Both the position numbers and the translations under genes were made by a program. Positions 1 to 64,000 of a stretch of 64,000 bases of DNA are shown here, piece after piece. Under the pieces are notes generated by a model. It worked only from the letters and a program-made list of their open reading frames with translations. It was not told where the DNA came from and made no database searches. The stretch covers positions 124,001 to 188,000 of the forward strand of contig JAKAGV010000010.1 in assembly GCA_021815405.1 (NCBI GenBank). Direction: 5' to 3'. Each line of letters starts with the position of its first letter. Position 1 is the first letter of the stretch. This DNA comes from Bacteroidota bacterium. GTDB taxonomy: Bacteria > Bacteroidota > Ignavibacteria > Ignavibacteriales > Ignavibacteriaceae.

Positions 1-1668
1 ACCAAATTTAGCAGCTATACAACCGAAGAATTTTTTAGAGGTGTTCTGCTGCTGCTTGGTGCAGCTGTCGGTGTTGCTTTTATTTCAAGGCTTGCAAAGA
101 ATTTCCAGGATTACTACGTCAATGTTATTACACAGCGGCTTGGTACAAAAATTTATAACGACGGTATAGAGCATTCACTTAAACTTCCCTATTCTTTATT
201 TGAAGACCAGCGTAGCGGACAAACTTTAGGAGTTCTTCAGAAGGTCCGGACTGATGTTGAGAAACTAATTGCTGCAATTGTAAATATTCTTTTTACTTCC
301 CTGGTCGGAATCATTTTCGTCACGGTATACGCTATCAATGTCTATTGGTTAATAGCTCCGGTGTTTTTCTCGGCAGTTCCTCTTCTCGGAATCATCAGCT
401 CGGTGTTAAGTAGAAAAGTCAAAAAGATCCAAAAGAAAATTGTTGATGAGACTACTGCACTTGCAGGCTCAACAACAGAATCACTTCGGAACATAGAGCT
501 TGTTAAAAGTCTTGGTTTGGGCAAACAGGAAATAGGAAGGCTTAATTCTGTTACTGATAAAATCCTTGTACTTGAATTAAAGAAAGTGAAATATATCCGA
601 AGTTTAAGTTTTATTCAGGGAACATGCGTAAACTTTCTTCGTACTACTATCATCTTTATAATGCTTTATTTGATTTTCATCCGTGCAATTACTTTCGGCG
701 AATTTTTTTCTTTGTTCCTTTATTCATTCTTTATCTTCGGTCCGCTGCAATCTCTTGGAGATATAATTAATACTTACCGAGAAGCAGAAGTCTCACTCGA
801 TAACTTTGATAAATTGCTGAAGCAGCCGCAGGAGTCAAAGCCAGAACATCCGGTAAAAGTCGGAGAGTTTCGAACACTTGAGTTTGATGATGTAAGCTTT
901 AAACATCAGTCTGCAACTACACATGCATTAAAAGATATTTCTTTCAAAACCAAAGTAGGAGAAACCATAGCTTTCGTAGGACCATCCGGTGCCGGTAAAA
1001 CAACGCTGGTAAAGCTTCTCGTCGGATTGTATTCGCCACAGTCCGGAAAAATATTATATAATGATATTCCTTCTTCTGAAATAGATTTTGACGAGCTCAG
1101 AGAAAAAATCGGATTCGTTACTCAGGATACTCAGTTATTTTCAGGAACGATAAAAGAAAATCTGCTGTTTGTAAATCCAACTGCTTCAGATGAAGAATGT
1201 CTTGAAGTGCTTGGACTGTCTGCCTGTCAAAATCTTCTTGATAGAGCCGACCAAGGCATTAACACAATGATTGGTGAAAGCGGTGTAAAAGTTTCGGGCG
1301 GTGAGAAGCAGAGATTATCAATTGCTCGCGCTCTGCTACGGAGACCAAATATTTTAGTCTTCGATGAAGCAACATCTTCTCTCGATTCTCTTACAGAAGA
1401 AGAGATCAGTTCAACGATATGGGATATTTCGAGAAGGAATGATCTCTTAACAATTATGATTGCTCACCGGCTTTCAACAATTTTGCATGCAGATAAAATC
1501 TATGTCCTTGAGCGCGGCAGCATTGTAGAATCAGGCACTCATCTTGAGCTGCTTGAGCTTAAAGGTTTGTACTATGCAATGTGGCGTCAGCAAATCGGAG
1601 AGCGCGAGCGCGAAACTTCAGAACTGCTCGTCAACAGAAACGGAAATCTGGTAAATAATGAAGATTAA
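1..1668 (+). CDS. ABC exporter, fused membrane and ATPase domains (5' end missing)
   Basis: The reading frame is open from the first base, so the gene begins before the window; about 555 codons are visible. The N-terminal part is hydrophobic and matches the type I exporter membrane domain, and the C-terminal part is the nucleotide-binding domain. Seen in the ATPase part: Walker A GPSGAGKTT (about residues 327-335 of the visible fragment), signature VSGGEKQR, Walker B ILVFDEATSSLD and the switch histidine in IAHRLST. Proteins of this build dimerise in the inner membrane and export lipids, peptides or drugs; the substrate cannot be read from the sequence. A GTG at 361 is only an internal codon. 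The next gene follows after 199 bases and is probably separate. Confidence 0.9.
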   Translation, partial: TKFSSYTTEEFFRGVLLLLGAAVGVAFISRLAKNFQDYYVNVITQRLGTKIYNDGIEHSLKLPYSLFEDQRSGQTLGVLQKVRTDVEKLIAAIVNILFTSLVGIIFVTVYAINVYWLIAPVFFSAVPLLGIISSVLSRKVKKIQKKIVDETTALAGSTTESLRNIELVKSLGLGKQEIGRLNSVTDKILVLELKKVKYIRSLSFIQGTCVNFLRTTIIFIMLYLIFIRAITFGEFFSLFLYSFFIFGPLQSLGDIINTYREAEVSLDNFDKLLKQPQESKPEHPVKVGEFRTLEFDDVSFKHQSATTHALKDISFKTKVGETIAFVGPSGAGKTTLVKLLVGLYSPQSGKILYNDIPSSEIDFDELREKIGFVTQDTQLFSGTIKENLLFVNPTASDEECLEVLGLSACQNLLDRADQGINTMIGESGVKVSGGEKQRLSIARALLRRPNILVFDEATSSLDSLTEEEISSTIWDISRRNDLLTIMIAHRLSTILHADKIYVLERGSIVESGTHLELLELKGLYYAMWRQQIGERERETSELLVNRNGNLVNNED

Positions 1669-1733
1669 TAAAAAATTGTCCTTGAGTTTTTTATAAAATG
1701 GATAAAGGTTTTTGCAGAGATCAAAAGGTTAAG

Positions 1734-1779
1734 AGCATAGCGTCAGAAACAACTTGCACTTTGCTCAATACGCTATGCT
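1734..1779. repeat. 10-bp perfect inverted repeat in intergenic gap
   Basis: AGCATAGCGT at 1734-1743 is matched by ACGCTATGCT at 1770-1779, with a 26-base loop. It lies between the ABC exporter and the amylase gene. The 3' side is only weakly T-rich, so it could end exporter transcription or just be a structured leader. Nothing else is recognisable in 1669-1867. Confidence 0.4.
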
Positions 1780-1867
1780 TGCCCGATAATCATTTTATTT
1801 CAGTCTATCAGTTTTATACAATTCATTTTAATATTTTTAAACATCAACCAAATACGGAGCTAAAGGG

Positions 1868-4264
1868 ATGAAAAAATTCCTAACGATTCTTTCTTTTCAG
1901 ATTTTAGTTTTACCATTTTTATTTGTACCTGATTTATCTTCCCAAACAATCACTGACCTTATTCAGCCGGTACATTTAACTGCTGGTGTGCCGGATTCAA
2001 TTCACGTAAGCGATCTTTTCTATGCGAACAATTATAAAGTGAAATTTTATCCGGATAAAAACATCAATGCGGAGTACAACCAATCCACCGGCATGGTAGC
2101 GATTACTTCCTCCAAGTATTATGAAGGCATCGACTTACTCGGCTTTTCCTTTTATGGCAAAAGATTTTTTATTCCTGTAATATCAGAAGTACCTCAGAGG
2201 ATTGAATTTACTTACAATCCTGCCGGGCAGCCAAAATCAGTTTATCTTTTTGGAAGCTTCAACGGCTGGAATAGATCTGAGCTTAAGATGAAAGATGAGA
2301 ACGGAGTATATAAAATTTCAATTCCCGTTGAGCCTGGAAGATATGAGTATAAATTCTATGTTGATGGGAATGAAATTCTTGATCCGGCTAATCCGGTAAA
2401 GACACCGAATGGAATGGGCGGATTTAATTCGGTTATATCCGTAAATCCTCGGCACACTGATAAATGCTATTTGCATTTGCTCGGTAAGAACATATCCAAA
2501 GATGGGATGAACATTTCATTCTTTTATGAAAAAGAAAATCAATCCTCACCAATCACTTACTCTAATCTCATTCCATTGATAAACAATAATAGAATTCCAG
2601 AAGACAAAATAAAAATTCACGGCGATTCTGTAGATGTTCTGGTTTCTGGAAGATCATTAAAGAAAGATGTTGTAATAAGACTTGCCGTAACTCAAGATGG
2701 ACAGTCAACTAATTTTCAGACAATCGATTTGAATAAAGGCATACCCGCCGGTAATGATAAAAATATTTCTTTCCAAGATCAAATTATCTATTCAATTATG
2801 ATTGACAGATTTTTTGACGGCGATAAAAGCAACGATAAACCGGTTGTTCAAAAAGATCTTTCATTCAAAGCAAATTATCAGGGCGGAGATTTCCAGGGAA
2901 TAATCGATAAAATAAATTCCGGCTACTTCAATTCGCTTGGTGTAAATACTTTGTGGATTTCGCCTGTGGTTGATAATCCCGACAGCGCTTATAAAGATGT
3001 AGTTCCGCCGTACCGTTATTTTACCGGCTACCATGGCTACTGGCCATTGCATTCAACTAAAGTTGAAGAGCATTTTGGAACAATGTCCCTTTTAAAGAAA
3101 TTAGTTTCGGATGCACATAAACACGGACTTAAAATTTTACTCGACTACGTTGCACACCATGTCTTTATTCAAAATCCTCTTTACAAAAAACATAGGGATT
3201 GGTTTGGAGTTCTTGATTTACCTGACGGCAGAAAAAATTTGCAGTTGTGGGATGAGTACAGACTTACAACCTGGTTTGAACCTTACCTACCGACCTTTAA
3301 TTATGTTGGTTCAAAAGCGGCACGTGAAGCTATGACAGACAATGCAGTCTGGTGGCTTAAGCAAACAGATGCTGATGGTTTCCGCCATGATGCGGTAAAA
3401 CATATCCCGAATGTTTTCTGGCGGCTGCTGACAAAAAAGATGGAAAAGGAAATTGAAATTCCGGATAAGAAAAAGTTATATCAGATTGGCGAGACGTTCG
3501 GAAGCTACCAGCTTGTAAGCTCGTATGTAAATAACGGTCAGCTTAATGCGCAGTTTAATTTTAATCTTTATGATGTTGCTATCCCGACTTTCATTCGACC
3601 CGGAGCGCCGTTTACAAATCTGGATAATGAACTTCACAAATCTTTTTCTATCTTTGGTGTAAACAATCTAATGGGCAACATTATGGACAGCCATGACAAA
3701 GTAAGATTCATGGCTTATGCCGATGGAGATATTTCACTTGATGCAAGCGATGCCGCAGAGATCGGATGGAAAAATCCTCCTGAAGTTCACCACAAATCAA
3801 GCTACAAAAAATTGAGGCTGTACTTGAGCTATCTCTTGACAATTCCCGGAGTGCCGGTGATCGATTACGGCGATGAAATAGGAATGACTGGCGCTGCCGA
3901 TCCGGATAACCGCCGCATGATGCGCTTCGGTAATCAGCTTACCGAACAGGAAAAAGAAAATCTTTCTGATGTAATTAAGCTTATTAAAATTAGAGACGAC
4001 AACCCCGCTCTTAGATATGGTGACTTTGAAACGCTTCTTGCAGACACCAATTCTTACGTCTTCTTGCGCTCTGATTTGAATGAAAGAATTTTGGTTGCCT
4101 TAAATAAGGGAAGTGAATCAGAAACACTAAAAATAATACTACCGGCAGTTTATAGACTTTCTTCAGCAGAAGATTTATTGAGTGAAGGAAAAGAATCATT
4201 CAGAGATGATGAGATTACAATTACTTTACCTGCAGTCGGATATAAGATTTTCAAATTGAAGTAG
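1868..4264 (+). CDS. Secreted GH13 alpha-amylase family glycoside hydrolase
   Basis: Predicted to hydrolyse alpha-glucans or maltodextrins outside the cytoplasm. Residues 1-25 form a signal peptide. Residues about 108-195 look like a CBM48/early-set domain (SVYLFGSFNGWN, YEYKFYVDG). The catalytic barrel runs from about residue 305 and holds all GH13 regions: region I LLDYVAHH (D426), region II DGFRHDAVKH with nucleophile D508, region III QIGETFG with acid/base E542, and region IV MDSHD with transition-state stabiliser D610. Region I has His where Asn is usual (AHH rather than ANH). The chosen ATG has GGAG about nine bases upstream. No transport or regulatory partner is adjacent. Exact specificity (amylase, cyclomaltodextrinase-like or other) is open. 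Confidence 0.92.
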   Translation: MKKFLTILSFQILVLPFLFVPDLSSQTITDLIQPVHLTAGVPDSIHVSDLFYANNYKVKFYPDKNINAEYNQSTGMVAITSSKYYEGIDLLGFSFYGKRFFIPVISEVPQRIEFTYNPAGQPKSVYLFGSFNGWNRSELKMKDENGVYKISIPVEPGRYEYKFYVDGNEILDPANPVKTPNGMGGFNSVISVNPRHTDKCYLHLLGKNISKDGMNISFFYEKENQSSPITYSNLIPLINNNRIPEDKIKIHGDSVDVLVSGRSLKKDVVIRLAVTQDGQSTNFQTIDLNKGIPAGNDKNISFQDQIIYSIMIDRFFDGDKSNDKPVVQKDLSFKANYQGGDFQGIIDKINSGYFNSLGVNTLWISPVVDNPDSAYKDVVPPYRYFTGYHGYWPLHSTKVEEHFGTMSLLKKLVSDAHKHGLKILLDYVAHHVFIQNPLYKKHRDWFGVLDLPDGRKNLQLWDEYRLTTWFEPYLPTFNYVGSKAAREAMTDNAVWWLKQTDADGFRHDAVKHIPNVFWRLLTKKMEKEIEIPDKKKLYQIGETFGSYQLVSSYVNNGQLNAQFNFNLYDVAIPTFIRPGAPFTNLDNELHKSFSIFGVNNLMGNIMDSHDKVRFMAYADGDISLDASDAAEIGWKNPPEVHHKSSYKKLRLYLSYLLTIPGVPVIDYGDEIGMTGAADPDNRRMMRFGNQLTEQEKENLSDVIKLIKIRDDNPALRYGDFETLLADTNSYVFLRSDLNERILVALNKGSESETLKIILPAVYRLSSAEDLLSEGKESFRDDEITITLPAVGYKIFKLK

Positions 4265-4317
4265 AATAATGATGTCAATTAATTGTAATTTTGATTCAAT
4301 AATGATTTGGGAATTAG

Positions 4318-5661
4318 ATGAACATTAAAAATTTTTTCATTTTATTTTTGTCGCTTATTTTGTTTTCATCATGCGGCAATAAGAATAATCAAAACAAAAG
4401 TGAACTGGATACTAAAATGGATAACATAGCCGAAAAATATGTGAAGCTTGTTCTAAGGATAGGACAGCTTGACGGCGACTTTGTCGATGCATATTACGGA
4501 CCGAAAGACTGGCAGCCTCACGATGTCATTAAGACTTCCGCGGATTCAGTTTCATTAAGAAACGAATGCAATGCCGAAACCGATAGTCTCCTTAACAATC
4601 TTGATGCACTGAAGAACTACAAAGCAAATGAGCTTGAAACTCTCCGCTACAGATTTTTATATAAGCAGCTTCTTGCTGTAAAGGCAAAGTTGTTTATGAT
4701 TAGCGGCGGCACATTTTCATTCGACCAGGAAAGTAAAGCTCTTTATGATGCTGTAGCTCCCGTTTATTCAGAAGATCATTTTAAATCTATTCTTGATAAG
4801 CTTGATAAAATTTTACCCGGACATGGAAGCATTTCAAAAAGATTGGATGACTACAAAAAAGGATTTATAATTCCTAAAGATAAATTGCGGCAGGTATTTG
4901 ATGCAGCAATTAAAGAGTGTCGTAAAAGAACCGCAGAGCATATTCAACTTCCTGCCGGAGAAAATTTCAAAGTTGAATATGTTACTGATAAGCCGTGGGG
5001 CGGATATAATTGGTACAAAGGAAATTACTTCAGCTTAATACAGATAAACATTGATCTGCCGATCTACATTGATCGTGCGATTGAGCTTGCCGCTCATGAA
5101 GGCTATCCCGGTCATCATGTTTATAATTCTTTACTGGAAGAAAATCTTGTAAAAGGAAAAGGCTGGATGGAGTTTACTGTTTATCCGTTGTTCAGTCCGC
5201 AGTCTTTAATTGCAGAAGGCACCGCAAACTTTGGTATAAAAATGATTTTCCCTGGCGATGAAAAAGTAAAGTTTGAGAAAGATGTTTTATTCCCGCTTGC
5301 AGGCATTGATCCGGCAAAGGCAGTGGATTATAACAAGGTTCTGGACTTGGTTAATGAGTTAAGCTTTGCAAGCAACGAAGCGGCAAGAAATTTTATTGAC
5401 AATAAATGGAACAAGCAGCAGACATTGCAATGGTTGGAGAAATACAGTTTAATGTCGCCTGCAAAAGCAGAACACTTCCTCAGCTTTATAATCAAGTACC
5501 GGAGCTACGTTATCAATTACAACGTTGGTGAAAAACTGATAGAAGATTATGTGGATAAAAACGGCGGCACAGAAAATCATCCGGAGAAAAGATGGGAGTT
5601 GTTCAAGTATTTATTAACGACGCCTCAAACGCCTTCCGGCTTAAGCGGTGCGTTACTTTGA
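4318..5661 (+). CDS. DUF885 family lipoprotein, putative metallopeptidase
   Basis: The N-terminus is a lipoprotein signal ending LFSSC, with C19 as the likely lipidated cysteine, so the protein should be anchored in the envelope. The body matches the DUF885 family: HEGYPGHH at residues 260-267 is the family's metal-binding-like motif, and E300 in AEGTANFG would be a further ligand. Family members are thought to be zinc peptidases, though few have been assayed. At 447 residues it is shorter than the common 550-600 residues. It lies 53 bases after the amylase gene on the same strand and may share its transcript. No substrate can be inferred. Confidence 0.75.
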   Translation: MNIKNFFILFLSLILFSSCGNKNNQNKSELDTKMDNIAEKYVKLVLRIGQLDGDFVDAYYGPKDWQPHDVIKTSADSVSLRNECNAETDSLLNNLDALKNYKANELETLRYRFLYKQLLAVKAKLFMISGGTFSFDQESKALYDAVAPVYSEDHFKSILDKLDKILPGHGSISKRLDDYKKGFIIPKDKLRQVFDAAIKECRKRTAEHIQLPAGENFKVEYVTDKPWGGYNWYKGNYFSLIQINIDLPIYIDRAIELAAHEGYPGHHVYNSLLEENLVKGKGWMEFTVYPLFSPQSLIAEGTANFGIKMIFPGDEKVKFEKDVLFPLAGIDPAKAVDYNKVLDLVNELSFASNEAARNFIDNKWNKQQTLQWLEKYSLMSPAKAEHFLSFIIKYRSYVINYNVGEKLIEDYVDKNGGTENHPEKRWELFKYLLTTPQTPSGLSGALL

Positions 5662-5718
5662 TTTTCGTTTTATCATTTTAATCTTTATGTTTCGAAAAAG
5701 AAAAATGATGAGCTAAGC

Positions 5719-6873
5719 ATGGCAAAAAGACTTAGGATTGATGCCACTGTAAAATTTTTTATCGTCATTATCGGTATAGCCGTAATATCGGTAATCTTAA
5801 AAGAACTTAACCACATCTTTATTCCTTTCGTCATTGCATACATACTTTTTTTCCTTTTCTCTCCATTGAATGATTTTTTAAAAGGAAAACACTTCCCGCT
5901 CTTTGCAGTAATCTTGCTCGATATTTTGATTATTGTAATTTTATTATGGGGTGCTTCATCTTTCATAATAGGATCTTTTATGAAATTCGGTGAACAAGCT
6001 CCTGACTATTTTACTAAGCTAAATAAAATTGTAACAAGCACCTCCGAATCATTGCATATCAAAGCTCCGTTTTTCAGATACTTTTCTGTTCAGAGATTAA
6101 TTTCCAGAATAGATTATCAAGGACTTGCGGGCGGAATTTTCTCATCAACATTTTCAATCATCGGGAATGTTCTCTTTGTAATTTTCTTCTATATTTTTAT
6201 AGTCACAGGCCATTCAACAATATACAATGCAATAAAGAAAAGATATGTTTACAAAAGGGTTAAGCCTGAACTGAAGGAAATGAAGAAAAAATATCAATCT
6301 TCCTCTGCTGTACCAAATCCGGATTTTGATCAATGGATGGGTGATCAGATTAATATTGAAAAGCATGAAAAGGAAGAGAAGCTTGCTAATACTTTCAAAG
6401 CCATTACCGAGCAGATACAACGCTATATAATTTTAAAGATTGCGTTGAATCTTGCAGCAGGTATTGTTGTTTGGATCTTCATGTCTATACTTGGTGTGGA
6501 CTTCCCGATCATCTGGGGCTTGTTCACTTTCCTTTTTAACTTCATACCAACAATCGGTTCGGCAATTGCATTTATATTTCCTGTAACCATGGCACTTCTT
6601 CAATTTGAATCATGGACTTATGCAGTTTTAATTGCATTGATTCTCATTGCGATCCAGACTCTTTTCTTCAATCTTCTTGAACCTAACTTAATCGGCAAGA
6701 GGTTAAACTTAAATCCATTGCTTATTCTCCTTTCCGTTTTAGTGTGGGGCTACATTTGGGGAATTATCGGGATGCTTCTTGCTGTTCCGCTTACGGCAAT
6801 AATAAAAATCATCATCTCTAATTCCAGTTCAAAGAATATGATCTTCCTGGGTGAACTAATGAGTAAGGAATAG
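5719..6873 (+). CDS. AI-2E family transporter (PerM/YdiK-like permease)
   Basis: A 384-residue inner-membrane protein with the family pattern: two or three hydrophobic segments near the N-terminus (about 17-90), a polar stretch (about 165-240), then a block of helices containing GLFTFLFNFIPTIGS and ending with VWGYIWGIIGMLLAVPLTAI. That last motif is typical of the AI-2E/PerM superfamily, which includes the TqsA autoinducer-2 exporter and Na+/H+ antiporters; substrate cannot be assigned. The polar insert around residues 185-215 (KKKYQSSSAVPNPDFDQW) is longer than usual. The gene is convergent with the DUF4922 gene downstream; the 51-base gap holds two direct copies of GATTCTGGA. Confidence 0.85.
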   Translation: MAKRLRIDATVKFFIVIIGIAVISVILKELNHIFIPFVIAYILFFLFSPLNDFLKGKHFPLFAVILLDILIIVILLWGASSFIIGSFMKFGEQAPDYFTKLNKIVTSTSESLHIKAPFFRYFSVQRLISRIDYQGLAGGIFSSTFSIIGNVLFVIFFYIFIVTGHSTIYNAIKKRYVYKRVKPELKEMKKKYQSSSAVPNPDFDQWMGDQINIEKHEKEEKLANTFKAITEQIQRYIILKIALNLAAGIVVWIFMSILGVDFPIIWGLFTFLFNFIPTIGSAIAFIFPVTMALLQFESWTYAVLIALILIAIQTLFFNLLEPNLIGKRLNLNPLLILLSVLVWGYIWGIIGMLLAVPLTAIIKIIISNSSSKNMIFLGELMSKE

Positions 6874-6924
6874 ACTCGATTCTGGATGTTGGATTCTGGA
6901 TACTAGATATTGGTGGAGTATTAT

Positions 6925-7953
6925 TTAATGTGTAAGATTTTCTTTTAGCTTTGTCTTTACAAATTCGAACTGCTCTTTTCCGATTGACACTTCTCGAAAG
7001 ATTTCAACTAAATCTTCTTTAATAATTTTATCAAAATCCTTTTCAAGCGGCGTGATGCAGACTCCGCCAAGATCTACAGCGGCAGGACTGATTAAAAGAC
7101 TCTGTTCATTATTCGTAAAATAACGAGCAGGACGGTGCTTGCTTCTGAGAAAAATAATTATCCTCCAACCAGTCTCTGCTTCAAAGGAAGAAATAATGTT
7201 CATCATAGGTTCTTCCTTGCTGCTGCTCAAGGAAGTTAATATTTCGTAGAAATCATTGAACGTGTAAATTAGAACATCTTCCAAATCTCCCTCAAGGAAA
7301 AACATTCTCCTAATTCCGTCATCAACACCGTAAACCGAAAATCCATCTTCTTCAAAAATCTTTTCACCAAATTTTTTCTTCAGCTCATTGAATTCTTTTT
7401 CAACCGGCATAAAGTACTTGCTGCCCGCCTGGAGGTGAAGATGATCGGGTGCAGATGCGCCGCATTTTGGACCATTATAAAATACTGTATAGCGTTCATA
7501 CATACTTCTGCTTAGGGACAACATCAAGTAAAATACTTCTTTGATCTTTTGAGGGAAGTGGTTGATGTTCGGGATAGTGAAATGTTCAGGAAAGATTGGA
7601 TAAGGATTACATAAAATTAAATATTCATCTCTAAAGAGAATTCCTTTTTGGAGTAACGGTAAATTCTCGCTGCATAAAAAACATTTTCGCTTTTTGATAG
7701 AAGTCTCATCAACTTTGGCTGATGTTGAAATTAACCTTTTCGGATTGAATTGAACACTTACTTTGAAGCCGTCAAATTCGAAATCTTTAGACTGTACAGA
7801 TTCAAAAGATTTATAACCATCTTCAAGAAGACGCCAATCTTTCTTTTGTTGTTCTAACAGCAGTTTTGCAGCATAAGCAAAATCGTTCGCGTCAGTTAGC
7901 TCTTTTATAACATCAGCGAACCACATATTTTCGATTAACCTTTGGTTGCTCAT
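6925..7953 (-). CDS. DUF4922 HIT-superfamily protein (GDP-sugar phosphorylase/adenylyltransferase-like)
   Basis: 342 residues, last gene of a four-gene minus-strand operon. Residues 162-175 carry a histidine-triad-type motif, ASAPDHLHLQ, the HxHxQ form used by the GalT/Apa2/GDP-hexose phosphorylase branch, where the central His (H173) forms the nucleotidyl intermediate. A CxxC pair (C91, C94) may bind zinc as in GalT. The fold and motif suggest transfer or phosphorolysis of a nucleotide group, perhaps on an NDP-sugar, which would suit the two glycosyltransferases encoded just upstream. The start abuts the stop of the GT2 gene, so translation is probably coupled. Substrate is inference only; no signal peptide, so cytoplasmic. 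Confidence 0.75.
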   Translation of the reverse strand: MSNQRLIENMWFADVIKELTDANDFAYAAKLLLEQQKKDWRLLEDGYKSFESVQSKDFEFDGFKVSVQFNPKRLISTSAKVDETSIKKRKCFLCSENLPLLQKGILFRDEYLILCNPYPIFPEHFTIPNINHFPQKIKEVFYLMLSLSRSMYERYTVFYNGPKCGASAPDHLHLQAGSKYFMPVEKEFNELKKKFGEKIFEEDGFSVYGVDDGIRRMFFLEGDLEDVLIYTFNDFYEILTSLSSSKEEPMMNIISSFEAETGWRIIIFLRSKHRPARYFTNNEQSLLISPAAVDLGGVCITPLEKDFDKIIKEDLVEIFREVSIGKEQFEFVKTKLKENLTH

Positions 7954-9420
7954 TTAATTTTTTGAATTCAATTTTTGTCTTGCAAGTATTTCGATTGTCC
8001 TAATTCTATCCTTATAAAAATTATTCACATTCTGTTTCTCAATTGATAAAGCTGCATCGGAGTTGCCTTCCCAGCGGCGGCACAAATAAATTGTTTCGTA
8101 TATCCTCCCAATCTTATAATGCCGGGAGACTGCTAGACCGACGGCATAATCTTCACCGTAACTTACGTTGGGAATTTTTATTTTTCTGAGAAGTGGGACA
8201 AAGAAAGCACGTGGCGCACCAAGACCGTTTATTCTCAATGCGTTGTTTCTACCGTTCTCCGTAGTCCATTCTCTGTGGTCAATTATTCCAGGAGGAATTT
8301 CATTTAAATTGAAATCAGTTAACTTGTAGCTTCCGATTACCATGGCGCATTTTTCTTGTCTAAAAAGATCAATAATTTTTTGTAAAGTGGTTTCATCTGA
8401 GTAGAGATCGTCGCTGTCTAATTGTACTGCAAACCTACCGCATTCTTTGATATGAACTGCCTCATCCCAGCAGCCACCAATGCCGAGATCGCGACGTTCC
8501 GGGATTAAATGAATCAGTCGTTTATCTTTAACGGCAATTAATTTCAATAGTTCGGTAGTTTCGTCGGTCGAATGATTATCAACTACGATTATGTTGTAAT
8601 TGAAATCAGTTTTTTGGTTAAGTGCCGATTTGATTGCATCTTCAATTGTATGGGCTCTATTTTTCACAGGGATAATAACTGAAGCTTCAGAGCTAAAACT
8701 TCCATCAGTTAATTCGATTGATTTAAAAACCGGGGAAAGATAAGCACCAATCTGCTTTAAGTGTTCAGTCACTGCTTTCTCCATTTCGATTTGCACTTCG
8801 CGGTTCTTCGGATTAACATAATCAAATTGCTTCTCACCTGATTTCCTTAGATCATTTTCTTCAACTGAGTAAAGAAACTCCGGTATGCGGATTAGAGAAT
8901 AATTTTTTGCAATATTTAAGCGCATATCGTAAATCCCCGCAAATGAAAAATCCGCAGTAGCCATTGCTGCAGCCTTCTTTAGGGCTTCAGTCCGAATAAA
9001 CAACAAAGGACCAAAATCAAAATCATCCCTGATGCTTCCGATCTGATAATCTACTACCGGATGAGTAATTATTTCTCCATTTTTAATTTCAAAATAATCT
9101 GAATAAATAATCCCGGCACCGGTATCTTCCGCAACAGATAAAAATCTTTCAAGAGAAAATTGACCGGGAATAATTAATATGTCTCTTGTAATTAAAAGTA
9201 TATAATCAGTATTAGCCAGATCTGCAATAAACTTAACTGTTTTGCTTCCGTTTAAGGATTCAACTTTTACAGTCTGGCAATTTTCAATTCGTTCACTTAC
9301 CGGATCTTTTGAAAGCAGAAAAAATTTTTCAATAAGTCCGCTGCGATTAAGTTCACCAACCAAGTTTTCAAAATTATTACCGGAGTTGAAAGGGAAAAAA
9401 GCTGAAATCTTCTTTGGCAT
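7954..9420 (-). CDS. Glycosyltransferase family 2 protein with two GT-A-like domains
   Basis: 488 residues. The C-terminal half is a clear GT2 domain: [17 protein letters not shown] at about 247-263, [14 protein letters not shown] at about 279-292, and the metal/donor motif QLDSDDLY with D335 and D337. Residues 1-200 look like a second, diverged GT-A fold ([18 protein letters not shown]), so this may be a two-domain enzyme or one active domain plus a pseudo-domain. It would add sugar from an NDP-sugar to an unknown acceptor. No transmembrane segment is visible. It lies 12 bases after the GT4 gene and directly before the DUF4922 gene. Confidence 0.88.
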
Positions 9421-9432
9421 TTTTTGTTTCCA

Positions 9433-10551
9433 TTAATTATTTTTTCTTTCTGCTCTATTGTATATTTCAATTGTACGTTCAGTAAGAATTTCTAAATCAA
9501 ATTTATTTACTGCTCTTACTCTAGCGTTTTTACCAAGCTTCAATCTTATTTCAGGAGAATCGATAAGCCTGGAAATCTTAGCGGCAAGATCATTACTGTT
9601 TTTATTTTCGAACAACAGTGAAGTTTCACCGTCAACAGCAATATCAAGCACGCCGTCTGAGTTCGAACAAACAGAGGGCTTGCACATAGCCATTGCTTCG
9701 GCAAGCGCAATTCCAAAGGCTTCGCTGTGAGAAGGGAAAACAAAGATATCCATTGCTGCCAGCACTTCCGGCGTATCGCTTCTGTAGCCGGTAAAAACTA
9801 TTTTGTTAAGTCCGTATTCTTTTGCAGATTTTTTAATTGATTCTTCATAATCATTCTCGCCGCGGCTTGCCTCACCGACAATTATAAATTTTAAATTATT
9901 GTATTTCAAATTCAATTCCCTTGCAGCAAAAAGAAATTCTTCATGACCTTTGCCCGGGCTGAATCTTGCAAGCATCCCGATCGCAATCTCATTTTCCTTA
10001 ATCCCTAATTCCATTCTGACTTTTTCTTTATCAACTTTATCAGGATTAAATCTTGAAGTATCAATTCCGTTGTGGAGAAGAAGAACTTTACTTTCCTCAA
10101 GCGGACAAGTATCTAAAAGGTTTTTTTTGATTACATTGCTTATCGCAAGTGCAAAAGTAACGCGCTTGTAAATCCATTTATGGAAGGTATCCTTCTTCGC
10201 TATTCCGGAGCCGACTTGTTTTGTTAAGATAAGAGGAATTTTACTATCCAATATTTTAAGTGCCGGCACGAGAAGCCATAAATCCTTTGATGCCTGCGTA
10301 TGAATTAAATGATAACTGCCTCGTCTTATTATGCTTGCAAGTTTTAATATGCTGAATGGATGGAAATAACCGGAAGCTTTAATTGGATGAGTAATTATAC
10401 CACGGTTATTTGCTTCGATATGAATTCTCGACTCCTTGATACAGACCAGCTCAGCTTGAATATTTTTTTTGTGAAGCTGCTTAACCGCAGTGAGAGTAAA
10501 CATTTCCATTCCGCCCCAGCTTTTAGAAAGGCACGAGTAAAGTATTTTCAT
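9433..10551 (-). CDS. Glycosyltransferase family 4 protein
   Basis: 372 residues with the GT-B layout. The N-terminus MKILYSCLSKSWGGMEMFT is the usual acceptor-domain start. The C-terminal donor domain contains AIGMLARFSPGKGHEEFL (about 191-208) and the EX7E motif EAFGIALAEAMAM, whose two glutamates contact the nucleotide sugar in retaining GT4 enzymes. Expected role is transfer of a hexose to a lipid-linked or surface glycan; acceptor and sugar are unknown. It lies 4 bases downstream of the SpoIID-like gene and 12 bases upstream of the GT2 gene, so the four genes should be one transcript. Confidence 0.9.
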   Translation of the reverse strand: MKILYSCLSKSWGGMEMFTLTAVKQLHKKNIQAELVCIKESRIHIEANNRGIITHPIKASGYFHPFSILKLASIIRRGSYHLIHTQASKDLWLLVPALKILDSKIPLILTKQVGSGIAKKDTFHKWIYKRVTFALAISNVIKKNLLDTCPLEESKVLLLHNGIDTSRFNPDKVDKEKVRMELGIKENEIAIGMLARFSPGKGHEEFLFAARELNLKYNNLKFIIVGEASRGENDYEESIKKSAKEYGLNKIVFTGYRSDTPEVLAAMDIFVFPSHSEAFGIALAEAMAMCKPSVCSNSDGVLDIAVDGETSLLFENKNSNDLAAKISRLIDSPEIRLKLGKNARVRAVNKFDLEILTERTIEIYNRAERKNN

Positions 10552-10555
10552 ATCC

Positions 10556-11908
10556 TCAGTAAATTTTTTTCAACTTTGCGTCTTTATAATAATGCAGAAG
10601 TATTTCATCAAACTGGTATCCTTTGGAAGCCATTACTGCGGCACCAATCTGGCAAAGTCCTACGCCGTGTCCCCAGCCTGCACCAGTCAAAATAAATTGC
10701 TGCGGTACTCCGTTAGTAATATTAATTTTATCAACAACGAAAGCGCTGCTATAAAGATGAGTCTCAGACAACATTCTTCTAATCTCAAGTTCTTTACCAA
10801 CAATAAGTGTTTTCTTTGTCCCGATAATTTTCAACTTAATCAATCTTGAAGAATAACCGCGCTCTATGGGTACTAAATCTATTATCTCGCCAAAATCAAT
10901 TCCAGATTTAGTTTTAATAATCCGGGCTAATTCTTCCTGTTTATATTCGATCTTCCATCTAAAAAAATCTTTAGTCGCTTGATCAAAATCTACAAGCACA
11001 TGCGAGAGTATTTTCCGATTTTTCATGTTGCAGAAAGATTCAGGACTGCTTTTAATCCATTTCACAGCGTTAATTTCATTGGAAAAATCAAGATTATAAT
11101 TTTCTAACTCGAATTTATAATCCGGCAATGAAGAGAGATAGGTGTATTTAACAGGTCCCCAGACATTCTCGAATGATTCCGTAATTCCGCCGCACGATTT
11201 AGAATAACGAGTATCGCATATTTTATCATGGCTGATAAGAACAATTCCTAAAGTCTGCTTAACAGCCTGCCGTGCTGATTCTGTAAAAACCTTTGTAACT
11301 CCTTGATAGCGCTGGCAATGGTCGTCAGCGCAAACATCGAATAGTGTATGATCCTCCCGGTCATACCATTTGATATGTTCATCTTCATTAGCTAAAGAAG
11401 TTGTGTTTTTATTCTTCCCCTTCTTAATCGATTTAGATTTTTCAATTTGCGTAAGCACCCAGCTTCTGGAGATTACCGCATGAGTCTTCAATAGTTGCAG
11501 CGGGCTTTTCGCGCTCATCTCGGATGAGATTACACTAACAAGATAATTTTCTAAAGGAATAATATTTATTGCCGCAATTTTCCCGTTGTCTTTCAAAAGT
11601 TTAAGTGAGCCGGTAAATCTTTCTTTCTCCTTTTTCTCCCAATGGAATTTTACTCCAATAGTTACATCCTTTAATAAAAAGGATTCTGTTTCAACATCCT
11701 GAGGTTTAAATATTACCGCATTATTAAACTCAAACTTGGTTTGTTCCTGTTTACAAATAATTTTATCTTCAACTATCTCCGCAGAAAATCTACCGCTGAA
11801 ATTTTTACTTTGTCCGTTTACTGTAAAATCGCCATGGAGCTCAAAGTTTATAACTTTTTCGCTCATTATCCCTACACTAATTACTGGTTCTTTTGAATAG
11901 TTAATCAT
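10556..11908 (-). CDS. SpoIID/LytB domain protein without signal peptide
   Basis: 450 residues, first gene of the operon. SpoIID family features are clear: SSEMSAKSPLQLLKTHAVISR at about 128-148 (with the family's catalytic-type Glu), CDTRYSKSCGGITES, and the C-terminal GAGWGHGVGLCQIGA. In Bacillus, SpoIID is a lytic transglycosylase acting on denuded peptidoglycan glycan chains. Here the N-terminus is hydrophilic, and an in-frame stop seven codons upstream of the ATG rules out a longer start with a leader, so the protein looks cytoplasmic or uses a non-classical route. Residues 1-100 form an extra N-terminal domain of beta character. The linked glycosyltransferases suggest that the substrate or product is a glycan. 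No sporulation gene is nearby. Confidence 0.85.
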   Translation of the reverse strand: MINYSKEPVISVGIMSEKVINFELHGDFTVNGQSKNFSGRFSAEIVEDKIICKQEQTKFEFNNAVIFKPQDVETESFLLKDVTIGVKFHWEKKEKERFTGSLKLLKDNGKIAAINIIPLENYLVSVISSEMSAKSPLQLLKTHAVISRSWVLTQIEKSKSIKKGKNKNTTSLANEDEHIKWYDREDHTLFDVCADDHCQRYQGVTKVFTESARQAVKQTLGIVLISHDKICDTRYSKSCGGITESFENVWGPVKYTYLSSLPDYKFELENYNLDFSNEINAVKWIKSSPESFCNMKNRKILSHVLVDFDQATKDFFRWKIEYKQEELARIIKTKSGIDFGEIIDLVPIERGYSSRLIKLKIIGTKKTLIVGKELEIRRMLSETHLYSSAFVVDKINITNGVPQQFILTGAGWGHGVGLCQIGAAVMASKGYQFDEILLHYYKDAKLKKIY

Positions 11909-12068
11909 TAGATTTTTGATCAGGTTCTAAAGATTCTTAAGAAATATTTTTTGTAATGAAAATATAAACATTAAAATACTTATTTTGTAAGCCATTAAGA
12001 GATGCAGGTCATTAGTAAATTCCTATCAAACTCTTTAATTTGGTATCTGAAAAATTATCTGACTTAAT

Positions 12069-12983
12069 ATGGCATCAAAAATTGTAAACATCATCGGCTT
12101 CCCGATGGATCTCGGCGCAGACAGAAGAGGCGTAGATATGGGACCATCGGCTTTACGTATTGCGGGGCTCCGCGAAAAGCTTGAACGCTTGGGATACAAA
12201 GTAATAGACAGCGGCGACATATTTATACAGATTATGGAACGCCAAAAAATAACTAACCATAAATTAAAATATCTAAATGAAATTGTTCGGACTGCAAAAG
12301 GTCTGGCAGCTAAAGTTGAAAAAGTTTTGGAGAAAGGACAATTCCCGCTTTGTATCGGCGGTGATCATTCCATGGCAATCGGAAGTATTGCAGGTATCTC
12401 TTCTTTCTGCAGAAAAAATAATTTGAAGTTTGGAGTTATCTGGATTGATGCTCATGCAGACATGAATACCGAAGAAACCACTCCATCCGGAAATATCCAC
12501 GGCATGCCACTTTCAGCTTCAATGGGAATTGGAAATGAAAAGCTGACTCATGTTTTGGGTTTCGCACCGAAAGTATTTCCTGAAAATACAGCGTTGATAG
12601 GTGTGAGAAGTATTGATGGTCCTGAAAAGGTAAACATTAAAAAATTAAATCCTACCGTTTATACTATGGCTGATATTGATAAGCTCGGCATCCATAGAGT
12701 AATTTCAAGAGTTTTAAAACAGTTTAAAGAAAAGGTCGATCATATTCATGTAAGCTTCGATCTGGATTCTGTCGATCCTTCTGTAGCGCCTGGAGTAGGA
12801 ACGCCGGTAGCCGGAGGCTTAAGCTACCGCGAGACTCATCTGCTTATGGAATCCATTGCCGACTGCGGCTGTATCTCTTCACTTGAAGTTACAGAGGTAA
12901 ATCCTATTTTGGATAACCAAAATAAAAGTGCAATATTTGCAACAGACGTTATAGCTTCTATAATGGGGCAAAGAATTTTATAA
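12069..12983 (+). CDS. rocF: Arginase
   Basis: Hydrolyses L-arginine to ornithine and urea in the cytoplasm. The 304-residue length and the manganese ligands match the arginase family almost position for position: H100 in GGDHS, D127, H129 and D131 in WIDAHADMN, and D231 and D233 in SFDLDSVDP. NTEETTPSGNIHG (133-145) fits the substrate loop of true arginases rather than agmatinases. Transcribed divergently from the SpoIID operon. Other arginine genes are not in the window. A close relative such as formiminoglutamase is possible but less likely. Confidence 0.9.
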   Translation: MASKIVNIIGFPMDLGADRRGVDMGPSALRIAGLREKLERLGYKVIDSGDIFIQIMERQKITNHKLKYLNEIVRTAKGLAAKVEKVLEKGQFPLCIGGDHSMAIGSIAGISSFCRKNNLKFGVIWIDAHADMNTEETTPSGNIHGMPLSASMGIGNEKLTHVLGFAPKVFPENTALIGVRSIDGPEKVNIKKLNPTVYTMADIDKLGIHRVISRVLKQFKEKVDHIHVSFDLDSVDPSVAPGVGTPVAGGLSYRETHLLMESIADCGCISSLEVTEVNPILDNQNKSAIFATDVIASIMGQRIL

Positions 12984-13001
12984 TTTATTTCCCGGAAAAA
13001 T

Positions 13002-13568
13002 TTGGCTAATAAACATTCGATATTATCTTATGCTTTAAGCTTTCTGCTGCTTGCATACGCAATTAAACTGCTGGGCTTTATTGATTTTAGTACGATGGAG
13101 ATCTTAGCATATACCTTTATCTTCTATGGAATTAGCCAGGTTTACCTTTCTATGGGAAATGATAGGAAGCTTGCACTTTTTCTTGGCTCGGCAATTTTTC
13201 TTCTTGGAGTCGAATTTTTCCTGATTGATAATTTTGATATTAATTCAACATCATCTATAATCTTTCCTTCAGCACTTTTAATTCTCGGCATTAGTTCGTT
13301 CATGCTGTTTCTTGATAACACCGGTGACAAAGCAATAATGTTCATATCGCTTATCTTTATTCTGTTGGGAATAATTTATTCCACAAATGTTGGATCGATG
13401 AGATTCGGAAATTTCTTTGATGCACTTTTTCAATTATTCTCCCGGTACTGGATAATTTTTGTGCTGGCACTGGTAATAATATTTATTATCAGTAAGGAAA
13501 GAAAATCGTATGAAGATGAAACTAATATTAGTGAAAGAAAATCGGACGAAGATAATATTCAAGAATAA
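13002..13568 (+). CDS. Small multi-pass membrane protein of unknown function
   Basis: 188 residues, starting at a TTG 18 bases after the arginase stop, with GGAA a few bases upstream. Five or six hydrophobic segments cover residues 5-165, paired with short turns, followed by a charged tail (KERKSYEDETNISERKSDED) that should lie in the cytoplasm. The arrangement recalls the LiaF-type membrane region found in envelope-stress proteins, but I do not recognise a specific family. The tight spacing suggests co-transcription with arginase; no functional link is evident. Confidence 0.6.
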   Translation: MANKHSILSYALSFLLLAYAIKLLGFIDFSTMEILAYTFIFYGISQVYLSMGNDRKLALFLGSAIFLLGVEFFLIDNFDINSTSSIIFPSALLILGISSFMLFLDNTGDKAIMFISLIFILLGIIYSTNVGSMRFGNFFDALFQLFSRYWIIFVLALVIIFIISKERKSYEDETNISERKSDEDNIQE

Positions 13569-13725
13569 AACAAAATCTTCCCGCAAATTTCACCATTGCA
13601 AATTATAACTTTCTTAATATTCCATCCGAAATAGGATCAATAAAAAAATTCTTACCTTTGTAGCTTAACGGTGATTTAATTATTTTCAGATATGTTTATA
13701 AATAAATTTTCAATTGACTGACTTG

Positions 13726-15684
13726 ATGAAGCCTCTGGCAGTTTTGTTTTTATTATTTACCGCTGCAGCATTTTCACAGTCAATTGACTCTTTAAAAATA
13801 AAGCCCGTCAATCCTGCTCACGATACCGTAAATACGGCTCGGAATGACACTCTTTCTGTTTCCGATTCATTAAAAGCCAAAGCTTCTGCCAGGGTTGATA
13901 CTTTAGCTCCAATTTATCAGCAACCATTTGATTCTCAAGGCAGCTTTATAAACAGAAAAGATTATGACTTTACCGATTACCTTTACAGCGGTGATTTGCT
14001 GAGAGAGTTTAATTTTAATTTTATTGCCGATTACGGTTCTATCGGTCAGCCTAACGAAACTTTTTTATACGGCACCGGATTTAACGGAATAAGTTATTTT
14101 GAAAACGGAATTCTCCGCAATAACCGCTTTCAAAATATTTTAGATCTGAATAATCTTCAGTCTGAGCTTATCGATTCAATCGAAGTAATTCCATTACCGC
14201 GCGGATTTTTATATGGAACGATTAACAATCCTGTTTCTGTAAATTTTCTTGCAAGAGATTTTATTACCCCAAAGCCTTATTCGAGGATAAAATATTATCA
14301 AGGACCTTCCGGTGAGGCAATGCTGGATGTAATGTTCAATGAAATGGCTTTTAATAAATTCAACTTCACTCTGGATGTTACCAACAGAAAGCTTGACAGC
14401 ACGTTTACAAAACCCGCTTATAGTATTTGGCAGGTAACCACAGGTTTAAAATATTTTTTGTCTGATAACATAAACTTAATCGGGACATATTCTTTCACCA
14501 AATCTTTGGTCGGATTGAACGGCGGGATTAATGTTGACAGTATAAAGAACGAGACTTCCGACATAAATTCATTACTCTATGACCAGCAATTGGCACCGGT
14601 AAATTTTAATGCACAGAATCAAGGTTACAAAAATCATTTATTTAATTTGAGGATGCTTGCGAAGTTTTGGAATGGATCATTCACGGATTTGAATCTCTAT
14701 TATAATTTTGATTATACTGAATTAAACCGGTTTGTGGATTCTTCTTTTTACAAGACTGTGGATAAAGAAAAGATTTTCGGAGCTTCTCTCCGGCAGGATT
14801 TTAGAAAAGGTATTTTTAACTTTAGTTTAATTGGAAATTATGAGTCGGGTAATTTGAAATATTATTCTCTTACGAATAGCTCTTTTAATTATTATCCTGT
14901 TAATTACCATAACGCTTCATTATCGGCGGTTGCATCGACTTATTTTTTTGACAGTACGCTGATTCCATCTGTTTATTATAAGATTACAAGCCTGTCAGGC
15001 AACGACTTTCTTCCGCAAATTAACGGCACATTTGGTGTTATAAACGGAACATTCAGCGGAATGGGTGCTGACTTAACTTATAAAACTTCGGACTTGCTTA
15101 AATTTTATCTTGGTTATTCAAGCTTCAAAACAGGAAAACAGTTTGCATATTCGCAAAATTGGGAAGCAGGGTTATCGGCAAATTCAAATAATTTTTTTGC
15201 AGATATAAAATTGTTCAGGCAAACAGATACACATTGGATTTGGTCAAGCACCATGTCGCCAGCAATGGTTATTTATAATCCGGATTTGATGGGCTTTGGA
15301 GCGCGCCTAAATTTTTCTTTCTGGAAAATTCTTGTGGAAACAAATACATCGATATATGCAGCTTCCAATTTATCAAATCTTCCGTTGTATCTGCCGAAAC
15401 TAAATTTTACAGGCGGTATTTATTATAAAAACATTTTGTTCAAAGAAAACCTTAATTTGAAAACAGGTTTTGTCTTCTATTATACCGGTCAAAGAAATTC
15501 GCTGGTTGGAGAATTAAATCCGGTTTATAAGATTGATTTTACTGCCGTCGGTCTAATTCAAAAAGTCGCTTACGTTTATTTCACATGGGAAAACTTAACC
15601 GACAACCAATACTATATTATCCCCTATTACCCTATGTTGCCTAGAAACATCCGCTTCGGCATTGCTTGGGAGTTGTTTAATTAA
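13726..15684 (+). CDS. TonB-dependent-receptor-like outer membrane beta-barrel protein
   Basis: I start it at the ATG at 13726 (MKPLAVLFLLFTAAAFSQS), which gives a clean signal peptide; a TTG twelve bases upstream only lengthens it. Residues about 85-200 resemble a plug domain (SELIDSIEVIPLPRGFLYG, then NNPVSVNFLARDF, a typical plug end). The rest alternates aromatic and polar residues as in a large barrel and ends with the typical NIRFGIAWELFN. At about 652 residues it is short for a TonB-dependent receptor, and no TonB box is obvious. It may import a substrate or be a receptor-derived porin. It stands alone, with an inverted repeat after its stop. Confidence 0.7.
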   Translation: MKPLAVLFLLFTAAAFSQSIDSLKIKPVNPAHDTVNTARNDTLSVSDSLKAKASARVDTLAPIYQQPFDSQGSFINRKDYDFTDYLYSGDLLREFNFNFIADYGSIGQPNETFLYGTGFNGISYFENGILRNNRFQNILDLNNLQSELIDSIEVIPLPRGFLYGTINNPVSVNFLARDFITPKPYSRIKYYQGPSGEAMLDVMFNEMAFNKFNFTLDVTNRKLDSTFTKPAYSIWQVTTGLKYFLSDNINLIGTYSFTKSLVGLNGGINVDSIKNETSDINSLLYDQQLAPVNFNAQNQGYKNHLFNLRMLAKFWNGSFTDLNLYYNFDYTELNRFVDSSFYKTVDKEKIFGASLRQDFRKGIFNFSLIGNYESGNLKYYSLTNSSFNYYPVNYHNASLSAVASTYFFDSTLIPSVYYKITSLSGNDFLPQINGTFGVINGTFSGMGADLTYKTSDLLKFYLGYSSFKTGKQFAYSQNWEAGLSANSNNFFADIKLFRQTDTHWIWSSTMSPAMVIYNPDLMGFGARLNFSFWKILVETNTSIYAASNLSNLPLYLPKLNFTGGIYYKNILFKENLNLKTGFVFYYTGQRNSLVGELNPVYKIDFTAVGLIQKVAYVYFTWENLTDNQYYIIPYYPMLPRNIRFGIAWELFN

Positions 15685-15702
15685 TTAAGATTATTACCAA
15701 GT

Positions 15703-15775
15703 TTCATAATCGTAATCTTTCTTTTAATCTAAATCGGATTAAGACCGGGAAAGATTAAGAATATGATTAAGAGTA
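15703..15775. repeat. Imperfect inverted repeat of TAATC-rich motif, copy A
   Basis: Between the convergent barrel and response-regulator genes. AATCTTTCTTTTAATC is followed, after a short loop, by GGATTAAGACCGGGAAAGATT and further GATTAAG blocks. The same word set (AATCTTAC, TTAATCG, GATTAAGA) recurs at 19424-19495, so it looks like a dispersed element rather than chance. It could also serve as a bidirectional terminator here. Confidence 0.5.
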
Positions 15776-15790
15776 AGAATACCCCGGATA

Positions 15791-16510
15791 TTACAGGCTT
15801 AATCTCTCTTTAAATTTAATAGCTTGTCTTCGTGATACTTCAATTTTATTACCGCCTTTAAGCTTTACTAGCAATCCGCCGTTAAGCCATGGTTCGATAT
15901 TTTCTATCCATTTTAAATTTATGATATGCTTACGGTTGGCTCTGAAAAACGTTTTGCTGTCCAGGCGCTCATCCAGATAATTTAAAGTGCGAAGGATTAG
16001 CGGCTTGTTATCATCGAAGTAAAGCCGCACATAATTCCCTTCTGATTCAAACAAGCGGACGTTGATTAGCTTTACGAACCAGCATCGTTCGCCATCTTTA
16101 ACAAATACCTGATCGTTCTCTTTCAATACTGGAGATTCGGACTCCTGAAAAGATGCCTTCTTATCTCTTTCAATTATCTTTTTGATTGTTTCTTCCAACC
16201 GCTTCGGTTCAATTGGTTTAAGCAAATAATCCATTGCATTATATTCGAAAGCTTTTAAAGCATACTCATCGTAAGCGGTGGTAAAGATAACAGTCGGCAC
16301 GCTGTCTAATTCTTCTAAAAGCTGGAAACCATTTTTGCCAGGCATCTGGATATCAAGAAAAATAATTTCCGGATTAAGCTCAGTAATTTTATCCAAAGCG
16401 TCTTCAACATTTACGGCTTCACCGACAATATTTATCTCTTTGTATGGTGATAAAAGTCTGCGCAGTTCTACGCGCGCTAGTCTTTCGTCGTCAATTATTA
16501 AAGCTTTCAT
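15791..16510 (-). CDS. LytTR-family response regulator
   Basis: 239 residues: receiver domain about 1-120 with phosphoacceptor D53 in FLDIQMPGKNG, conserved Thr in FTTAYDEYALKAFE and Lys in DYLLKPIE; then a LytTR DNA-binding domain about 139-239 (FVKLINVRLFESEGNYVRLY, FFRANRKHIINL). It should bind DNA as a dimer after phosphorylation by the kinase encoded just upstream. The two genes overlap by 20 bases, so they are co-translated. Members of this class often control envelope, competence or extracellular polymer genes; the target here is unknown. Confidence 0.93.
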   Translation of the reverse strand: MKALIIDDERLARVELRRLLSPYKEINIVGEAVNVEDALDKITELNPEIIFLDIQMPGKNGFQLLEELDSVPTVIFTTAYDEYALKAFEYNAMDYLLKPIEPKRLEETIKKIIERDKKASFQESESPVLKENDQVFVKDGERCWFVKLINVRLFESEGNYVRLYFDDNKPLILRTLNYLDERLDSKTFFRANRKHIINLKWIENIEPWLNGGLLVKLKGGNKIEVSRRQAIKFKERLSL

Positions 16511-17636
16511 TTTTTACACCTCCTGTGGGAATTACTATTTCTGCTAAAACTTCATTCTCGCTTTTGTTGATAATGGAAAAAGACGCTTGTTCTCCATAAA
16601 GAAGATGAAGCCGGTGCTTTGTGTTGCTTATTCCAAAGCCCTTGGATTTTTGAAGCGCCTCATTACTTATTTGTCCGTTGTTTTTAATTTTAATTGTTAA
16701 TAAAGAATCCTGAACTTGGGATTTAATTTCAATTTCTCCTCCTTCAGTGCGCTTTGAAACGCCGTGCTTTATCCCGTTCTCAACAAGAGTTTGAACCATC
16801 ATCGGTGGAATTTCAACCTTTAATGATTTTGGATCTAAATCAATTTTATATTTTAATCTTTCTTCAAAGCGTATTGTTTCGAGTTCAAGGTAATCGGAAA
16901 CAGTCTGCATTTCTTTATCCAGCGGTACTGTTTCAATCCTTTCCATTGTTAAAGAATATCTAAGAATGTTTGAAAGCTTTGTAACAGCGGTTTGGGCGCC
17001 TTTTGGATCGACGCCAATTAAAGCGCGGATGCTGTTAAGTGCATTAAACATAAAATGAGGATTGAGCTGGGATTTAAGTGTCTTAAGCTCAAAATCTTTT
17101 ACTGCCGCCTCCCAAATTAAAGATTCAATCTGCGCCTGCCGGTAGTTTTCAAAATAATGAACAGCAAAATAAATTAATGTCCATAGCAGTATAGTAGAAC
17201 TAAGACGAAAAATATCTGCTAGAAAAAATGCGACTTTAAAATGAACAAGCTTAAAACTCCCGACGCCAATGCTAATCACCGTATACAAGAAGAACAACAT
17301 TATTCCCATAATTATACTTGCAATAAAAATGCGAGGTACAATTTTTTTTAAGGGAAGATTGAGCCATCCGTTTTTTTTAACAATATCTCTGAAGATATGA
17401 GTAAGTAATATTCCGCAGAAGCAAAGATAGAGAAGTTCTATTGTCCTTTCCCACGAAAAATAATCGAACGAAGCGCTTACAATTATATTAACAATTGCAA
17501 ATACCGACCACCCGGAAATTTGACTTATCCAATAAGCTTTTTTTCTGTTCATCCGGTTTATTTGTTCTGATTGCCCTGCAAAATCTGAAATACTGGAAAT
17601 CTCGGAATCATCAATATGAAATTTATTCGTCCTCAT
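16491..17636 (-). CDS. LytS-type membrane sensor histidine kinase
   Basis: 381 residues with about four or five hydrophobic segments between residues 33 and 165, then a His_kinase-type region: phosphoacceptor H194 in SQLNPHFMFNALNSI and an ATP-binding N-box MVQTLVENGIKHGVSKR. This is the LytS/YehU class that pairs with LytTR regulators, and the partner gene overlaps its 3' end. An alternative start is the Met at residue 29 (base 17552), closer to the first membrane segment; no clear ribosome binding site separates the two. No extracellular sensor domain is visible, so the signal is probably sensed in or near the membrane. Confidence 0.92.
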   Translation of the reverse strand: MRTNKFHIDDSEISSISDFAGQSEQINRMNRKKAYWISQISGWSVFAIVNIIVSASFDYFSWERTIELLYLCFCGILLTHIFRDIVKKNGWLNLPLKKIVPRIFIASIIMGIMLFFLYTVISIGVGSFKLVHFKVAFFLADIFRLSSTILLWTLIYFAVHYFENYRQAQIESLIWEAAVKDFELKTLKSQLNPHFMFNALNSIRALIGVDPKGAQTAVTKLSNILRYSLTMERIETVPLDKEMQTVSDYLELETIRFEERLKYKIDLDPKSLKVEIPPMMVQTLVENGIKHGVSKRTEGGEIEIKSQVQDSLLTIKIKNNGQISNEALQKSKGFGISNTKHRLHLLYGEQASFSIINKSENEVLAEIVIPTGGVKNESFNN

Positions 17637-18013
17637 TAAATATAATCGTATCTTAACTAAAAGAAAATCACTAGCATAAAAAACTTAATCGCATCGCACC
17701 TTTAAAAACTTCAATTCCCCCTAATTTATGAGGGGGAATCGAAGTCGAGAGAGAGAATCCCGTAACACGGGATATATTTAGTTAACCTTAAAAGACGTTA
17801 TCATCTTTTGTTGCTTCAAATTTATAGCAATTGGTAATGAACGGCGCAAAATTTTTTTTTAATGGCAATTAGAGATGATAAGTGGAAGAGAAAAGATTAA
17901 AAGATGTCGGAAGTCAGGGCTCAGAGATCAGTCGATCTCTGAGCTCTCATTTCATATCAAAATAAAAAAATTTTATGACAAGAATTTTATTCTTGGGATA
18001 TTCCCCGGTGCCA
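17637..18013. other. 377-bp gap with several stem-loops, no gene seen
   Basis: Lies between rseP and the kinase gene, both on the minus strand. It holds a hairpin of TTCCCCCT and AGGGGGAA near 17715-17736, a small palindrome ATCCCGTAACACGGGAT near 17758, an 11-bp perfect stem GCTCAGAGATC / GATCTCTGAGC near 17919-17944, and CAAGAATTTTATTCTTG near 17979. None is followed by a good T-tract on the minus strand. I see no convincing reading frame. Confidence 0.5.
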
Positions 18014-19369
18014 TCAAAGGCTTCTTATATCATTATAGATTATAAATGCCATTAGCAAAAGCAATATAACAAAGCCCGCATTCTGAATAGCAATTTTTAC
18101 TTTGATCGGAATTTCTCTTCTTGTAATTCCTTCAATTAATATCATAACCAGATGACCGCCGTCCAGGACCGGGAAAGGGAAAATATTTATCAACGCCAAA
18201 CTTAAGCTTAACAAGGCAAGAAAATATAAAAAGCTTACAATACCGTTGTCTGCCGATTTAACAGCATATTGAGCAATTTTAATCGGACCGCCGAAAGCTT
18301 TTCCAAAGGCAATTTTCCCTTTTATTACTTTGCCTGCCATACTTACAGTTAAATCGGTCATTCTTACTATATCTTTCCAGCCATACGCAAAAGATTCGAA
18401 GAATCCGTAAGTTTCAAAAACAACCGGACCGGTAAAAGCGTCTACAAGTCCAACGCCAATCATCCCGTTTGAGCCGGGAGTTACGGAAAGATTAACGGTG
18501 TCTTTATCTCTTAATACTTGAAGAGGAATTGCAACGCCTTTGTGGCTTTTAATAATTTCGGTAGCCTGTTTGCTATTGAATAGAGGGACATCATTCATAG
18601 CAAGAAGGATGTCACCATCTTTAACGCCTGCTTTGCTTGCAGGTGAATCCTTTAAAACATCACTAATAAGAGGTTTTACACCGGCAGGAATTAAGAAGGA
18701 ATCAATTTTATCGCTCGCCGGGGCTTTGCCAACCGGAATTATTATTGTTTTATCTATACCTTGGTGCTGCACTTTTACAGAAAGATTTTGTCCGATGGAA
18801 CCAAGAATAATATCGGATCTTACGTCTTCCCAGCTATTTACTTTTTTACCGTTAATGGATAAAATTTTATCATTGGTTTGAAAGCCTAAAGAATCAGCGG
18901 CACTTTTAGGTTCAACGTAACCGATGGTTGTTGTTTTTGTAAATTCTCTTCCGTGGAAGAAGTTCATTCCCCAGAAGACAAAAAGTGTTAGAAGAAAATT
19001 CATAAAGACACCGGCAGAGATAACAATAACCTTTTGCCATGTTGGTCTAGCGCGGAACTCGTAAGGCTGCGGCTCTTTATCGGCAAAGTCGGTATCGAAG
19101 CTTTCATCAACCATACCGGCAATTTTAACATAACCGCCCAACGGCAGTAGACTTAGCCTGTAATCGGTGTTTCCCTGCCCATCAAAATCTTCAGGCAAAT
19201 CTCCAAAAGTAAAACCCGTTATTCTATTCCATCCAAACAATCTCTTGCCGAATCCGATAGCAAAAACTTCGGCTCGCATTCCGCACAGCTTTGCAGCGGC
19301 AAAATGTCCAAACTCATGTATAAAAACTAAAATTCCAATAGTAATTGCAAAATAAATTATATAATCCAT
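18014..19369 (-). CDS. rseP: RseP-type site-2 intramembrane zinc protease
   Basis: 451 residues, family M50. The zinc motif is in the first membrane segment: HEFGH at residues 18-22, with the third ligand D403 in PVLDGGH. Two PDZ-like domains lie between the membrane parts (VEPKSAADSLGFQTNDKI, and DSPASKAGVKDGDILLAM). The family cuts membrane-anchored anti-sigma factors and leftover signal peptides. It is encoded downstream of dxr on the same strand, a frequent pairing (dxr then rseP) in bacteria. An inverted repeat sits in the 143-base gap, so whether the two form one transcript is uncertain. Confidence 0.93.
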   Translation of the reverse strand: MDYIIYFAITIGILVFIHEFGHFAAAKLCGMRAEVFAIGFGKRLFGWNRITGFTFGDLPEDFDGQGNTDYRLSLLPLGGYVKIAGMVDESFDTDFADKEPQPYEFRARPTWQKVIVISAGVFMNFLLTLFVFWGMNFFHGREFTKTTTIGYVEPKSAADSLGFQTNDKILSINGKKVNSWEDVRSDIILGSIGQNLSVKVQHQGIDKTIIIPVGKAPASDKIDSFLIPAGVKPLISDVLKDSPASKAGVKDGDILLAMNDVPLFNSKQATEIIKSHKGVAIPLQVLRDKDTVNLSVTPGSNGMIGVGLVDAFTGPVVFETYGFFESFAYGWKDIVRMTDLTVSMAGKVIKGKIAFGKAFGGPIKIAQYAVKSADNGIVSFLYFLALLSLSLALINIFPFPVLDGGHLVMILIEGITRREIPIKVKIAIQNAGFVILLLLMAFIIYNDIRSL

Positions 19370-19423
19370 TAAATGGGTTTCTCCAATATTAAATACTAAC
19401 TTATGTTATATGGACAATTCTTA

Positions 19424-19495
19424 ATCTTACTCTTAATCGTAATCTTACTCGAACAAATCCGATTAAAAGTAAGAGCAAGATTAAGATTACGATGA
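19424..19495. repeat. Imperfect inverted repeat of TAATC-rich motif, copy B
   Basis: Between dxr and rseP. One arm reads AATCTTACTCTTAATCG and continues with TAATCTTACTCG; after about eight bases the other arm reads CGATTAAAAGTAAGAGC and continues AAGATTAAGATTACGA. The arms are built from the same short words as the copy at 15703-15775. The structure could form a long hairpin in the dxr-rseP transcript. Confidence 0.55.
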
Positions 19496-19512
19496 ATACA
19501 CAGCACGATATA

Positions 19513-20655
19513 CTAACTCAATTTCAAAACGAATTCTCTTGTTTCTTTATCGCATTCAAAAATAGTATAAACGTCCGGTGCTTTATGGTTCTCAATTTTT
19601 TCCAGGGCTTTGTAAATCAATTTAGGAATATTTGAAAACTTAATCATACCTTTCAGGAATTTTTCTACAGCAATTTCATTAGCAGCATTCATAATGCAGG
19701 GAGCCGTTCCGCCGGCATCAAGAGCATTGTAAGCAAGCTTCAAGCATTCGAACTTTTCCATATCCGGCTGAAAAAAAGTTAAGCTGCCAATCTTTGCAAG
19801 ATCAGTCCTTGGATTATTATTCGCCAACCTTGCCGGATAAGTTAGAGCATATTGAATCGGCAGCTTCATATCCGGCAAGCCAAGCTGAGCCTTAATAGAG
19901 CCGTCAACATACTGCACCATCGAATGTATAATTGACTGAGGATGGACCAGCACATCAATTCGTTCTTTTTCAATTCCAAAGAGCCAGCGTGCTTCAATCA
20001 TCTCAAGTCCTTTATTCATCATCGAAGCCGAATCGATTGTAATTTTATTACCCATCTCCCAATTAGGATGATGCAGCGCTTCTTGCACAGTAACATTTGC
20101 AAGAGCTTCTTTGCTTTTGTTAAGAAAAGGCCCGCCGGATGCCGTTAATATAATTTTCTCAACACTATTTTTGTCTTCTCCTTCCAAACACTGAAAAATA
20201 GCGCTGTGTTCGGAATCGATTGGAAGCAGCTTTGCATTATGCTTTTTGCAAAGATTCGTTACAAGCTCACCGGCAACTACAAGAGTTTCTTTGTTGGCAA
20301 GAGTAATTATCTTTCCGCGCTTAATTGCTTCGAGCGTAGGCGCCAAACCGCAGAAACCGACCATTGCACCGACAAAAATATCATAATCAAGATTCTTTGC
20401 GGCATCAATCAGTCCTTGCTCGCCAACAAGAACTTCACACTTTCCGTTTATCCTTCTTTCAAGCTCACGGCCAAGCTTCTCATCTTTTACAACAACAGCT
20501 TTGGGATTAAATTCATGAATCTGAGGTTCAAGCAAATCAATCTTTGTATTGATTGTAAGTGCTGTTATTTCAAACTCGCCAGGAAAATTTCGGATTACAT
20601 TTATAGTGTTAATCCCTATTGAGCCTGTAGAACCTAATATTAAAACTTTTTTCAT
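19513..20655 (-). CDS. dxr: 1-deoxy-D-xylulose 5-phosphate reductoisomerase
   Basis: Second step of the MEP isoprenoid pathway: NADPH-dependent conversion of DXP to MEP. I use the ATG at 20655 (MKKVLILGSTGSIG), which gives 380 residues, the normal length; a start 30 codons upstream adds an unrelated tail. Seen: NADPH loop GSTGSIG (8-14), NKETLVVAGE, metal ligands D147 and E149 in PIDSEHSA and E218 in NKGLEMIEARWLF, and HPNWEMGNKITID. All catalytic positions are intact. ispG, a later enzyme of the same pathway, lies about 15 kb away in this window. Confidence 0.96.
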   Translation of the reverse strand: MKKVLILGSTGSIGINTINVIRNFPGEFEITALTINTKIDLLEPQIHEFNPKAVVVKDEKLGRELERRINGKCEVLVGEQGLIDAAKNLDYDIFVGAMVGFCGLAPTLEAIKRGKIITLANKETLVVAGELVTNLCKKHNAKLLPIDSEHSAIFQCLEGEDKNSVEKIILTASGGPFLNKSKEALANVTVQEALHHPNWEMGNKITIDSASMMNKGLEMIEARWLFGIEKERIDVLVHPQSIIHSMVQYVDGSIKAQLGLPDMKLPIQYALTYPARLANNNPRTDLAKIGSLTFFQPDMEKFECLKLAYNALDAGGTAPCIMNAANEIAVEKFLKGMIKFSNIPKLIYKALEKIENHKAPDVYTIFECDKETREFVLKLS

Positions 20656-20950
20656 ATTGTTTTTTAACTCAGGCTCAAAAGTAAATAAGAATGGCTTCTT
20701 TATCAATGTAAAATAGACTAAAACCTGCTTTACCTTCGGGCTCAAAATTAAACTTGCAGTTTCGAGCTTAAACTTCTCTCAAAAAATTAAATTAAATATC
20801 ACATTCTTTCTTGATACAGACAACTTGCAACTGTATAATTGCTTCACAACACAATCACTTACGGCAATTAAAAACCGAATCCATTAATTTTGATTAGGTT
20901 TCTTCATTTTGGTTTCATTTCATTTTTAAATAATCATTTTTGGGAGTTCT

Positions 20951-22096
20951 ATGAGGATTTATAAATATATTTTTATGATTATTCTAACCTTACTTTTTAT
21001 AAAGGAAGATTTTGCCCTTCCAAGATTTGCTTTAAGAATGGGAGCTACCTGCGCCGACTGCCATATCAATCCTACCGGCGGCGCAATGCGTAACCGTGGC
21101 GGCTGGCATTACGGCTTGCGCGTCCTTCCGATTTATTCTCCGCATGAAAGCGACAGAAATTTATTAATGGATGATAGAATAGGAAAGAATATCGAGTTCG
21201 GATTTGATTACCGCACTCAATACATTTATTCGCAGGCTTTCAACGCAACTACTTTCCAGAAGATGCAAGGCTCGCTTTATTTAAATGCCAGGATAATGGA
21301 CAGCATCGACATCTATACCGATTATGACGTTCTAAATTCTTATTGGGAAGGCTACGCAATTGCACACATCCTCCCTAACAGGAGTTATATTAAAGCCGGA
21401 ACTTTTGTGCCGGACTTTGGCGTTATGCTTGATGACCATACCGCTTACACCCGCGGCGGAGATTTAGGATATTTATTCGCAACAAACACCCGACAGGGAT
21501 TAATCTACGATCCTCGCTACAATATTACCGGCGCTGAAGTAGGTTGGAATATTTCCGATTTCGGATTGTTTACTGCCAGTGTTGGAAGCCCGGTTTCGTT
21601 AAGCTTTGGAACTGATCCAACTTATACAGCAAGCATTCATTTTAATCCGGTAATTGCCAACAAAGTTGCGGTAATGGTTGGAGCCTCGTACACAAACTTC
21701 AAGGGTCCGCTTATTTACACACAAGTTCCATCGGAACATAAAGTAAATATGTACGGAGGGTTTTTAGGCTTCGGAGTTGGGCAGTTTACTTTGATAGGCG
21801 AGTACGACATTGCGAAAGATTATATTTTAACCGGCACAACTTCCAGTGCGCAAATGGTTGAAGCTTCTTATGTTTTATTTAAAGGATTGGAAGCTGTACT
21901 CCGGTATGATAGATTTGATCCAAACACCTCCGTAAACTATGACGCTGTTTCAAGATTAGTTGCAGGGTTCAGCTTCTATCCATTCAGTTTCATTGAGCTG
22001 ATACCCGAATACAGATTTCAATTTCAGGAGGTGCCGCCGGGACAGACCGCGCCTAAAAACGATTCTGCACTTTTGCAATTCCACTTCTATTATTAA
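20951..22096 (+). CDS. Outer-membrane porin-like protein with N-terminal monohaem CxxCH motif
   Basis: 381 residues. A signal peptide (1-22) is followed at once by GATCADCHINPTGGAMRN, where C34, C37 and H38 form a c-type haem site. The rest (about 70-381) alternates polar and aromatic residues, with strand-like stretches such as YIKAGTFVPDFGVML and AVLRYDRF, and ends in HFYY as barrel proteins do. The layout recalls monohaem cytochrome-porin fusions such as Cyc2, which pass electrons through the outer membrane, but the motif differs from canonical Cyc2 and homology is not shown. GGGAG lies upstream of the ATG. It is a single-gene unit with its own terminator. Confidence 0.65.
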   Translation: MRIYKYIFMIILTLLFIKEDFALPRFALRMGATCADCHINPTGGAMRNRGGWHYGLRVLPIYSPHESDRNLLMDDRIGKNIEFGFDYRTQYIYSQAFNATTFQKMQGSLYLNARIMDSIDIYTDYDVLNSYWEGYAIAHILPNRSYIKAGTFVPDFGVMLDDHTAYTRGGDLGYLFATNTRQGLIYDPRYNITGAEVGWNISDFGLFTASVGSPVSLSFGTDPTYTASIHFNPVIANKVAVMVGASYTNFKGPLIYTQVPSEHKVNMYGGFLGFGVGQFTLIGEYDIAKDYILTGTTSSAQMVEASYVLFKGLEAVLRYDRFDPNTSVNYDAVSRLVAGFSFYPFSFIELIPEYRFQFQEVPPGQTAPKNDSALLQFHFYY

Positions 22097-22107
22097 AAAT
22101 ATCTTCT

Positions 22108-22148
22108 GTGAAGCTCACTTTACCGGTGAGCTTCACTTAATTCTAATT
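22108..22148 (+). terminator. Rho-independent terminator after the haem-porin gene
   Basis: A perfect 11-bp stem GTGAAGCTCAC / GTGAGCTTCAC with a 7-base loop starts 12 bases after the stop codon and is followed by TTAATTCTAATT. Confidence 0.65.
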
Positions 22149-22185
22149 CCAGATCAGCAGAATGCCAGGCGGTGACAACACCTCA

Positions 22186-22479
22186 CATAAATAATGCAGC
22201 ATAATGCCCTAAATAGTCAGCATTGTAAAAAAATGTGATAACATCTCAATAAAATGGTTTAGCATCTTGATAAAATGTGTTAGCGCCTCAATAAAATGAG
22301 TTAGCATCTTGGAAAAATGTGATAGCACCTCAATAAAATGAGTTAGCATCTTCATAAAATGTGATAGCATCTCAATCAAATAAATTAGCATCTTAAACAA
22401 ATGTGATAGCGCCTCACAAAAATGAGTTAGCATCTCAATAAAACGAGTTAGCATAATATAAAAATGGTTTAGCATCTTA
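22186..22479. repeat. 21-bp tandem repeat array
   Basis: Twelve contiguous 21-base units from 22228 to 22479, with no insertions or deletions, plus one or two degraded units before. The core is ATAAAATGAGTTAGCATCT. Units tend to alternate between a TTAGCATCTT form and a GATAGCRCCTCA form, giving a 42-bp higher-order period. The length is a multiple of three, and the minus strand stays open throughout (see the overlapping small reading frame), whereas the plus strand has stops. The rest of the 22097-22927 gap holds a terminator, a short inverted element and a hairpin at the next start codon. Confidence 0.85.
22209..22475 (-). CDS. Possible small heptad-repeat protein encoded by the 21-bp array
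   Basis: 88 codons read across the whole array as a string of seven-residue units of the form MLTHFIE / ALSHFxK / MLSHFxE. Hydrophobic residues at positions 1, 2, 5 and 6 of each heptad would give a long amphipathic or coiled-coil helix. Start and stop both fall inside or at the edge of the repeats, and no ribosome binding site is visible upstream of 22475. It may be a real repetitive peptide or a by-product of a 21-bp DNA repeat; I cannot decide from the sequence. I do not recognise a family. Confidence 0.3.
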   Translation of the reverse strand: MLNHFYIMLTRFIEMLTHFCEALSHLFKMLIYLIEMLSHFMKMLTHFIEVLSHFSKMLTHFIEALTHFIKMLNHFIEMLSHFFTMLTI

Positions 22480-22572
22480 CGTGGGTACAGTCTAAAAAAA
22501 GATTACTCCCGTGCAAACAGGAATTTAAAGAGTTTAATGTTTGGAATGGAGAGCCGTCCAAGAAGTAATTTT

Positions 22573-22653
22573 GTCGTCACGAGTGAAGTGAAGCGATCTG
22601 AATTTTGAATTAAAAACAAAAAATTGCTTCGTCGTTTCACTCTTCGCAATGAC
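22573..22653. repeat. Short dispersed palindromic element (MITE/REP-like)
   Basis: GTCGTCACGAGTGAAGTGAA at the left end is the imperfect inverse of the right end, which reads TTGCTTCGTCGTTTCACTC and continues to TTCGCAATGAC. This 'gtcattgcgag..gaagcaat' type of palindrome is scattered in high copy in many bacterial genomes. Only one copy is in the window. No transposase is present. Confidence 0.6.
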
Positions 22654-22896
22654 TTCTACTCTACTTTTTTGACAGCCTCGACATCCAGGCTATTTAGGCT
22701 TTTTAAACCGGACTCTTAAATAAATATTTTAACAAAATCTCGATGTACATAAGCTTGGCGTACAAGCAAGTTTTCTTAAAACTTTATAAGAAGACTTGCC
22801 ATAATTTGGATATAACTACTTGATAAAATTCCGGAAACACTCTGTTATATGTCTTATAAATAGCCGTTATTATCTAACACCTCCTTTCTTCCCTTG

Positions 22897-22929
22897 ATGG
22901 CTCAAAGTATTTTACTATTTTTGAGCCAT
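22897..22929 (+). promoter_or_regulatory. Stem-loop that covers the start codon of the TPR gene
   Basis: ATGGCTCAAA (22897-22906) pairs perfectly with TTTGAGCCAT (22920-22929) across a 13-base loop. The last two bases of the second arm are the A and T of the ATG at 22928. An in-frame TGA at 22922-22924 excludes any earlier start, and no Shine-Dalgarno sequence is present between the arms. The hairpin could hide the start codon and limit translation; that is inference. Confidence 0.5.
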
Positions 22930-24778
22930 GATAAGAAATATTTTTCTGATAATTTTGATTTCTGGCGGTTATCTTTTCAGCCAGGTGGATGAGAGCAACC
23001 AGTTTATGCTTGCGCAGGCTTATACCCAATCTGCGCAGTTTGAAAAAGCCAAGCCAATACTTGAGGAGCTTTATAAAAACCAGCCAAACAATTATGAATA
23101 TTTCTCTTCTCTTGAAAATGTTTACACACAGCTAAAAAATTATGATGCAGCAATTGCTTTAATTGAATCAAAGATTGGTCAAAATTCACAGGACATAAAT
23201 CTTTACGGAATGCTCGGTACCGAATATTATTTAAAAGGAAACGATAAGAAGGCATTCGAAGTTTGGGATAACGCATTAAAAACTCTTCCGCAAAATGAAA
23301 TGAATTACAGAACGATAGCCAACTACGCTATTGAAAGAAGAGCCTTCGACAAAGCAATTCAATATTTAAAAGCAGGACAGGAAATTTCTAAAAATCCTGT
23401 GCTCTTTGCTTATGACCTTGGCAATCTTTATTCACTTACGATGCAGTTTAAAGATGCAACCGAAGAATACTGCATGATTCTTTCAAAGAACCAGAGCCAG
23501 CTTTACAGTATTCAAAACAGAATTCTAAGTTATATAGACAAGCCTGGTGCGCTGCAAACTTCTATCCCTGTCGTAGAAAAATATGCTGACGGCGACGAGG
23601 TAAATTTCAAGCTTTTGCTTGCAAGATTGTATATTCAGGATAAATCATTTGACAAAGCTTATGATGAATATAAAAAAATAAGCGAAGCGCAAAACGATCA
23701 GGGAGGACAGATGCTTAGCTTTGCCGGCTTTCTTTACGGAGAAAAAAATTACAAACTTTCTGCAAAAGTGTATGATGACGTTATAAAAAAATATCCATCA
23801 TCGCCGTATATTTCTACCGCAAAGCTTGGTTATGCAAAAACACTTGAGGCAACTTTTGATGAAGAAAATTCCGCAAAGATTCCGACATGGAAGCCTTATT
23901 ACGAAATTCCTAAATTAAACTCATCGGATATTGATAAGATAGTTTCGGCATATCTTGATATTACAAAAATGTATCCTCATTCCGAAGTTGCAAGAGAAGC
24001 TTTTCTTCGGATTGGCGAGATTAAACTGTTTAAGCAGGACGATATTTCCGGCGCTGAAAAATATTTTAACGATATTATTAAGGATTCACCCGTTTCAGAT
24101 TACGCTGCCAACGCTTACCATGATTTGGCATTAATATCGGTTATGCAAGGTAATTTAGACCAGGCAATAAATTATTATTTAAAGATTACAAGCTACGGGA
24201 ATTTTGCTCAGGATATAAAGAATCAGGCAAATTATCAGATTGCACGGCTGTATTTCTATAAAGGTGATTTTGAAAAAGCAAAGGATTATCTTAAAACTAT
24301 TCTGGATAACCTTGGCAACAGCTCAGCAAATGATGCTCTTGAACTGTCACTTCTGATGAACACTTCGCAGAGTGATTCGTCTAATCTTGCGGCTTTTGCA
24401 AAGGCAGAATTGCTTGTTGATCAAAAGAAGTTTTCTGATGCTGAAAAGATTTATCAGTTAGTTTCTGCTGATCCGCAGAAACTGATGCTTCAGAACCTGG
24501 CAAGTTTTAGAGAAGCTGAGATGGAACTGGCAATGAATAATGCGGACAGTGCAACGGCTCAACTGCTGCGCATTGCCGATGAGAACGAAAAGAATATTTA
24601 TGCGGATAAAGCCTTATATTTGGTGGGCAAAATTTATCAGTATGGACTGGGGAACAGTACTAAAGCAGTTGAAACTTATGAAAACCTGCTTGCAAAATTC
24701 CCCAACTCGTTATATCTTGACGATGCAAGAGCCGAAATAAATAAGTTGAGAGGCACTTCGGTTGATAGACCGATGTAG
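22928..24778 (+). CDS. Tetratricopeptide repeat protein, exported
   Basis: 616 residues with a signal peptide (1-18, ending GGYLFSQV). The remainder is helical TPR repeats: early ones at about 25-190 (YTQSAQFEKAKPILEELYK, YYLKGNDKKAFEVWDNAL) and a second group at about 350-610 with the YbgF/BamD-like pattern (YPHSEVAREAFLRIGEI, LAKFPNSLYLDDARAEI). It should act as a periplasmic or outer-membrane-associated scaffold, possibly in envelope assembly. No partner is encoded beside it. Its ATG sits in a hairpin. Confidence 0.85.
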   Translation: MIRNIFLIILISGGYLFSQVDESNQFMLAQAYTQSAQFEKAKPILEELYKNQPNNYEYFSSLENVYTQLKNYDAAIALIESKIGQNSQDINLYGMLGTEYYLKGNDKKAFEVWDNALKTLPQNEMNYRTIANYAIERRAFDKAIQYLKAGQEISKNPVLFAYDLGNLYSLTMQFKDATEEYCMILSKNQSQLYSIQNRILSYIDKPGALQTSIPVVEKYADGDEVNFKLLLARLYIQDKSFDKAYDEYKKISEAQNDQGGQMLSFAGFLYGEKNYKLSAKVYDDVIKKYPSSPYISTAKLGYAKTLEATFDEENSAKIPTWKPYYEIPKLNSSDIDKIVSAYLDITKMYPHSEVAREAFLRIGEIKLFKQDDISGAEKYFNDIIKDSPVSDYAANAYHDLALISVMQGNLDQAINYYLKITSYGNFAQDIKNQANYQIARLYFYKGDFEKAKDYLKTILDNLGNSSANDALELSLLMNTSQSDSSNLAAFAKAELLVDQKKFSDAEKIYQLVSADPQKLMLQNLASFREAEMELAMNNADSATAQLLRIADENEKNIYADKALYLVGKIYQYGLGNSTKAVETYENLLAKFPNSLYLDDARAEINKLRGTSVDRPM

Positions 24779-24831
24779 AAATTTATAGAAAGTTCTTTCG
24801 AATATTTTCTTGTTAATTAGACAGATTTTTA

Positions 24832-25068
24832 ATGCCAATAATTTTCGAGTATTTTGGAATATTAATATTTTTTTATTCAAATGAACATGAACCTATTCAT
24901 GTTCACGGCAAATTTGAAAAGTATGAAAGTAAAGCTGAGTTTTATATTGTTAATGGGAAAGTTTCTGAAATCAAATTAAAGGCTGTCAAAGGTCGAAAAC
25001 CTCTTACTGGAGCTAAGTTAAGAGATTTCGAAAGCTTTTTAGAAATTTATTCTGAAAAAATTATTTAA
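24832..25068 (+). CDS. DUF4160 protein, apparently cut short by an in-frame stop
   Basis: 78 residues matching DUF4160 (MPIIFEYFGILIFFYSNEHE, then PIHVHGKFEKYESKAEF). DUF4160 and DUF2442 genes occur as adjacent pairs in many bacteria and have been proposed as a toxin-antitoxin module. The TAA at 25066-25068 is followed, in the same frame, by 21 more sense codons (KWIDYFVLHKDIEFEKKLLL and one Lys) and a second TAA at 25132-25134, one base before the DUF2442 start. The extra residues look like the usual DUF4160 C-terminus with its W..YF pattern. So the gene probably lost its tail by one base change. The stretch is visibly more A+T-rich than its neighbours, hinting at transfer. Confidence 0.75.
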   Translation: MPIIFEYFGILIFFYSNEHEPIHVHGKFEKYESKAEFYIVNGKVSEIKLKAVKGRKPLTGAKLRDFESFLEIYSEKII

Positions 25069-25135
25069 AAATGGATTGATTATTTTGTACTTCATAAAGA
25101 TATTGAGTTTGAAAAAAAATTACTACTAAAATAAA

Positions 25136-25414
25136 ATGAGAATAATTGAAGAATATACTGAAACATCAAATAAAGAATTAGAAATATCCTCAGTTGAATA
25201 TCTTAGCGGTTATTCTCTTAAATTATTTTTTAATGATGGAGCCATCAAAATAGTAGATTTAGAAGCATTTCTTGAAAACCCACTTCATCCATCAATTAGA
25301 AAATATTTAGACGAGAACAATTTCAAGAATTACAAAATAATCGATGGAAATCTAAACTGGAATGATTATGATTTAATTTTTCCTTTAGAAGATTTGTATG
25401 AAGGTAAATTATGA
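25136..25414 (+). CDS. DUF2442 domain protein, partner of DUF4160
   Basis: 92 residues. The pattern YLSGYSLKLFFNDGAIKIVDL and the later FKNYKIIDGNLNWNDYDLIF are typical of DUF2442, a small domain often seen as antitoxin-like partner of DUF4160. It would lie directly behind a full-length DUF4160 gene. Function in this cell is unproven. Ends 25 bases before clpX, so clpX may be partly transcribed through it. Confidence 0.75.
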   Translation: MRIIEEYTETSNKELEISSVEYLSGYSLKLFFNDGAIKIVDLEAFLENPLHPSIRKYLDENNFKNYKIIDGNLNWNDYDLIFPLEDLYEGKL

Positions 25415-25439
25415 TATTAAAGGATAAAGGAATTAATTA

Positions 25440-26711
25440 ATGGGAAAAAAACAGAACCAGAAAATAGTTAAATGTTCTTTTTGCGGAAGAGACGGCAGTG
25501 AAGTTGGCAGCATGATTGCGGGTCCGGATGTTTACATCTGCGATATATGCATCGGCAGCAGCGTTGATATTTTGAAGAACAACTTAGCGGCTTACAATTA
25601 CAAGACTAAGAACCAGATTGTTCAAACACCTTCAACAATAAAGAAGACACTTGATGAATATGTAATCGGACAGGAGCGGGCAAAAAAGATTCTTTCGGTT
25701 GCGGTTTACAACCATTATAAAAGAATAAATTCGAAGGCTTCTTTTTTTGAGCTTGACGATGTTGAAATAGAAAAGAGTAATATTCTTTTAATCGGTCCTA
25801 CAGGTGTTGGAAAAACTCTTCTTGCACAAACACTCGCAAAGATTCTGGATGTACCGTTTGCAATTGCAGATGCAACAACTTTAACCGAAGCCGGCTACGT
25901 TGGCGATGATGTTGAGACTGTTCTAGTTCATCTTTTACAAGCTGCAGATTACAATCTTGAACGAGCGCAAAAAGGAATTGTTTACATCGACGAGATAGAT
26001 AAGATTGCACGCAAAAGTGAAAGCACATCTATTACCAGAGATGTTTCCGGTGAAGGAGTACAGCAGGCACTACTAAAAATTCTTGAAGGAACAATTGCAG
26101 GAGTACCTCCTAAAGGCGGAAGGAAACATCCTGAACAAAGCTTGATTAATATCAACACTAAAAATATTTTGTTTATTGTCGGCGGTGCTTTCGAAGGAAT
26201 AGATAAAATAATCGCATCAAGAATAAACCGGAATAAAATGGGCTTTACTGCTGATGAGATAAAAAGTAAAACGCGCGAAGAAGATATGCTGCAATATATT
26301 CTTCCCGAGGACCTATTGCGCTTCGGATTAATTCCGGAGCTTGTGGGCAGAATACCCGTAATTGCGCCACTTCAGCCGCTGTCGGAAAGTGCATTGAAAA
26401 GCATCCTCGTCGAACCGAAGAATGCAATACTTAAGCAGTACAAAAAATTATTTCTGCTTGAAGGAATAGATCTCGAATTTGATCCGATGGCGCTTGAAGC
26501 TATTGTAAGCAAAGCAATGGAACGGAAAACTGGTGCAAGAGCGCTTCGGTCAATCGTTGAAGATTTTATGCTTGATATAATGTATGATCTGCCAGGCAAA
26601 GAAAATGTTGACCGCTGCATTATTACCAGAGATGTAGTTGAGCATAGTGCCGAGCCTATTTATCTTGAACCGGAAAACGGAAGACAACCGCTGCAAGAAA
26701 AATCAGCTTAG
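25440..26711 (+). CDS. clpX: ClpX, ATP-dependent Clp protease unfoldase subunit
   Basis: 423 residues, the usual length. N-terminal zinc domain with C12, C15, C34 and C37; Walker A GPTGVGKT at 119-126; Walker B VYIDEID at 181-187; pore-loop GYVGDD at 152-157; sensor-2 region [10 protein letters not shown]. It forms a hexamer that unfolds tagged proteins and feeds them to ClpP. clpP is not next to it, unlike in many bacteria; instead a toxin-antitoxin-like pair lies upstream. AAAGGAAT lies ahead of the ATG, and a terminator follows. Confidence 0.97.
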
Positions 26712-26740
26712 AATAATAATTATTTGATGAATATTTAAAA

Positions 26741-26771
26741 GAGGCGGTCAATTGATCGCCTTTAATTTTTA
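26741..26771 (+). terminator. Rho-independent terminator after clpX
   Basis: GAGGCGGTCAATTGATCGCC forms a 7-bp stem (one G-U pair) with loop AATT, followed by TTTAATTTTTA. It begins 29 bases after the clpX stop. Confidence 0.7.
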
Positions 26772-26776
26772 TAGAG

Positions 26777-28042
26777 ATGATGATTATGTTTAGGAAGTTC
26801 TTAATTGGTTTAGTTTTATTCCCATTTTTAATTCTTGCTCAGTCAAAAATTCTTATTTACATGGATTTGACACAGACAAATTGTTTAAAGGCATACGGCG
26901 TAACCTATCATGCATTAGCTCGCGGCGAAGATGTTGATTGGCTCTTGAATTATCGTGGCGGTTCTTTCATGTTGGATTATACAAAGCAAACTGCAAATGA
27001 ATGCCTTGTAGACGGCGTTGCTTTTGATGCTTTGACAACTGCACAAGCTTCTGCAATCTATGCTAAAGTTCAAAGTCCGGATGTAAATATGTCGGTCGTT
27101 CGGCTGGAGAAAGCGCCGAAGATAGCAGTTTATGTACCGCCGGGATTTCGCCCGTGGGATGATGCGGTAACGCTCGCTCTTGATTATGCAAAGATTCCGT
27201 ACACAAAAATCTGGAACGATGAAATACTCCGCGGCGATCTTTCTAAATATGACTGGCTTCATCTTCATCATGAAGATTTTACTGGGCAGTATGGAAAATT
27301 CTATGCAAGCTTCAGCAATGCGCAGTGGTATATTGATAACCAGCTTGAATATGAACGCGATGCAAAGAAGAACGGATTCAAAAAAGTATCCGATATGATG
27401 AAAGTCGTTGCCCAAGATATTAAAAATTATGTAGGTCAAGGCGGATTCCTTTTTGCGATGTGTTCGGCAACTGAAACGCTTGATATTGCACTCGCTGCAC
27501 AGCATACCGATATTTGTGCTTCGATGTTTGACGGCGACCCGGCAGATCCGGATGCGCAGAAAAAATTGGATTTCTCAAACACGCTTGCATTTACAAACTT
27601 TACTCTTGAGATGAATCCTTACGTTTATGCCTTCAGCAATATTAATGTTCAGCCGAGTGAAATAGGAAATCCTGCAAACGACTATTTTACTCTTTTTGAT
27701 TTCTCTGCTAAATATGATCCAGTTCCAACTATGCTGACTCAAGATCAGGTAAATGTAATTCACGGTTTTCTCGGACAGACAACCGCATTCCATCAGGAAT
27801 ATATTAAGAAGTCCGTAATCATTTTAGCTAAAAGAACTGGCACCAACCAGGTAAAATATATTCATGGAAATTTCGGAAGAGGCACATTTACTTTCTTAGG
27901 CGGTCATGATCCGGAAGCCTACCAGCACTTAGTTGGCGATCCACCAACTGACTTATCACTACATAAAAATTCTCCAGGCTACAGGTTAATTCTTAACAAT
28001 GTATTATTTCCAGCAGCAAAGCCGAAGCCGCAGAAAACGTAA
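26777..28042 (+). CDS. Secreted protein of unknown function, Bacteroidota-type 'asparagine synthetase B'-labelled family
   Basis: 421 residues with a signal peptide (…LFPFLILAQS). The start of the mature part, KILIYMDLTQTNCLKAYGVT and DWLLNYRGGSF, resembles a family seen in Bacteroidota that databases often call asparagine synthetase B. I see neither a class II glutamine amidotransferase N-terminal Cys nor the PP-loop of real AsnB, so that name is probably wrong. The sequence has clusters of conserved-looking motifs (HLHHEDFTGQYGKFYASF, GQGGFLFAMCSATETLD, FGRGTFTFLGGHDPEAY) that suggest an alpha/beta, glutamine-amidotransferase-like fold, with C231-like Cys in FAMCSATE. ATG codons at 26780 and 26786 are alternative starts. 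Confidence 0.6.
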   Translation: MMIMFRKFLIGLVLFPFLILAQSKILIYMDLTQTNCLKAYGVTYHALARGEDVDWLLNYRGGSFMLDYTKQTANECLVDGVAFDALTTAQASAIYAKVQSPDVNMSVVRLEKAPKIAVYVPPGFRPWDDAVTLALDYAKIPYTKIWNDEILRGDLSKYDWLHLHHEDFTGQYGKFYASFSNAQWYIDNQLEYERDAKKNGFKKVSDMMKVVAQDIKNYVGQGGFLFAMCSATETLDIALAAQHTDICASMFDGDPADPDAQKKLDFSNTLAFTNFTLEMNPYVYAFSNINVQPSEIGNPANDYFTLFDFSAKYDPVPTMLTQDQVNVIHGFLGQTTAFHQEYIKKSVIILAKRTGTNQVKYIHGNFGRGTFTFLGGHDPEAYQHLVGDPPTDLSLHKNSPGYRLILNNVLFPAAKPKPQKT

Positions 28043-28152
28043 TTTAAATTTTGTTTGTTGTATATAGTTTGTCGTTTGTTCTTGTTATGTCTAATAATTA
28101 AATTTTCTTTGTAGATTCTTTTAGGTTTAAATGAGATTAAGGAGAAAAGTTT

Positions 28153-28386
28153 ATGACAAGTTTCGATAGAATTACCTTTGATCCTCAAATAATGGGCGGA
28201 CAAGCATGTGTTCGTGGAATGCGCATTCCGGTTTCTTTAATCATAAACCTTGTTGCAAATGGTAAAAGCTTCGAACAAATTATAAAAGAATTTCCCGATT
28301 TGGAAGAAGAAGATATACAACAATGTTTGCAGTACGCCTCGTGGTTAGCAAAGGAAGAAACACACGAATGGATTACTGCTAGATGA
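28153..28386 (+). CDS. DUF433 antitoxin-like protein
   Basis: 77 residues with the DUF433 pattern: ITFDPQIMGGQACVRGMRIPVSLI, then a winged-helix-like FEQIIKEFPDLEEEDIQQCL. DUF433 proteins are DNA-binding antitoxins paired with PIN-like DUF5615 toxins. The stop overlaps the start of the next gene by four bases (ATGA), typical of such modules. AAGGAGAAAAG upstream is a strong ribosome binding site. Confidence 0.88.
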   Translation: MTSFDRITFDPQIMGGQACVRGMRIPVSLIINLVANGKSFEQIIKEFPDLEEEDIQQCLQYASWLAKEETHEWITAR

Positions 28387-28751
28387 AATTTCTAGCAGAT
28401 ATGGAAATTTCACTGCTAAGTGTAAAATGGCTTAAAGACCTAAAACATGATGTTGTACACGTTCGAGAGTTCGCAATGAAAACAAGCCCCGACCATTTAA
28501 TACTTGAAAGAGCAAGGCAGGAAGATAGAATAGTTTTGACATGTGATTTGGATTTTGGAACTCTCGTGGCTTCATCTAAAGGGATTACTCCAAGTATTAT
28601 TATTTTCCGTCTAAATAATGAAACCTCAGAAAATATAAATATAAGGTTGAACGAAGTATTATCAACGGCTTCGGAACAGCTTAAAACAGGGGTTATAATA
28701 AGTGTTGAGCAACCTAGGTATAGAGTAAGAAAATTACCTATCAAGTCCTAA
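28383..28751 (+). CDS. DUF5615 PIN-like toxin
   Basis: 122 residues. It begins MKFLADMEISLLSVKWLKDLKHD, with D6 as a likely metal ligand, and has the second acidic site in VLTCDLDFGTL. This is the Mut7-C/PIN-like DUF5615 family, predicted ribonucleases. Paired and overlapping with the DUF433 antitoxin gene. Both acidic motifs are intact, so the module looks functional. Its RNA target is unknown. Confidence 0.87.
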   Translation: MKFLADMEISLLSVKWLKDLKHDVVHVREFAMKTSPDHLILERARQEDRIVLTCDLDFGTLVASSKGITPSIIIFRLNNETSENINIRLNEVLSTASEQLKTGVIISVEQPRYRVRKLPIKS

Positions 28752-28796
28752 CATAGAAATACTACAAACCATCAGCAACAAACCACTAACTTTTTT

Positions 28797-29453
28797 ATGA
28801 AATCAATCAAAATAAAAAATTCGTCTAAAGAAATTGAGATTGGAAAAATTGTATGCGTCGGAAGAAATTACGCCGAACATGCAAAAGAACTTGGGAATGA
28901 AGTTCCTGAGAAACCAGTTATCTTTTTAAAACCTTCTTCTGCGGTTATCTTTTCCGGAGATAAAATATTATATCCGTCCTTTTCAAATGAAATGCACCAT
29001 GAAACAGAATTGGTTTTGCTGATCGGAAAGAAAATCAAAAACGGCAGTGAAGCAGAATCAGAAGAAGCAATTGAAGGCTACGGAGTCGGATTGGATATGA
29101 CTTTGAGAGATATTCAAAATGAGCTTAAGAAAAAAGGTCATCCTTGGACAATAGCAAAGTGCTTCGACATGTCCGCCGTACTTTCAGAATTCATTTTAAA
29201 AAAAGATTATAAGTTAACACTTGATGAAGAAATTTCTCTTTTTATAAATGGAGAAATACGGCAGAAAGAAAAATTAAATATGATGCTTTTCCCGCCGGTA
29301 AAAATTGTTCAATACATTTCATCTTTAATGACGCTTGAAGAAGGAGATTTGATTTTTACGGGAACACCGAAAGGTGTTAGCAAAGTAGAAAAAGGAGACA
29401 AGCTTCATGCTAAAATTTCCGGAATGGTTGAATTGAATTGTACTGTCGGATGA
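28797..29453 (+). CDS. Fumarylacetoacetate hydrolase family protein
   Basis: 218 residues, the size of FAHD1-like acylpyruvases and oxaloacetate decarboxylases. Motifs: GKIVCVGRNYAEHAKELGN at the N-terminus, metal ligands in MHHETELVLLIG, GLDMTLRDIQ, and EGDLIFTGTPKGVS near the end. It probably cleaves or decarboxylates a small 2-oxo acid using Mg2+; the exact substrate cannot be told. No catabolic cluster surrounds it. Convergent with ruvA, only 7 bases apart. Confidence 0.88.
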   Translation: MKSIKIKNSSKEIEIGKIVCVGRNYAEHAKELGNEVPEKPVIFLKPSSAVIFSGDKILYPSFSNEMHHETELVLLIGKKIKNGSEAESEEAIEGYGVGLDMTLRDIQNELKKKGHPWTIAKCFDMSAVLSEFILKKDYKLTLDEEISLFINGEIRQKEKLNMMLFPPVKIVQYISSLMTLEEGDLIFTGTPKGVSKVEKGDKLHAKISGMVELNCTVG

Positions 29454-29460
29454 CTGTAAA

Positions 29461-30045
29461 TCATCCTTTATTTAAGGCGCTCAAAGATTTCTTAATCAGT
29501 TCCTCAATTGCAGCATTTGGCTCCTGAGTTAAAACATCTCTAACAATTTTCTCAGCTATTTTTGAATTGTACCCGAGAGTAGTAAGGGCTGCAACAGCTT
29601 CATCTTTTAAGCTGAAGGAGATTTCAATTCCGCCTTCTTCTTTTATTTGATCTACTTTGGCTCGAAGCTCCAGAATAAGTCTTTCCGCAGTCTTTCTGCC
29701 GATACCGGGAACCGCAACAATCCTTGAAATATCTGATGATCGAATTGCCCTTTTCAGATCATCAATATTGATTCCTGAAAGAATACTTAAAGCAATCTTA
29801 GGTCCGATTCCGTTTACAGAAATCAGAAGCTCAAACATTTCTTTTTCGCTTTCGGTAGAAAATCCGAAAAGCGTAATTGCATCCTCGCGAACATTTGTAT
29901 GAATAAATAGAGAGACAAATTCTTCGCCAGATATTTTCTCAAAAGTATTTATGGAAATATTAACCGAGTATCCGACACCATTTACATCAAGCAGAATATT
30001 TGTCGGCTTGGAGGAAATTACTTTTCCTTTAAGATATCCAATCAT
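29461..30045 (-). CDS. ruvA: Holliday junction branch migration protein RuvA
   Basis: 194 residues with all three RuvA domains: the OB-fold N-terminus (MIGYLKGKVISSKPTNILLD), tandem helix-hairpin-helix motifs (SVNGIGPKIALSIL at about 76-89 and VPGIGRKTAERLI at about 111-123) and the C-terminal domain that touches RuvB (AVAALTTLGYNSKIAEKIV). Last gene of recJ-yebC-ruvC-ruvA on the minus strand, one base after ruvC. ruvB is not in the window. Confidence 0.96.
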   Translation of the reverse strand: MIGYLKGKVISSKPTNILLDVNGVGYSVNISINTFEKISGEEFVSLFIHTNVREDAITLFGFSTESEKEMFELLISVNGIGPKIALSILSGINIDDLKRAIRSSDISRIVAVPGIGRKTAERLILELRAKVDQIKEEGGIEISFSLKDEAVAALTTLGYNSKIAEKIVRDVLTQEPNAAIEELIKKSLSALNKG

Positions 30046-30046
30046 G

Positions 30047-30583
30047 TCAGCCTATTACCCTTTCAGGAAACATCTCCACAAATGATTTCCAGTTTTTGCT
30101 TTTCTTTACCGGCGATCTCATTCTAAATGCATGGCAAAGTGCTACGGCAAGAGCATCGCTCTCATCGAATCGCATTTTGCCGTTTTTAATATCAAGAATT
30201 TTTTTGATCATGTAGCTTACCTGCTCTTTGGAAGCCGCTCCGGTTCCAACAACCGACTTTTTAATTTCACGCGGTGAATATTCACTCGCCGGAACTTTGT
30301 TATGGACAGCCGCCAGAATTGACACTCCCCTTGCATAGCCAATCTTCATTGCAGACTGAACATTTTTGCCGTAAAAGGCAGTTTCAATTGCAAACTCATC
30401 CGGCTTATATAGCTTGATCAATCTATCCAGCTCATCATAAATAATTTCTAATTTTGACGGAAGAGATTTTGAAGCCTGCAGTTTTATCAATCCATGCTCG
30501 ATGCAGATATAATTATTTTTATCTAACTTAATAAAGCCGAAGCCGGTAAAAATTGTTCCGGGATCAATACCGAGAATAATCAT
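30047..30583 (-). CDS. ruvC: Crossover junction endodeoxyribonuclease RuvC
   Basis: 178 residues. All four acidic catalytic residues of RuvC are visible: D7 in GIDPGT, E67 in AIETAFYGKN, and D140 and D143 in RFDESDALAVALCH. It resolves Holliday junctions as a dimer, after RuvAB. Ten bases downstream of yebC and directly before ruvA, the common gene order yebC-ruvC-ruvA. Confidence 0.96.
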   Translation of the reverse strand: MIILGIDPGTIFTGFGFIKLDKNNYICIEHGLIKLQASKSLPSKLEIIYDELDRLIKLYKPDEFAIETAFYGKNVQSAMKIGYARGVSILAAVHNKVPASEYSPREIKKSVVGTGAASKEQVSYMIKKILDIKNGKMRFDESDALAVALCHAFRMRSPVKKSKNWKSFVEMFPERVIG

Positions 30584-30592
30584 CTAATTGAT

Positions 30593-31333
30593 TTAAGCAG
30601 GTAACGATGATTCGTCAATATCTGCATTACTAAAAACATTCTGAACATCATCGGAATCTTCGAGCGACTCGAGCAGCTTTGCAACCTTCTCAGCATCCTC
30701 CCCCGTAACCGAAATATAATTTTTTGCAATCCATTGAAGCGAAGCATTTTCGACAGACAGATTTTTTTCAAGAAGAGCTTTTCTAACTGCTTCAAATGAA
30801 TCTATCGGAGATTGAACAACAAAATATTCATCTTCGGTCTGCAAGTCTTCAGCGCCGGCTTCAAGAATAATTTCCATTATCTCATCTTCAGTTTTATTCT
30901 GCTTTGGAAGAGTAATGACGCCTTTCTTATCGAATAGATAAGCAACTGCACCGTTCTCTGCAAGTCTTCCGCCGCCTTTGCTAAAAAGATGTCTTACCTC
31001 TGCAACTGTTCTGTTTTTGTTATCGGTAGCTACCTCAACCATGAGCGCAACTCCAGCCGGACCGTAGCCTTCGTAAGTAAGCTCATGATATTGTGCGCCT
31101 TCAAGTTCGCCGGTAGCTTTTTTGATCGCACGGTCGATGTTATCTGCCGGCATGTTAACAGCTTTAGCATTATCGATCGCAAGTCTTAGACGAGGATTGC
31201 CTGCCGGATCGCCGCCTCCTTCTCTAGCGGCAATTGTTATTTCTTTAATTATCTTGGTGAAAGCCTTACCGCGTTTTGCGTCGATTGCAGCTTTCTTCCT
31301 TTTAGTGGTTGCCCATTTTGAATGACCTGACAT
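30593..31333 (-). CDS. yebC: YebC/PmpR/TACO1 family protein
   Basis: 246 residues starting MSGHSKWATTKRKKAAIDAK, the family signature, with EGGGDPAGNPRLRLAI and YEGYGPAGVALMVE further on. YebC proteins have been described as DNA-binding regulators, while mitochondrial TACO1 and recent bacterial work point to a role in translation of difficult peptides. Neighbours recJ and ruvC are co-oriented with 10-12 base gaps, so this is one operon. Confidence 0.94.
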   Translation of the reverse strand: MSGHSKWATTKRKKAAIDAKRGKAFTKIIKEITIAAREGGGDPAGNPRLRLAIDNAKAVNMPADNIDRAIKKATGELEGAQYHELTYEGYGPAGVALMVEVATDNKNRTVAEVRHLFSKGGGRLAENGAVAYLFDKKGVITLPKQNKTEDEIMEIILEAGAEDLQTEDEYFVVQSPIDSFEAVRKALLEKNLSVENASLQWIAKNYISVTGEDAEKVAKLLESLEDSDDVQNVFSNADIDESSLPA

Positions 31334-31344
31334 TTATGTTACTC

Positions 31345-33060
31345 CTAATTATTTTCTATTGCTTTTAAATCTTTTATTTTGAACTGAGGAAATGTCCTTC
31401 CGTCTCTCGTTGTTTTATCAATCGTAAAGACCAAATCAACAAGAGATTTGTACTTTATTGATTCAAGATATTCGCCCATGTTAAAACCGATACAGTCGAA
31501 AACTTTATCAGAACCAATCTGTTTCAAAGTTAAGATGAGATGATTGCTGCCGACAATTTTCGGCGCATTTATTACTTCAACTGATTCCGATAAAAATACC
31601 GGTCGCATATTACCGGGACCGAACGGTGCAAACATGTCAACAATCCTTAAAAACTTGGGTGTTATTTCGGAAAATTTAAGCTTAGAGTCAATATGAATTT
31701 CTGGCAATAATTCATCTTCACCGATTGTTTCCTTCACTACTTGTTTGAATCTTGATTTGAATTCATCGACTTTTTCCAGCTCTACTGCAAGACCTGCGGC
31801 AGCCTGATGACCGCCGAAATGAATCAGCAAGTCTTCACACTTTTTCAGCGCTTCATAAATATTAAAATTAGAAATGCTTCTTGCCGAACCTTTCGCTACG
31901 CCGTCGACTGTCGTAAGCATAATTGTCGGACGGTAATATTTTTCCACAAGCCTTGAAGCAACAATTCCAATTACACCGGGATGCCATTGTTCCTGGTGAA
32001 GTATAATTGCCATGTCTTCGGATAAGTCAAGCGAATTCTCAACAATTTCGAGTGCGCTGTCGTAGGTATCTTCATCAATCTTTCTTCGTTCATAATTTTC
32101 AGATTCCAAAATCTTTGCAAGTTTATATGCTTCATCCTTATCAGTGGTAATTAATAGCTCTACTGCACGCTGAGCATCTCCTAATCGACCAACAGCATTA
32201 ATCCTTGGCGCAATTGTAAAAACCACCTGCCCTGAAGTTAAATTTCCTACGCACATGTTGCTGCTTTCTATTAAAGCCTCAACGCCGGGTCTCGGTTTAG
32301 TATTGATCATTTCAAGACCTTCTTTTACAAGAATTCTATTTTCATCAACAAGAGGAACTATATCTGCAGCACCAGCCATTGCAACAAGATCTAAATATTG
32401 TAACGGAAGTTCCCGCTTGCCGATTCTTTCGGCAACACCTTGAGCAAGTTTGAAAGCAACTCCGGCACCCGAAAGATATTTAAAAGGATATTGGCATCCT
32501 GGTTTAAGCGGATCAAGAACAGCAAGCGCATCGGGAATTTCATCTTTAGGTTGATGATGATCGCATATGATCAAATCCATTCCTAAAGAATTTATATATC
32601 CGGTTTCTTCGAGTGCAGTAATTCCGCAATCGACGGAAATCATAAGTGAAGTGCCTTTTGCCTTTACGTTATCAATTCCGCTTTTAGAAATTCCATATCC
32701 TTCAGTTAAGCGCTGCGGAATATAAAACTCAACATTGGCACCAAGTTCTTTAAGGAAAAGATAAAGCAGCGCAGTAGAACAAGTACCATCAACATCATAA
32801 TCGCCGTAAATACAAATCAGTTGATTTTCGGTTAAAGCTTTAATAACCCGGTAAGTCGCAGTTTCCATTCCATCCATAAGGAAAGGATCGTAAAGTGAGT
32901 CTAAAGAAGGACGAAAGAAATGTTTAGCTTGGTTAAAGCTTTTAATACCTCTTAGGAATAATAACCTGGCAAGAACATCGGGGACAGTTAAAGAATCTGC
33001 CAAAGATTTTATTGAGTAGTCGTCATCAACTTCTTTTATTTTCCAACGCTTTTTCAACAT
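31345..33060 (-). CDS. recJ: Single-stranded-DNA-specific exonuclease RecJ
   Basis: 571 residues. DHH-family motifs are intact: GDYDVDG at 86-92, SVDCG at 142-146, CDHHQPK with DHH at 167-169, and the DHHA1-type GGHQAAAGLA. It degrades ssDNA 5' to 3' in repair and recombination. First coding gene of the recJ-yebC-ruvC-ruvA cluster; the RNase P RNA gene lies upstream on the same strand. Confidence 0.95.
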   Translation of the reverse strand: MLKKRWKIKEVDDDYSIKSLADSLTVPDVLARLLFLRGIKSFNQAKHFFRPSLDSLYDPFLMDGMETATYRVIKALTENQLICIYGDYDVDGTCSTALLYLFLKELGANVEFYIPQRLTEGYGISKSGIDNVKAKGTSLMISVDCGITALEETGYINSLGMDLIICDHHQPKDEIPDALAVLDPLKPGCQYPFKYLSGAGVAFKLAQGVAERIGKRELPLQYLDLVAMAGAADIVPLVDENRILVKEGLEMINTKPRPGVEALIESSNMCVGNLTSGQVVFTIAPRINAVGRLGDAQRAVELLITTDKDEAYKLAKILESENYERRKIDEDTYDSALEIVENSLDLSEDMAIILHQEQWHPGVIGIVASRLVEKYYRPTIMLTTVDGVAKGSARSISNFNIYEALKKCEDLLIHFGGHQAAAGLAVELEKVDEFKSRFKQVVKETIGEDELLPEIHIDSKLKFSEITPKFLRIVDMFAPFGPGNMRPVFLSESVEVINAPKIVGSNHLILTLKQIGSDKVFDCIGFNMGEYLESIKYKSLVDLVFTIDKTTRDGRTFPQFKIKDLKAIENN

Positions 33061-33207
33061 ATAAATTATCCATGGGATCTCACTCCCTTCATTATAAAGT
33101 CACAATATATAAATTATTCTTAAACGATTTTTAAGATATACTCAATCCACTTGAACACAATCAGACAAAAATTAAAAAAGTTGAACTCGCTGACTAAAAC
33201 AAAAATA

Positions 33208-33648
33208 GTTCAGGCTTATAAGCCGAATTCTGTTTCCCGATAAAATCGGGATGGCAATTATTTATCTTGTCCCGATGTTGCCATCGGGATCCAGCAGTCT
33301 ACCCGGGAACTCATCTCTGCCACAAAATTGCGGCACAGATTAAAGCGAACAACTTTATACCGCATAATACGGAAAAGTTCCCTTATTTGACCTTGCTTCG
33401 GGTGGGGTTTGCCGTGTCCCGGTAAAACCGGGATCCCGACTAAATCGGGACCAGAAATGTTACCATTTCTGCGGTAGGCTCTTACCCTGCCGTTTCACCT
33501 TTACCACGAGTTCCCTCGAGGAAGTTTATTTTCTGTGGCACTATCCATGACCCGAAATATCGAGCCTCCGGACGTTATCCGGCACCCTGTTCTATGAAGT
33601 TCGGACTTTCCTCCCCGAATTTCTTCGAGGCAATTGCCCAGCCTGAAC
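33208..33648 (-). ncRNA. rnpB: RNase P RNA, class A
   Basis: On the minus strand the ends GTTCAGGCTGG and CTTATAAGCCTGAAC pair as helix P1. Conserved core pieces are seen in order: GAGGAAAGTCCG, ACAGGGTGCCGG, GGGTAAACGGC-type stretch TGAAACGGCAGGGTAAGAG, the CAAACCCCACC-CGAAGCAAGG region, and the final AGATGAGTTCCCGG / ACAGAATTCGGCTTA. The P4 halves are present. It is the catalytic RNA that trims tRNA 5' ends. It carries four small TCCCG-type hairpins in peripheral positions. TATATTTG at 33707-33700 (minus) could be a -7 element but lies about 52 bases ahead of the predicted 5' end. Confidence 0.95.
33235..33450. repeat. Four TCCCG...CGGGA mini-hairpins inside rnpB
   Basis: Copies are at 33235-33251 (TCCCGATAAAATCGGGA), 33270-33289 (TCCCGATGTTGCCATCGGGA), 33417-33433 (TCCCGGTAAAACCGGGA) and 33434-33450 (TCCCGACTAAATCGGGA). 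The last two are back to back. All fall in peripheral, length-variable parts of the RNA. Confidence 0.75.
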
Positions 33649-33804
33649 TATGTTATTTTCAATCTAAGTTTCTTTTTCAGATTGTATTTTTTCTTATAGC
33701 AAATATAATAAATTACTTTTCGTAAAGCATCAGAAATGTTAGCTTTGGAATAAATGTTAAGAAGATAAAAAAATGTGGATGGAAAATTTTCCCCGTCTCA
33801 ACTC

Positions 33805-33844
33805 GTACCGGTTTTTAGCTTACCTCTAGCAGATAAACCGGTAC
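33805..33844. repeat. 10-bp inverted repeat between zinc-ribbon gene and rnpB
   Basis: GTACCGGTTT at 33805-33814 pairs with AAACCGGTAC at 33835-33844 around a 20-base loop. It lies downstream of the zinc-ribbon gene on its strand but lacks a T-tract, so a terminator role is uncertain. Confidence 0.4.
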
Positions 33845-33896
33845 AAGGCAACAATGCAACATTGGGAGTAGAATTGTAAAAATTTACAAAATTTTA

Positions 33897-34622
33897 TTAG
33901 GCGTCTACATTTTCGGCAATTTCGGTCGAGACCAAAATTCTTCCGCAATATTCGCAATAGAAGAGTTTGTTATTTCTTCTTATTTCTAGCTGTCGCTGTG
34001 GAGGAACTATATTATGGCAGCCGGAACATGCCGATCTTTTTATTGTAGCAACGGCTTTGCCTTTCTTAGCTTTACGGATTCTCATGTAGGCTAAGTAATC
34101 AGGCTTCTTTGTCTGAGATTCAATTTCTTTTCTCTTTGTTCTCAGTTTAGCTTCTTCTTTTTCGTTGGCTTTAACAATTTCTTTTAAATCAGCTTCTTTA
34201 ACCTTCAATTCTTCTTTAGATTCGTTTAACTGGGGTGTTATCTCTTCAATTTCATCAGAAAGTTTTTTACTCAGATCCGCTAAAGAGTTATTCTCTTCTT
34301 CAAGCTTTCCTATCTGTTCCTCGGTATGATCAATTTCTTTTGTGAGAGCATCATACTCTTTGTTATTACGTACCTGGTAAAGCTGAGCTTTAAATTTTTT
34401 CTGATTCTCTTTTAATTTTTCAATTTCTTCTTCATTGTCTTTTCTTTTTTCAAGAGAATCTTTCTGTTCTTTTTCCTTTGCAGCTATTTCACTCTTTAAG
34501 CCGGCAATCTTTTCTTCCAGAACTTCAACAGCATTTGGAAGATCACCCCGCAGTTCTTCAAGTTCATCTAGTTGATCATCTAAATTTTGCAACTCATACA
34601 ATATTTTTAATCTATCAAACAA
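33897..34622 (-). CDS. Coiled-coil protein with C-terminal C4 zinc ribbon (CT398/DUF164-like)
   Basis: 241 residues. Residues about 10-175 are a long charged coiled-coil hairpin; the C-terminus is a zinc ribbon with C199, C202 (CSGC) and C223, C226 (CEYC). This matches the CT398/HP0958 family. Chlamydia CT398 binds sigma-54 and secretion parts and Helicobacter HP0958 (FlgZ) helps flagellar assembly and RpoN stability, but in most bacteria the role is unknown. It lies 20 bases after the Nif3-like gene, the common neighbour of this family. Confidence 0.88.
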   Translation of the reverse strand: MFDRLKILYELQNLDDQLDELEELRGDLPNAVEVLEEKIAGLKSEIAAKEKEQKDSLEKRKDNEEEIEKLKENQKKFKAQLYQVRNNKEYDALTKEIDHTEEQIGKLEEENNSLADLSKKLSDEIEEITPQLNESKEELKVKEADLKEIVKANEKEEAKLRTKRKEIESQTKKPDYLAYMRIRKAKKGKAVATIKRSACSGCHNIVPPQRQLEIRRNNKLFYCEYCGRILVSTEIAENVDA

Positions 34623-34642
34623 TTTACTTTCACTCCTTGACT

Positions 34643-35758
34643 TTAATTATTATAAAAAATTATTGGATTGGTTGATCCATTATACTTAAAAACTTTTATT
34701 TCTGAATTTGCTTTGCCGATATAAGCTTCCAACCTTCTGTGTACTTCATTAAGAGAATAAATTTCGGTTTCATAATGTCCAGCATCAATTAGGAGAATTT
34801 CTCCGGCGGCATCTTGAAAGGTATGGTATTTTATGTCGGCGGTAATAAATGCATCGGCATTGGAGGCGATTGCTTCTTTTATCAAATCAGTTCCCGCTCC
34901 TCCACATACAGCTACCTTACTTATTTGATTTTTGCTTCCTTCAACAAATCGGAAATTTTTCAATTTCAATTTTTCCGAGACATATTTTAAAAACTCTTTT
35001 GGCGCTATTGGATTTTCTAAAATGCCGGCAGCTCCTGCTCCATATTTTGAATTTGAATTTTCCAGAGGATAAACATCATAAGCTACTTCTTCATAAGGAT
35101 GAACTTTAAAAATAGCGTGAAGAATATTTTTCAGTTTCCAAGAGTCCAAAATTACTTCCAATTTAACTTCGTCTACTTCTTCTTCAAAACCTTTTTTGCC
35201 TATGGCAGGATTTGATTTTTCAGTTCCTTTGAAAGTACCTTTTCCGGTGGTTCTAAAGCTGCAATGGCTGTACTCTCCTATTTCTCCGCCGCCATTTTCA
35301 AAAATCACTTCAGCAACTTTATCCACATAATCTACAGGGACATAAACAACCAATTTTAATTGATTGGATTTAGATTCCAATAAAAAATCTATCTCCTTTA
35401 AACCAAGCTGTTTTGCTAGTTCGAAGCTTACGCCGTCTTTGGTAAAATCTAAATTAGTATGTGCAGAGTACAGAGTGATATCGTTCTTAATTATTTTTTC
35501 AATAAGTTTTGAGATTTTATCTTTATGAAGGTCGATTTTTTTTAGGGGGCTGAAAAGCAATGGATGGTGTGTTATAATTAGATTGCAATTCTTCTTAATT
35601 GCATCGTCAAGCGTCTCATCGGTTACCTCGAGGCAAAGCAGGATGTTTTTAATTTCTCTTTCGGTTAAGCCTACTTGCAATCCTACGTTATCTTTTTGCC
35701 AAGCTATTTCTTTAGGTACCCAATTTTCAAAATATTTTAATATTTCTTTACACGTCAT
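34643..35758 (-). CDS. Nif3-like dinuclear metal centre protein (YbgI/YqfO type with insert)
   Basis: 371 residues, starting MTCKEILKYFENWVPKEIAW, then DNVGLQVG, as this family does. Metal-site motif NLIITHHPLLFSPLKKI at about 67-83; the C-terminal metal site includes GGAGTDLIKEA and DIKYHTFQDA. A central domain of about 100 residues (about 125-230, VYVPVDYVDKVAEVIFENGG to HPYEEVAYDVY) is the PII-like insert of the YqfO subgroup. Forms hexameric toroids with two metals per subunit; the biochemical role is debated, with GTP cyclohydrolase-like activity reported for some. Its ATG is only three bases from a terminator-like T-tract. Confidence 0.9.
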   Translation of the reverse strand: MTCKEILKYFENWVPKEIAWQKDNVGLQVGLTEREIKNILLCLEVTDETLDDAIKKNCNLIITHHPLLFSPLKKIDLHKDKISKLIEKIIKNDITLYSAHTNLDFTKDGVSFELAKQLGLKEIDFLLESKSNQLKLVVYVPVDYVDKVAEVIFENGGGEIGEYSHCSFRTTGKGTFKGTEKSNPAIGKKGFEEEVDEVKLEVILDSWKLKNILHAIFKVHPYEEVAYDVYPLENSNSKYGAGAAGILENPIAPKEFLKYVSEKLKLKNFRFVEGSKNQISKVAVCGGAGTDLIKEAIASNADAFITADIKYHTFQDAAGEILLIDAGHYETEIYSLNEVHRRLEAYIGKANSEIKVFKYNGSTNPIIFYNN

Positions 35759-35761
35759 ACG

Positions 35762-35796
35762 AAAAAAAATGCACCCTGGCTTAAATCGGGGTGCAT
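35762..35796 (-). terminator. Terminator-like hairpin just ahead of the Nif3-like start codon
   Basis: On the minus strand ATGCACCC (35796-35789) pairs with GGGTGCAT (35776-35769) around a 12-base loop and is followed by eight T. Only three bases (CGT) then separate the T-tract from the ATG at 35758, leaving no space for a Shine-Dalgarno site. An A-run on the other side makes it bidirectional in form. It may end ispG transcription or act as an attenuator for the Nif3 operon. Confidence 0.65.
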
Positions 35797-35891
35797 CTTT
35801 CTTTTCTAAAACCTTTGCTGTCTTGCAGCTAAATAATTTATAATATTAAAAAATATAAATCTTTTGATCATCTTTTGCATTTTCAAGTCAT

Positions 35892-35922
35892 CAAATATAA
35901 ATCATCAAGATTTAATTTCCAA
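35892..35922 (-). promoter_or_regulatory. Candidate Bacteroidota-type promoter for the Nif3 operon
   Basis: On the minus strand TTG (35922-35920) is followed by a 20-base spacer and TATATTTG (35899-35892), which fits the -33 TTG / -7 TAnnTTTG pattern known from Bacteroidota. It would give a leader of about 130 bases that ends in the terminator-like hairpin. Found by eye; no expression evidence. Confidence 0.35.
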
Positions 35923-35983
35923 TTTTCCAGGCAAATAATATTAAGAATTAAATCTAAATTCTGTGATATAAAATACTGTTAAC

Positions 35984-37993
35984 TTACTTTGACTCAATCC
36001 AGTTATCATCTTCTTTAATTAAATCGATCAAACTATCAACCGCCTCAGCAGTAGGAACATTTCGTCGTACAATCTCTTTACCGCGGTACAAAGTAATTTT
36101 TCCCACACCAGAACCTACATAACCGTAATCCGCATCTGCCATTTCACCGGGTCCGTTAACAATGCAGCCCATTACTGCAATTTTAACTCCTTTAAGATGT
36201 TCGGTCCGCTTGCGGATATTTTCTGTTGTCTCCTGTAGATCAAACAAAGTTCTGCCGCATGAAGGACATGCAATATATTCTGTTTTAGAAATTCTTGTAC
36301 GGGCAGCCTGAAGAATTCCAAATAAAATTCTGTTAAAGAATTTTTCTTTTGTTTCCCTGTCTTTCACAAGATTTTTAACTAGTGTATTACTGCTTTTTAA
36401 TGAAGAATTATCTGTAATTTTATCAACGTCAATCCAGACACCATCGCCAAACCCGTCGATTAGCAAAGCACCAAAATCAGTTGCAGAATAAAGACGTAGT
36501 TCATCAATACTTAAATTGTTGTAGCTCTTTTTTATGATTACCGGATTCTGAATATTTTCTTTAATCAGTTCGATAAATGCTCTTCTCTGCTCAGCCATTC
36601 CATGAAGATTATCGGTTTCCAGAACTAAGACAATTGTTTTATCATCCTTTAACCTAATAAGAAATTCGCCGTTCAAATCTTTTATATTTATTGAGATAAA
36701 ATTTAATACATGTGAATGTTTGGAAGAGCTAAGATAATTTTCGGAAGTATATAGCGGATAGCTGTTCATTTTATCTTCATTATTAACCCAAAAATCATAA
36801 TCATAAATTATTTTTAATCCATTAGGAGGATTAAACGGAAGAAGATTTTTGCCGAGGTATAAAATATCCGCCGCACCATCGCTCATATTCCATTTGTCGG
36901 AAACAGCATCATAAAAATATCCGATGGATGCAAGCCCTGAATAATTTTGAATTTCTATTTTACTAAAATCAGCAACAACTCTTGGTACGTTATGTCCGCC
37001 AATATCAGTAGCTTCAATAGTAGAACGACGATAATAATTAAAAGGATCATAAGGAATTTCGTCTATTGGTCTTATTGGCTGATGGTTTTCACGTCCTTTA
37101 TATCTATTGACTAATTGAATTGCAACCGGCGCTTCAAATTCTGGATCTTCGGTAAGAGAAACGCGAACCGTATCACCAATTCCATCCTCAAGCAGAGTTC
37201 CAATTCCTACTGCGGATTTTATTCTACCATCTTCTCCACCGCCGGCTTCGGTTACTCCAAGATGAAGCGGATAATTCATTCCTTCTTCTTCCATCTTTTG
37301 AATTAGAAGCCTGTAAGCTTCAACCATTACCTGGGTGTTGCTTGCCTTCATCGAAAGGACGATGCTGTGATAATCCAAATCTTCACAAATACGCAAGAAC
37401 TCAAGCGCAGATTCAACCATGCCGAGCGGAGTATCACCGTAACGGCTCATAATGCGGTCGGAAAGAGATCCGTGGTTTGTTCCGATTCTCATTGCCGTGC
37501 CATATTCTTTACAGATTTTTACTAGAGGAGAAAACCGTTCTCTTATCTTTTCAATTTCGGAATTATATTCCGCGTCGGTGTATTCAAGAGTTTGGAATTT
37601 TTTTCTATCGATATAATTACCGGGATTGACTCTAACTTTTTCTACAATTCTTGCAGCAAGCTCTGCCGCATTTGGAGTAAAGTGAATATCAGCTATTAAA
37701 GGTACATTATATCCGCGTTTTCTTAATTCATTTTTTATTTCTTGAAGATTTTGAGCTTCGAGTTTGCTTGGTGCGGTTATTCTTACATAATCACAGCCGG
37801 ATTCAACCATTCTTATTGTCTGCTCAACTGTAGCCTTTGTATCCATCGTGTCTGTTGTTGTCATCGATTGGATTCTGATAGGATTGTTTCCACCAAGAGG
37901 AATATCACCGACAAATACTTCCCGGGTTTTGTAGCGTGAATACTGAGTTAGGCTGTTGCAGTATCTTCTTGTTTTACTGATCGAATCTATCAT
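35984..37993 (-). CDS. ispG: IspG, 4-hydroxy-3-methylbut-2-enyl diphosphate synthase, long form
   Basis: 669 residues. Reduces MEcPP to HMBPP with a [4Fe-4S] cluster in the MEP pathway. The N-terminal TIM barrel (REVFVGDIPLGGNNPIRIQS, VPLIADIHF, RIGTNHGSLS) and the C-terminal cluster domain with C576, C579, C610 and E617 (CPSC, MGCIVNGPGEM) are both intact. Between them, roughly residues 290-540, is the large insertion typical of Bacteroidota/Chlorobiota, Chlamydiae and plants; bacterial short forms have about 370 residues. Electron donor would be ferredoxin or flavodoxin. Divergent from dnaG, with 222 bases between them. Confidence 0.96.
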   Translation of the reverse strand: MIDSISKTRRYCNSLTQYSRYKTREVFVGDIPLGGNNPIRIQSMTTTDTMDTKATVEQTIRMVESGCDYVRITAPSKLEAQNLQEIKNELRKRGYNVPLIADIHFTPNAAELAARIVEKVRVNPGNYIDRKKFQTLEYTDAEYNSEIEKIRERFSPLVKICKEYGTAMRIGTNHGSLSDRIMSRYGDTPLGMVESALEFLRICEDLDYHSIVLSMKASNTQVMVEAYRLLIQKMEEEGMNYPLHLGVTEAGGGEDGRIKSAVGIGTLLEDGIGDTVRVSLTEDPEFEAPVAIQLVNRYKGRENHQPIRPIDEIPYDPFNYYRRSTIEATDIGGHNVPRVVADFSKIEIQNYSGLASIGYFYDAVSDKWNMSDGAADILYLGKNLLPFNPPNGLKIIYDYDFWVNNEDKMNSYPLYTSENYLSSSKHSHVLNFISINIKDLNGEFLIRLKDDKTIVLVLETDNLHGMAEQRRAFIELIKENIQNPVIIKKSYNNLSIDELRLYSATDFGALLIDGFGDGVWIDVDKITDNSSLKSSNTLVKNLVKDRETKEKFFNRILFGILQAARTRISKTEYIACPSCGRTLFDLQETTENIRKRTEHLKGVKIAVMGCIVNGPGEMADADYGYVGSGVGKITLYRGKEIVRRNVPTAEAVDSLIDLIKEDDNWIESK

Positions 37994-38215
37994 TCTTGTA
38001 TTTTGTTATTGCAAATTTTGAGGCGTCAAAATGCAAATCTAAACTGAAAAATGAAATACTATTTTTATTCGCTTTTTGAATCGTCATAATTTTGTCTGCA
38101 AATATACGTTAAGAGAGAGAAATTTACGGTGACAAAATTGGCAGTGCACTAAACTTAAATCTAATATTGTTAAATTAGAGTTGTCTATTTAGAGATTCTA
38201 TTTGATAGAAATTGT

Positions 38216-40084
38216 ATGAGAATTCCAGAAAGTAAAGTTGAAGAAATCCGTTCAGCGGCAAATATTGTTGACGTGATTTCGGAATTTGTCCAGCTAAGAA
38301 AAAGAGGTAAGAATTTTTTAGGCTTATGTCCATTTCATTCCGAAAAGACGCCTTCATTCACAGTCAGCGAGGATAAACAAATTTTTCACTGCTTCGGCTG
38401 CCATGCCGGTGGCAACGTATTCAAGTTCTTGATGGATTATGAAAAAATTTCTTTTGTCGAATCGATTGAAGAAGTTGCAAAAAGATACGGAATAAATATT
38501 GAGTACGAAGGCTCAGAGACTTCTGAAAAACAAAGTCTTCAAGAAGCGCTTTATGACATCAATACAATTGCCGCAAGATATTTTTCAGATAACCTTCTCA
38601 ACCATCCCGATGGTGAAGTTGCAAGGGAATATTTTCAGAAAAGAAAAATAAAACTTCAAAGCATGCGAGCATTTGGATTAGGTTATGCTTTCTCCGGCTG
38701 GGAACATTTCGTAAACTTTGCCGTTGAAAAAAAAATAGATTTAGAACAGGCAATATCATTAGGTCTAATCGGTCGTAATAATGACGGCAGACTTTATGAT
38801 AAATTTTCCGGAAGAATAATCTTTCCGATTTTTTCTCCAAACGGAAGAGTGGTTGCTTTTGCCGGAAGGATTATGGAGAAGAAAGAAACCTCGGCAAAAT
38901 ATTTAAATTCTCCCGAATCTTTAATTTATGTAAAAGGCAGAATTCTTTATGGGCTTTCACATGCTAAAGATGAAATACGCCGTCTTGATAAAGCAATTCT
39001 GGTTGAAGGCTACATGGATTTAATTTCACTTCATCAAAGCGGGATTAAAAATGTTGTTGCTGTTTCGGGAACCGCACTAACTGAAGAGCAAGTCCAGCTT
39101 CTTTCACGCTACACAAAAAATGTTGTTCTTCTGTTCGATGCCGACACCGCCGGAATAAAGGCATCAATGAGAAGCATCGAACTTCTTCTTAAAAAAGATA
39201 TGGAGATTAAAATCGCCTCACTTCCCCAAGGCGAAGATCCGGATTCGTTTGTTAATAATTTCGGAAGAGAAAAGTTCGAAGAGATTATCAAGAAAGCACA
39301 AAATTTTCTGGAATATCAATCATCAATTTATGAATCTCAGGGAATGTTTGAAGAAGCTTCAAAAGCTGCTGAAGCTATCCGGGAGCTTGTAAAACCGGCA
39401 GCATTGATAGGTGACGAACTGAAAAGAAGCCTGCTGATAAAAAACATTGCAAAGAAATTCAATCTAAGAGAAAAGATGATTGAAACCGAACTTGAAAAAG
39501 CTTTGACAATTACTGGCAAACAAATTACAGCTGAGGAAAGGATACGAGACAGAGCTCTTGCAGAAAGGGAAACCGAGGTTTCAGTAGAGCAAGCTAAAAA
39601 AGCCTCGCCGATTATCTACAATCTCGAAAGAGAATTAATTAAACTTTTATATGAGGGAAATGAGGAAGTAGCGGAATTTATTTCCATGGAAATTCCTATT
39701 GATGACTTCTCGATCGAGGCTCATTCTCAACTTGCAAAAATTGTATATGAAGCTGTGAATAATAATGAAGAATTAATTACCAGTTCGCTAATTGAAAAAA
39801 TAAATGATGAAAAACTTCAATCATACATCTTAGAACTCACATTCGAAAAATATCCAATCAGCAAAAATTGGGAGGAAATTTATCCCGGGGATTCACCTGA
39901 AGTTATTATTCAAAAAATTGCAAAGGATACTATAAAAAAGTTTAAGATAGCAAAAATCGACTTAAAGATTAAAAATAACCGGAAATTGATTGCAGATGAA
40001 ATCAGCCAAGAGGAGATATTTCAACTTCTTAAGTTGAATAATGAGCTTGAAAAAGAAAAACTATTAATTTCTCAGAGTAACTAA
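38216..40084 (+). CDS. dnaG: DNA primase DnaG
   Basis: 622 residues. N-terminal CHC2 zinc domain with C38, H41, C59 and C62 (CPFH…CFGC); catalytic core with the YFQKRKIK and GYAFSGWEHF region; TOPRIM motifs LVEGYMDLISLHQSG and VVLLFDADTAG; a C-terminal helicase-binding part from about residue 430. Makes RNA primers for replication. No clear ribosome binding site precedes the ATG, which is common for this group. rpoD is not next to it. Confidence 0.96.
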   Translation: MRIPESKVEEIRSAANIVDVISEFVQLRKRGKNFLGLCPFHSEKTPSFTVSEDKQIFHCFGCHAGGNVFKFLMDYEKISFVESIEEVAKRYGINIEYEGSETSEKQSLQEALYDINTIAARYFSDNLLNHPDGEVAREYFQKRKIKLQSMRAFGLGYAFSGWEHFVNFAVEKKIDLEQAISLGLIGRNNDGRLYDKFSGRIIFPIFSPNGRVVAFAGRIMEKKETSAKYLNSPESLIYVKGRILYGLSHAKDEIRRLDKAILVEGYMDLISLHQSGIKNVVAVSGTALTEEQVQLLSRYTKNVVLLFDADTAGIKASMRSIELLLKKDMEIKIASLPQGEDPDSFVNNFGREKFEEIIKKAQNFLEYQSSIYESQGMFEEASKAAEAIRELVKPAALIGDELKRSLLIKNIAKKFNLREKMIETELEKALTITGKQITAEERIRDRALAERETEVSVEQAKKASPIIYNLERELIKLLYEGNEEVAEFISMEIPIDDFSIEAHSQLAKIVYEAVNNNEELITSSLIEKINDEKLQSYILELTFEKYPISKNWEEIYPGDSPEVIIQKIAKDTIKKFKIAKIDLKIKNNRKLIADEISQEEIFQLLKLNNELEKEKLLISQSN

Positions 40085-40287
40085 CAACAATTACTATAAG
40101 TAATTATTAACAATAAAAATCTCTCCCCATATACGTACTTATACTGATTCGCTTTAATTAAAAAATCAATATCTTATGTGTTTGAGTTGGCAATAAATTT
40201 CCCATAGATAATTGATTTGCTTAAAATTTATTCTATTTTCATCAATTATTAAATGTTGGGAAAGTAGCATAGACTTAGAGGAGAAAA

Positions 40288-41262
40288 ATGTATAGACGTT
40301 TACAGAAATTATTAAATACTAGAGGGGAAGTTTTCGATCAAAGAGAGATTATTTTTATTGTTGAGCATACTTATAAAATAGCTTTAAATTATTTGAAGTA
40401 TTCTTATTTGCGTGTGCAAAAGTTGATTGACATTTATGAGATATCATATGAAGATATTGCGATTGACTCGATTGCGCCGCTATTTGTTAAAAATAAGGAT
40501 GACGTTCATTTATTACTTGTAAACTCATTTAAGAACTGGAAGCCGCCTATTAAAAATGAGGAGGATGCTTTATTCTTTTTGAACAAGATTGTTGCCGCAA
40601 GAGTCGAACAACATATAGCTTTGCTTCTTCGAGAAGTAGATCCTGTTTTTGGGAAAATTTTAGATTCGGTTAATTATTTTGTTGGAAAAGGCGGATTTAA
40701 TAAAATAAACTATCTCGGGTATCTTTATATTGTTGAAAGAGACTGCTCGCTAATTCAAGGTAAAGTTATAGATCCGATTGATTTTGAATACCTTCCGCTA
40801 AATCTTTTTTATAATAAACAGACAGCTTTAATGGACATACTGGACTATATTAAAACAGAAGGCGAATATTTTCCCGCTGTCCCACTCATTGCGTTTGTAA
40901 GCAGAATAAAACGACTCATATTTCTAAATATTAATGAAATGCCGGAACTGGAATTTTTCTTCAATCGCATTGAAATTGAAGAATGCATAAACCACGGACT
41001 TAACCAAGCAAAATCAAAATTGAATACAACTTATAAGAACACCAAAAAGCTAACAATGCATGAATGCAACATCGTGGAAAAAGTTTTAAATGAGATAGCT
41101 CTTGATCTTAGAAATGGCGGGATTCATTCAGGAATGCACGAATATTTCATTAACTACATGCCTGAGCTTTCAAAGGAAGAATTTAATTCAAAGTATAAGA
41201 ATATTATCGAATACCTTTATAAATCTATGAGAGGTTCAATTGCGGCAAAACTAAAAAATTAA
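40288..41262 (+). CDS. Unrecognised 324-residue protein, faintly sigma-factor-like
   Basis: No family recognised. The protein is helical with many charged residues and no signal peptide or membrane segment. Residues about 50-115 (SYEDIAIDSIAPLFV, then VNSFKNWKPP and LNKIVAARVEQHI) have the spacing seen in region 2 of some ECF sigma factors, with a plausible hydrophobic core, but I see no clear region 4 helix-turn-helix. AGAGGAGAAAA directly before the ATG is one of the strongest ribosome binding sites in the window. A small helical protein follows 60 bases later and could be a partner. Preceded by a 203-base gap after dnaG. Confidence 0.65.
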   Translation: MYRRLQKLLNTRGEVFDQREIIFIVEHTYKIALNYLKYSYLRVQKLIDIYEISYEDIAIDSIAPLFVKNKDDVHLLLVNSFKNWKPPIKNEEDALFFLNKIVAARVEQHIALLLREVDPVFGKILDSVNYFVGKGGFNKINYLGYLYIVERDCSLIQGKVIDPIDFEYLPLNLFYNKQTALMDILDYIKTEGEYFPAVPLIAFVSRIKRLIFLNINEMPELEFFFNRIEIEECINHGLNQAKSKLNTTYKNTKKLTMHECNIVEKVLNEIALDLRNGGIHSGMHEYFINYMPELSKEEFNSKYKNIIEYLYKSMRGSIAAKLKN

Positions 41263-41322
41263 AAATAATTTTCCGAAACCGGCTGCTTTTCTTCTATATA
41301 TTAATAAAAACAAAGGCTACCG

Positions 41323-41532
41323 ATGAAAAACAATATAAACATAAACGAGAGTGACATTTTCTATTATGAATTTTGCAGAAACCGGTTGACAGAATCTAAG
41401 ATCAGCTTTTTAACAAAGCAAAAAAAATTTCTTAAAGAAATTAATTTTTATCTGGAATTGAAGAAATCTTTGAAAAAAAAGATAAATAAGAATTTGAGGC
41501 TGAAATTACTCTCTTCCATATCAGGTTTATAG
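41323..41532 (+). CDS. Small helical protein, possible partner of the preceding gene
   Basis: 69 residues, very lysine-rich (KKSLKKKINKNLRLK), with one segment, FYYEFCRNRLTESKISFLTK, whose order 'LTE..I.FLTKQKKFLKEI' resembles the short N-terminal helices of anti-sigma factors. No zinc-binding HxxxCxxC is present. It has no hydrophobic anchor. AAAGG lies upstream. Too short to assign; listed because it is co-oriented and closely spaced with the 324-residue gene. Confidence 0.45.
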   Translation: MKNNININESDIFYYEFCRNRLTESKISFLTKQKKFLKEINFYLELKKSLKKKINKNLRLKLLSSISGL

Positions 41533-41770
41533 CAAGCAAATTTGTCTAACCGATTTAGCTCCATTTAAAAAAGATTAGATTACTTTGGGTTTTGATTAAA
41601 TAGTTGAAAGAAAGATAATTAAATTGGGATAATGAATCTTTCATGGAATTTCGCCACAACTGGGACTAAAAAGCATTCTATTCTTTTTATTCTTCCATTC
41701 ATTAATTATTTTGCAGGCAGTTTTAACGATAAATATAAATATGTTTAGACAAGCAAAGACCGGAATATTG

Positions 41771-41959
41771 ATGATAGAAATTCTCCCTGACAAATGTGAT
41801 TTCTGCGGATGCTGCGTCGGCGTTTGTCCCGAAGACGCAATCGAATTGAAAGAAGCTGAGATAAATATTATAGATGCGCGATGCACCAACTGTTCCAAAT
41901 GCGTGTGGAGCTGCCCAATTGAGGTTATTATGTTTAATAAGAATGGCGTCGCCGCTTAG
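41771..41959 (+). CDS. Ferredoxin with two [4Fe-4S] clusters
   Basis: 62 residues from the ATG at 41771 (MIEILPDKCDFCGCC), preceded by GGAA; starts further upstream would add a tail that lacks homology. Two CxxCxxCxxxCP motifs are seen: CDFCGCCVGVCP and CTNCSKCVWSCP. It is a small low-potential electron carrier. Only 17 bases separate it from the geranylgeranyl-reductase-like gene, its likely redox partner. Confidence 0.88.
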   Translation: MIEILPDKCDFCGCCVGVCPEDAIELKEAEINIIDARCTNCSKCVWSCPIEVIMFNKNGVAA

Positions 41960-41976
41960 ACCAATGGATTAAATTC

Positions 41977-43143
41977 ATGAAAAATGATTATGACATAATT
42001 ATAGTTGGTGCAGGACCTGCCGGTTCAATGGCAGCACGTTTTGCTGCTGAACAAGGCGTATCTGTGATTATGCTGGAAAAGGATAGAGATGTTGGATATC
42101 CGGTACGGTGCGGCGAGGCTATTAGCAAATCAGGTGTTGAAGAATTTATTACACCGGATAAGAAATGGATTACTTCGATAATCAGTAAGTTTTCATTAAA
42201 TTCTCCCGATGGTACAGAAGCCATTATTGAGTTTGACGATGCTGGTTATGTTCTTGAAAGAAGAATTTTTGATTATGAACTTGCCAAAACCGCTGCAAAC
42301 GCCGGAGCTGAAATTCTAACCAGAGCTTATGTTAATAGTCTGATAATTGAAAATGACAAAGTCTGCGGTGTTAAATATGAATTCCGCGGCGAGCAAAAAG
42401 AAATGAGAGCCAAAATCGTAATTGGTGCCGACGGCGTAGAGTCGAGAGTTGGCAGATGGGCTGGTTTAAGAACATTTACAGACTTCAGAGATATGGAATG
42501 CTGCGCTCAGGTTACAGCTTCAAATATAGAGTTGAATTCAAATACCCTATATTTTTACTTCGGAGAAAATTATGCGCCGGGCGGCTATTTCTGGGTATTT
42601 CCAAAAGGTAAAAATATTGCTAACATCGGATTAGGCGTAAGCGGAATGGTTGGTAAAAAAAGATCGGCACTTTCTTTTCTTAATAATTTTATGAGCAGCA
42701 ATTATCCGGATGCGCCAGTGTTGACTTCAATTGCCGGCGGTGTACCAAGTACAATTACTTTAGAAAAAATTTCCGCGCCGGGTATAATGCTTGCCGGTGA
42801 TGCTGCCCGACAGGTTAATCCTTTAAGCGGCGGCGGTATTGCCAGTGGAATGATCGGCGGAAGCATAGCAGGAAGAATTGCCGGTGAAGCTGTAAAGATG
42901 AATAAGCTCGATCATATTTTAACATACGACAAAGAGTGGCACAACAGGCTCGGCAAGCGTCATGAAATTTTTGAAAGATTAAAAAACGGCATCTACAATT
43001 TTGACGACGATAAATTTAATAAGATTGCCCATTCATTCAATAAAATTCCGAAGGATAAAAGAACACTCGGCAGGCTCTTTACTACAGCTTTAATAAATCA
43101 GCCTTCACTTTTAGTTGACATTGCTAAAGTTTTTGTAATTTAA
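41977..43143 (+). CDS. Geranylgeranyl reductase family FAD-dependent oxidoreductase
   Basis: 388 residues. FAD-binding IIVGAGPAGSMAARFAAEQG at about 8-27, the family-typical CGEAISKSGVEEF (conserved Cys region), a second FAD contact GADGVESRVGRWAG at about 150-163, and GIMLAGDAARQVNPLSGGGI at about 268-287. The family saturates isoprenoid chains (chlorophyll side chain, archaeal lipids, menaquinone tails). With a ferredoxin encoded just ahead, reduction of an isoprenoid such as menaquinone is plausible; substrate is inference. ferrochelatase follows 12 bases later. Confidence 0.88.
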   Translation: MKNDYDIIIVGAGPAGSMAARFAAEQGVSVIMLEKDRDVGYPVRCGEAISKSGVEEFITPDKKWITSIISKFSLNSPDGTEAIIEFDDAGYVLERRIFDYELAKTAANAGAEILTRAYVNSLIIENDKVCGVKYEFRGEQKEMRAKIVIGADGVESRVGRWAGLRTFTDFRDMECCAQVTASNIELNSNTLYFYFGENYAPGGYFWVFPKGKNIANIGLGVSGMVGKKRSALSFLNNFMSSNYPDAPVLTSIAGGVPSTITLEKISAPGIMLAGDAARQVNPLSGGGIASGMIGGSIAGRIAGEAVKMNKLDHILTYDKEWHNRLGKRHEIFERLKNGIYNFDDDKFNKIAHSFNKIPKDKRTLGRLFTTALINQPSLLVDIAKVFVI

Positions 43144-43155
43144 TTTGAATCGATC

Positions 43156-44178
43156 ATGAAATCAAAAACCGGAGTATTACTTGTAAACTTAGGAACTCCC
43201 GATAGTCCTTCGGTTCCTGATGTAAGGAAATATCTTTTCGAGTTTCTTAACGATCCACGAGTTATTGATTTGCCCTGGCTGCTAAGGAAATTTCTTGTCA
43301 ACATAATTATTGTTCCGTTTCGCGCACCGAAGTCAGCGAAAATCTATCAGCAGCTTTGGACAGATAAAGGCTCACCGCTTTTAGTATACGGAGTTAGTGT
43401 TAAAGAAAAATTACAGGCGGCATTAGGTGAAGATTTTGACGTTGAACTTGCAATGCGATACCAAAATCCAAGCATGGATGATGTACTTGAGAGAATGAGA
43501 AAGAAGCAGCACCGGAAATTAATAATTGTTCCGATGTTTCCGCAATATGCTTCGGCAACAACAGGTTCGGTAATCGAAAAAGCAATGAAGATTATAAAGA
43601 ATTGGTGGGTAATTCCAGATATAAAATTTGTCGGACAGTTTTACGATGATGAAAATTTTATAAATTCATTTATTGAGCGCGCTAAAAAATTCAATTTAAA
43701 AGATTACGATCACGTGCTTTTCAGTTACCATGGATTGCCTGTTCGCCAGGTTGATAAAGTTTATGTTGACGGCAAACCTTGCAGCGATCATAATTGCGAA
43801 AATGAAATCAATGAAGACAACAAGTTTTGTTACAAAGCAGCTTGCTATGCCACAACACGATTGCTGGCTACTAAGTTAAATCTTTCAAAAGAAAATTACA
43901 CGGTCTGCTTTCAATCCCGTTTAGATAAGAACTGGCTGGAACCGTTCACAGATAAAATAATTATTCAAAAAGCCAAAGAAGGCGCAAAAAAGCTGCTGGT
44001 ATTCAGTCCGGCTTTTGTTGCGGACTGTCTTGAAACCAATGTTGAAATCGGCATTGAGTACCAAAAATTATTTACCGAGCACGGCGGAGAAAAGGTTCAA
44101 CTTGTGGAAAGCTTGAACGACCATCCTATGTGGATTGATACCTTGAAAAAATTAATTATAAAACAGGCGGAAAGTTGA
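43156..44178 (+). CDS. hemH: Ferrochelatase
   Basis: 340 residues. Inserts iron into protoporphyrin (or, in coproporphyrin-pathway organisms, into coproporphyrin). Motifs: VLLVNLGTPDSP at the N-terminus, PMFPQYASATTGS at about 126-138, catalytic H192 in FSYHGLP, and FCYKAACYATTRLLA. Four Cys (CSDHNC and CYKAAC) occur near residues 210-230 and may bind a metal. Other haem genes are not in the window. The stop overlaps the PduS start by four bases, so the genes are co-translated. Confidence 0.95.
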   Translation: MKSKTGVLLVNLGTPDSPSVPDVRKYLFEFLNDPRVIDLPWLLRKFLVNIIIVPFRAPKSAKIYQQLWTDKGSPLLVYGVSVKEKLQAALGEDFDVELAMRYQNPSMDDVLERMRKKQHRKLIIVPMFPQYASATTGSVIEKAMKIIKNWWVIPDIKFVGQFYDDENFINSFIERAKKFNLKDYDHVLFSYHGLPVRQVDKVYVDGKPCSDHNCENEINEDNKFCYKAACYATTRLLATKLNLSKENYTVCFQSRLDKNWLEPFTDKIIIQKAKEGAKKLLVFSPAFVADCLETNVEIGIEYQKLFTEHGGEKVQLVESLNDHPMWIDTLKKLIIKQAES

Positions 44179-45485
44179 TAACCGAAAAAATATTTAACGC
44201 CGGTGTAGTCGGCGCAGGCGGGGCCGGATTTCCTTCGCACATAAAAGCTTCTTCCAAAACAGAATTTGTAATAGCAAACGGAGCCGAGTGCGAGCCGCTA
44301 ATTCATAAAGATTATGAACTTATGTTAAACTTTCCGGAAAAAATATTACATGGAATGGAATTAGTTCTTGAATCATCAGGCGCCCGCAAAGGATATTTCG
44401 GCATAAAATCAAAAAACGTAAAAGCAATTGAAGCGATTAAATCTAATTTGAAAAACGGCAAGATTGAAATAACCGAGCTTGGTGATTTTTATCCTTCCGG
44501 AGATGAATATGAACTTGTTTATTCCGCAACGAAAAGATTAATTCCTCCAGCAGGAATTCCGCTTGACGTTGGCTGCGTTGTAAACAATGTAGAAACTTTT
44601 CTTAATGTTGCAAATGCCGAATCGGAAATTCCGGTTACAGAAAAATTTCTTTGTGTAACAGGTGCAGTAAAAAAGCCCACTACATTTTTTGCACCGGTAG
44701 GAACGTCCTTCCGCCAATTGATTGAACATGCCGGCGGAGCTTCTGTAAAAGATTTTGGAATTTTTGTTGGTGGAATAATGATGGGAAGTTTCACATTCAA
44801 TCTTGATGAAGTAGTTACCAAAACGACAGCCGGCTTAATTATTCTTCCTAAAGAACACTATCTTATTAAAAGAAAAAACCAGCCGCCACAAAACTGGTAC
44901 AGGATTGGAAAATCTGCTTGCGACCAATGCAGCTACTGTACAGAATTTTGTCCGAGATATTTACTCGGCTATGATGTTCAACCGCATAAAGTAATGCGCT
45001 CGTTAGGCTTTACAAAAACCGGAAGCGCAGTTTGGAACCAAATGGCAGAGCTTTGCTGCTCTTGCGGGCTTTGCACTTTATATGCTTGTCCCGAAGATCT
45101 TTATCCGAAGGAAGCATGCGACAAAGCAAAAATTGAAATGCGCAGAGACGGAATAAAATTCATTCAATCAAAACCGGTAAAAGTCCATCCTATTAAAGAA
45201 GGGAGAAGAGAGCCGCTTAAGCAATTGATTAAAAAATTAAATGTTCAAGATTACGATGTACCGGCACCGTACAATTACAAAAAACTTGAAACGGATGAAG
45301 TAAAAATTCTTTTAAAGCAGCATGTCGGAGAAGCGGCAGTTCCTTTGGTTAAGATTGGAGATCATATTTCCAAAGGAACTATGATCGCTGCGGCGGTTAA
45401 AGGAAAGCTCGGAGCGAATATTCATTCTTCGATTGATGGAATGGTAACTCAGGTAACCGGCGAATATATCAGAATAAAATCTTAG
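44175..45485 (+). CDS. pduS: PduS-like flavin/Fe-S electron-transfer protein (RnfC/SLBB family)
   Basis: 436 residues from a TTG that overlaps the hemH stop; GGCGGAAAG lies upstream. GVVGAGGAGFPSHIK at about 10-24 and NGAECEPLIHKD at about 35-46 are the FMN/NADH-type RnfC-like start. An SLBB domain is at about 155-225. Two [4Fe-4S] motifs follow: C249, C252, C255, C259 (CDQCSYCTEFCP) and C294, C297, C300, C305. A barrel-sandwich hybrid closes the protein (KIGDHISKGTMIAA). PduS in Salmonella is a microcompartment-associated cobalamin reductase. The double-BMC gene follows, supporting PduS rather than a plain RnfC. Confidence 0.88.
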   Translation: MITEKIFNAGVVGAGGAGFPSHIKASSKTEFVIANGAECEPLIHKDYELMLNFPEKILHGMELVLESSGARKGYFGIKSKNVKAIEAIKSNLKNGKIEITELGDFYPSGDEYELVYSATKRLIPPAGIPLDVGCVVNNVETFLNVANAESEIPVTEKFLCVTGAVKKPTTFFAPVGTSFRQLIEHAGGASVKDFGIFVGGIMMGSFTFNLDEVVTKTTAGLIILPKEHYLIKRKNQPPQNWYRIGKSACDQCSYCTEFCPRYLLGYDVQPHKVMRSLGFTKTGSAVWNQMAELCCSCGLCTLYACPEDLYPKEACDKAKIEMRRDGIKFIQSKPVKVHPIKEGRREPLKQLIKKLNVQDYDVPAPYNYKKLETDEVKILLKQHVGEAAVPLVKIGDHISKGTMIAAAVKGKLGANIHSSIDGMVTQVTGEYIRIKS

Positions 45486-45494
45486 GAAATAAAA

Positions 45495-46049
45495 ATGTTA
45501 GAAATGAATTCAATCGGTTTAATCGAAATGGGAAGTATTGCTTCGGGAATGCAGGCAGCGGATATTATGCTGAAGACTTCTGATGTGGAATTAATTTTAT
45601 CGAGGACAATCTGTTCCGGCAAATATATGACTCTGATAGGCGGCGATGTCGCTGCTGTAAATTCCGCTGTGAACCATGCTGTTGAAACTATCGGATTCGG
45701 CGTGATAGATTTTTTTGTAATTCCAAATGTTCACCGGACAATCTTCCCTGCAATTTCCGGACACAACAATGTTGAAATGCTTGAAGCTCTGGGAATTGTA
45801 GAATCATATTCGGTTGCTTCTTTAATTGAAGGCGCCGATGCCGCAGTGAAAGCAGCAAATGTAAAATTGATTGAAGTTCGATTGGCGATGGCTCTTGGCG
45901 GCAAAGCTTTCTTCTCAGTCACTGGAGAAGTGGCAGCAGTTTCAAGCGCTGTGGAAGCGGGCGCGAAGGTTGTCGCTGATAAAGGATTACTCGTCAACAA
46001 AGTGGTAATCGCAAACCCAAGACAGGAACTTCTTTCCGAAATGATCTAA
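45495..46049 (+). CDS. pduT: PduT-like trimeric microcompartment shell protein (double BMC) with Fe-S cysteine
   Basis: 184 residues with two BMC domains: about 7-90 (IGLIEMGSIASGMQAADIML … GGDVAAVNSAV) and about 101-178 (ALGIVESYSVASLIEGADAA … VTGEVAAVSSAV). It matches Salmonella PduT over its length. C40 in LSRTICSGKYMTLIGGD sits where PduT Cys38 binds a [4Fe-4S] cluster in the pore of the trimer, so electron passage across a shell is plausible. Follows PduS by 9 bases. No hexameric shell or vertex gene, and no aldehyde- or diol-using enzyme, is in the window. Confidence 0.9.
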   Translation: MLEMNSIGLIEMGSIASGMQAADIMLKTSDVELILSRTICSGKYMTLIGGDVAAVNSAVNHAVETIGFGVIDFFVIPNVHRTIFPAISGHNNVEMLEALGIVESYSVASLIEGADAAVKAANVKLIEVRLAMALGGKAFFSVTGEVAAVSSAVEAGAKVVADKGLLVNKVVIANPRQELLSEMI

Positions 46050-46080
46050 CTCCATTTTTTCAAAATCAATTTTGCTAAGA

Positions 46081-47094
46081 TTAGATTCTATCACTGTTAA
46101 ACTTCTCCGATAGCTTTATAAACGGTTTTTTCAAAATTAATTTTAACATGTTGCTTCGCCAAGAAACTTTCAATAAAGTTAAAATAGTTAGTTTTGGTTT
46201 GCAGCAAATGTAAACATCCTTCCATCTTGGTGAAAACTTATTTTTGAAGTTATACAAACCGAAAAAATTGTAAGCGAACTTTAGTCTTCTTCCGGTGTAA
46301 TTTATAAGAAACTCCTTTGAAAATGGTTTGGAATCATAAACCACATAAGGTACTTCCCCAAGACTCCATGAAATTGCACCTTCCCTTTTCAATATTTCAC
46401 AAATCTTAAACACAAGCGTTTCCATTGTTCCTCTTAGAGAATTTTTCCTTCGAAGAATTAATTCCGTAATCACCTTTCCGTCTTCTTTTGGAGCGATTGT
46501 AATTCCACCTTGCCATTCTCCCTTCGCATCTTTAAAAACAAACAGCCGGGAAGCTGCAATAAATTTGTCATTAAAAAAATGCTTGAGTTGAGGCTCATGC
46601 CCGTGGGCGCAATGTTTTTTAAATTCTTCCAACACTAAAGCATTTTCCTCCGAGTAAGGAATCTCTTCAACCGTTCCGTGTCTTAATCCTGATTTGACCA
46701 ATTCGATTAAAGATCTTTTATTAAAATGAACTCCGTTTAAATCTAAAATTGCTTCCCTGCCTACTTTAATTGCTTCAAATTTATTTTTTACAAAAAAAGG
46801 AACAAGCTCATCACTGCAGCTACTGATGAATACGGGAATGTCATCCAAAAATATTTTGTTATATATCTCCAGCGGAACAATATCAAATCTATACTGAGGA
46901 TTGTTAATCCAGATAATACTTTTATCTTTTCGATTAATAATTTGGGGAAGTTCAATTCCAAAAATTTTGATCCTTCGATGGTTATTCCTTAAAATAAACG
47001 CCGAAAGCTTTTCATCAATTTCAAAATTGTATGATAAAACTTCCCTGTTGACCGATGCATTTATTATTCTATCAGAAATCACAATGGTCTCCAC
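46081..47094 (-). CDS. DUF2156 / phosphatidylglycerol lysyltransferase C-domain-like protein
   Basis: 337 residues, soluble, without the membrane flippase part of MprF. Tandem GNAT-like halves; motifs VGREAILDLNG (about 110-120), HFNKRSLIELVKSGLRHG (about 123-140), GGITIAP, and ISWSLGEVPYVVY with LYNFKNKFSPRW near the end, which correspond to the MprF catalytic domain. MprF moves lysine or alanine from tRNA to lipid; stand-alone domains may use other acceptors, so the substrate is unknown. Convergent with pduT. Confidence 0.7.
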   Translation of the reverse strand: METIVISDRIINASVNREVLSYNFEIDEKLSAFILRNNHRRIKIFGIELPQIINRKDKSIIWINNPQYRFDIVPLEIYNKIFLDDIPVFISSCSDELVPFFVKNKFEAIKVGREAILDLNGVHFNKRSLIELVKSGLRHGTVEEIPYSEENALVLEEFKKHCAHGHEPQLKHFFNDKFIAASRLFVFKDAKGEWQGGITIAPKEDGKVITELILRRKNSLRGTMETLVFKICEILKREGAISWSLGEVPYVVYDSKPFSKEFLINYTGRRLKFAYNFFGLYNFKNKFSPRWKDVYICCKPKLTILTLLKVSWRSNMLKLILKKPFIKLSEKFNSDRI

Positions 47095-47198
47095 TCTGAT
47101 TTACTTGAAATATGAAATGAAATCGTCTCATGAGGTATGAAGCAGATACGGAGTGTTATAAAAATTACCGAAGACTCCTTTGCAATCTTTAATTTTAT

Positions 47199-47666
47199 TC
47201 AAGTCCTTTTTGACTCACGGATAAATTGTATGTAATCAGTATATGCCGGTGTCTTTCCAATCTTTCGAACTTCTCTGGCAATCTGAGCACGATGATATGA
47301 TGAATGCATGAAAACATGAGTCAGCACATCTTCGATTGTATTTGAGAAATCTATACCTTTTGAGTTTTTATATGCAATCATGTTCTCAAATTCTGTTTCA
47401 AGCTTTGCACTAATAAAATCAGAATAGGCTTTTGCATTTTCCTGCCATTGTCTGTTGCATTCGGCAAGACGCAGAGTCTTCCAGAAATTCATTCCGGAAT
47501 AATCACCCGACTTTAATCTGATCATCCATATTTGTTCCGATAAAACAATGTGGGAAAGAAGCTTCAATACGGATTCATCTGAAATATTTTGGTCGCGCAA
47601 GCTTAATGTTAACCGCTCGTTTGCCCATGAGTTATACTTGGCAAGCTTAGACAAATATTCTTTCAT
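47199..47666 (-). CDS. DinB family protein
   Basis: 155 residues, four-helix bundle. Metal-ligand histidines fit the DinB triad: H39 in LLSHIVLSEQ, and H121 and H125 in HSSYHRAQI. Many members are stress-induced or thiol-dependent (bacillithiol/mycothiol) transferases; none can be specified here. GGAGGTAAAG precedes the ATG. It stands between divergent or convergent genes, not in an operon. Confidence 0.88.
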   Translation of the reverse strand: MKEYLSKLAKYNSWANERLTLSLRDQNISDESVLKLLSHIVLSEQIWMIRLKSGDYSGMNFWKTLRLAECNRQWQENAKAYSDFISAKLETEFENMIAYKNSKGIDFSNTIEDVLTHVFMHSSYHRAQIAREVRKIGKTPAYTDYIQFIRESKRT

Positions 47667-47876
47667 ACTTTACCTCCGCAGAGTTAAGTGAAAAATTTTC
47701 TTATTTAAAATAACTTTAAAAGATTAAAGTAGAAAGGAACTTATTAGCTAAAGTGATTTTCAATTCAATTTAAATTTTAACTTTTTGATGTGAAGTTAAA
47801 AAGACCGAACCCTTTACAAATGTATTACCGTTTATCTTACAAGTTGCTATATTTGATTTGACAAATAAATAAAACA

Positions 47877-48425
47877 ATGCTTAGTCTAAAAGTTGACGAA
47901 GAAATATTTCTTAAAGAATTAGAAATAAAAAATGCGAACGCATTGTTTGAGCTTATTGATTCCGGCAGAATCTATTTGAGAGAATGGCTGTCATGGGTCG
48001 ACGAGACAAACGCAATTGAAGATTCGATTTTATACATCCAATCCGTTTCCCAAGGAGATGTTTATACCGGCAGATACGTTCTTGAAATTTGGTATAAGAA
48101 CAAGTTTGCAGGCTTAATTGATTTCCACAACGGCAACAAAATAAATATGGCGATTGAGATTGGATACTGGTTAGGAGAACGGTATCAGGGGAAAGGAATA
48201 ATTACGCGCTCATGTAAGAAATGTATCGATTACGCTTTTGAAGAAATGGGTTTCAACAGAATAATTATAAAATGCGCTGTAGGAAATTTAAAGAGTCAGG
48301 CTATTCCGAAAAGGCTCGGGTTTAAATTTGAAGGCATTGAAAGAGAAGGACAAAACTTAAATGGTCGCTTCATCGATCTTGTTGTCTTTTCAAAATTAAA
48401 AAGGGAGTGGAACCAAATTAGCTGA
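47877..48425 (+). CDS. RimJ/RimL-type GNAT acetyltransferase
   Basis: 182 residues. GNAT motif A is IGYWLGERYQGKGIITRSCK (about 99-118), with the acetyl-CoA loop RYQGKG; the C-terminal KSQAIPKRLGFKFEGIEREG and the start LRELEIKNANALFELID-like pattern are typical of the RimL subgroup. Likely N-acetylates a ribosomal protein or a small amine; the acceptor is unknown. Divergently oriented relative to dinB with a 210-base gap. Confidence 0.9.
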   Translation: MLSLKVDEEIFLKELEIKNANALFELIDSGRIYLREWLSWVDETNAIEDSILYIQSVSQGDVYTGRYVLEIWYKNKFAGLIDFHNGNKINMAIEIGYWLGERYQGKGIITRSCKKCIDYAFEEMGFNRIIIKCAVGNLKSQAIPKRLGFKFEGIEREGQNLNGRFIDLVVFSKLKREWNQIS

Positions 48426-48512
48426 GAAAAAAATAAGAACTATTCTTTAATAAAGAAATTGTGAAAAGGTTTTTCCAAATTCACTACTTAATTTTGCGGC
48501 AAGACTTTTTGA

Positions 48513-50039
48513 TTAATCTTTAATATTCCAACTGCAGCCTGAGCCGCTGATAAGCTCATATGCCGCCTCAGGTCCCCATGTGCCGGAAGCATAATTCGGA
48601 ACTTTCATCCACGGTTCGGATTCCCATTTCTTGATGACTGGATCTATGATTGACCAGGCTTTATAAATCCAGTCGCCATGCGGAAACAAAGTCTGATCAC
48701 CTTTCATTGCATCGAACAGAAGCCACTGATAAGCGCTTGGCGGTTCTGCTATATTAAAGGCAGTGTCATATTGAAAATTTAAATTCACTGGACGAAGATG
48801 CAGTTCAGCTCCCGGCTGCTTTGCCATGAATGTATAAACAATTCCTTCATTAGGTTGAAGTCGAAATGTAAGAACATTCTTATGCATTGCACTTCTCGCA
48901 TAAGTAGGGAACATTGAATGCGGAGTCGGCTTAAACTGAATCGTAACTTCAGTCAATTTTCCTTTTAATCTTTTCCCGGTTCTTAAAAAGAAAGGAACAC
49001 CAGCCCACCTCCAATTATCGATCATTATTTTAAAGGCAGCAAACGTTGGAGTTATAGAATCATTAGCCACATTCTTCTCGCTGCGGTATGCCGGAACTTT
49101 AACACTGTTTATTTCGCCAGCATCATATTGTCCGAGGACGCAGTCTTTTTCAGGATCAATCTTACAGATCGAGTTTAGAACTTTTACTGTTTCCATTCTA
49201 AGAGAAGCATCATAATTAACCGGGGGCTCAATTGCGGTAATGCATAAGAGCTGCAGCAGATGGTTCTGAACCATATCTCTCAGGATGCCTGTAGTTTCAT
49301 AAAAATTTCCGCGTGTACCGATTCCTAATTCTTCGGCAACAGTTATTTGAACGTTCTCGATATAATTGCGGTTCCATATCGGCTCAAAACCCGGATTTGC
49401 AAACCGGAAGACAAGCATATTCTGCACCGTCTCTTTTCCAAGATAATGATCAACACGGAAAATTTGATTTTCGGAAAAAACTTTGTGGATGTCTTCGTCA
49501 AGCATATGCGCAGAATTTTCATCGCGACCAAAAGGCTTTTCAATAATGACGCGCCTCCAGCCCGTATTGCTTTTAGCCAATGAAACTTCGCCGAGCCGCT
49601 TTATAATTATGCTGTAATCCTGCGGTGGAGTTGCAAGGTGAAATAAAACATTATCTGCAATATTCAAATCATGCTGAAGTTTTTTGATCTTATCTCTTAA
49701 CTTCGAATAGGAAGATGAGGCAGCATCATTGAAATCTCCTTTTACATAAAACATTTTTTGAGAGAATTCATTCCATTCTTTTTCGCCGCAGTCGCTTATT
49801 TTCTTCATTGAAGATTTCATTTCGCTTCGAAAGAAATCATCATCCCACTCTCGTCTTGCAAATCCGATGATAGCAAACTGCTTAGGCATTAAACCATTGC
49901 AATTGAGTGCAAACAAAGATGGAATTAGCTCACGATGTGTTAAATCTCCGGTTACACCAAAAATAACTACAATGCATGGTTCCGGCGGAATCGCCTTCGG
50001 GGCAACTGCTTTCACAACTTCAACATACTCTTCACTCAT
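48513..50039 (-). CDS. zwf: Glucose-6-phosphate 1-dehydrogenase
   Basis: 508 residues. First step of the oxidative pentose-phosphate pathway. NADP-binding [16 protein letters not shown] at 28-43, IIEKPFGRD at about 165-173, and the active site RVDHYLGKE at 195-203 with the catalytic His, plus [20 protein letters not shown] lies ahead of the ATG. It follows tal-pgi by 102 bases on the same strand, and tkt lies further upstream, so three central-carbon genes are clustered. Confidence 0.96.
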
Positions 50040-50141
50040 ACAATCTCCTTAGCTTCACTAATACGATATAAAATTATTTTATCTACTACTTATAATTATA
50101 CCGTTACCACTCATCATTAATAAATCATTTTTCAAATCAAA

Positions 50142-52985
50142 TTACTTCAGTATCTCTGCAAGCTTTTTCAAATTTCCTTCAACATCATTTCCAAGATGGA
50201 TTCTGATAACACGACGCTCATGAGTGTTCAGAGATCTGAAATCGCCTAAAGCCTGAGCGTGCTGTAATGTTGCAAATCCAAATTCTTTAACCGGTATCGC
50301 AATCTCTTCTTCAGCATCGGCAGTTAGAAGTAAAAATACTCCGGTATTAGCTCCGCCTTTATGAAGCTGACCGGTAGAATGCAAATACCTTGGTCCATAG
50401 CCTAAGGTTGTTGCAACCTCATAACGGTCACGCAAGCTTGTACGAATGGTTTGAAGATGCTTATGTCTTGCCGGAGTCTGAAGGAAATAGCCGAGAAGTG
50501 AAATATAATCAGGCGCTTTTGCAAGCTTTAAGAATGAACTGAGAAAATCTTTTGCATTCTTACGATGACCGTCAAACAGCCAGCCTGCCGACTCTTCACA
50601 ATAAATCGAAATACCATTGGTGCTGACAACGGGCTGGTCTTCAACGAATTGTCTCTTCTCTTTCCATTCGGCAAGAATCTCATTCGTATTCTTTTTGCTT
50701 TCGGCAACATTCGGCTGATCAAAAGCATTTATCCCGATAATTACTCCGGCAGTTGCAGTGGCAATTTCCCAGCGAAGATATTCTGCACCAAGAGCAAGTT
50801 TATCTTTTATTTCAATCCTTGCAACCGGATGACCTGCTTTTTCCAATGGGGCCAGCTTCTTTTCATCGGCAGAAGTTTCATCATCGGAGGTATAAATGTA
50901 AACGAACATGCGGTCGTTGGAATAATTATCAGGGCTGCCAAGTTTTTCACTTTCAATAGGAAGCAATCCTTTTCCAATCTTGCCAGTACTTTCTGCAATT
51001 AGCTGCTCAACCCAGAGCCCGAAATTGCTGATCGATTTACTCATAACAAATGTTACTTTGTCGCGTTTCAATTTATAATTCACACCAAGGAAAGTTCCGA
51101 GTGCAACTCCGGGATTTGAATCCGGCGGAACAAACTGACCGCAGCTTTGCATCATTTGATGTGCAAGATTCAAGACTTTCTTAACATCAATTCCGATCAA
51201 TGCCATCGGCACCAAACCAAAGAATGACAACGCGGAATATCTTCCTCCGAACTCAATAGGATTTTCAAATACGTGCCGGAATTTTCTTTCAGCCGCTTCC
51301 TTCATTAAAGAAGTTCCCGGATCGGTAATAGCTACAAAATGTTCCCCAACTGATTTTCCAACTTGATTTTTTGTCAGTTCGTAAAAGTAATGATCAAAGC
51401 ATGAAGTCTCCAGTGTTGTTCCTGATTTACTGGAAACTATGAATAGTGTTTTGCTTAAATCAATTTTTGATTCGAGTTCTTTAACTGCTGCCGGATCAGT
51501 ATTATCCAAAACAAATAGCTGTAAAAATCCTTGCTTAACTCCGAAAGTTGCTGCTGAAACTTCCGGGCAGAGGCTGCTGCCTCCCATTCCAAGAACTACG
51601 GCAAATTTATATTTAGCAGTTTTCACTTCTTTAACAAGATTTTCTATTTCATATGATTTATTTAAGAAGTATTCCATGCTGTCTAACCAACCAAGACGAA
51701 TCTTAATTTCTTTTATCTGATCAGGATCGTCGGACCAAAGATATGGATCCTTTGCAAACAACCGTCGTGTATATTGTTTCTCATTCAAAGATTTCATTGC
51801 CGCAGAAGCTTCGGATTTACCTTTGGCAAAATTGATTGTTTGTTTACCGATGTTGGCGCTTAAAATTTCATCCCGCTTCTTTGAGATGGATTTCATCAGA
51901 TTGTCATACGGCTCAATAAATTTCTGGATTGCTTCATTAAGAAGCTGCTGAGTTACAAAGTCGATATCGATTCCTATTTTCTTTAAGTCATCAATAGCCT
52001 TATAAGCTTCATTCAAATTTTTTTCGATAGTATTATCTTCAAGCTTCCCATGATCGGCGAATGCATCAATAGTCTCATCCGGGAGCGTATTTACAGTATC
52101 GCGACCGATTAGAGTCTCGACATACTTAACATCATTGTACAGAGGATCTTTGGTGCTTGTGCTTGCCCAGAGCGGTCTTTGTACCTTAGCACCAAGCTCA
52201 ACCAATTTATCCCAGCGCTCGCCAAAAAATATTCTTTTAAAACTTTGGTAGGCGATCTTAGCATTTGCAATGGCTGCTTTACCGAAAAGGCGCTCAGGCT
52301 TAATTGAATTGTCGTCGAATTTACCCGGAACAACCAAATGACCGAGGAGCTGGTCGGTCAAGACATCAATTCTACTTAAGAAGAAACTTGCTACAGATCT
52401 GACCTCCTTAATTGATTTGCCTTCAGCAGCACGTCGTTCAAGAGCTTTAATATAAGCATGCGCAACAGCCTCGTAACTTTGAATTGAAAACAGCAAAGTG
52501 ATATTAACGTTAATTCCCTCATACAACATTTCTTCAATTGCCGGAACGCCTTCCGAAGTTCCGGGAATTTTAATATAACAATTAGGACGATTCACTTTTT
52601 TGAAAAGTCTTCTTGCTTCAACCATCGTACCTTCAGTGTCGCGGGCAAGATAAGGAGAGACCTCGATGCTTACAAAACCGTCTACACCTTCGGAATTATC
52701 GAACACAGGGCGGAGAATATCGCAAGCATCCTGAACATCCTTAACAGTCAGTTCTTCATAAATTTCATGCACACCTTTTTTCTGATTTACGAGCTGTTTA
52801 ATTTGAGCATCGTAATCATTGCCGCTCGTAATTGCTTTGTTGAATATGCTTGGATTGGAAGTGATACCGCGAAGCCCTTGCTGAACCACCCTCTTCTTTA
52901 TCTCACCGCCTTTAATTTTACCGTGCGTCAAGTTATCAAGCCAATAACTCTGACCGTAATTTATCAATTCTGTTAAAGTGTTCAT
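50142..52985 (-). CDS. tal-pgi: Bifunctional transaldolase / glucose-6-phosphate isomerase
   Basis: 947 residues. Residues about 1-365 are transaldolase (ITSNPSIFNKAI, Schiff-base K139 in NCYIKIPGT, GINVNITLLFS). Residues about 400-947 are phosphoglucose isomerase (FAVVLGMGGSSLCPEV, sugar-phosphate motif VSSKSGTTLETS, GGRYSALSFFG). Such fusions are known in some bacteria and would channel fructose 6-phosphate between the enzymes. AGGAGAATAAT precedes the ATG. The order tkt, tal-pgi, zwf on one strand supports a shared role. Confidence 0.95.
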   Translation of the reverse strand: MNTLTELINYGQSYWLDNLTHGKIKGGEIKKRVVQQGLRGITSNPSIFNKAITSGNDYDAQIKQLVNQKKGVHEIYEELTVKDVQDACDILRPVFDNSEGVDGFVSIEVSPYLARDTEGTMVEARRLFKKVNRPNCYIKIPGTSEGVPAIEEMLYEGINVNITLLFSIQSYEAVAHAYIKALERRAAEGKSIKEVRSVASFFLSRIDVLTDQLLGHLVVPGKFDDNSIKPERLFGKAAIANAKIAYQSFKRIFFGERWDKLVELGAKVQRPLWASTSTKDPLYNDVKYVETLIGRDTVNTLPDETIDAFADHGKLEDNTIEKNLNEAYKAIDDLKKIGIDIDFVTQQLLNEAIQKFIEPYDNLMKSISKKRDEILSANIGKQTINFAKGKSEASAAMKSLNEKQYTRRLFAKDPYLWSDDPDQIKEIKIRLGWLDSMEYFLNKSYEIENLVKEVKTAKYKFAVVLGMGGSSLCPEVSAATFGVKQGFLQLFVLDNTDPAAVKELESKIDLSKTLFIVSSKSGTTLETSCFDHYFYELTKNQVGKSVGEHFVAITDPGTSLMKEAAERKFRHVFENPIEFGGRYSALSFFGLVPMALIGIDVKKVLNLAHQMMQSCGQFVPPDSNPGVALGTFLGVNYKLKRDKVTFVMSKSISNFGLWVEQLIAESTGKIGKGLLPIESEKLGSPDNYSNDRMFVYIYTSDDETSADEKKLAPLEKAGHPVARIEIKDKLALGAEYLRWEIATATAGVIIGINAFDQPNVAESKKNTNEILAEWKEKRQFVEDQPVVSTNGISIYCEESAGWLFDGHRKNAKDFLSSFLKLAKAPDYISLLGYFLQTPARHKHLQTIRTSLRDRYEVATTLGYGPRYLHSTGQLHKGGANTGVFLLLTADAEEEIAIPVKEFGFATLQHAQALGDFRSLNTHERRVIRIHLGNDVEGNLKKLAEILK

Positions 52986-53143
52986 ATTATTCTCCTAAAT
53001 TTCATTTTTAAAATTGTTGCGCCTTAAAAAGATAAAATTCACTGCGGAAATATAACTCAAAAATAAATTCTTAGTTGGGAATTTTTAATCATTCAATACA
53101 TGACTGCTGCTTTTCTCGTGCTCATGTCGGGATATAAATTGAT

Positions 53144-55165
53144 TTATCTCCCAATCAATGATTTAGCTTTTGATACAATGTTCTCCACTGTAAATCCGTA
53201 ATGCTTAAACAATTCATTCAAAGGTGCGCTTGCGCCGAATTTACTTATTCCAATTACATCGCCATTATCGCCAACCCATTCGCACCAGCCAAAAGGTGAG
53301 CCGGCTTCGACTGCAAGCCGCGCCTTTACAGACGGAGGTAAAACTTCATCCCGGTATTTCTGAGCCTGAGCCTTAAATAATTCCCAGCTCGGCATGCTTA
53401 CTACTCTTGCATCAATTCCTTCACTTATCAATTTTGTTTGAGCTTCAATAATTAATTGAACTTCCGAACCGCTGGCAATTAAAATTATATCAGGAGATTT
53501 TCCTTTTTCTCTCGAAAGGATATAAGCGCCTTTGAAAACGCCCTCGGCACCTGCAGTTTTATTACGATCAAATATAGGCAGTTTCTGGCGTGTAAGGACT
53601 AAAATTGTCGGACCGTCTTTCCTCATCAAAGCCGCACGCCATGCATAAGCCGTTTCATTAGCATCTGCGGGACGTATAATGCACATATGCGGCATAGCTC
53701 TTAGCGATGCGAGATGCTCAACCGGCTGATGAGTTGGTCCATCTTCGCCAAGACCAATTGAATCATGTGTCATTACATAAATAACCGGAAGCTCCATTAA
53801 TGCTGCAAGCCTTATTGCAGGCCGCGCATAATCTGTAAAAATAAAAAATGTAGAAGCGAACGCACGGAGACCGCCATGCAAAGTAATTCCCGATGAAGCG
53901 GCACACATTCCATGCTCGCGGACTCCCCAGGCAATATTTCTATTAGAATATTTTCCTTTTTCCAGATAACCGGAAATTTTCATAATCGTGTCGGTGGAAG
54001 GAGAAAGATCACCGCTGCCTCCGATAAGCCATGGAATGTTCTCCACGAATGCATTTATAACTTTGCTCGATGACGTACGTGTTGCCATTGCTCCATCTGT
54101 TGGTTTGAATACAGGAATATTTTTATCCCAACCTTCCGGCAAATCGGCTTTTAATGCTGATTCAAATTGCAAAGCAAGATCAGGATATTTCGTTTTGTAA
54201 TCATTATATTTTTTATGCCATTCCTCTTCCAAAGATTTACCGGCTTCAATTGCCTCATGCATATGCTCCAAAGCTTTTTCAGGAACTAAAAATTTTTCAT
54301 CTTCTGGCCAGCCATAGAATTTTTTCGTAAGCTTAACTTCCTCTTCTCCCAGCGGTGAGCCATGCGATTCAGAAGTATCCTGCTTGTGCGGGCTTCCATA
54401 TCCGATGTGAGTCCTAACTAAAATAAGAGAAGGCTTATCTTTAACATTCTTTGCTTTTGTAATTGCGTCAGATAGTAAATCCAGATTATTTGCGTTGTCT
54501 CCTACATTTTGCACATGCCAGTTATACCCTTCAAACCGCATCGCCACATTATCGGTATAAGCTAACTCAGTATTCCCTTCTATGCTGATGTGGTTATCGT
54601 CGTATATAAAAATTAATTTCCCTAGACCGAGATGACCTGCTAAAGATGCAGCTTCGTTTGACGCCCCTTCCATAAAATCGCCGTCACTGCAGAAGACATA
54701 AGTATAGTGATCGACAATATTAAATCCCTCGCGGTTAAATTTTTCTGCAAGATGAGCTTCAGCCATAGCCATTCCCACCGAAGTCATTATGCCTTGACCG
54801 AGTGGTCCGGTAGTTGTTTCTACACCGGGAGTAAGTCCGTGTTCAGGATGACCTGGAGTTATACTTCCCCATTGCCTGAAATTTTTTATGTCATCCAAAG
54901 TTAAGCCAAAGCCGCATAAATAAAGCATCGAATATAGAAGCATTGCTGCGTGACCGTTGGAGAGAATAAAACGATCGCGATTAAACCAATTTGGATTTTT
55001 AGGATTGAATTTTAAAAATTTTTTCCAAAGGACGTATGCGGAAGGCGCCAGTGCCATCGGTGCACCTGGGTGCCCTGAATTTGCCTTCTGAACAGCATCC
55101 ATTGATAATGTTCTGATTGTATTTATAGTCAGTTCTTCAATTGTCATTTTTTCGAGCGAAGCCAT
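53144..55165 (-). CDS. tkt: Transketolase
   Basis: 673 residues. N-terminus EELTINTIRTLSMDAVQKAN, then NSGHPGAPMALAPSAYVLW, thiamine-diphosphate motif FCSDGDFMEGASNEAASLAG (GDG-type, with the NxxN Mg2+ site), TPGHPEHGLTPGVETTTGPL, and the pyrimidine domain from about 355 (WGVREHGMCAASSG, DSIGLGEDGPTHQPVE). Moves two-carbon units in the non-oxidative pentose-phosphate pathway. First gene of the tkt, tal-pgi, zwf group; AGGTAGGTGAA lies upstream. Confidence 0.96.
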   Translation of the reverse strand: MASLEKMTIEELTINTIRTLSMDAVQKANSGHPGAPMALAPSAYVLWKKFLKFNPKNPNWFNRDRFILSNGHAAMLLYSMLYLCGFGLTLDDIKNFRQWGSITPGHPEHGLTPGVETTTGPLGQGIMTSVGMAMAEAHLAEKFNREGFNIVDHYTYVFCSDGDFMEGASNEAASLAGHLGLGKLIFIYDDNHISIEGNTELAYTDNVAMRFEGYNWHVQNVGDNANNLDLLSDAITKAKNVKDKPSLILVRTHIGYGSPHKQDTSESHGSPLGEEEVKLTKKFYGWPEDEKFLVPEKALEHMHEAIEAGKSLEEEWHKKYNDYKTKYPDLALQFESALKADLPEGWDKNIPVFKPTDGAMATRTSSSKVINAFVENIPWLIGGSGDLSPSTDTIMKISGYLEKGKYSNRNIAWGVREHGMCAASSGITLHGGLRAFASTFFIFTDYARPAIRLAALMELPVIYVMTHDSIGLGEDGPTHQPVEHLASLRAMPHMCIIRPADANETAYAWRAALMRKDGPTILVLTRQKLPIFDRNKTAGAEGVFKGAYILSREKGKSPDIILIASGSEVQLIIEAQTKLISEGIDARVVSMPSWELFKAQAQKYRDEVLPPSVKARLAVEAGSPFGWCEWVGDNGDVIGISKFGASAPLNELFKHYGFTVENIVSKAKSLIGR

Positions 55166-55314
55166 TTCACCTACCTTTCAATTCGTAAGTCCTTTAAAAT
55201 TACGACTGAATTAACCTAAACTATGTAACATATATCAAAAGGAGGTTAGTAGATAAGTTGCATTATCTTTTTAGATATGTTTTCGATAAATAATTCGATC
55301 TTGAATAATCTTAG

Positions 55315-55343
55315 AAAATTAATGACTGCTGAATGAAGTCATT
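55315..55343 (-). terminator. Weak stem-loop after the lhgO gene
   Basis: On the minus strand AATGACT and AGTCATT form a 7-bp stem around a 9-base loop, followed by AATTTTCT, about 25 bases after the stop codon. Low G+C makes it a weak candidate. Confidence 0.35.
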
Positions 55344-55367
55344 TCCGCATTCAAATTGAAACTAAAA

Positions 55368-56576
55368 TTAATTTAAACGGCTGAATACTCTTTCTGCTAT
55401 GGTTTTACCGATGCTTAAGGATGCTGTTGCTGCAGGTGAAGGCGCATTCAAAACATGTATCATTTTTTCCGCTTCGATAATTCTAAAATCATCAACAAGC
55501 TTTCCGTCAGGCTCAAGTGCTTGGGCACGCACTCCCGCACCTTCAGGATGAACATCATCATATTGAATATCGGGAATTAATTTCTGCAATGCTTTAACAA
55601 AAGCTGCTTTGCTAAGCGACCTGTGAAATTCATGCATTCCCATTCGATAATGTTTAGAAGCCATCTTCCAAAAGCCGTTATAAGAAATCATTTGCAGAAC
55701 ATCTTTAACGGAAAAATCTTTGTGGGAATATCCTTCACGTTTAAAAGCTAATACAGCATTTGGTCCGGCTTCAACTCCGCCGTTAATCATTCTTGTAAAG
55801 TGAACTCCGAGAAATGGAAACTTGGGATCCGGAACAGGATACACCAGGTTTTTTACCAGGTACTGTTTTTCTTTTTTTATCATATAATATTCTCCGCGGA
55901 AAGGAACTATTTGAAGTCCCGGCTCTACTCCGCAAAGCTTCGCAATTCTATCAGACTGCAATCCGCCGCAGTTGACTAAAAATTTTGTTCTAACTTCGCC
56001 TTCAGTTGTTTGAAGGACAAACTCTGAATCATCTTTCGTAAGTGATAGAAATTTAGTGTTGGTTTTTATTTTACCGCCTTTGTCATTTATTTTTTTAGCA
56101 AAAGTTTCAGTCACTTTTTTATAATCGGTTATTCCGGTTTCAGGGACAAATAAACCTGCAATTCCATTTGCATAAGGCTCATAGTCTTTAATCTCTTCTT
56201 TCCTCAACCGTTTCATTCCGGTAAGACCGTTTGCTCTTCCGCGTCTTTCCAGTTCGTCTAAAGCAGGTATTTCTTCAACAGAAGCTGCTACTATTATCTT
56301 GCCGCAGTGTTCGTGCTTAATATTGTTCTCTTCGCAAAACCGATACATCATTTCTCTGCCTTCAATGCAGTTTTTAGCTTTGAGCGATCCGGGTTTGTAA
56401 TAAAGCCCGGAGTGGATTACTCCGCTGTTGTTGCCTGTTTGGTGAGCAGCTAATTTTTCTTCAGCTTCTAAAATAACAAGCGAAATATTTTTTAACCTAA
56501 GAAGATTTAACGCTGTTGATGTTCCTACAATTCCGCCGCCGATAACCGCTAAGTCGAAGCATTTTGAAGAAGACAT
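55368..56576 (-). CDS. lhgO: L-2-hydroxyglutarate oxidase
   Basis: 402 residues. FAD-binding AVIGGGIVGTSTALNLL (about 10-26), substrate-channel region AHQTGNNSGVIHSGLYYKPG (about 44-63), and the C-terminal HPEGAGVRAQALEPDGKLV and NAPSPAATASLSIG match LhgO, a membrane-associated flavoprotein that oxidises L-2-hydroxyglutarate to 2-oxoglutarate and passes electrons to quinone. No csiD or gab genes are adjacent, so it stands alone as metabolite repair or lysine catabolism. Confidence 0.92.
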   Translation of the reverse strand: MSSSKCFDLAVIGGGIVGTSTALNLLRLKNISLVILEAEEKLAAHQTGNNSGVIHSGLYYKPGSLKAKNCIEGREMMYRFCEENNIKHEHCGKIIVAASVEEIPALDELERRGRANGLTGMKRLRKEEIKDYEPYANGIAGLFVPETGITDYKKVTETFAKKINDKGGKIKTNTKFLSLTKDDSEFVLQTTEGEVRTKFLVNCGGLQSDRIAKLCGVEPGLQIVPFRGEYYMIKKEKQYLVKNLVYPVPDPKFPFLGVHFTRMINGGVEAGPNAVLAFKREGYSHKDFSVKDVLQMISYNGFWKMASKHYRMGMHEFHRSLSKAAFVKALQKLIPDIQYDDVHPEGAGVRAQALEPDGKLVDDFRIIEAEKMIHVLNAPSPAATASLSIGKTIAERVFSRLN

Positions 56577-56705
56577 TAAAATATTTTCCCTAATAGTTGA
56601 TATGAAAGAAATTACAAATCAAAATTATAATTAAATGAATTGATATAAAACAAATATTATTACTTGTTAAAACTATTATCTTGAATCGAATATTTTAATT
56701 TAATT

Positions 56706-57029
56706 ATGTTCACTCCGAAAATTCCGGAAAAAAATTTTTATATGGTAATTAATAAAAAGCAAAAAGTCAGTTTAATAATAGGGCTGGCTGTAATTTTAGC
56801 GGCAGTTATTATTTGGCTTGCAGACGGAACTTACGTATTCACACAAACAAAAGTTCTAATCGAAAAAAAAGATCCTCTATTCGGTACGACCTACAAAGTT
56901 TGGCAAAATAAATTTATTTGGGGGTTAGACCTTACCTTGGTAGTTACTGCCGTCAGCATAATTCTTTCCGGTCTGTTCTTCTTCATTTTTAAAAATAAAA
57001 GAAAGAGTATAAATGAAATCCATAATTAG
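56706..57029 (+). CDS. Small membrane protein, two segments, upstream of YceI
   Basis: 107 residues from the first ATG, or 95 from the Met at 56742. Two hydrophobic segments (about 23-41 and 75-95) flank a stretch with GTYVFTQTKVLIEKKDPLFG. No family recognised. Its 3' end overlaps the YceI gene by 17 bases in another frame, so the two are probably co-translated and may work together. Confidence 0.65.
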   Translation: MFTPKIPEKNFYMVINKKQKVSLIIGLAVILAAVIIWLADGTYVFTQTKVLIEKKDPLFGTTYKVWQNKFIWGLDLTLVVTAVSIILSGLFFFIFKNKRKSINEIHN

Positions 57030-57651
57030 TGCTTTAATTTTAATACTATTTTATTCTGCAGCAATTTATTCTCAAGGATTTGATGTAAAGGCAAAAGGCG
57101 TTCAGAAATTTTCATTCAAAGATGATAAAGGCAGAAATCAGGCAACGTTTACAAGCAGAACTCCATTCGATGAAGTTGATGGACTAACAACACAGATAAG
57201 CGGTACCGTTTCCTTTAATGTAAGTGATGTAAAAAATACTCTTCAAGGAGAGATTTCATTCCCGACAGCATCTTTGCAGACAGGTATAACAATGCGAGAC
57301 CGAGATATGAAAGCACCTAAATGGCTTGATGCCGAAAGGTACCCGACTATTTCCTTTAAAATTCTAAAAGTCACTAACATTCAAAAACTTGCGCCGAACA
57401 AATTAAAAGTTGATGTTTTAGGCAATTTTAATTTACACGGAGTTACAAAAGAAATACCTGTTGAAGCTACGATGACTTATCTTGATGAAAGCTCCGCAAC
57501 TGAAGCGCGAGAGCCTGGTGATCTTCTCGGAGTAACAGCAAACTTCCATATTACTCTTTCGCAATACAATGTTCAAAATATGATACTTGGGACTAGAGTC
57601 TCCGACAACATCAGCATAGGAGTAAACATTGTAGGTACAAATAAGTTTTAG
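57013..57651 (+). CDS. YceI family periplasmic protein
   Basis: 212 residues with a signal peptide (1-20). YceI lipocalin-like barrel: FKVEGVQKFSFKDDK-like start, SFNVSDVKNTLQGEISFPTA, MRDRDMKAPKWLDAERYPTI (the family core motif), and LGNFNLHGVTKEIPVEATM. Members bind isoprenoid-like lipids such as quinone analogues in the periplasm; a role in lipid or quinone transport is inferred. Overlaps the small membrane protein gene upstream. A 13-bp hairpin follows the stop. Confidence 0.88.
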   Translation: MKSIISALILILFYSAAIYSQGFDVKAKGVQKFSFKDDKGRNQATFTSRTPFDEVDGLTTQISGTVSFNVSDVKNTLQGEISFPTASLQTGITMRDRDMKAPKWLDAERYPTISFKILKVTNIQKLAPNKLKVDVLGNFNLHGVTKEIPVEATMTYLDESSATEAREPGDLLGVTANFHITLSQYNVQNMILGTRVSDNISIGVNIVGTNKF

Positions 57652-57671
57652 ATAAAGAGTTTTTCAAATTT

Positions 57672-57714
57672 TTCGCGTATTTGCGGTAAGGAGAAAAAAC
57701 TGCAAATACGCGAA
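57672..57714 (+). terminator. 13-bp inverted repeat after the YceI gene
   Basis: TTCGCGTATTTGC (57672-57684) is matched exactly by GCAAATACGCGAA (57702-57714) around a 17-base loop that contains GGTAAGGAGAAAA. It starts about 20 bases after the YceI stop and is followed by TTTCCTTTCT. Probably the transcript end; the gap 57652-57921 holds no gene. Confidence 0.5.
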
Positions 57715-57921
57715 TTTCCTTTCTAAAAAAATCTTCTATTTTATTCGGTAAATTGCCGGAATCCTTATAATCCCTAAACTTACAGCTATTATCGTTCGAT
57801 AATGAATTGGTAGTCAGATCAGGAGTTTTCAAATAATTATGGTAAAAAGTATGGTTCTAATTATTTTGTCAGGACTAATTGATAAAGTCTAACTTCATTC
57901 ACAAAAAAAGGGTTAGGTACA

Positions 57922-60456
57922 ATGTCATTCATAAAGAAAAATTTAAGAAATTATTTATTCCCCTTTGGATTAATAATTACATTAGTTTTCATCTCAATAG
58001 AAATAAATGGATATTTAAAACTGACAAGCGGATCGTCAGACGCAGACACCATTGCTAAAATAAAAAATATTTTAACTTATGGAATATTCGGTTCGATTGG
58101 GATGATCATACTTTTAGCAGTATACTTTCAAATTTCGTTTTACAAACCGATTAAATCTCTTTCAGAAAAATTGAAGTTGATATCTGAAAATGATTTTACA
58201 TCAATTTCTACTGCACTAACCGAAATGGCTCAAGGAAATTTGACCACTAACATAAAGCTTGAGAGCGGTATAATTAAAACTTCGGTAAACGGTAAGGTTG
58301 GCGAGATGGCTAGCCGGCTAAATTCTATTATTGAAAGTCTGAATGACGCTAGTAAGGAATTCAACTCCGCCACAGATAAGCCCTGCCAAAGGCTGTTTTA
58401 CGTTGGCGCTGATTCTTATATAGAAGGGCGGACATGCGGCGAAGCGATGGGAAAATTATTAAACGGCAAAGGCAAAGTTGCTGTTGTTCTGGAAAACTTC
58501 GGCATTATTGCGCATGAGCTTAGAAGAAAAGGTTTTCAAAATGCGTTAAGAGAAAAATTTCCCTCTGTTCAAATTATCGAATATGTTGAATCTTATTTGA
58601 ATGAAACTAAAAGTTATAATGAAACAACAGGACTGCTGAAAAAGTATCCGGATCTTGACGGTATATATGTTACTCATGGTGGCAGTGTAGTTGGTAGGGC
58701 GGTTTATGATTCGGGAAAATCAGTTAAGGTAAAAGTTGTATGCCATGACCTTGCAGATGAAACAATGAATTTTGTAAGCAAAGGAGTCATCAATGCAACA
58801 CTCTCGCAAGACGTGTTTGCACAGGGGCACGATCCGTTAATTCATCTATTCAATCATATTACAGCTAAATGGAATCCGGTTCAGCCGAGACTGCTAACAA
58901 ATATTGAATTGGTTACGCCTGAAAATTATACAAAGTATTGGCAGGCTGGCAAAGGAATAATTGAATCATCGGAAACCGCAGCACGAAGACCTAAACCAAT
59001 AAAAAAATCAACCCAGCAAATTAGAATTGCTGTACTTGGCAGAGAAGGAGATACTTTTTGGAAAGCGTTTAAATCCGGTGTAGATGCGGCGGCATCAGAA
59101 TTACGTCCATTTAATGCAATTGTTGATTGGATAATCCCTGAGGGATCGCATTCAAAAAATTCAATCGATATTACTGCAAAATACTACGGACCGGCTATTG
59201 AAAAATGCATTGAGCAAAAATACGATGCTGTAAGCACCGGCGTCTTCGATAAGCAGCTTATTCAATTTATTAACAAAGCGGTAGATAAAGGAATTGCTGT
59301 TGCTACTTTTAACAGCGAACCGAGAAATCTTAGAGGTATATTTGCAACTATGATTAACCGGGCAAAGATGCTGCTTGGTTTAAGTCACAAGCTTGCAGAG
59401 CTTGCACAAATGTCGGTGGATGCTTCGAACTATAATTCCAGCGCAGTTGAGCAAATGGTAAAAAGCTTGAACGAGGAAGCTTCATCTGTAGAAACTGCAA
59501 GCACTAACATGACTCAGATAGCTTCATCAATTGAAAATATTGCCAGGGATTCTCAAGAGCAGAAGAAAGCCGCAGAAAGAGTTTCTTCCTCTGCAGAGGA
59601 CATTTCCCGTGCAGTTAAATCTGCAAACCATAACGCCAGCAATGTTGTTAATGCATCATCAGATTCAATAAACATTGCTAAACTTGGAGCTCAAACAGTT
59701 AAGCAGAATCTTGAGCAGATGAAAAAGATTGATGAGACTGTCGGTCGTTTCGCTTCACAAATTGAAGAGATGTCAAAACAGTCTGAACAAATTGAAGAGA
59801 TAATTGAAACGATTGAAGAGATAGCCGAGCAGACAAATCTTTTAGCACTGAATGCAGCCATTGAAGCAGCCAGAGCAGGCGAGCACGGGAAAGGCTTTGC
59901 TGTTGTTGCAGACGAAGTTCGAAGCCTGGCTGAGCGTTCAGCAAATGCGACAAAACAAACATCAACCTTGATAAATAAAGTTCAGAAAGATATTTCAGAA
60001 GCAGGCGGTTCAATAAAATTAATTGTTGAAAAGGTAAAAGCTGGAACTGAGACAGCTAATAAGTCCGGAGAAGTAATTGATAAATTGTTATCTTCATCGC
60101 AGAATGTAAGTCAGCAAATAAATGAAATGGCGCTTGCAAATAATGAGATTGCAAGCGTTATGTCCGGCTTACTTGAATCAATCGAAAAGATTTCTTCCGT
60201 AATTGAACAGAATATGAGCGCTACAGAGCAGTTGAGTTCAGGAGTTGTTCAAACGGTTGAGATGATTAATAACGTTGCGGTAATCAGCCGTCAGAATGCT
60301 GCAACCATAAACGATATTTCAGAAAAGACGGAAAAGGCAAATGATGATGCGAAAGAAGTTGATCTGGTTGCCGCTGGTCTTGCGGAAATGGCTGATGAGC
60401 TTCAGGCAGCTACAGCGCAGTTTAAGATTGAATCCGACGATTACAAACTCAATTGA
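57922..60456 (+). CDS. Methyl-accepting chemotaxis protein with a circularly permuted sugar-binding-protein-like sensor
   Basis: 844 residues. Two membrane segments at about 11-28 and 52-70 leave only a short outside loop; a HAMP-like linker follows (about 71-112). Residues 156-345 match the C-terminal half of ribose-binding-type proteins ([62 protein letters not shown]). Residues 366-470 match the N-terminal half ([46 protein letters not shown]). The halves are thus in reversed order and should lie in the cytoplasm. The receptor signalling hairpin follows at about 630-680 ([18 protein letters not shown]). No che gene is nearby. Confidence 0.93.
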
Positions 60457-60473
60457 TAATCATCAAATTTTTC

Positions 60474-60502
60474 TTGACTTAGTTTAATATTCAAAATAAA
60501 TT
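60474..60502 (+). promoter_or_regulatory. Candidate promoter for the M16 protease gene
   Basis: TTGACT at 60474-60479, a 17-base spacer, and TAAATT at 60497-60502 fit a sigma-70-type -35/-10 pair, 65 bases before the ATG at 60568. The -10 matches the consensus at four of six bases. Seen by eye only. Confidence 0.3.
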
Positions 60503-60567
60503 AGAAGTGGGAATAGAGGGCAGCTACTCCGTTAAATAATTTTTAAACAAAAGTTAAGAGGGATCGT

Positions 60568-63324
60568 ATGAAAGCATTTTGTTTTTTTATTTTTCTTTTC
60601 AGTGCTGCGTTACTGTTCACTGCAAATTCTACCGCGCAGGAGAAATCCAAATCTCCAATCGATGATATCAATATCCAGTTTCAGAAGTTTGTTCTGGATA
60701 ATGGTCTGACTGTTATAATTCACGAAGATCATAAAGCACCGGTAGCCGCTGTTAATATTTGGTATCATGTCGGTTCGAAAAATGAGAAACCCGGTAAAAC
60801 GGGTTTTGCACATCTTTTTGAACATCTTATGTTCACTGGAAGTGAAAATTTTAAAGACAACTATTTCCAGGCAATGGAAAGAATCGGTGCTACCGATTTG
60901 AACGGCACTACCAACAGCGACCGAACAAATTATTTTGAAAATGTTCCCATCTCGGCACTTGATATTGCTCTTTGGATGGAATCAGATAGAATGGGGCATT
61001 TACTCGGCTCAGTCGACCAAGCCCGCCTCGACCAGCAGCGTGGCGTTGTTCAAAATGAAAAGAGACAGTATGAAGATCAGCCGTACGGCAAGACCGACGA
61101 GCTAATTACAAAAAGTACTTATCCCGCCGGACATCCTTACGCAACAACTGTTATCGGATCAATGGAAGATTTAAATGCCGCTTCACTTGATGATGTTAAA
61201 GAATGGTTCAAAACTTATTACGGACCTTCAAACGTAGTACTTGTGGTTGCCGGAGATGTCAATACTCAAGATGCGCTTGAGAAGGTGAAAAAATATTTCG
61301 GAGATATTCCGGCTGGTCCGCCGACTGCAAAACAAAAAACATGGATAGCACAAAGATCAGGCAGCCAGCTTCAAGTTATACAAGATCGCGTACCGCAGCC
61401 CAGGATATTCAAAGTTTGGAATGTACCTGAATGGGGCTCAAATGAAGCCACTCAGCTTGATTTGCTGACTTCCATTCTAACTTCCGGAAAAACTTCCCGC
61501 TTGTATAAAAGATTTGTTTATGATGAGCAGGTTGCAACCGGAATTTATTCTTATATAGATGATAAAGAGGTCGGCGGACAGTTTTATATTGATGCTTTGC
61601 TTAAACCTGGACAGGATGTAAATAAAATCAGCAAAGAGATTGACGAAGAAGTTGCAAAAATTTTGCAGACTGGTCTCACCAAGAAAGAACTTGAGAAAGC
61701 AAAGACCGAATATTCTGCAAACTTCATTCGCGGCATTGAACGCATCGGCGGTTTCGGAGGCAAGTCTGATATTCTCGCAAGAAGCATGACTTTCAAAGGA
61801 AGTCCGGACTATTACAAAGTTGTTCTTTCGCAAGTGAAAGATGCAACTATAGAAGATATTCAGAATACCGCAAAGAAGTGGTTGTCCGACGGTGTTTATG
61901 AGCTTGATGTTCTTCCATTTGCGACTTATTCGGTAACCGGAAAAGATGCAGACAGAACTCATATGCCCGAAGAAGGAACAGCGCCTGAAGTTAAGTTTCC
62001 CGCCATCCAGCAATTTCAGCTCTCAAACGGATTAAAGGTATTGTTAGCTGAACGTCATTCGATACCGGTTGTAAATTGCCGTCTTATTGTTGACGCCGGT
62101 TATGCGGCTGATCAGAATGCTATTCCAGGAACAGCAATGCTTGCAATGGGAATGATTGATGAAGGGACTAAAAACAGAACAGCTTTACAGATAAGCGATG
62201 ATCTTAACAGCTTAGGTGCAAGGCTCGGTGCTTATTCTAGTCTTGATAATTCAATCTTCTCTTTGTCTGCTCTAAAATCAAATCTTGATGCTTCATTAAA
62301 TATTTTCAGCGATGTAATATTAAATCCAATTTTCCCTGAAGAAGATCTTTCAAGATTGAAGAAAGAACAGATTGTCAACATCCAGCAGGAAAAGGCTAAT
62401 CCTGTTTCGATGGCAATTAGGGTTTTGCCGGGATTGCTTTACGGCAACAAACATGCTTACGGGAATCCACTTACCGGTTCGGGTTTCGAAAGCACCGTTG
62501 AAAAAATTTCTCGTAATGATCTGGTTAAGTTCTATAACGATTGGTTCAAGCCGAATAATGCAACGTTGATAATAGTCGGCGACATTACCGAAAATGAAAT
62601 CAAACCTAAACTAGAAAAATTATTTAAAGATTGGAAACCCGGCGAAGTTTCTAAAAAGGAAATAGGCGAGGTTCAGCAAAGTAATAAGCCGCGGGTTTAT
62701 ATTTTAGATAAGCCCGGCTCAACTCAATCAGTAGTTATTGCTGGAGATCTTGCAGTTCCTAAAAACAATCCCGACGAAGTTGCAATTCAAACTATGAATG
62801 ACGCACTCGGCGGAACGTTTACTTCAAGAATTAATATGAACATTCGCGAAGCTAAGCATTGGTCTTACGGTGCACGTTCAGTAATTATTGATGCAAGAGG
62901 ACAGAGGACATTAGTTGCCTACGCTCCCGTTCAGGCTGATAAAACAAAAGAAACTATGATTGAAATTAACAAAGAACTTACGGACGTTACTTCCACAAGA
63001 CCAATCAGCAGCGAAGAGTTCTTAAAGAATAAAAAGAATACGATATTGAGTCTTCCCGGTCAATGGGAAACTATCAACTCGGTTATTGGTTCGATTTCTA
63101 ACATAGTTGAATATGGATTGCCGATGGATTATTATCAAAAATATTCTTCAATGGTGCAGAACCTGACACTTGATCAAGTTGATAAATCAGCTTCAGAAGT
63201 TGTTTATCCGAATAGTTTGGTTTGGGTTATTGTCGGTGATCGCTCCAAGATTGAAAATGAAGTAAGATCGCTCAACTACGGCGAGTTAAAATTTCTTGAT
63301 GGTGACGGAAACGTAGTGGAATAA
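60568..63324 (+). CDS. M16 family zinc protease (two-repeat, exported)
   Basis: 918 residues. Signal peptide about 1-23. The first M16 unit (about 35-440) has the inverted zinc motif HLFEH at 82-86, with the third ligand E164 in VVQNEKRQYE. The second unit (about 480-910) lacks a zinc motif, as usual for the inactive half that completes the chamber. Probably degrades peptides in the periplasm. A possible sigma-70-type promoter lies upstream and a terminator follows. AAGAGGGATCGT precedes the ATG. Confidence 0.93.
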   Translation: MKAFCFFIFLFSAALLFTANSTAQEKSKSPIDDINIQFQKFVLDNGLTVIIHEDHKAPVAAVNIWYHVGSKNEKPGKTGFAHLFEHLMFTGSENFKDNYFQAMERIGATDLNGTTNSDRTNYFENVPISALDIALWMESDRMGHLLGSVDQARLDQQRGVVQNEKRQYEDQPYGKTDELITKSTYPAGHPYATTVIGSMEDLNAASLDDVKEWFKTYYGPSNVVLVVAGDVNTQDALEKVKKYFGDIPAGPPTAKQKTWIAQRSGSQLQVIQDRVPQPRIFKVWNVPEWGSNEATQLDLLTSILTSGKTSRLYKRFVYDEQVATGIYSYIDDKEVGGQFYIDALLKPGQDVNKISKEIDEEVAKILQTGLTKKELEKAKTEYSANFIRGIERIGGFGGKSDILARSMTFKGSPDYYKVVLSQVKDATIEDIQNTAKKWLSDGVYELDVLPFATYSVTGKDADRTHMPEEGTAPEVKFPAIQQFQLSNGLKVLLAERHSIPVVNCRLIVDAGYAADQNAIPGTAMLAMGMIDEGTKNRTALQISDDLNSLGARLGAYSSLDNSIFSLSALKSNLDASLNIFSDVILNPIFPEEDLSRLKKEQIVNIQQEKANPVSMAIRVLPGLLYGNKHAYGNPLTGSGFESTVEKISRNDLVKFYNDWFKPNNATLIIVGDITENEIKPKLEKLFKDWKPGEVSKKEIGEVQQSNKPRVYILDKPGSTQSVVIAGDLAVPKNNPDEVAIQTMNDALGGTFTSRINMNIREAKHWSYGARSVIIDARGQRTLVAYAPVQADKTKETMIEINKELTDVTSTRPISSEEFLKNKKNTILSLPGQWETINSVIGSISNIVEYGLPMDYYQKYSSMVQNLTLDQVDKSASEVVYPNSLVWVIVGDRSKIENEVRSLNYGELKFLDGDGNVVE

Positions 63325-63350
63325 TCTTTTAAATTATATTCATAAAAAAG

Positions 63351-63377
63351 AAGGGCGGCTTAAACACCGCCCTTTTT
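63351..63377. terminator. Bidirectional Rho-independent terminator
   Basis: AAGGGCGG and CCGCCCTT form a G+C-rich stem with loop CTTAAACA; T5 follows on the plus strand and an A-run precedes it, so it can serve both the M16 gene and the convergent trpB gene. Confidence 0.8.
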
Positions 63378-63402
63378 ATCTCGATTTAGTTTTCGCTTAG
63401 GT

Positions 63403-64000
63403 TCATGCGATTGTCGGTGTATCAAGTTTTTTTAAATCCGCATGCAGTTCTTCTTCTGTTAAGTGATGCTCAACGAGCTTACCGGCGAAGTATGCATCGT
63501 AAGCGCTCATGTCAAAGTAACCGTGCCCGCTTAAGTTGAACAAAATTGTTTTTGATTTGCCTTCTTCCTTTGCAATCAAAGCTTCTTTTACCGCACATGC
63601 AATTGCATGGTTGGATTCAGGCGCAGGAATAATTCCTTCGCTTCGTGCAAACTTTACACCAGCATCAAAGCATTCTAGTTGATGAAAAGCTTGAGCTTCG
63701 ATCAATTTATCTTTTAGTAATTGGCTGACGATTGCGCCTGCGCCGTGATAACGCAGTCCGCCTGCATGAATAGGCGCCGGAACGAATGTATGACCGAGAG
63801 TGTACATCGGGATTAAAGGAGTTAAACCGACTGTATCACCGAAGTCGTAACGAAATTCTCCTTTTGTAAGTTTGGGGCAGGATGAAGGTTCTGCGGCAAT
63901 GCATCTTACTTTTTTACCTTCGCGGAAATTCAATCCGAGAAAAGGGAAAGCAATACCGCCGAAGTTAGAGCCCCCGCCGAAACAGCCGATAACAATATCG
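63403..64000 (-). CDS. trpB: Tryptophan synthase beta chain, type 2 (TrpB2-like), N-terminal part outside window
   Basis: The frame runs on past the right edge, so the gene starts beyond 64000; about 199 codons are visible. The edge reads DIVIGCFGGGSNFGG, the pyridoxal-phosphate phosphate-binding loop of TrpB. Next comes EPSSCPKLTKGEFRYDFGDT, and then GLTPLIPMYTLGHTF with APIHAGGLRYHG, insertions typical of the TrpB2 group rather than TrpB1; the C-terminus SGHGYFDMSAYDAYF also fits. It condenses indole with serine. No trpA or other trp gene is visible. The TTG at 63933 is internal, not a start. Confidence 0.93.
   Translation of the reverse strand, partial: DIVIGCFGGGSNFGGIAFPFLGLNFREGKKVRCIAAEPSSCPKLTKGEFRYDFGDTVGLTPLIPMYTLGHTFVPAPIHAGGLRYHGAGAIVSQLLKDKLIEAQAFHQLECFDAGVKFARSEGIIPAPESNHAIACAVKEALIAKEEGKSKTILFNLSGHGYFDMSAYDAYFAGKLVEHHLTEEELHADLKKLDTPTIA

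Follow-up and report, generated by a model that had tools for sequence, protein, structure and literature searches.

Introduction

Circular permutation of type I binding proteins is already known from TpMglB-2 (Tp0684) of Treponema pallidum, a glucose-binding protein assigned to 'Type Ic / Cluster Bc', a class whose members occur in treponemes and Gram-positive bacteria and are exported and tethered (PMC4990184). TpMglB-2 resembles the domain described here in having the type I bilobed fold with its N-terminal part shifted to the C-terminus, but it serves an ABC transporter as a secreted lipoprotein and belongs to no receptor, whereas the present domain would be a cytoplasmic part of a chemoreceptor.

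Other systems share single properties with this receptor. Ordinary type I proteins (RbsB, MglB, GanP, AraP, CbpD and the Cohnella substrate-binding protein L065/L070) belong to the same Pfam family as the receptor domain, but they are exported, carry their halves in normal order and are separate from the receptor, none of which applies to the receptor domain. LacI/RbsR-type regulators contain a type I binding-protein fold in the cytoplasm, as proposed for the receptor domain, and differ from it by their normal order and their DNA-binding output. Cytoplasmic sensing is a property of PAS-type chemoreceptors. It has been described for ethanol with B. subtilis HemAT and McpB (PMC7542364). Like the receptor studied here, all of these would sense inside the cell, but through other domain types. 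Escherichia coli Trg, Tar and Tsr likewise obtain a chemotaxis output from a type I or other binding protein, using a separate periplasmic partner (PMC9602780), whereas here the binding domain is built in and predicted to be cytoplasmic. A survey of 82,277 chemoreceptors names Peripla_BP once in its main text, as Peripla_BP_5 in a table (PMC8547431). Searches of an open-licence literature collection turned up neither a permuted nor a cytoplasmic type I binding domain in any chemoreceptor.

Here we analyse a gene within a 64,000-nucleotide stretch of DNA from a member of the Ignavibacteriaceae (the window). We read its product, with a probability of roughly 0.7, as a membrane-anchored chemoreceptor that senses through a type I (RbsB/Peripla_BP_4) domain, circularly permuted and situated on the cytoplasmic side between HAMP and the signalling coiled coil.

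Results

The halves of the binding-protein domain match in swapped order

The domain content identifies the product of 57922-60456 as a methyl-accepting chemotaxis receptor: a Pfam scan of the whole 844-residue protein placed MCPsignal on residues 580-760 (E 5e-45), and the conserved hairpin tip is present (Table 1). The same scan matched Peripla_BP_4 in two stretches (whole-protein E 8.4e-33), the best of them covering residues 147-303 and profile positions 86-244. The first-pass annotation had proposed that a segment related to the C-terminal half of RbsB-type proteins (C-half) precedes one related to the N-terminal half (N-half), and this order was recovered when the halves were scanned separately. 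Residues 151-343 alone matched Peripla_BP_4 positions 94-244 (E 3.2e-26) and residues 354-498 alone matched positions 6-94 (E 3.2e-8), with the latter profile range falling on residues ~372-470; the boundaries originally given (156-345 and 366-470) are correct to within about ten residues.

Table 1. Features of the receptor gene and its product, in window positions
Feature	Residues	Position	Strand	Basis
Whole gene, chemoreceptor with internal permuted binding-protein domain		57922..60456	+	ORF, ATG start, 844 aa
Membrane helix 1, positive residues precede	about 13-33	57958..58020	+	hydropathy
Short outer loop	about 34-47	58021..58062	+	13-19 residues in family at fixed alignment columns
Membrane helix 2	about 48-72	58063..58137	+	hydropathy
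HAMP-like linker	95-141	58204..58344	+	weak Pfam match
C-half of binding-protein domain, first in order	147-345	58360..58956	+	Peripla_BP_4 86-244; model m2316177dfe15
Linker from old C-terminus to old N-terminus	346-366	58957..59019	+	gap between two Peripla_BP_4 matches
N-half of binding-protein domain, second in order, ends with N-lobe strand 4	367-470	59020..59331	+	Peripla_BP_4 6-94/95; model's last strand
FNS motif copy 1, C-half start	147-149	58360..58368	+	profile positions from 86
FNS motif copy 2, N-half end	463-465	59308..59316	+	profile positions up to 94/95
R201 = RbsB R141 / MglB R158	201	58522..58524	+	alignment
D276 = RbsB D215 / MglB D236	276	58747..58749	+	alignment
Q296 = RbsB Q235 / MglB N256	296	58807..58809	+	alignment
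F379 W380 = RbsB F15 F16	379-380	59056..59061	+	alignment
N464 = RbsB D89 / MglB N91	464	59311..59313	+	alignment
MCP signalling domain, hairpin tip near residue 652	580-760	59659..60201	+	Pfam MCPsignal

The two segments had also been taken to make up one full domain in permuted order, and their profile ranges are indeed complementary. When the halves were put back in the ordinary order (residues 360-466 followed by 150-345), they produced one match to positions 6-244 of the 258 in the profile (134.8 bits, E 5.1e-39). The reordered domain also matched solved sugar-binding proteins continuously, for example GanP (query 18-278), and gave a continuous match to a Thermotoga glucose-binding protein (query 8-274). 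Complementary profile ranges together with a single match after reordering rule out two independent complete domains. In a six-frame search of its own genome, the receptor frame gave Peripla_BP_4 positions 86-244 and then 6-95; the 11 other places with a Peripla_BP_4 match were single stretches, six of them nearly end to end and five partial.

The family set comprises 16 distinct homologues that are 49-94% identical in pairs. Among ordinary proteins, the nearest relative encountered was a 352-aa Cohnella binding protein with its halves in normal order, 37% identical to the receptor domain in the N-half and 34% in the C-half; its gene adjoins an ABC transporter permease-like and an ATPase-like gene. 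With the Cohnella halves as queries, the C-half preceded the N-half in 16/16 family members (N-half E 6.5e-9 to 1.1e-3; C-half E 5.8e-36 to 1.5e-25). Among 29 ordinary proteins both Cohnella halves matched in 14, all in the order N-then-C, and in five of these both matches had E < 1e-3, one of the five being the query and two being identical. The receptor's own halves used as queries gave C-then-N in 9/9 family frames and N-then-C in 14/14 ordinary frames, with an N-half domain E < 0.001 in only 2 of the latter 14. The idea that the halves are unrelated to periplasmic binding proteins is contradicted by the Peripla_BP_4 matches and by the matches to the Cohnella halves.

An origin of the layout from two unrelated fragments, or from an assembly or alignment artefact, has a next to negligible probability. 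While the N-half alone scores 33.9 bits, slightly below the Pfam cut-off of 35.1, the layout recurs unchanged in 16 distinct sequences drawn from several genomes, three named MAG records among them, and reordering restores one continuous match. Taken together, these profile and pairwise comparisons establish the identity of the domain and the swapped order of its halves at the level of sequence.

The binding domain is placed in the cytoplasm

Hydropathy analysis of the window protein located hydrophobic stretches around residues 8-32 and 47-77 and nowhere else. In 16/16 family members two membrane helices flank a short outer loop, and no further membrane segment follows; the N-terminus is positive (+2 to +5) in every case, and the stretch after helix 2 is positive in 15/16 and neutral in the remaining one (L010). 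Beyond residue 90 the highest 19-residue mean hydropathy was 1.03-1.36 across the 16 members. Because no membrane segment separates the binding domain from MCPsignal, which is itself cytoplasmic, the predicted topology puts the binding domain in the cytoplasm, after the second membrane helix. This matches the position between HAMP and the coiled coil assigned by the first-pass annotation, with the hydrophobic segments confined to the first 75 residues. A periplasmic binding-domain region would be in keeping with almost all known relatives, which are exported binding proteins, but it is very improbable given that no 19-residue stretch after residue 90 exceeds a mean of 1.36, that the N-terminus is positive throughout the family and that the MCP domain must be cytoplasmic. 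We rejected it on the basis of the hydropathy topology.

A HAMP-like linker had been described ahead of the binding domain. It is present, but the Pfam match in the window protein is weak (E 0.033, below the cut-off); HAMP was found in 6/9 family members scanned (E <= 1), with a best E of 3.8e-4. Across the 16 sequences, invariant positions numbered 0/72 in residues 1-72, and 45/185 and 28/104 in the two halves. The outer loop appears too short for a usual sensor, making the conserved internal domain the candidate sensor.

Structural models and the relation to TpMglB-2

Single-chain AlphaFold2 models, built from four sequences, reached pLDDT 70.6 and pTM 0.61 for residues 140-505, and pLDDT 78.1 and pTM 0.72 for residues 150-473. 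When the first model (m4e921aab22bd) was compared with the PDB using VIA-align, 49 of the 50 entries listed stopped at or before model residue 220, equivalent to coverage of the C-half only. The exception among these 50 was TpMglB-2 (6bgc_B), which spans 3..316 with 281 residues, Z 19.9 and rmsd 3.7 Å. With the second model TpMglB-2 was not among the 50 VIA-align matches listed. Foldseek superposed TpMglB-2 entries on either model across 377-378 columns, but at an rmsd of 6.4-8.2 Å. The N-half is weak against PDB sequences (best single-sequence E 0.0031, best profile E 5.8e-4); with its profile, 11/12 rows at E <= 1 were sugar-binding proteins, matched in their N-terminal part. These results support a predicted arrangement in which both halves form one bilobed fold, at moderate model confidence.

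MCPs work as dimers, and the N-half of one chain could complete the C-half of the other by a domain swap across the receptor dimer. We consider this unlikely, as the single-chain model has both halves in one TpMglB-2-like fold and the 21-residue linker at 346-366 would seem sufficient for closure in cis.

The position of the cut distinguishes the receptor domain from TpMglB-2. The TpMglB-2 chain starts with N-lobe strand 4 (MglB N91 corresponding to N19; PMC4990184), whereas in the receptor domain that strand is retained by the moved N-half (MglB N91 corresponding to N464), so that the two cuts are one strand apart; the last strand of model m2316177dfe15 (310-313) corresponds to residues 459-462. 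TpMglB-2 was absent among the 57 PDB sequences matched (E <= 10) by a profile of the receptor domain, so that the permutation of the receptor domain may well have arisen independently of that in TpMglB-2.

A separate observation concerns PDB 5er3, a Rhodopirellula baltica binding protein. Its residues 270-331, near the C-terminus, match the first part of the receptor's C-half, residues 150-215 (E 5.8e-5 with a profile and E 0.078 with a single sequence), and the Foldseek alignment extends over 255-269 columns. The protein may be another permuted binding protein.

Origin and distribution of the permuted domain

The two Peripla_BP_4 matches overlap at profile positions 86-94/95, and an FNS motif is found at both domain ends. 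The first copy reads LNT or FNT in some relatives, a drift not shared by the second, which is kept as FNSEP (YNSEP in L118). Since the same stretch of the profile is present at both ends of the domain, it suggests that the permuted domain arose from a tandem duplication that then lost its outer halves.

A tree was built from the 16 family members, 27 ordinary proteins (E < 1e-8) and RbsB/MglB, without the binding proteins of the receptor's own genome (L101-L107). The family forms one clade (support 100/100), with the Cohnella protein as its sister (96/85); a long-branch warning attaches to this placement, which is therefore a lead.

Counting the receptor's own genome each time, full matches (E < 1e-100) were found in 3/395 genomes of the phylum sample and 5/80 of the family sample, and the class sample gave 13/391 genomes, from 4/190 genera and three families. 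Within the genus of genome G259 the figure was 8/13 genomes. A search of genome contigs returned three full or nearly full relatives (85, 62 and 62%) and one MCP-only match. Most of the weaker matches in the phylum sample came from ordinary binding proteins, or else from the membrane-HAMP region of other MCPs. The receptor architecture was not seen in 299 genomes of the Cohnella phylum, where at most 6 candidates were scored per genome and a miss is possible; 24 matches (E <= 1e-15) from this search lay in frames of 322-397 aa, and one 976-aa stop-containing frame resolves to a 337-aa binding protein. Elsewhere in the receptor's own genome, outside the window, a 413-aa frame (G000:C25:70666-71190) matches only Peripla_BP_4 81-257, the C-half.

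A partly conserved candidate ligand site

E. coli RbsB and MglB served as alignment references. For RbsB we used the set of positions that we take to contact the ligand, and these enter the 13-position count given below. Those of MglB are listed in Table 2 of PMC4990184. Five of the ten MglB ligand positions are invariant in the family (P 0.09, background 26%), and pooling the MglB and RbsB positions gave 8/13 invariant and 5 not (P 0.007), both P values treating sequences that are related and non-independent. A set of seven 'core' ligand positions and a P value of 0.0017 are biased, both having been chosen after the alignment was inspected.

The domain might no longer bind a small molecule, serving as a spacer, a dimer part or a protein docking site. 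MglB H152, D154, W183 and N211 are all replaced in the receptor family, the W183 position being Leu in 12/16 members and one of the four, residue 252, varying between Y, H and F. We nevertheless regard such a role as rather unlikely, because F379, W380 and N464 from the moved N-half and R201, D276 and Q296 from the C-half are invariant in 16/16 members, and the domain is retained in at least three families of the class; D377 is kept in 13/16. The partly conserved site fits a sugar-like ligand, with no particular compound named, and we infer that the cytoplasmic ligand would be small and neutral: a sugar, a polyol or a nucleoside.

Genomic surroundings of the receptor gene

The genome encodes at least three other MCPs. 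It also has two flagellin matches, with a CheW-MCP pair near one of these flagellin genes, and six CheW-type matches, one of them in a 615-aa frame. A metabolite could be sensed with output to a non-flagellar pathway, such as pilus motility or another Che-type pathway: the CheW-type matches lie on several contigs, so that more than one pathway is possible, and the receptor gene is not adjacent to a che cluster. Set against the flagellin genes and the nearby CheW-MCP pair, we judge this output to be quite unlikely.

No transport or sugar gene was linked to the receptor across the genomes compared, and the neighbours vary among relatives without hinting at a ligand. Transketolase-like, FAD oxidoreductase, YceI and M16 peptidase genes flank both the window copy and that of one relative (L005); they were dropped as a ligand hint, being absent beside more distant relatives. 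The transketolase-like gene, recognised by eye, lies upstream of the receptor at window positions 53144-55165 and likewise in L005. It is a possible, though unsupported, hint at sugar metabolism. In three distinct genomes (L006/L076 on the same contig, L007 and L071) two small genes (clusters 7 and 8) lie upstream and divergent to the receptor, one of them acetyltransferase-like by eye. In two genomes of the same genus (L074, L075), PP2C/SpoIIE-type phosphatase-like genes, again assigned by eye (cluster 4), adjoin the receptor.

Discussion

Permutation would bring the start and the end of the domain together at the first crossover between the lobes, at residues that lie next to each other in an ordinary binding protein. 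With both ends at this crossover, HAMP would enter and the coiled coil would leave at the hinge. Lobe closure on a ligand could thereby act directly on the coiled coil, shifting or twisting it and so changing CheA activity, and the cell would steer by the internal level of the bound compound.

We offer as a tentative proposal, which we hold at somewhat short of even odds, that a second and independent natural permutation, by tandem duplication and loss, made an exported sugar-binding protein into a hinge-coupled cytoplasmic receptor module, leaving these bacteria to steer by an internal sugar-like pool through a Venus-flytrap set in the receptor stalk. Overlapping copies of one stretch persist at the domain ends, which opens the evolution of permuted binding proteins to testing.

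The usual role of a chemoreceptor is to monitor the cell's surroundings, whereas here a domain family of nutrient uptake would sit inside the receptor, rewired by circular permutation. If the domain binds a metabolite, it would be a natural example of permutation coupling a binding cleft to a coiled coil, useful for sensor design, and the receptor would provide a direct and testable link from internal metabolic state to swimming.
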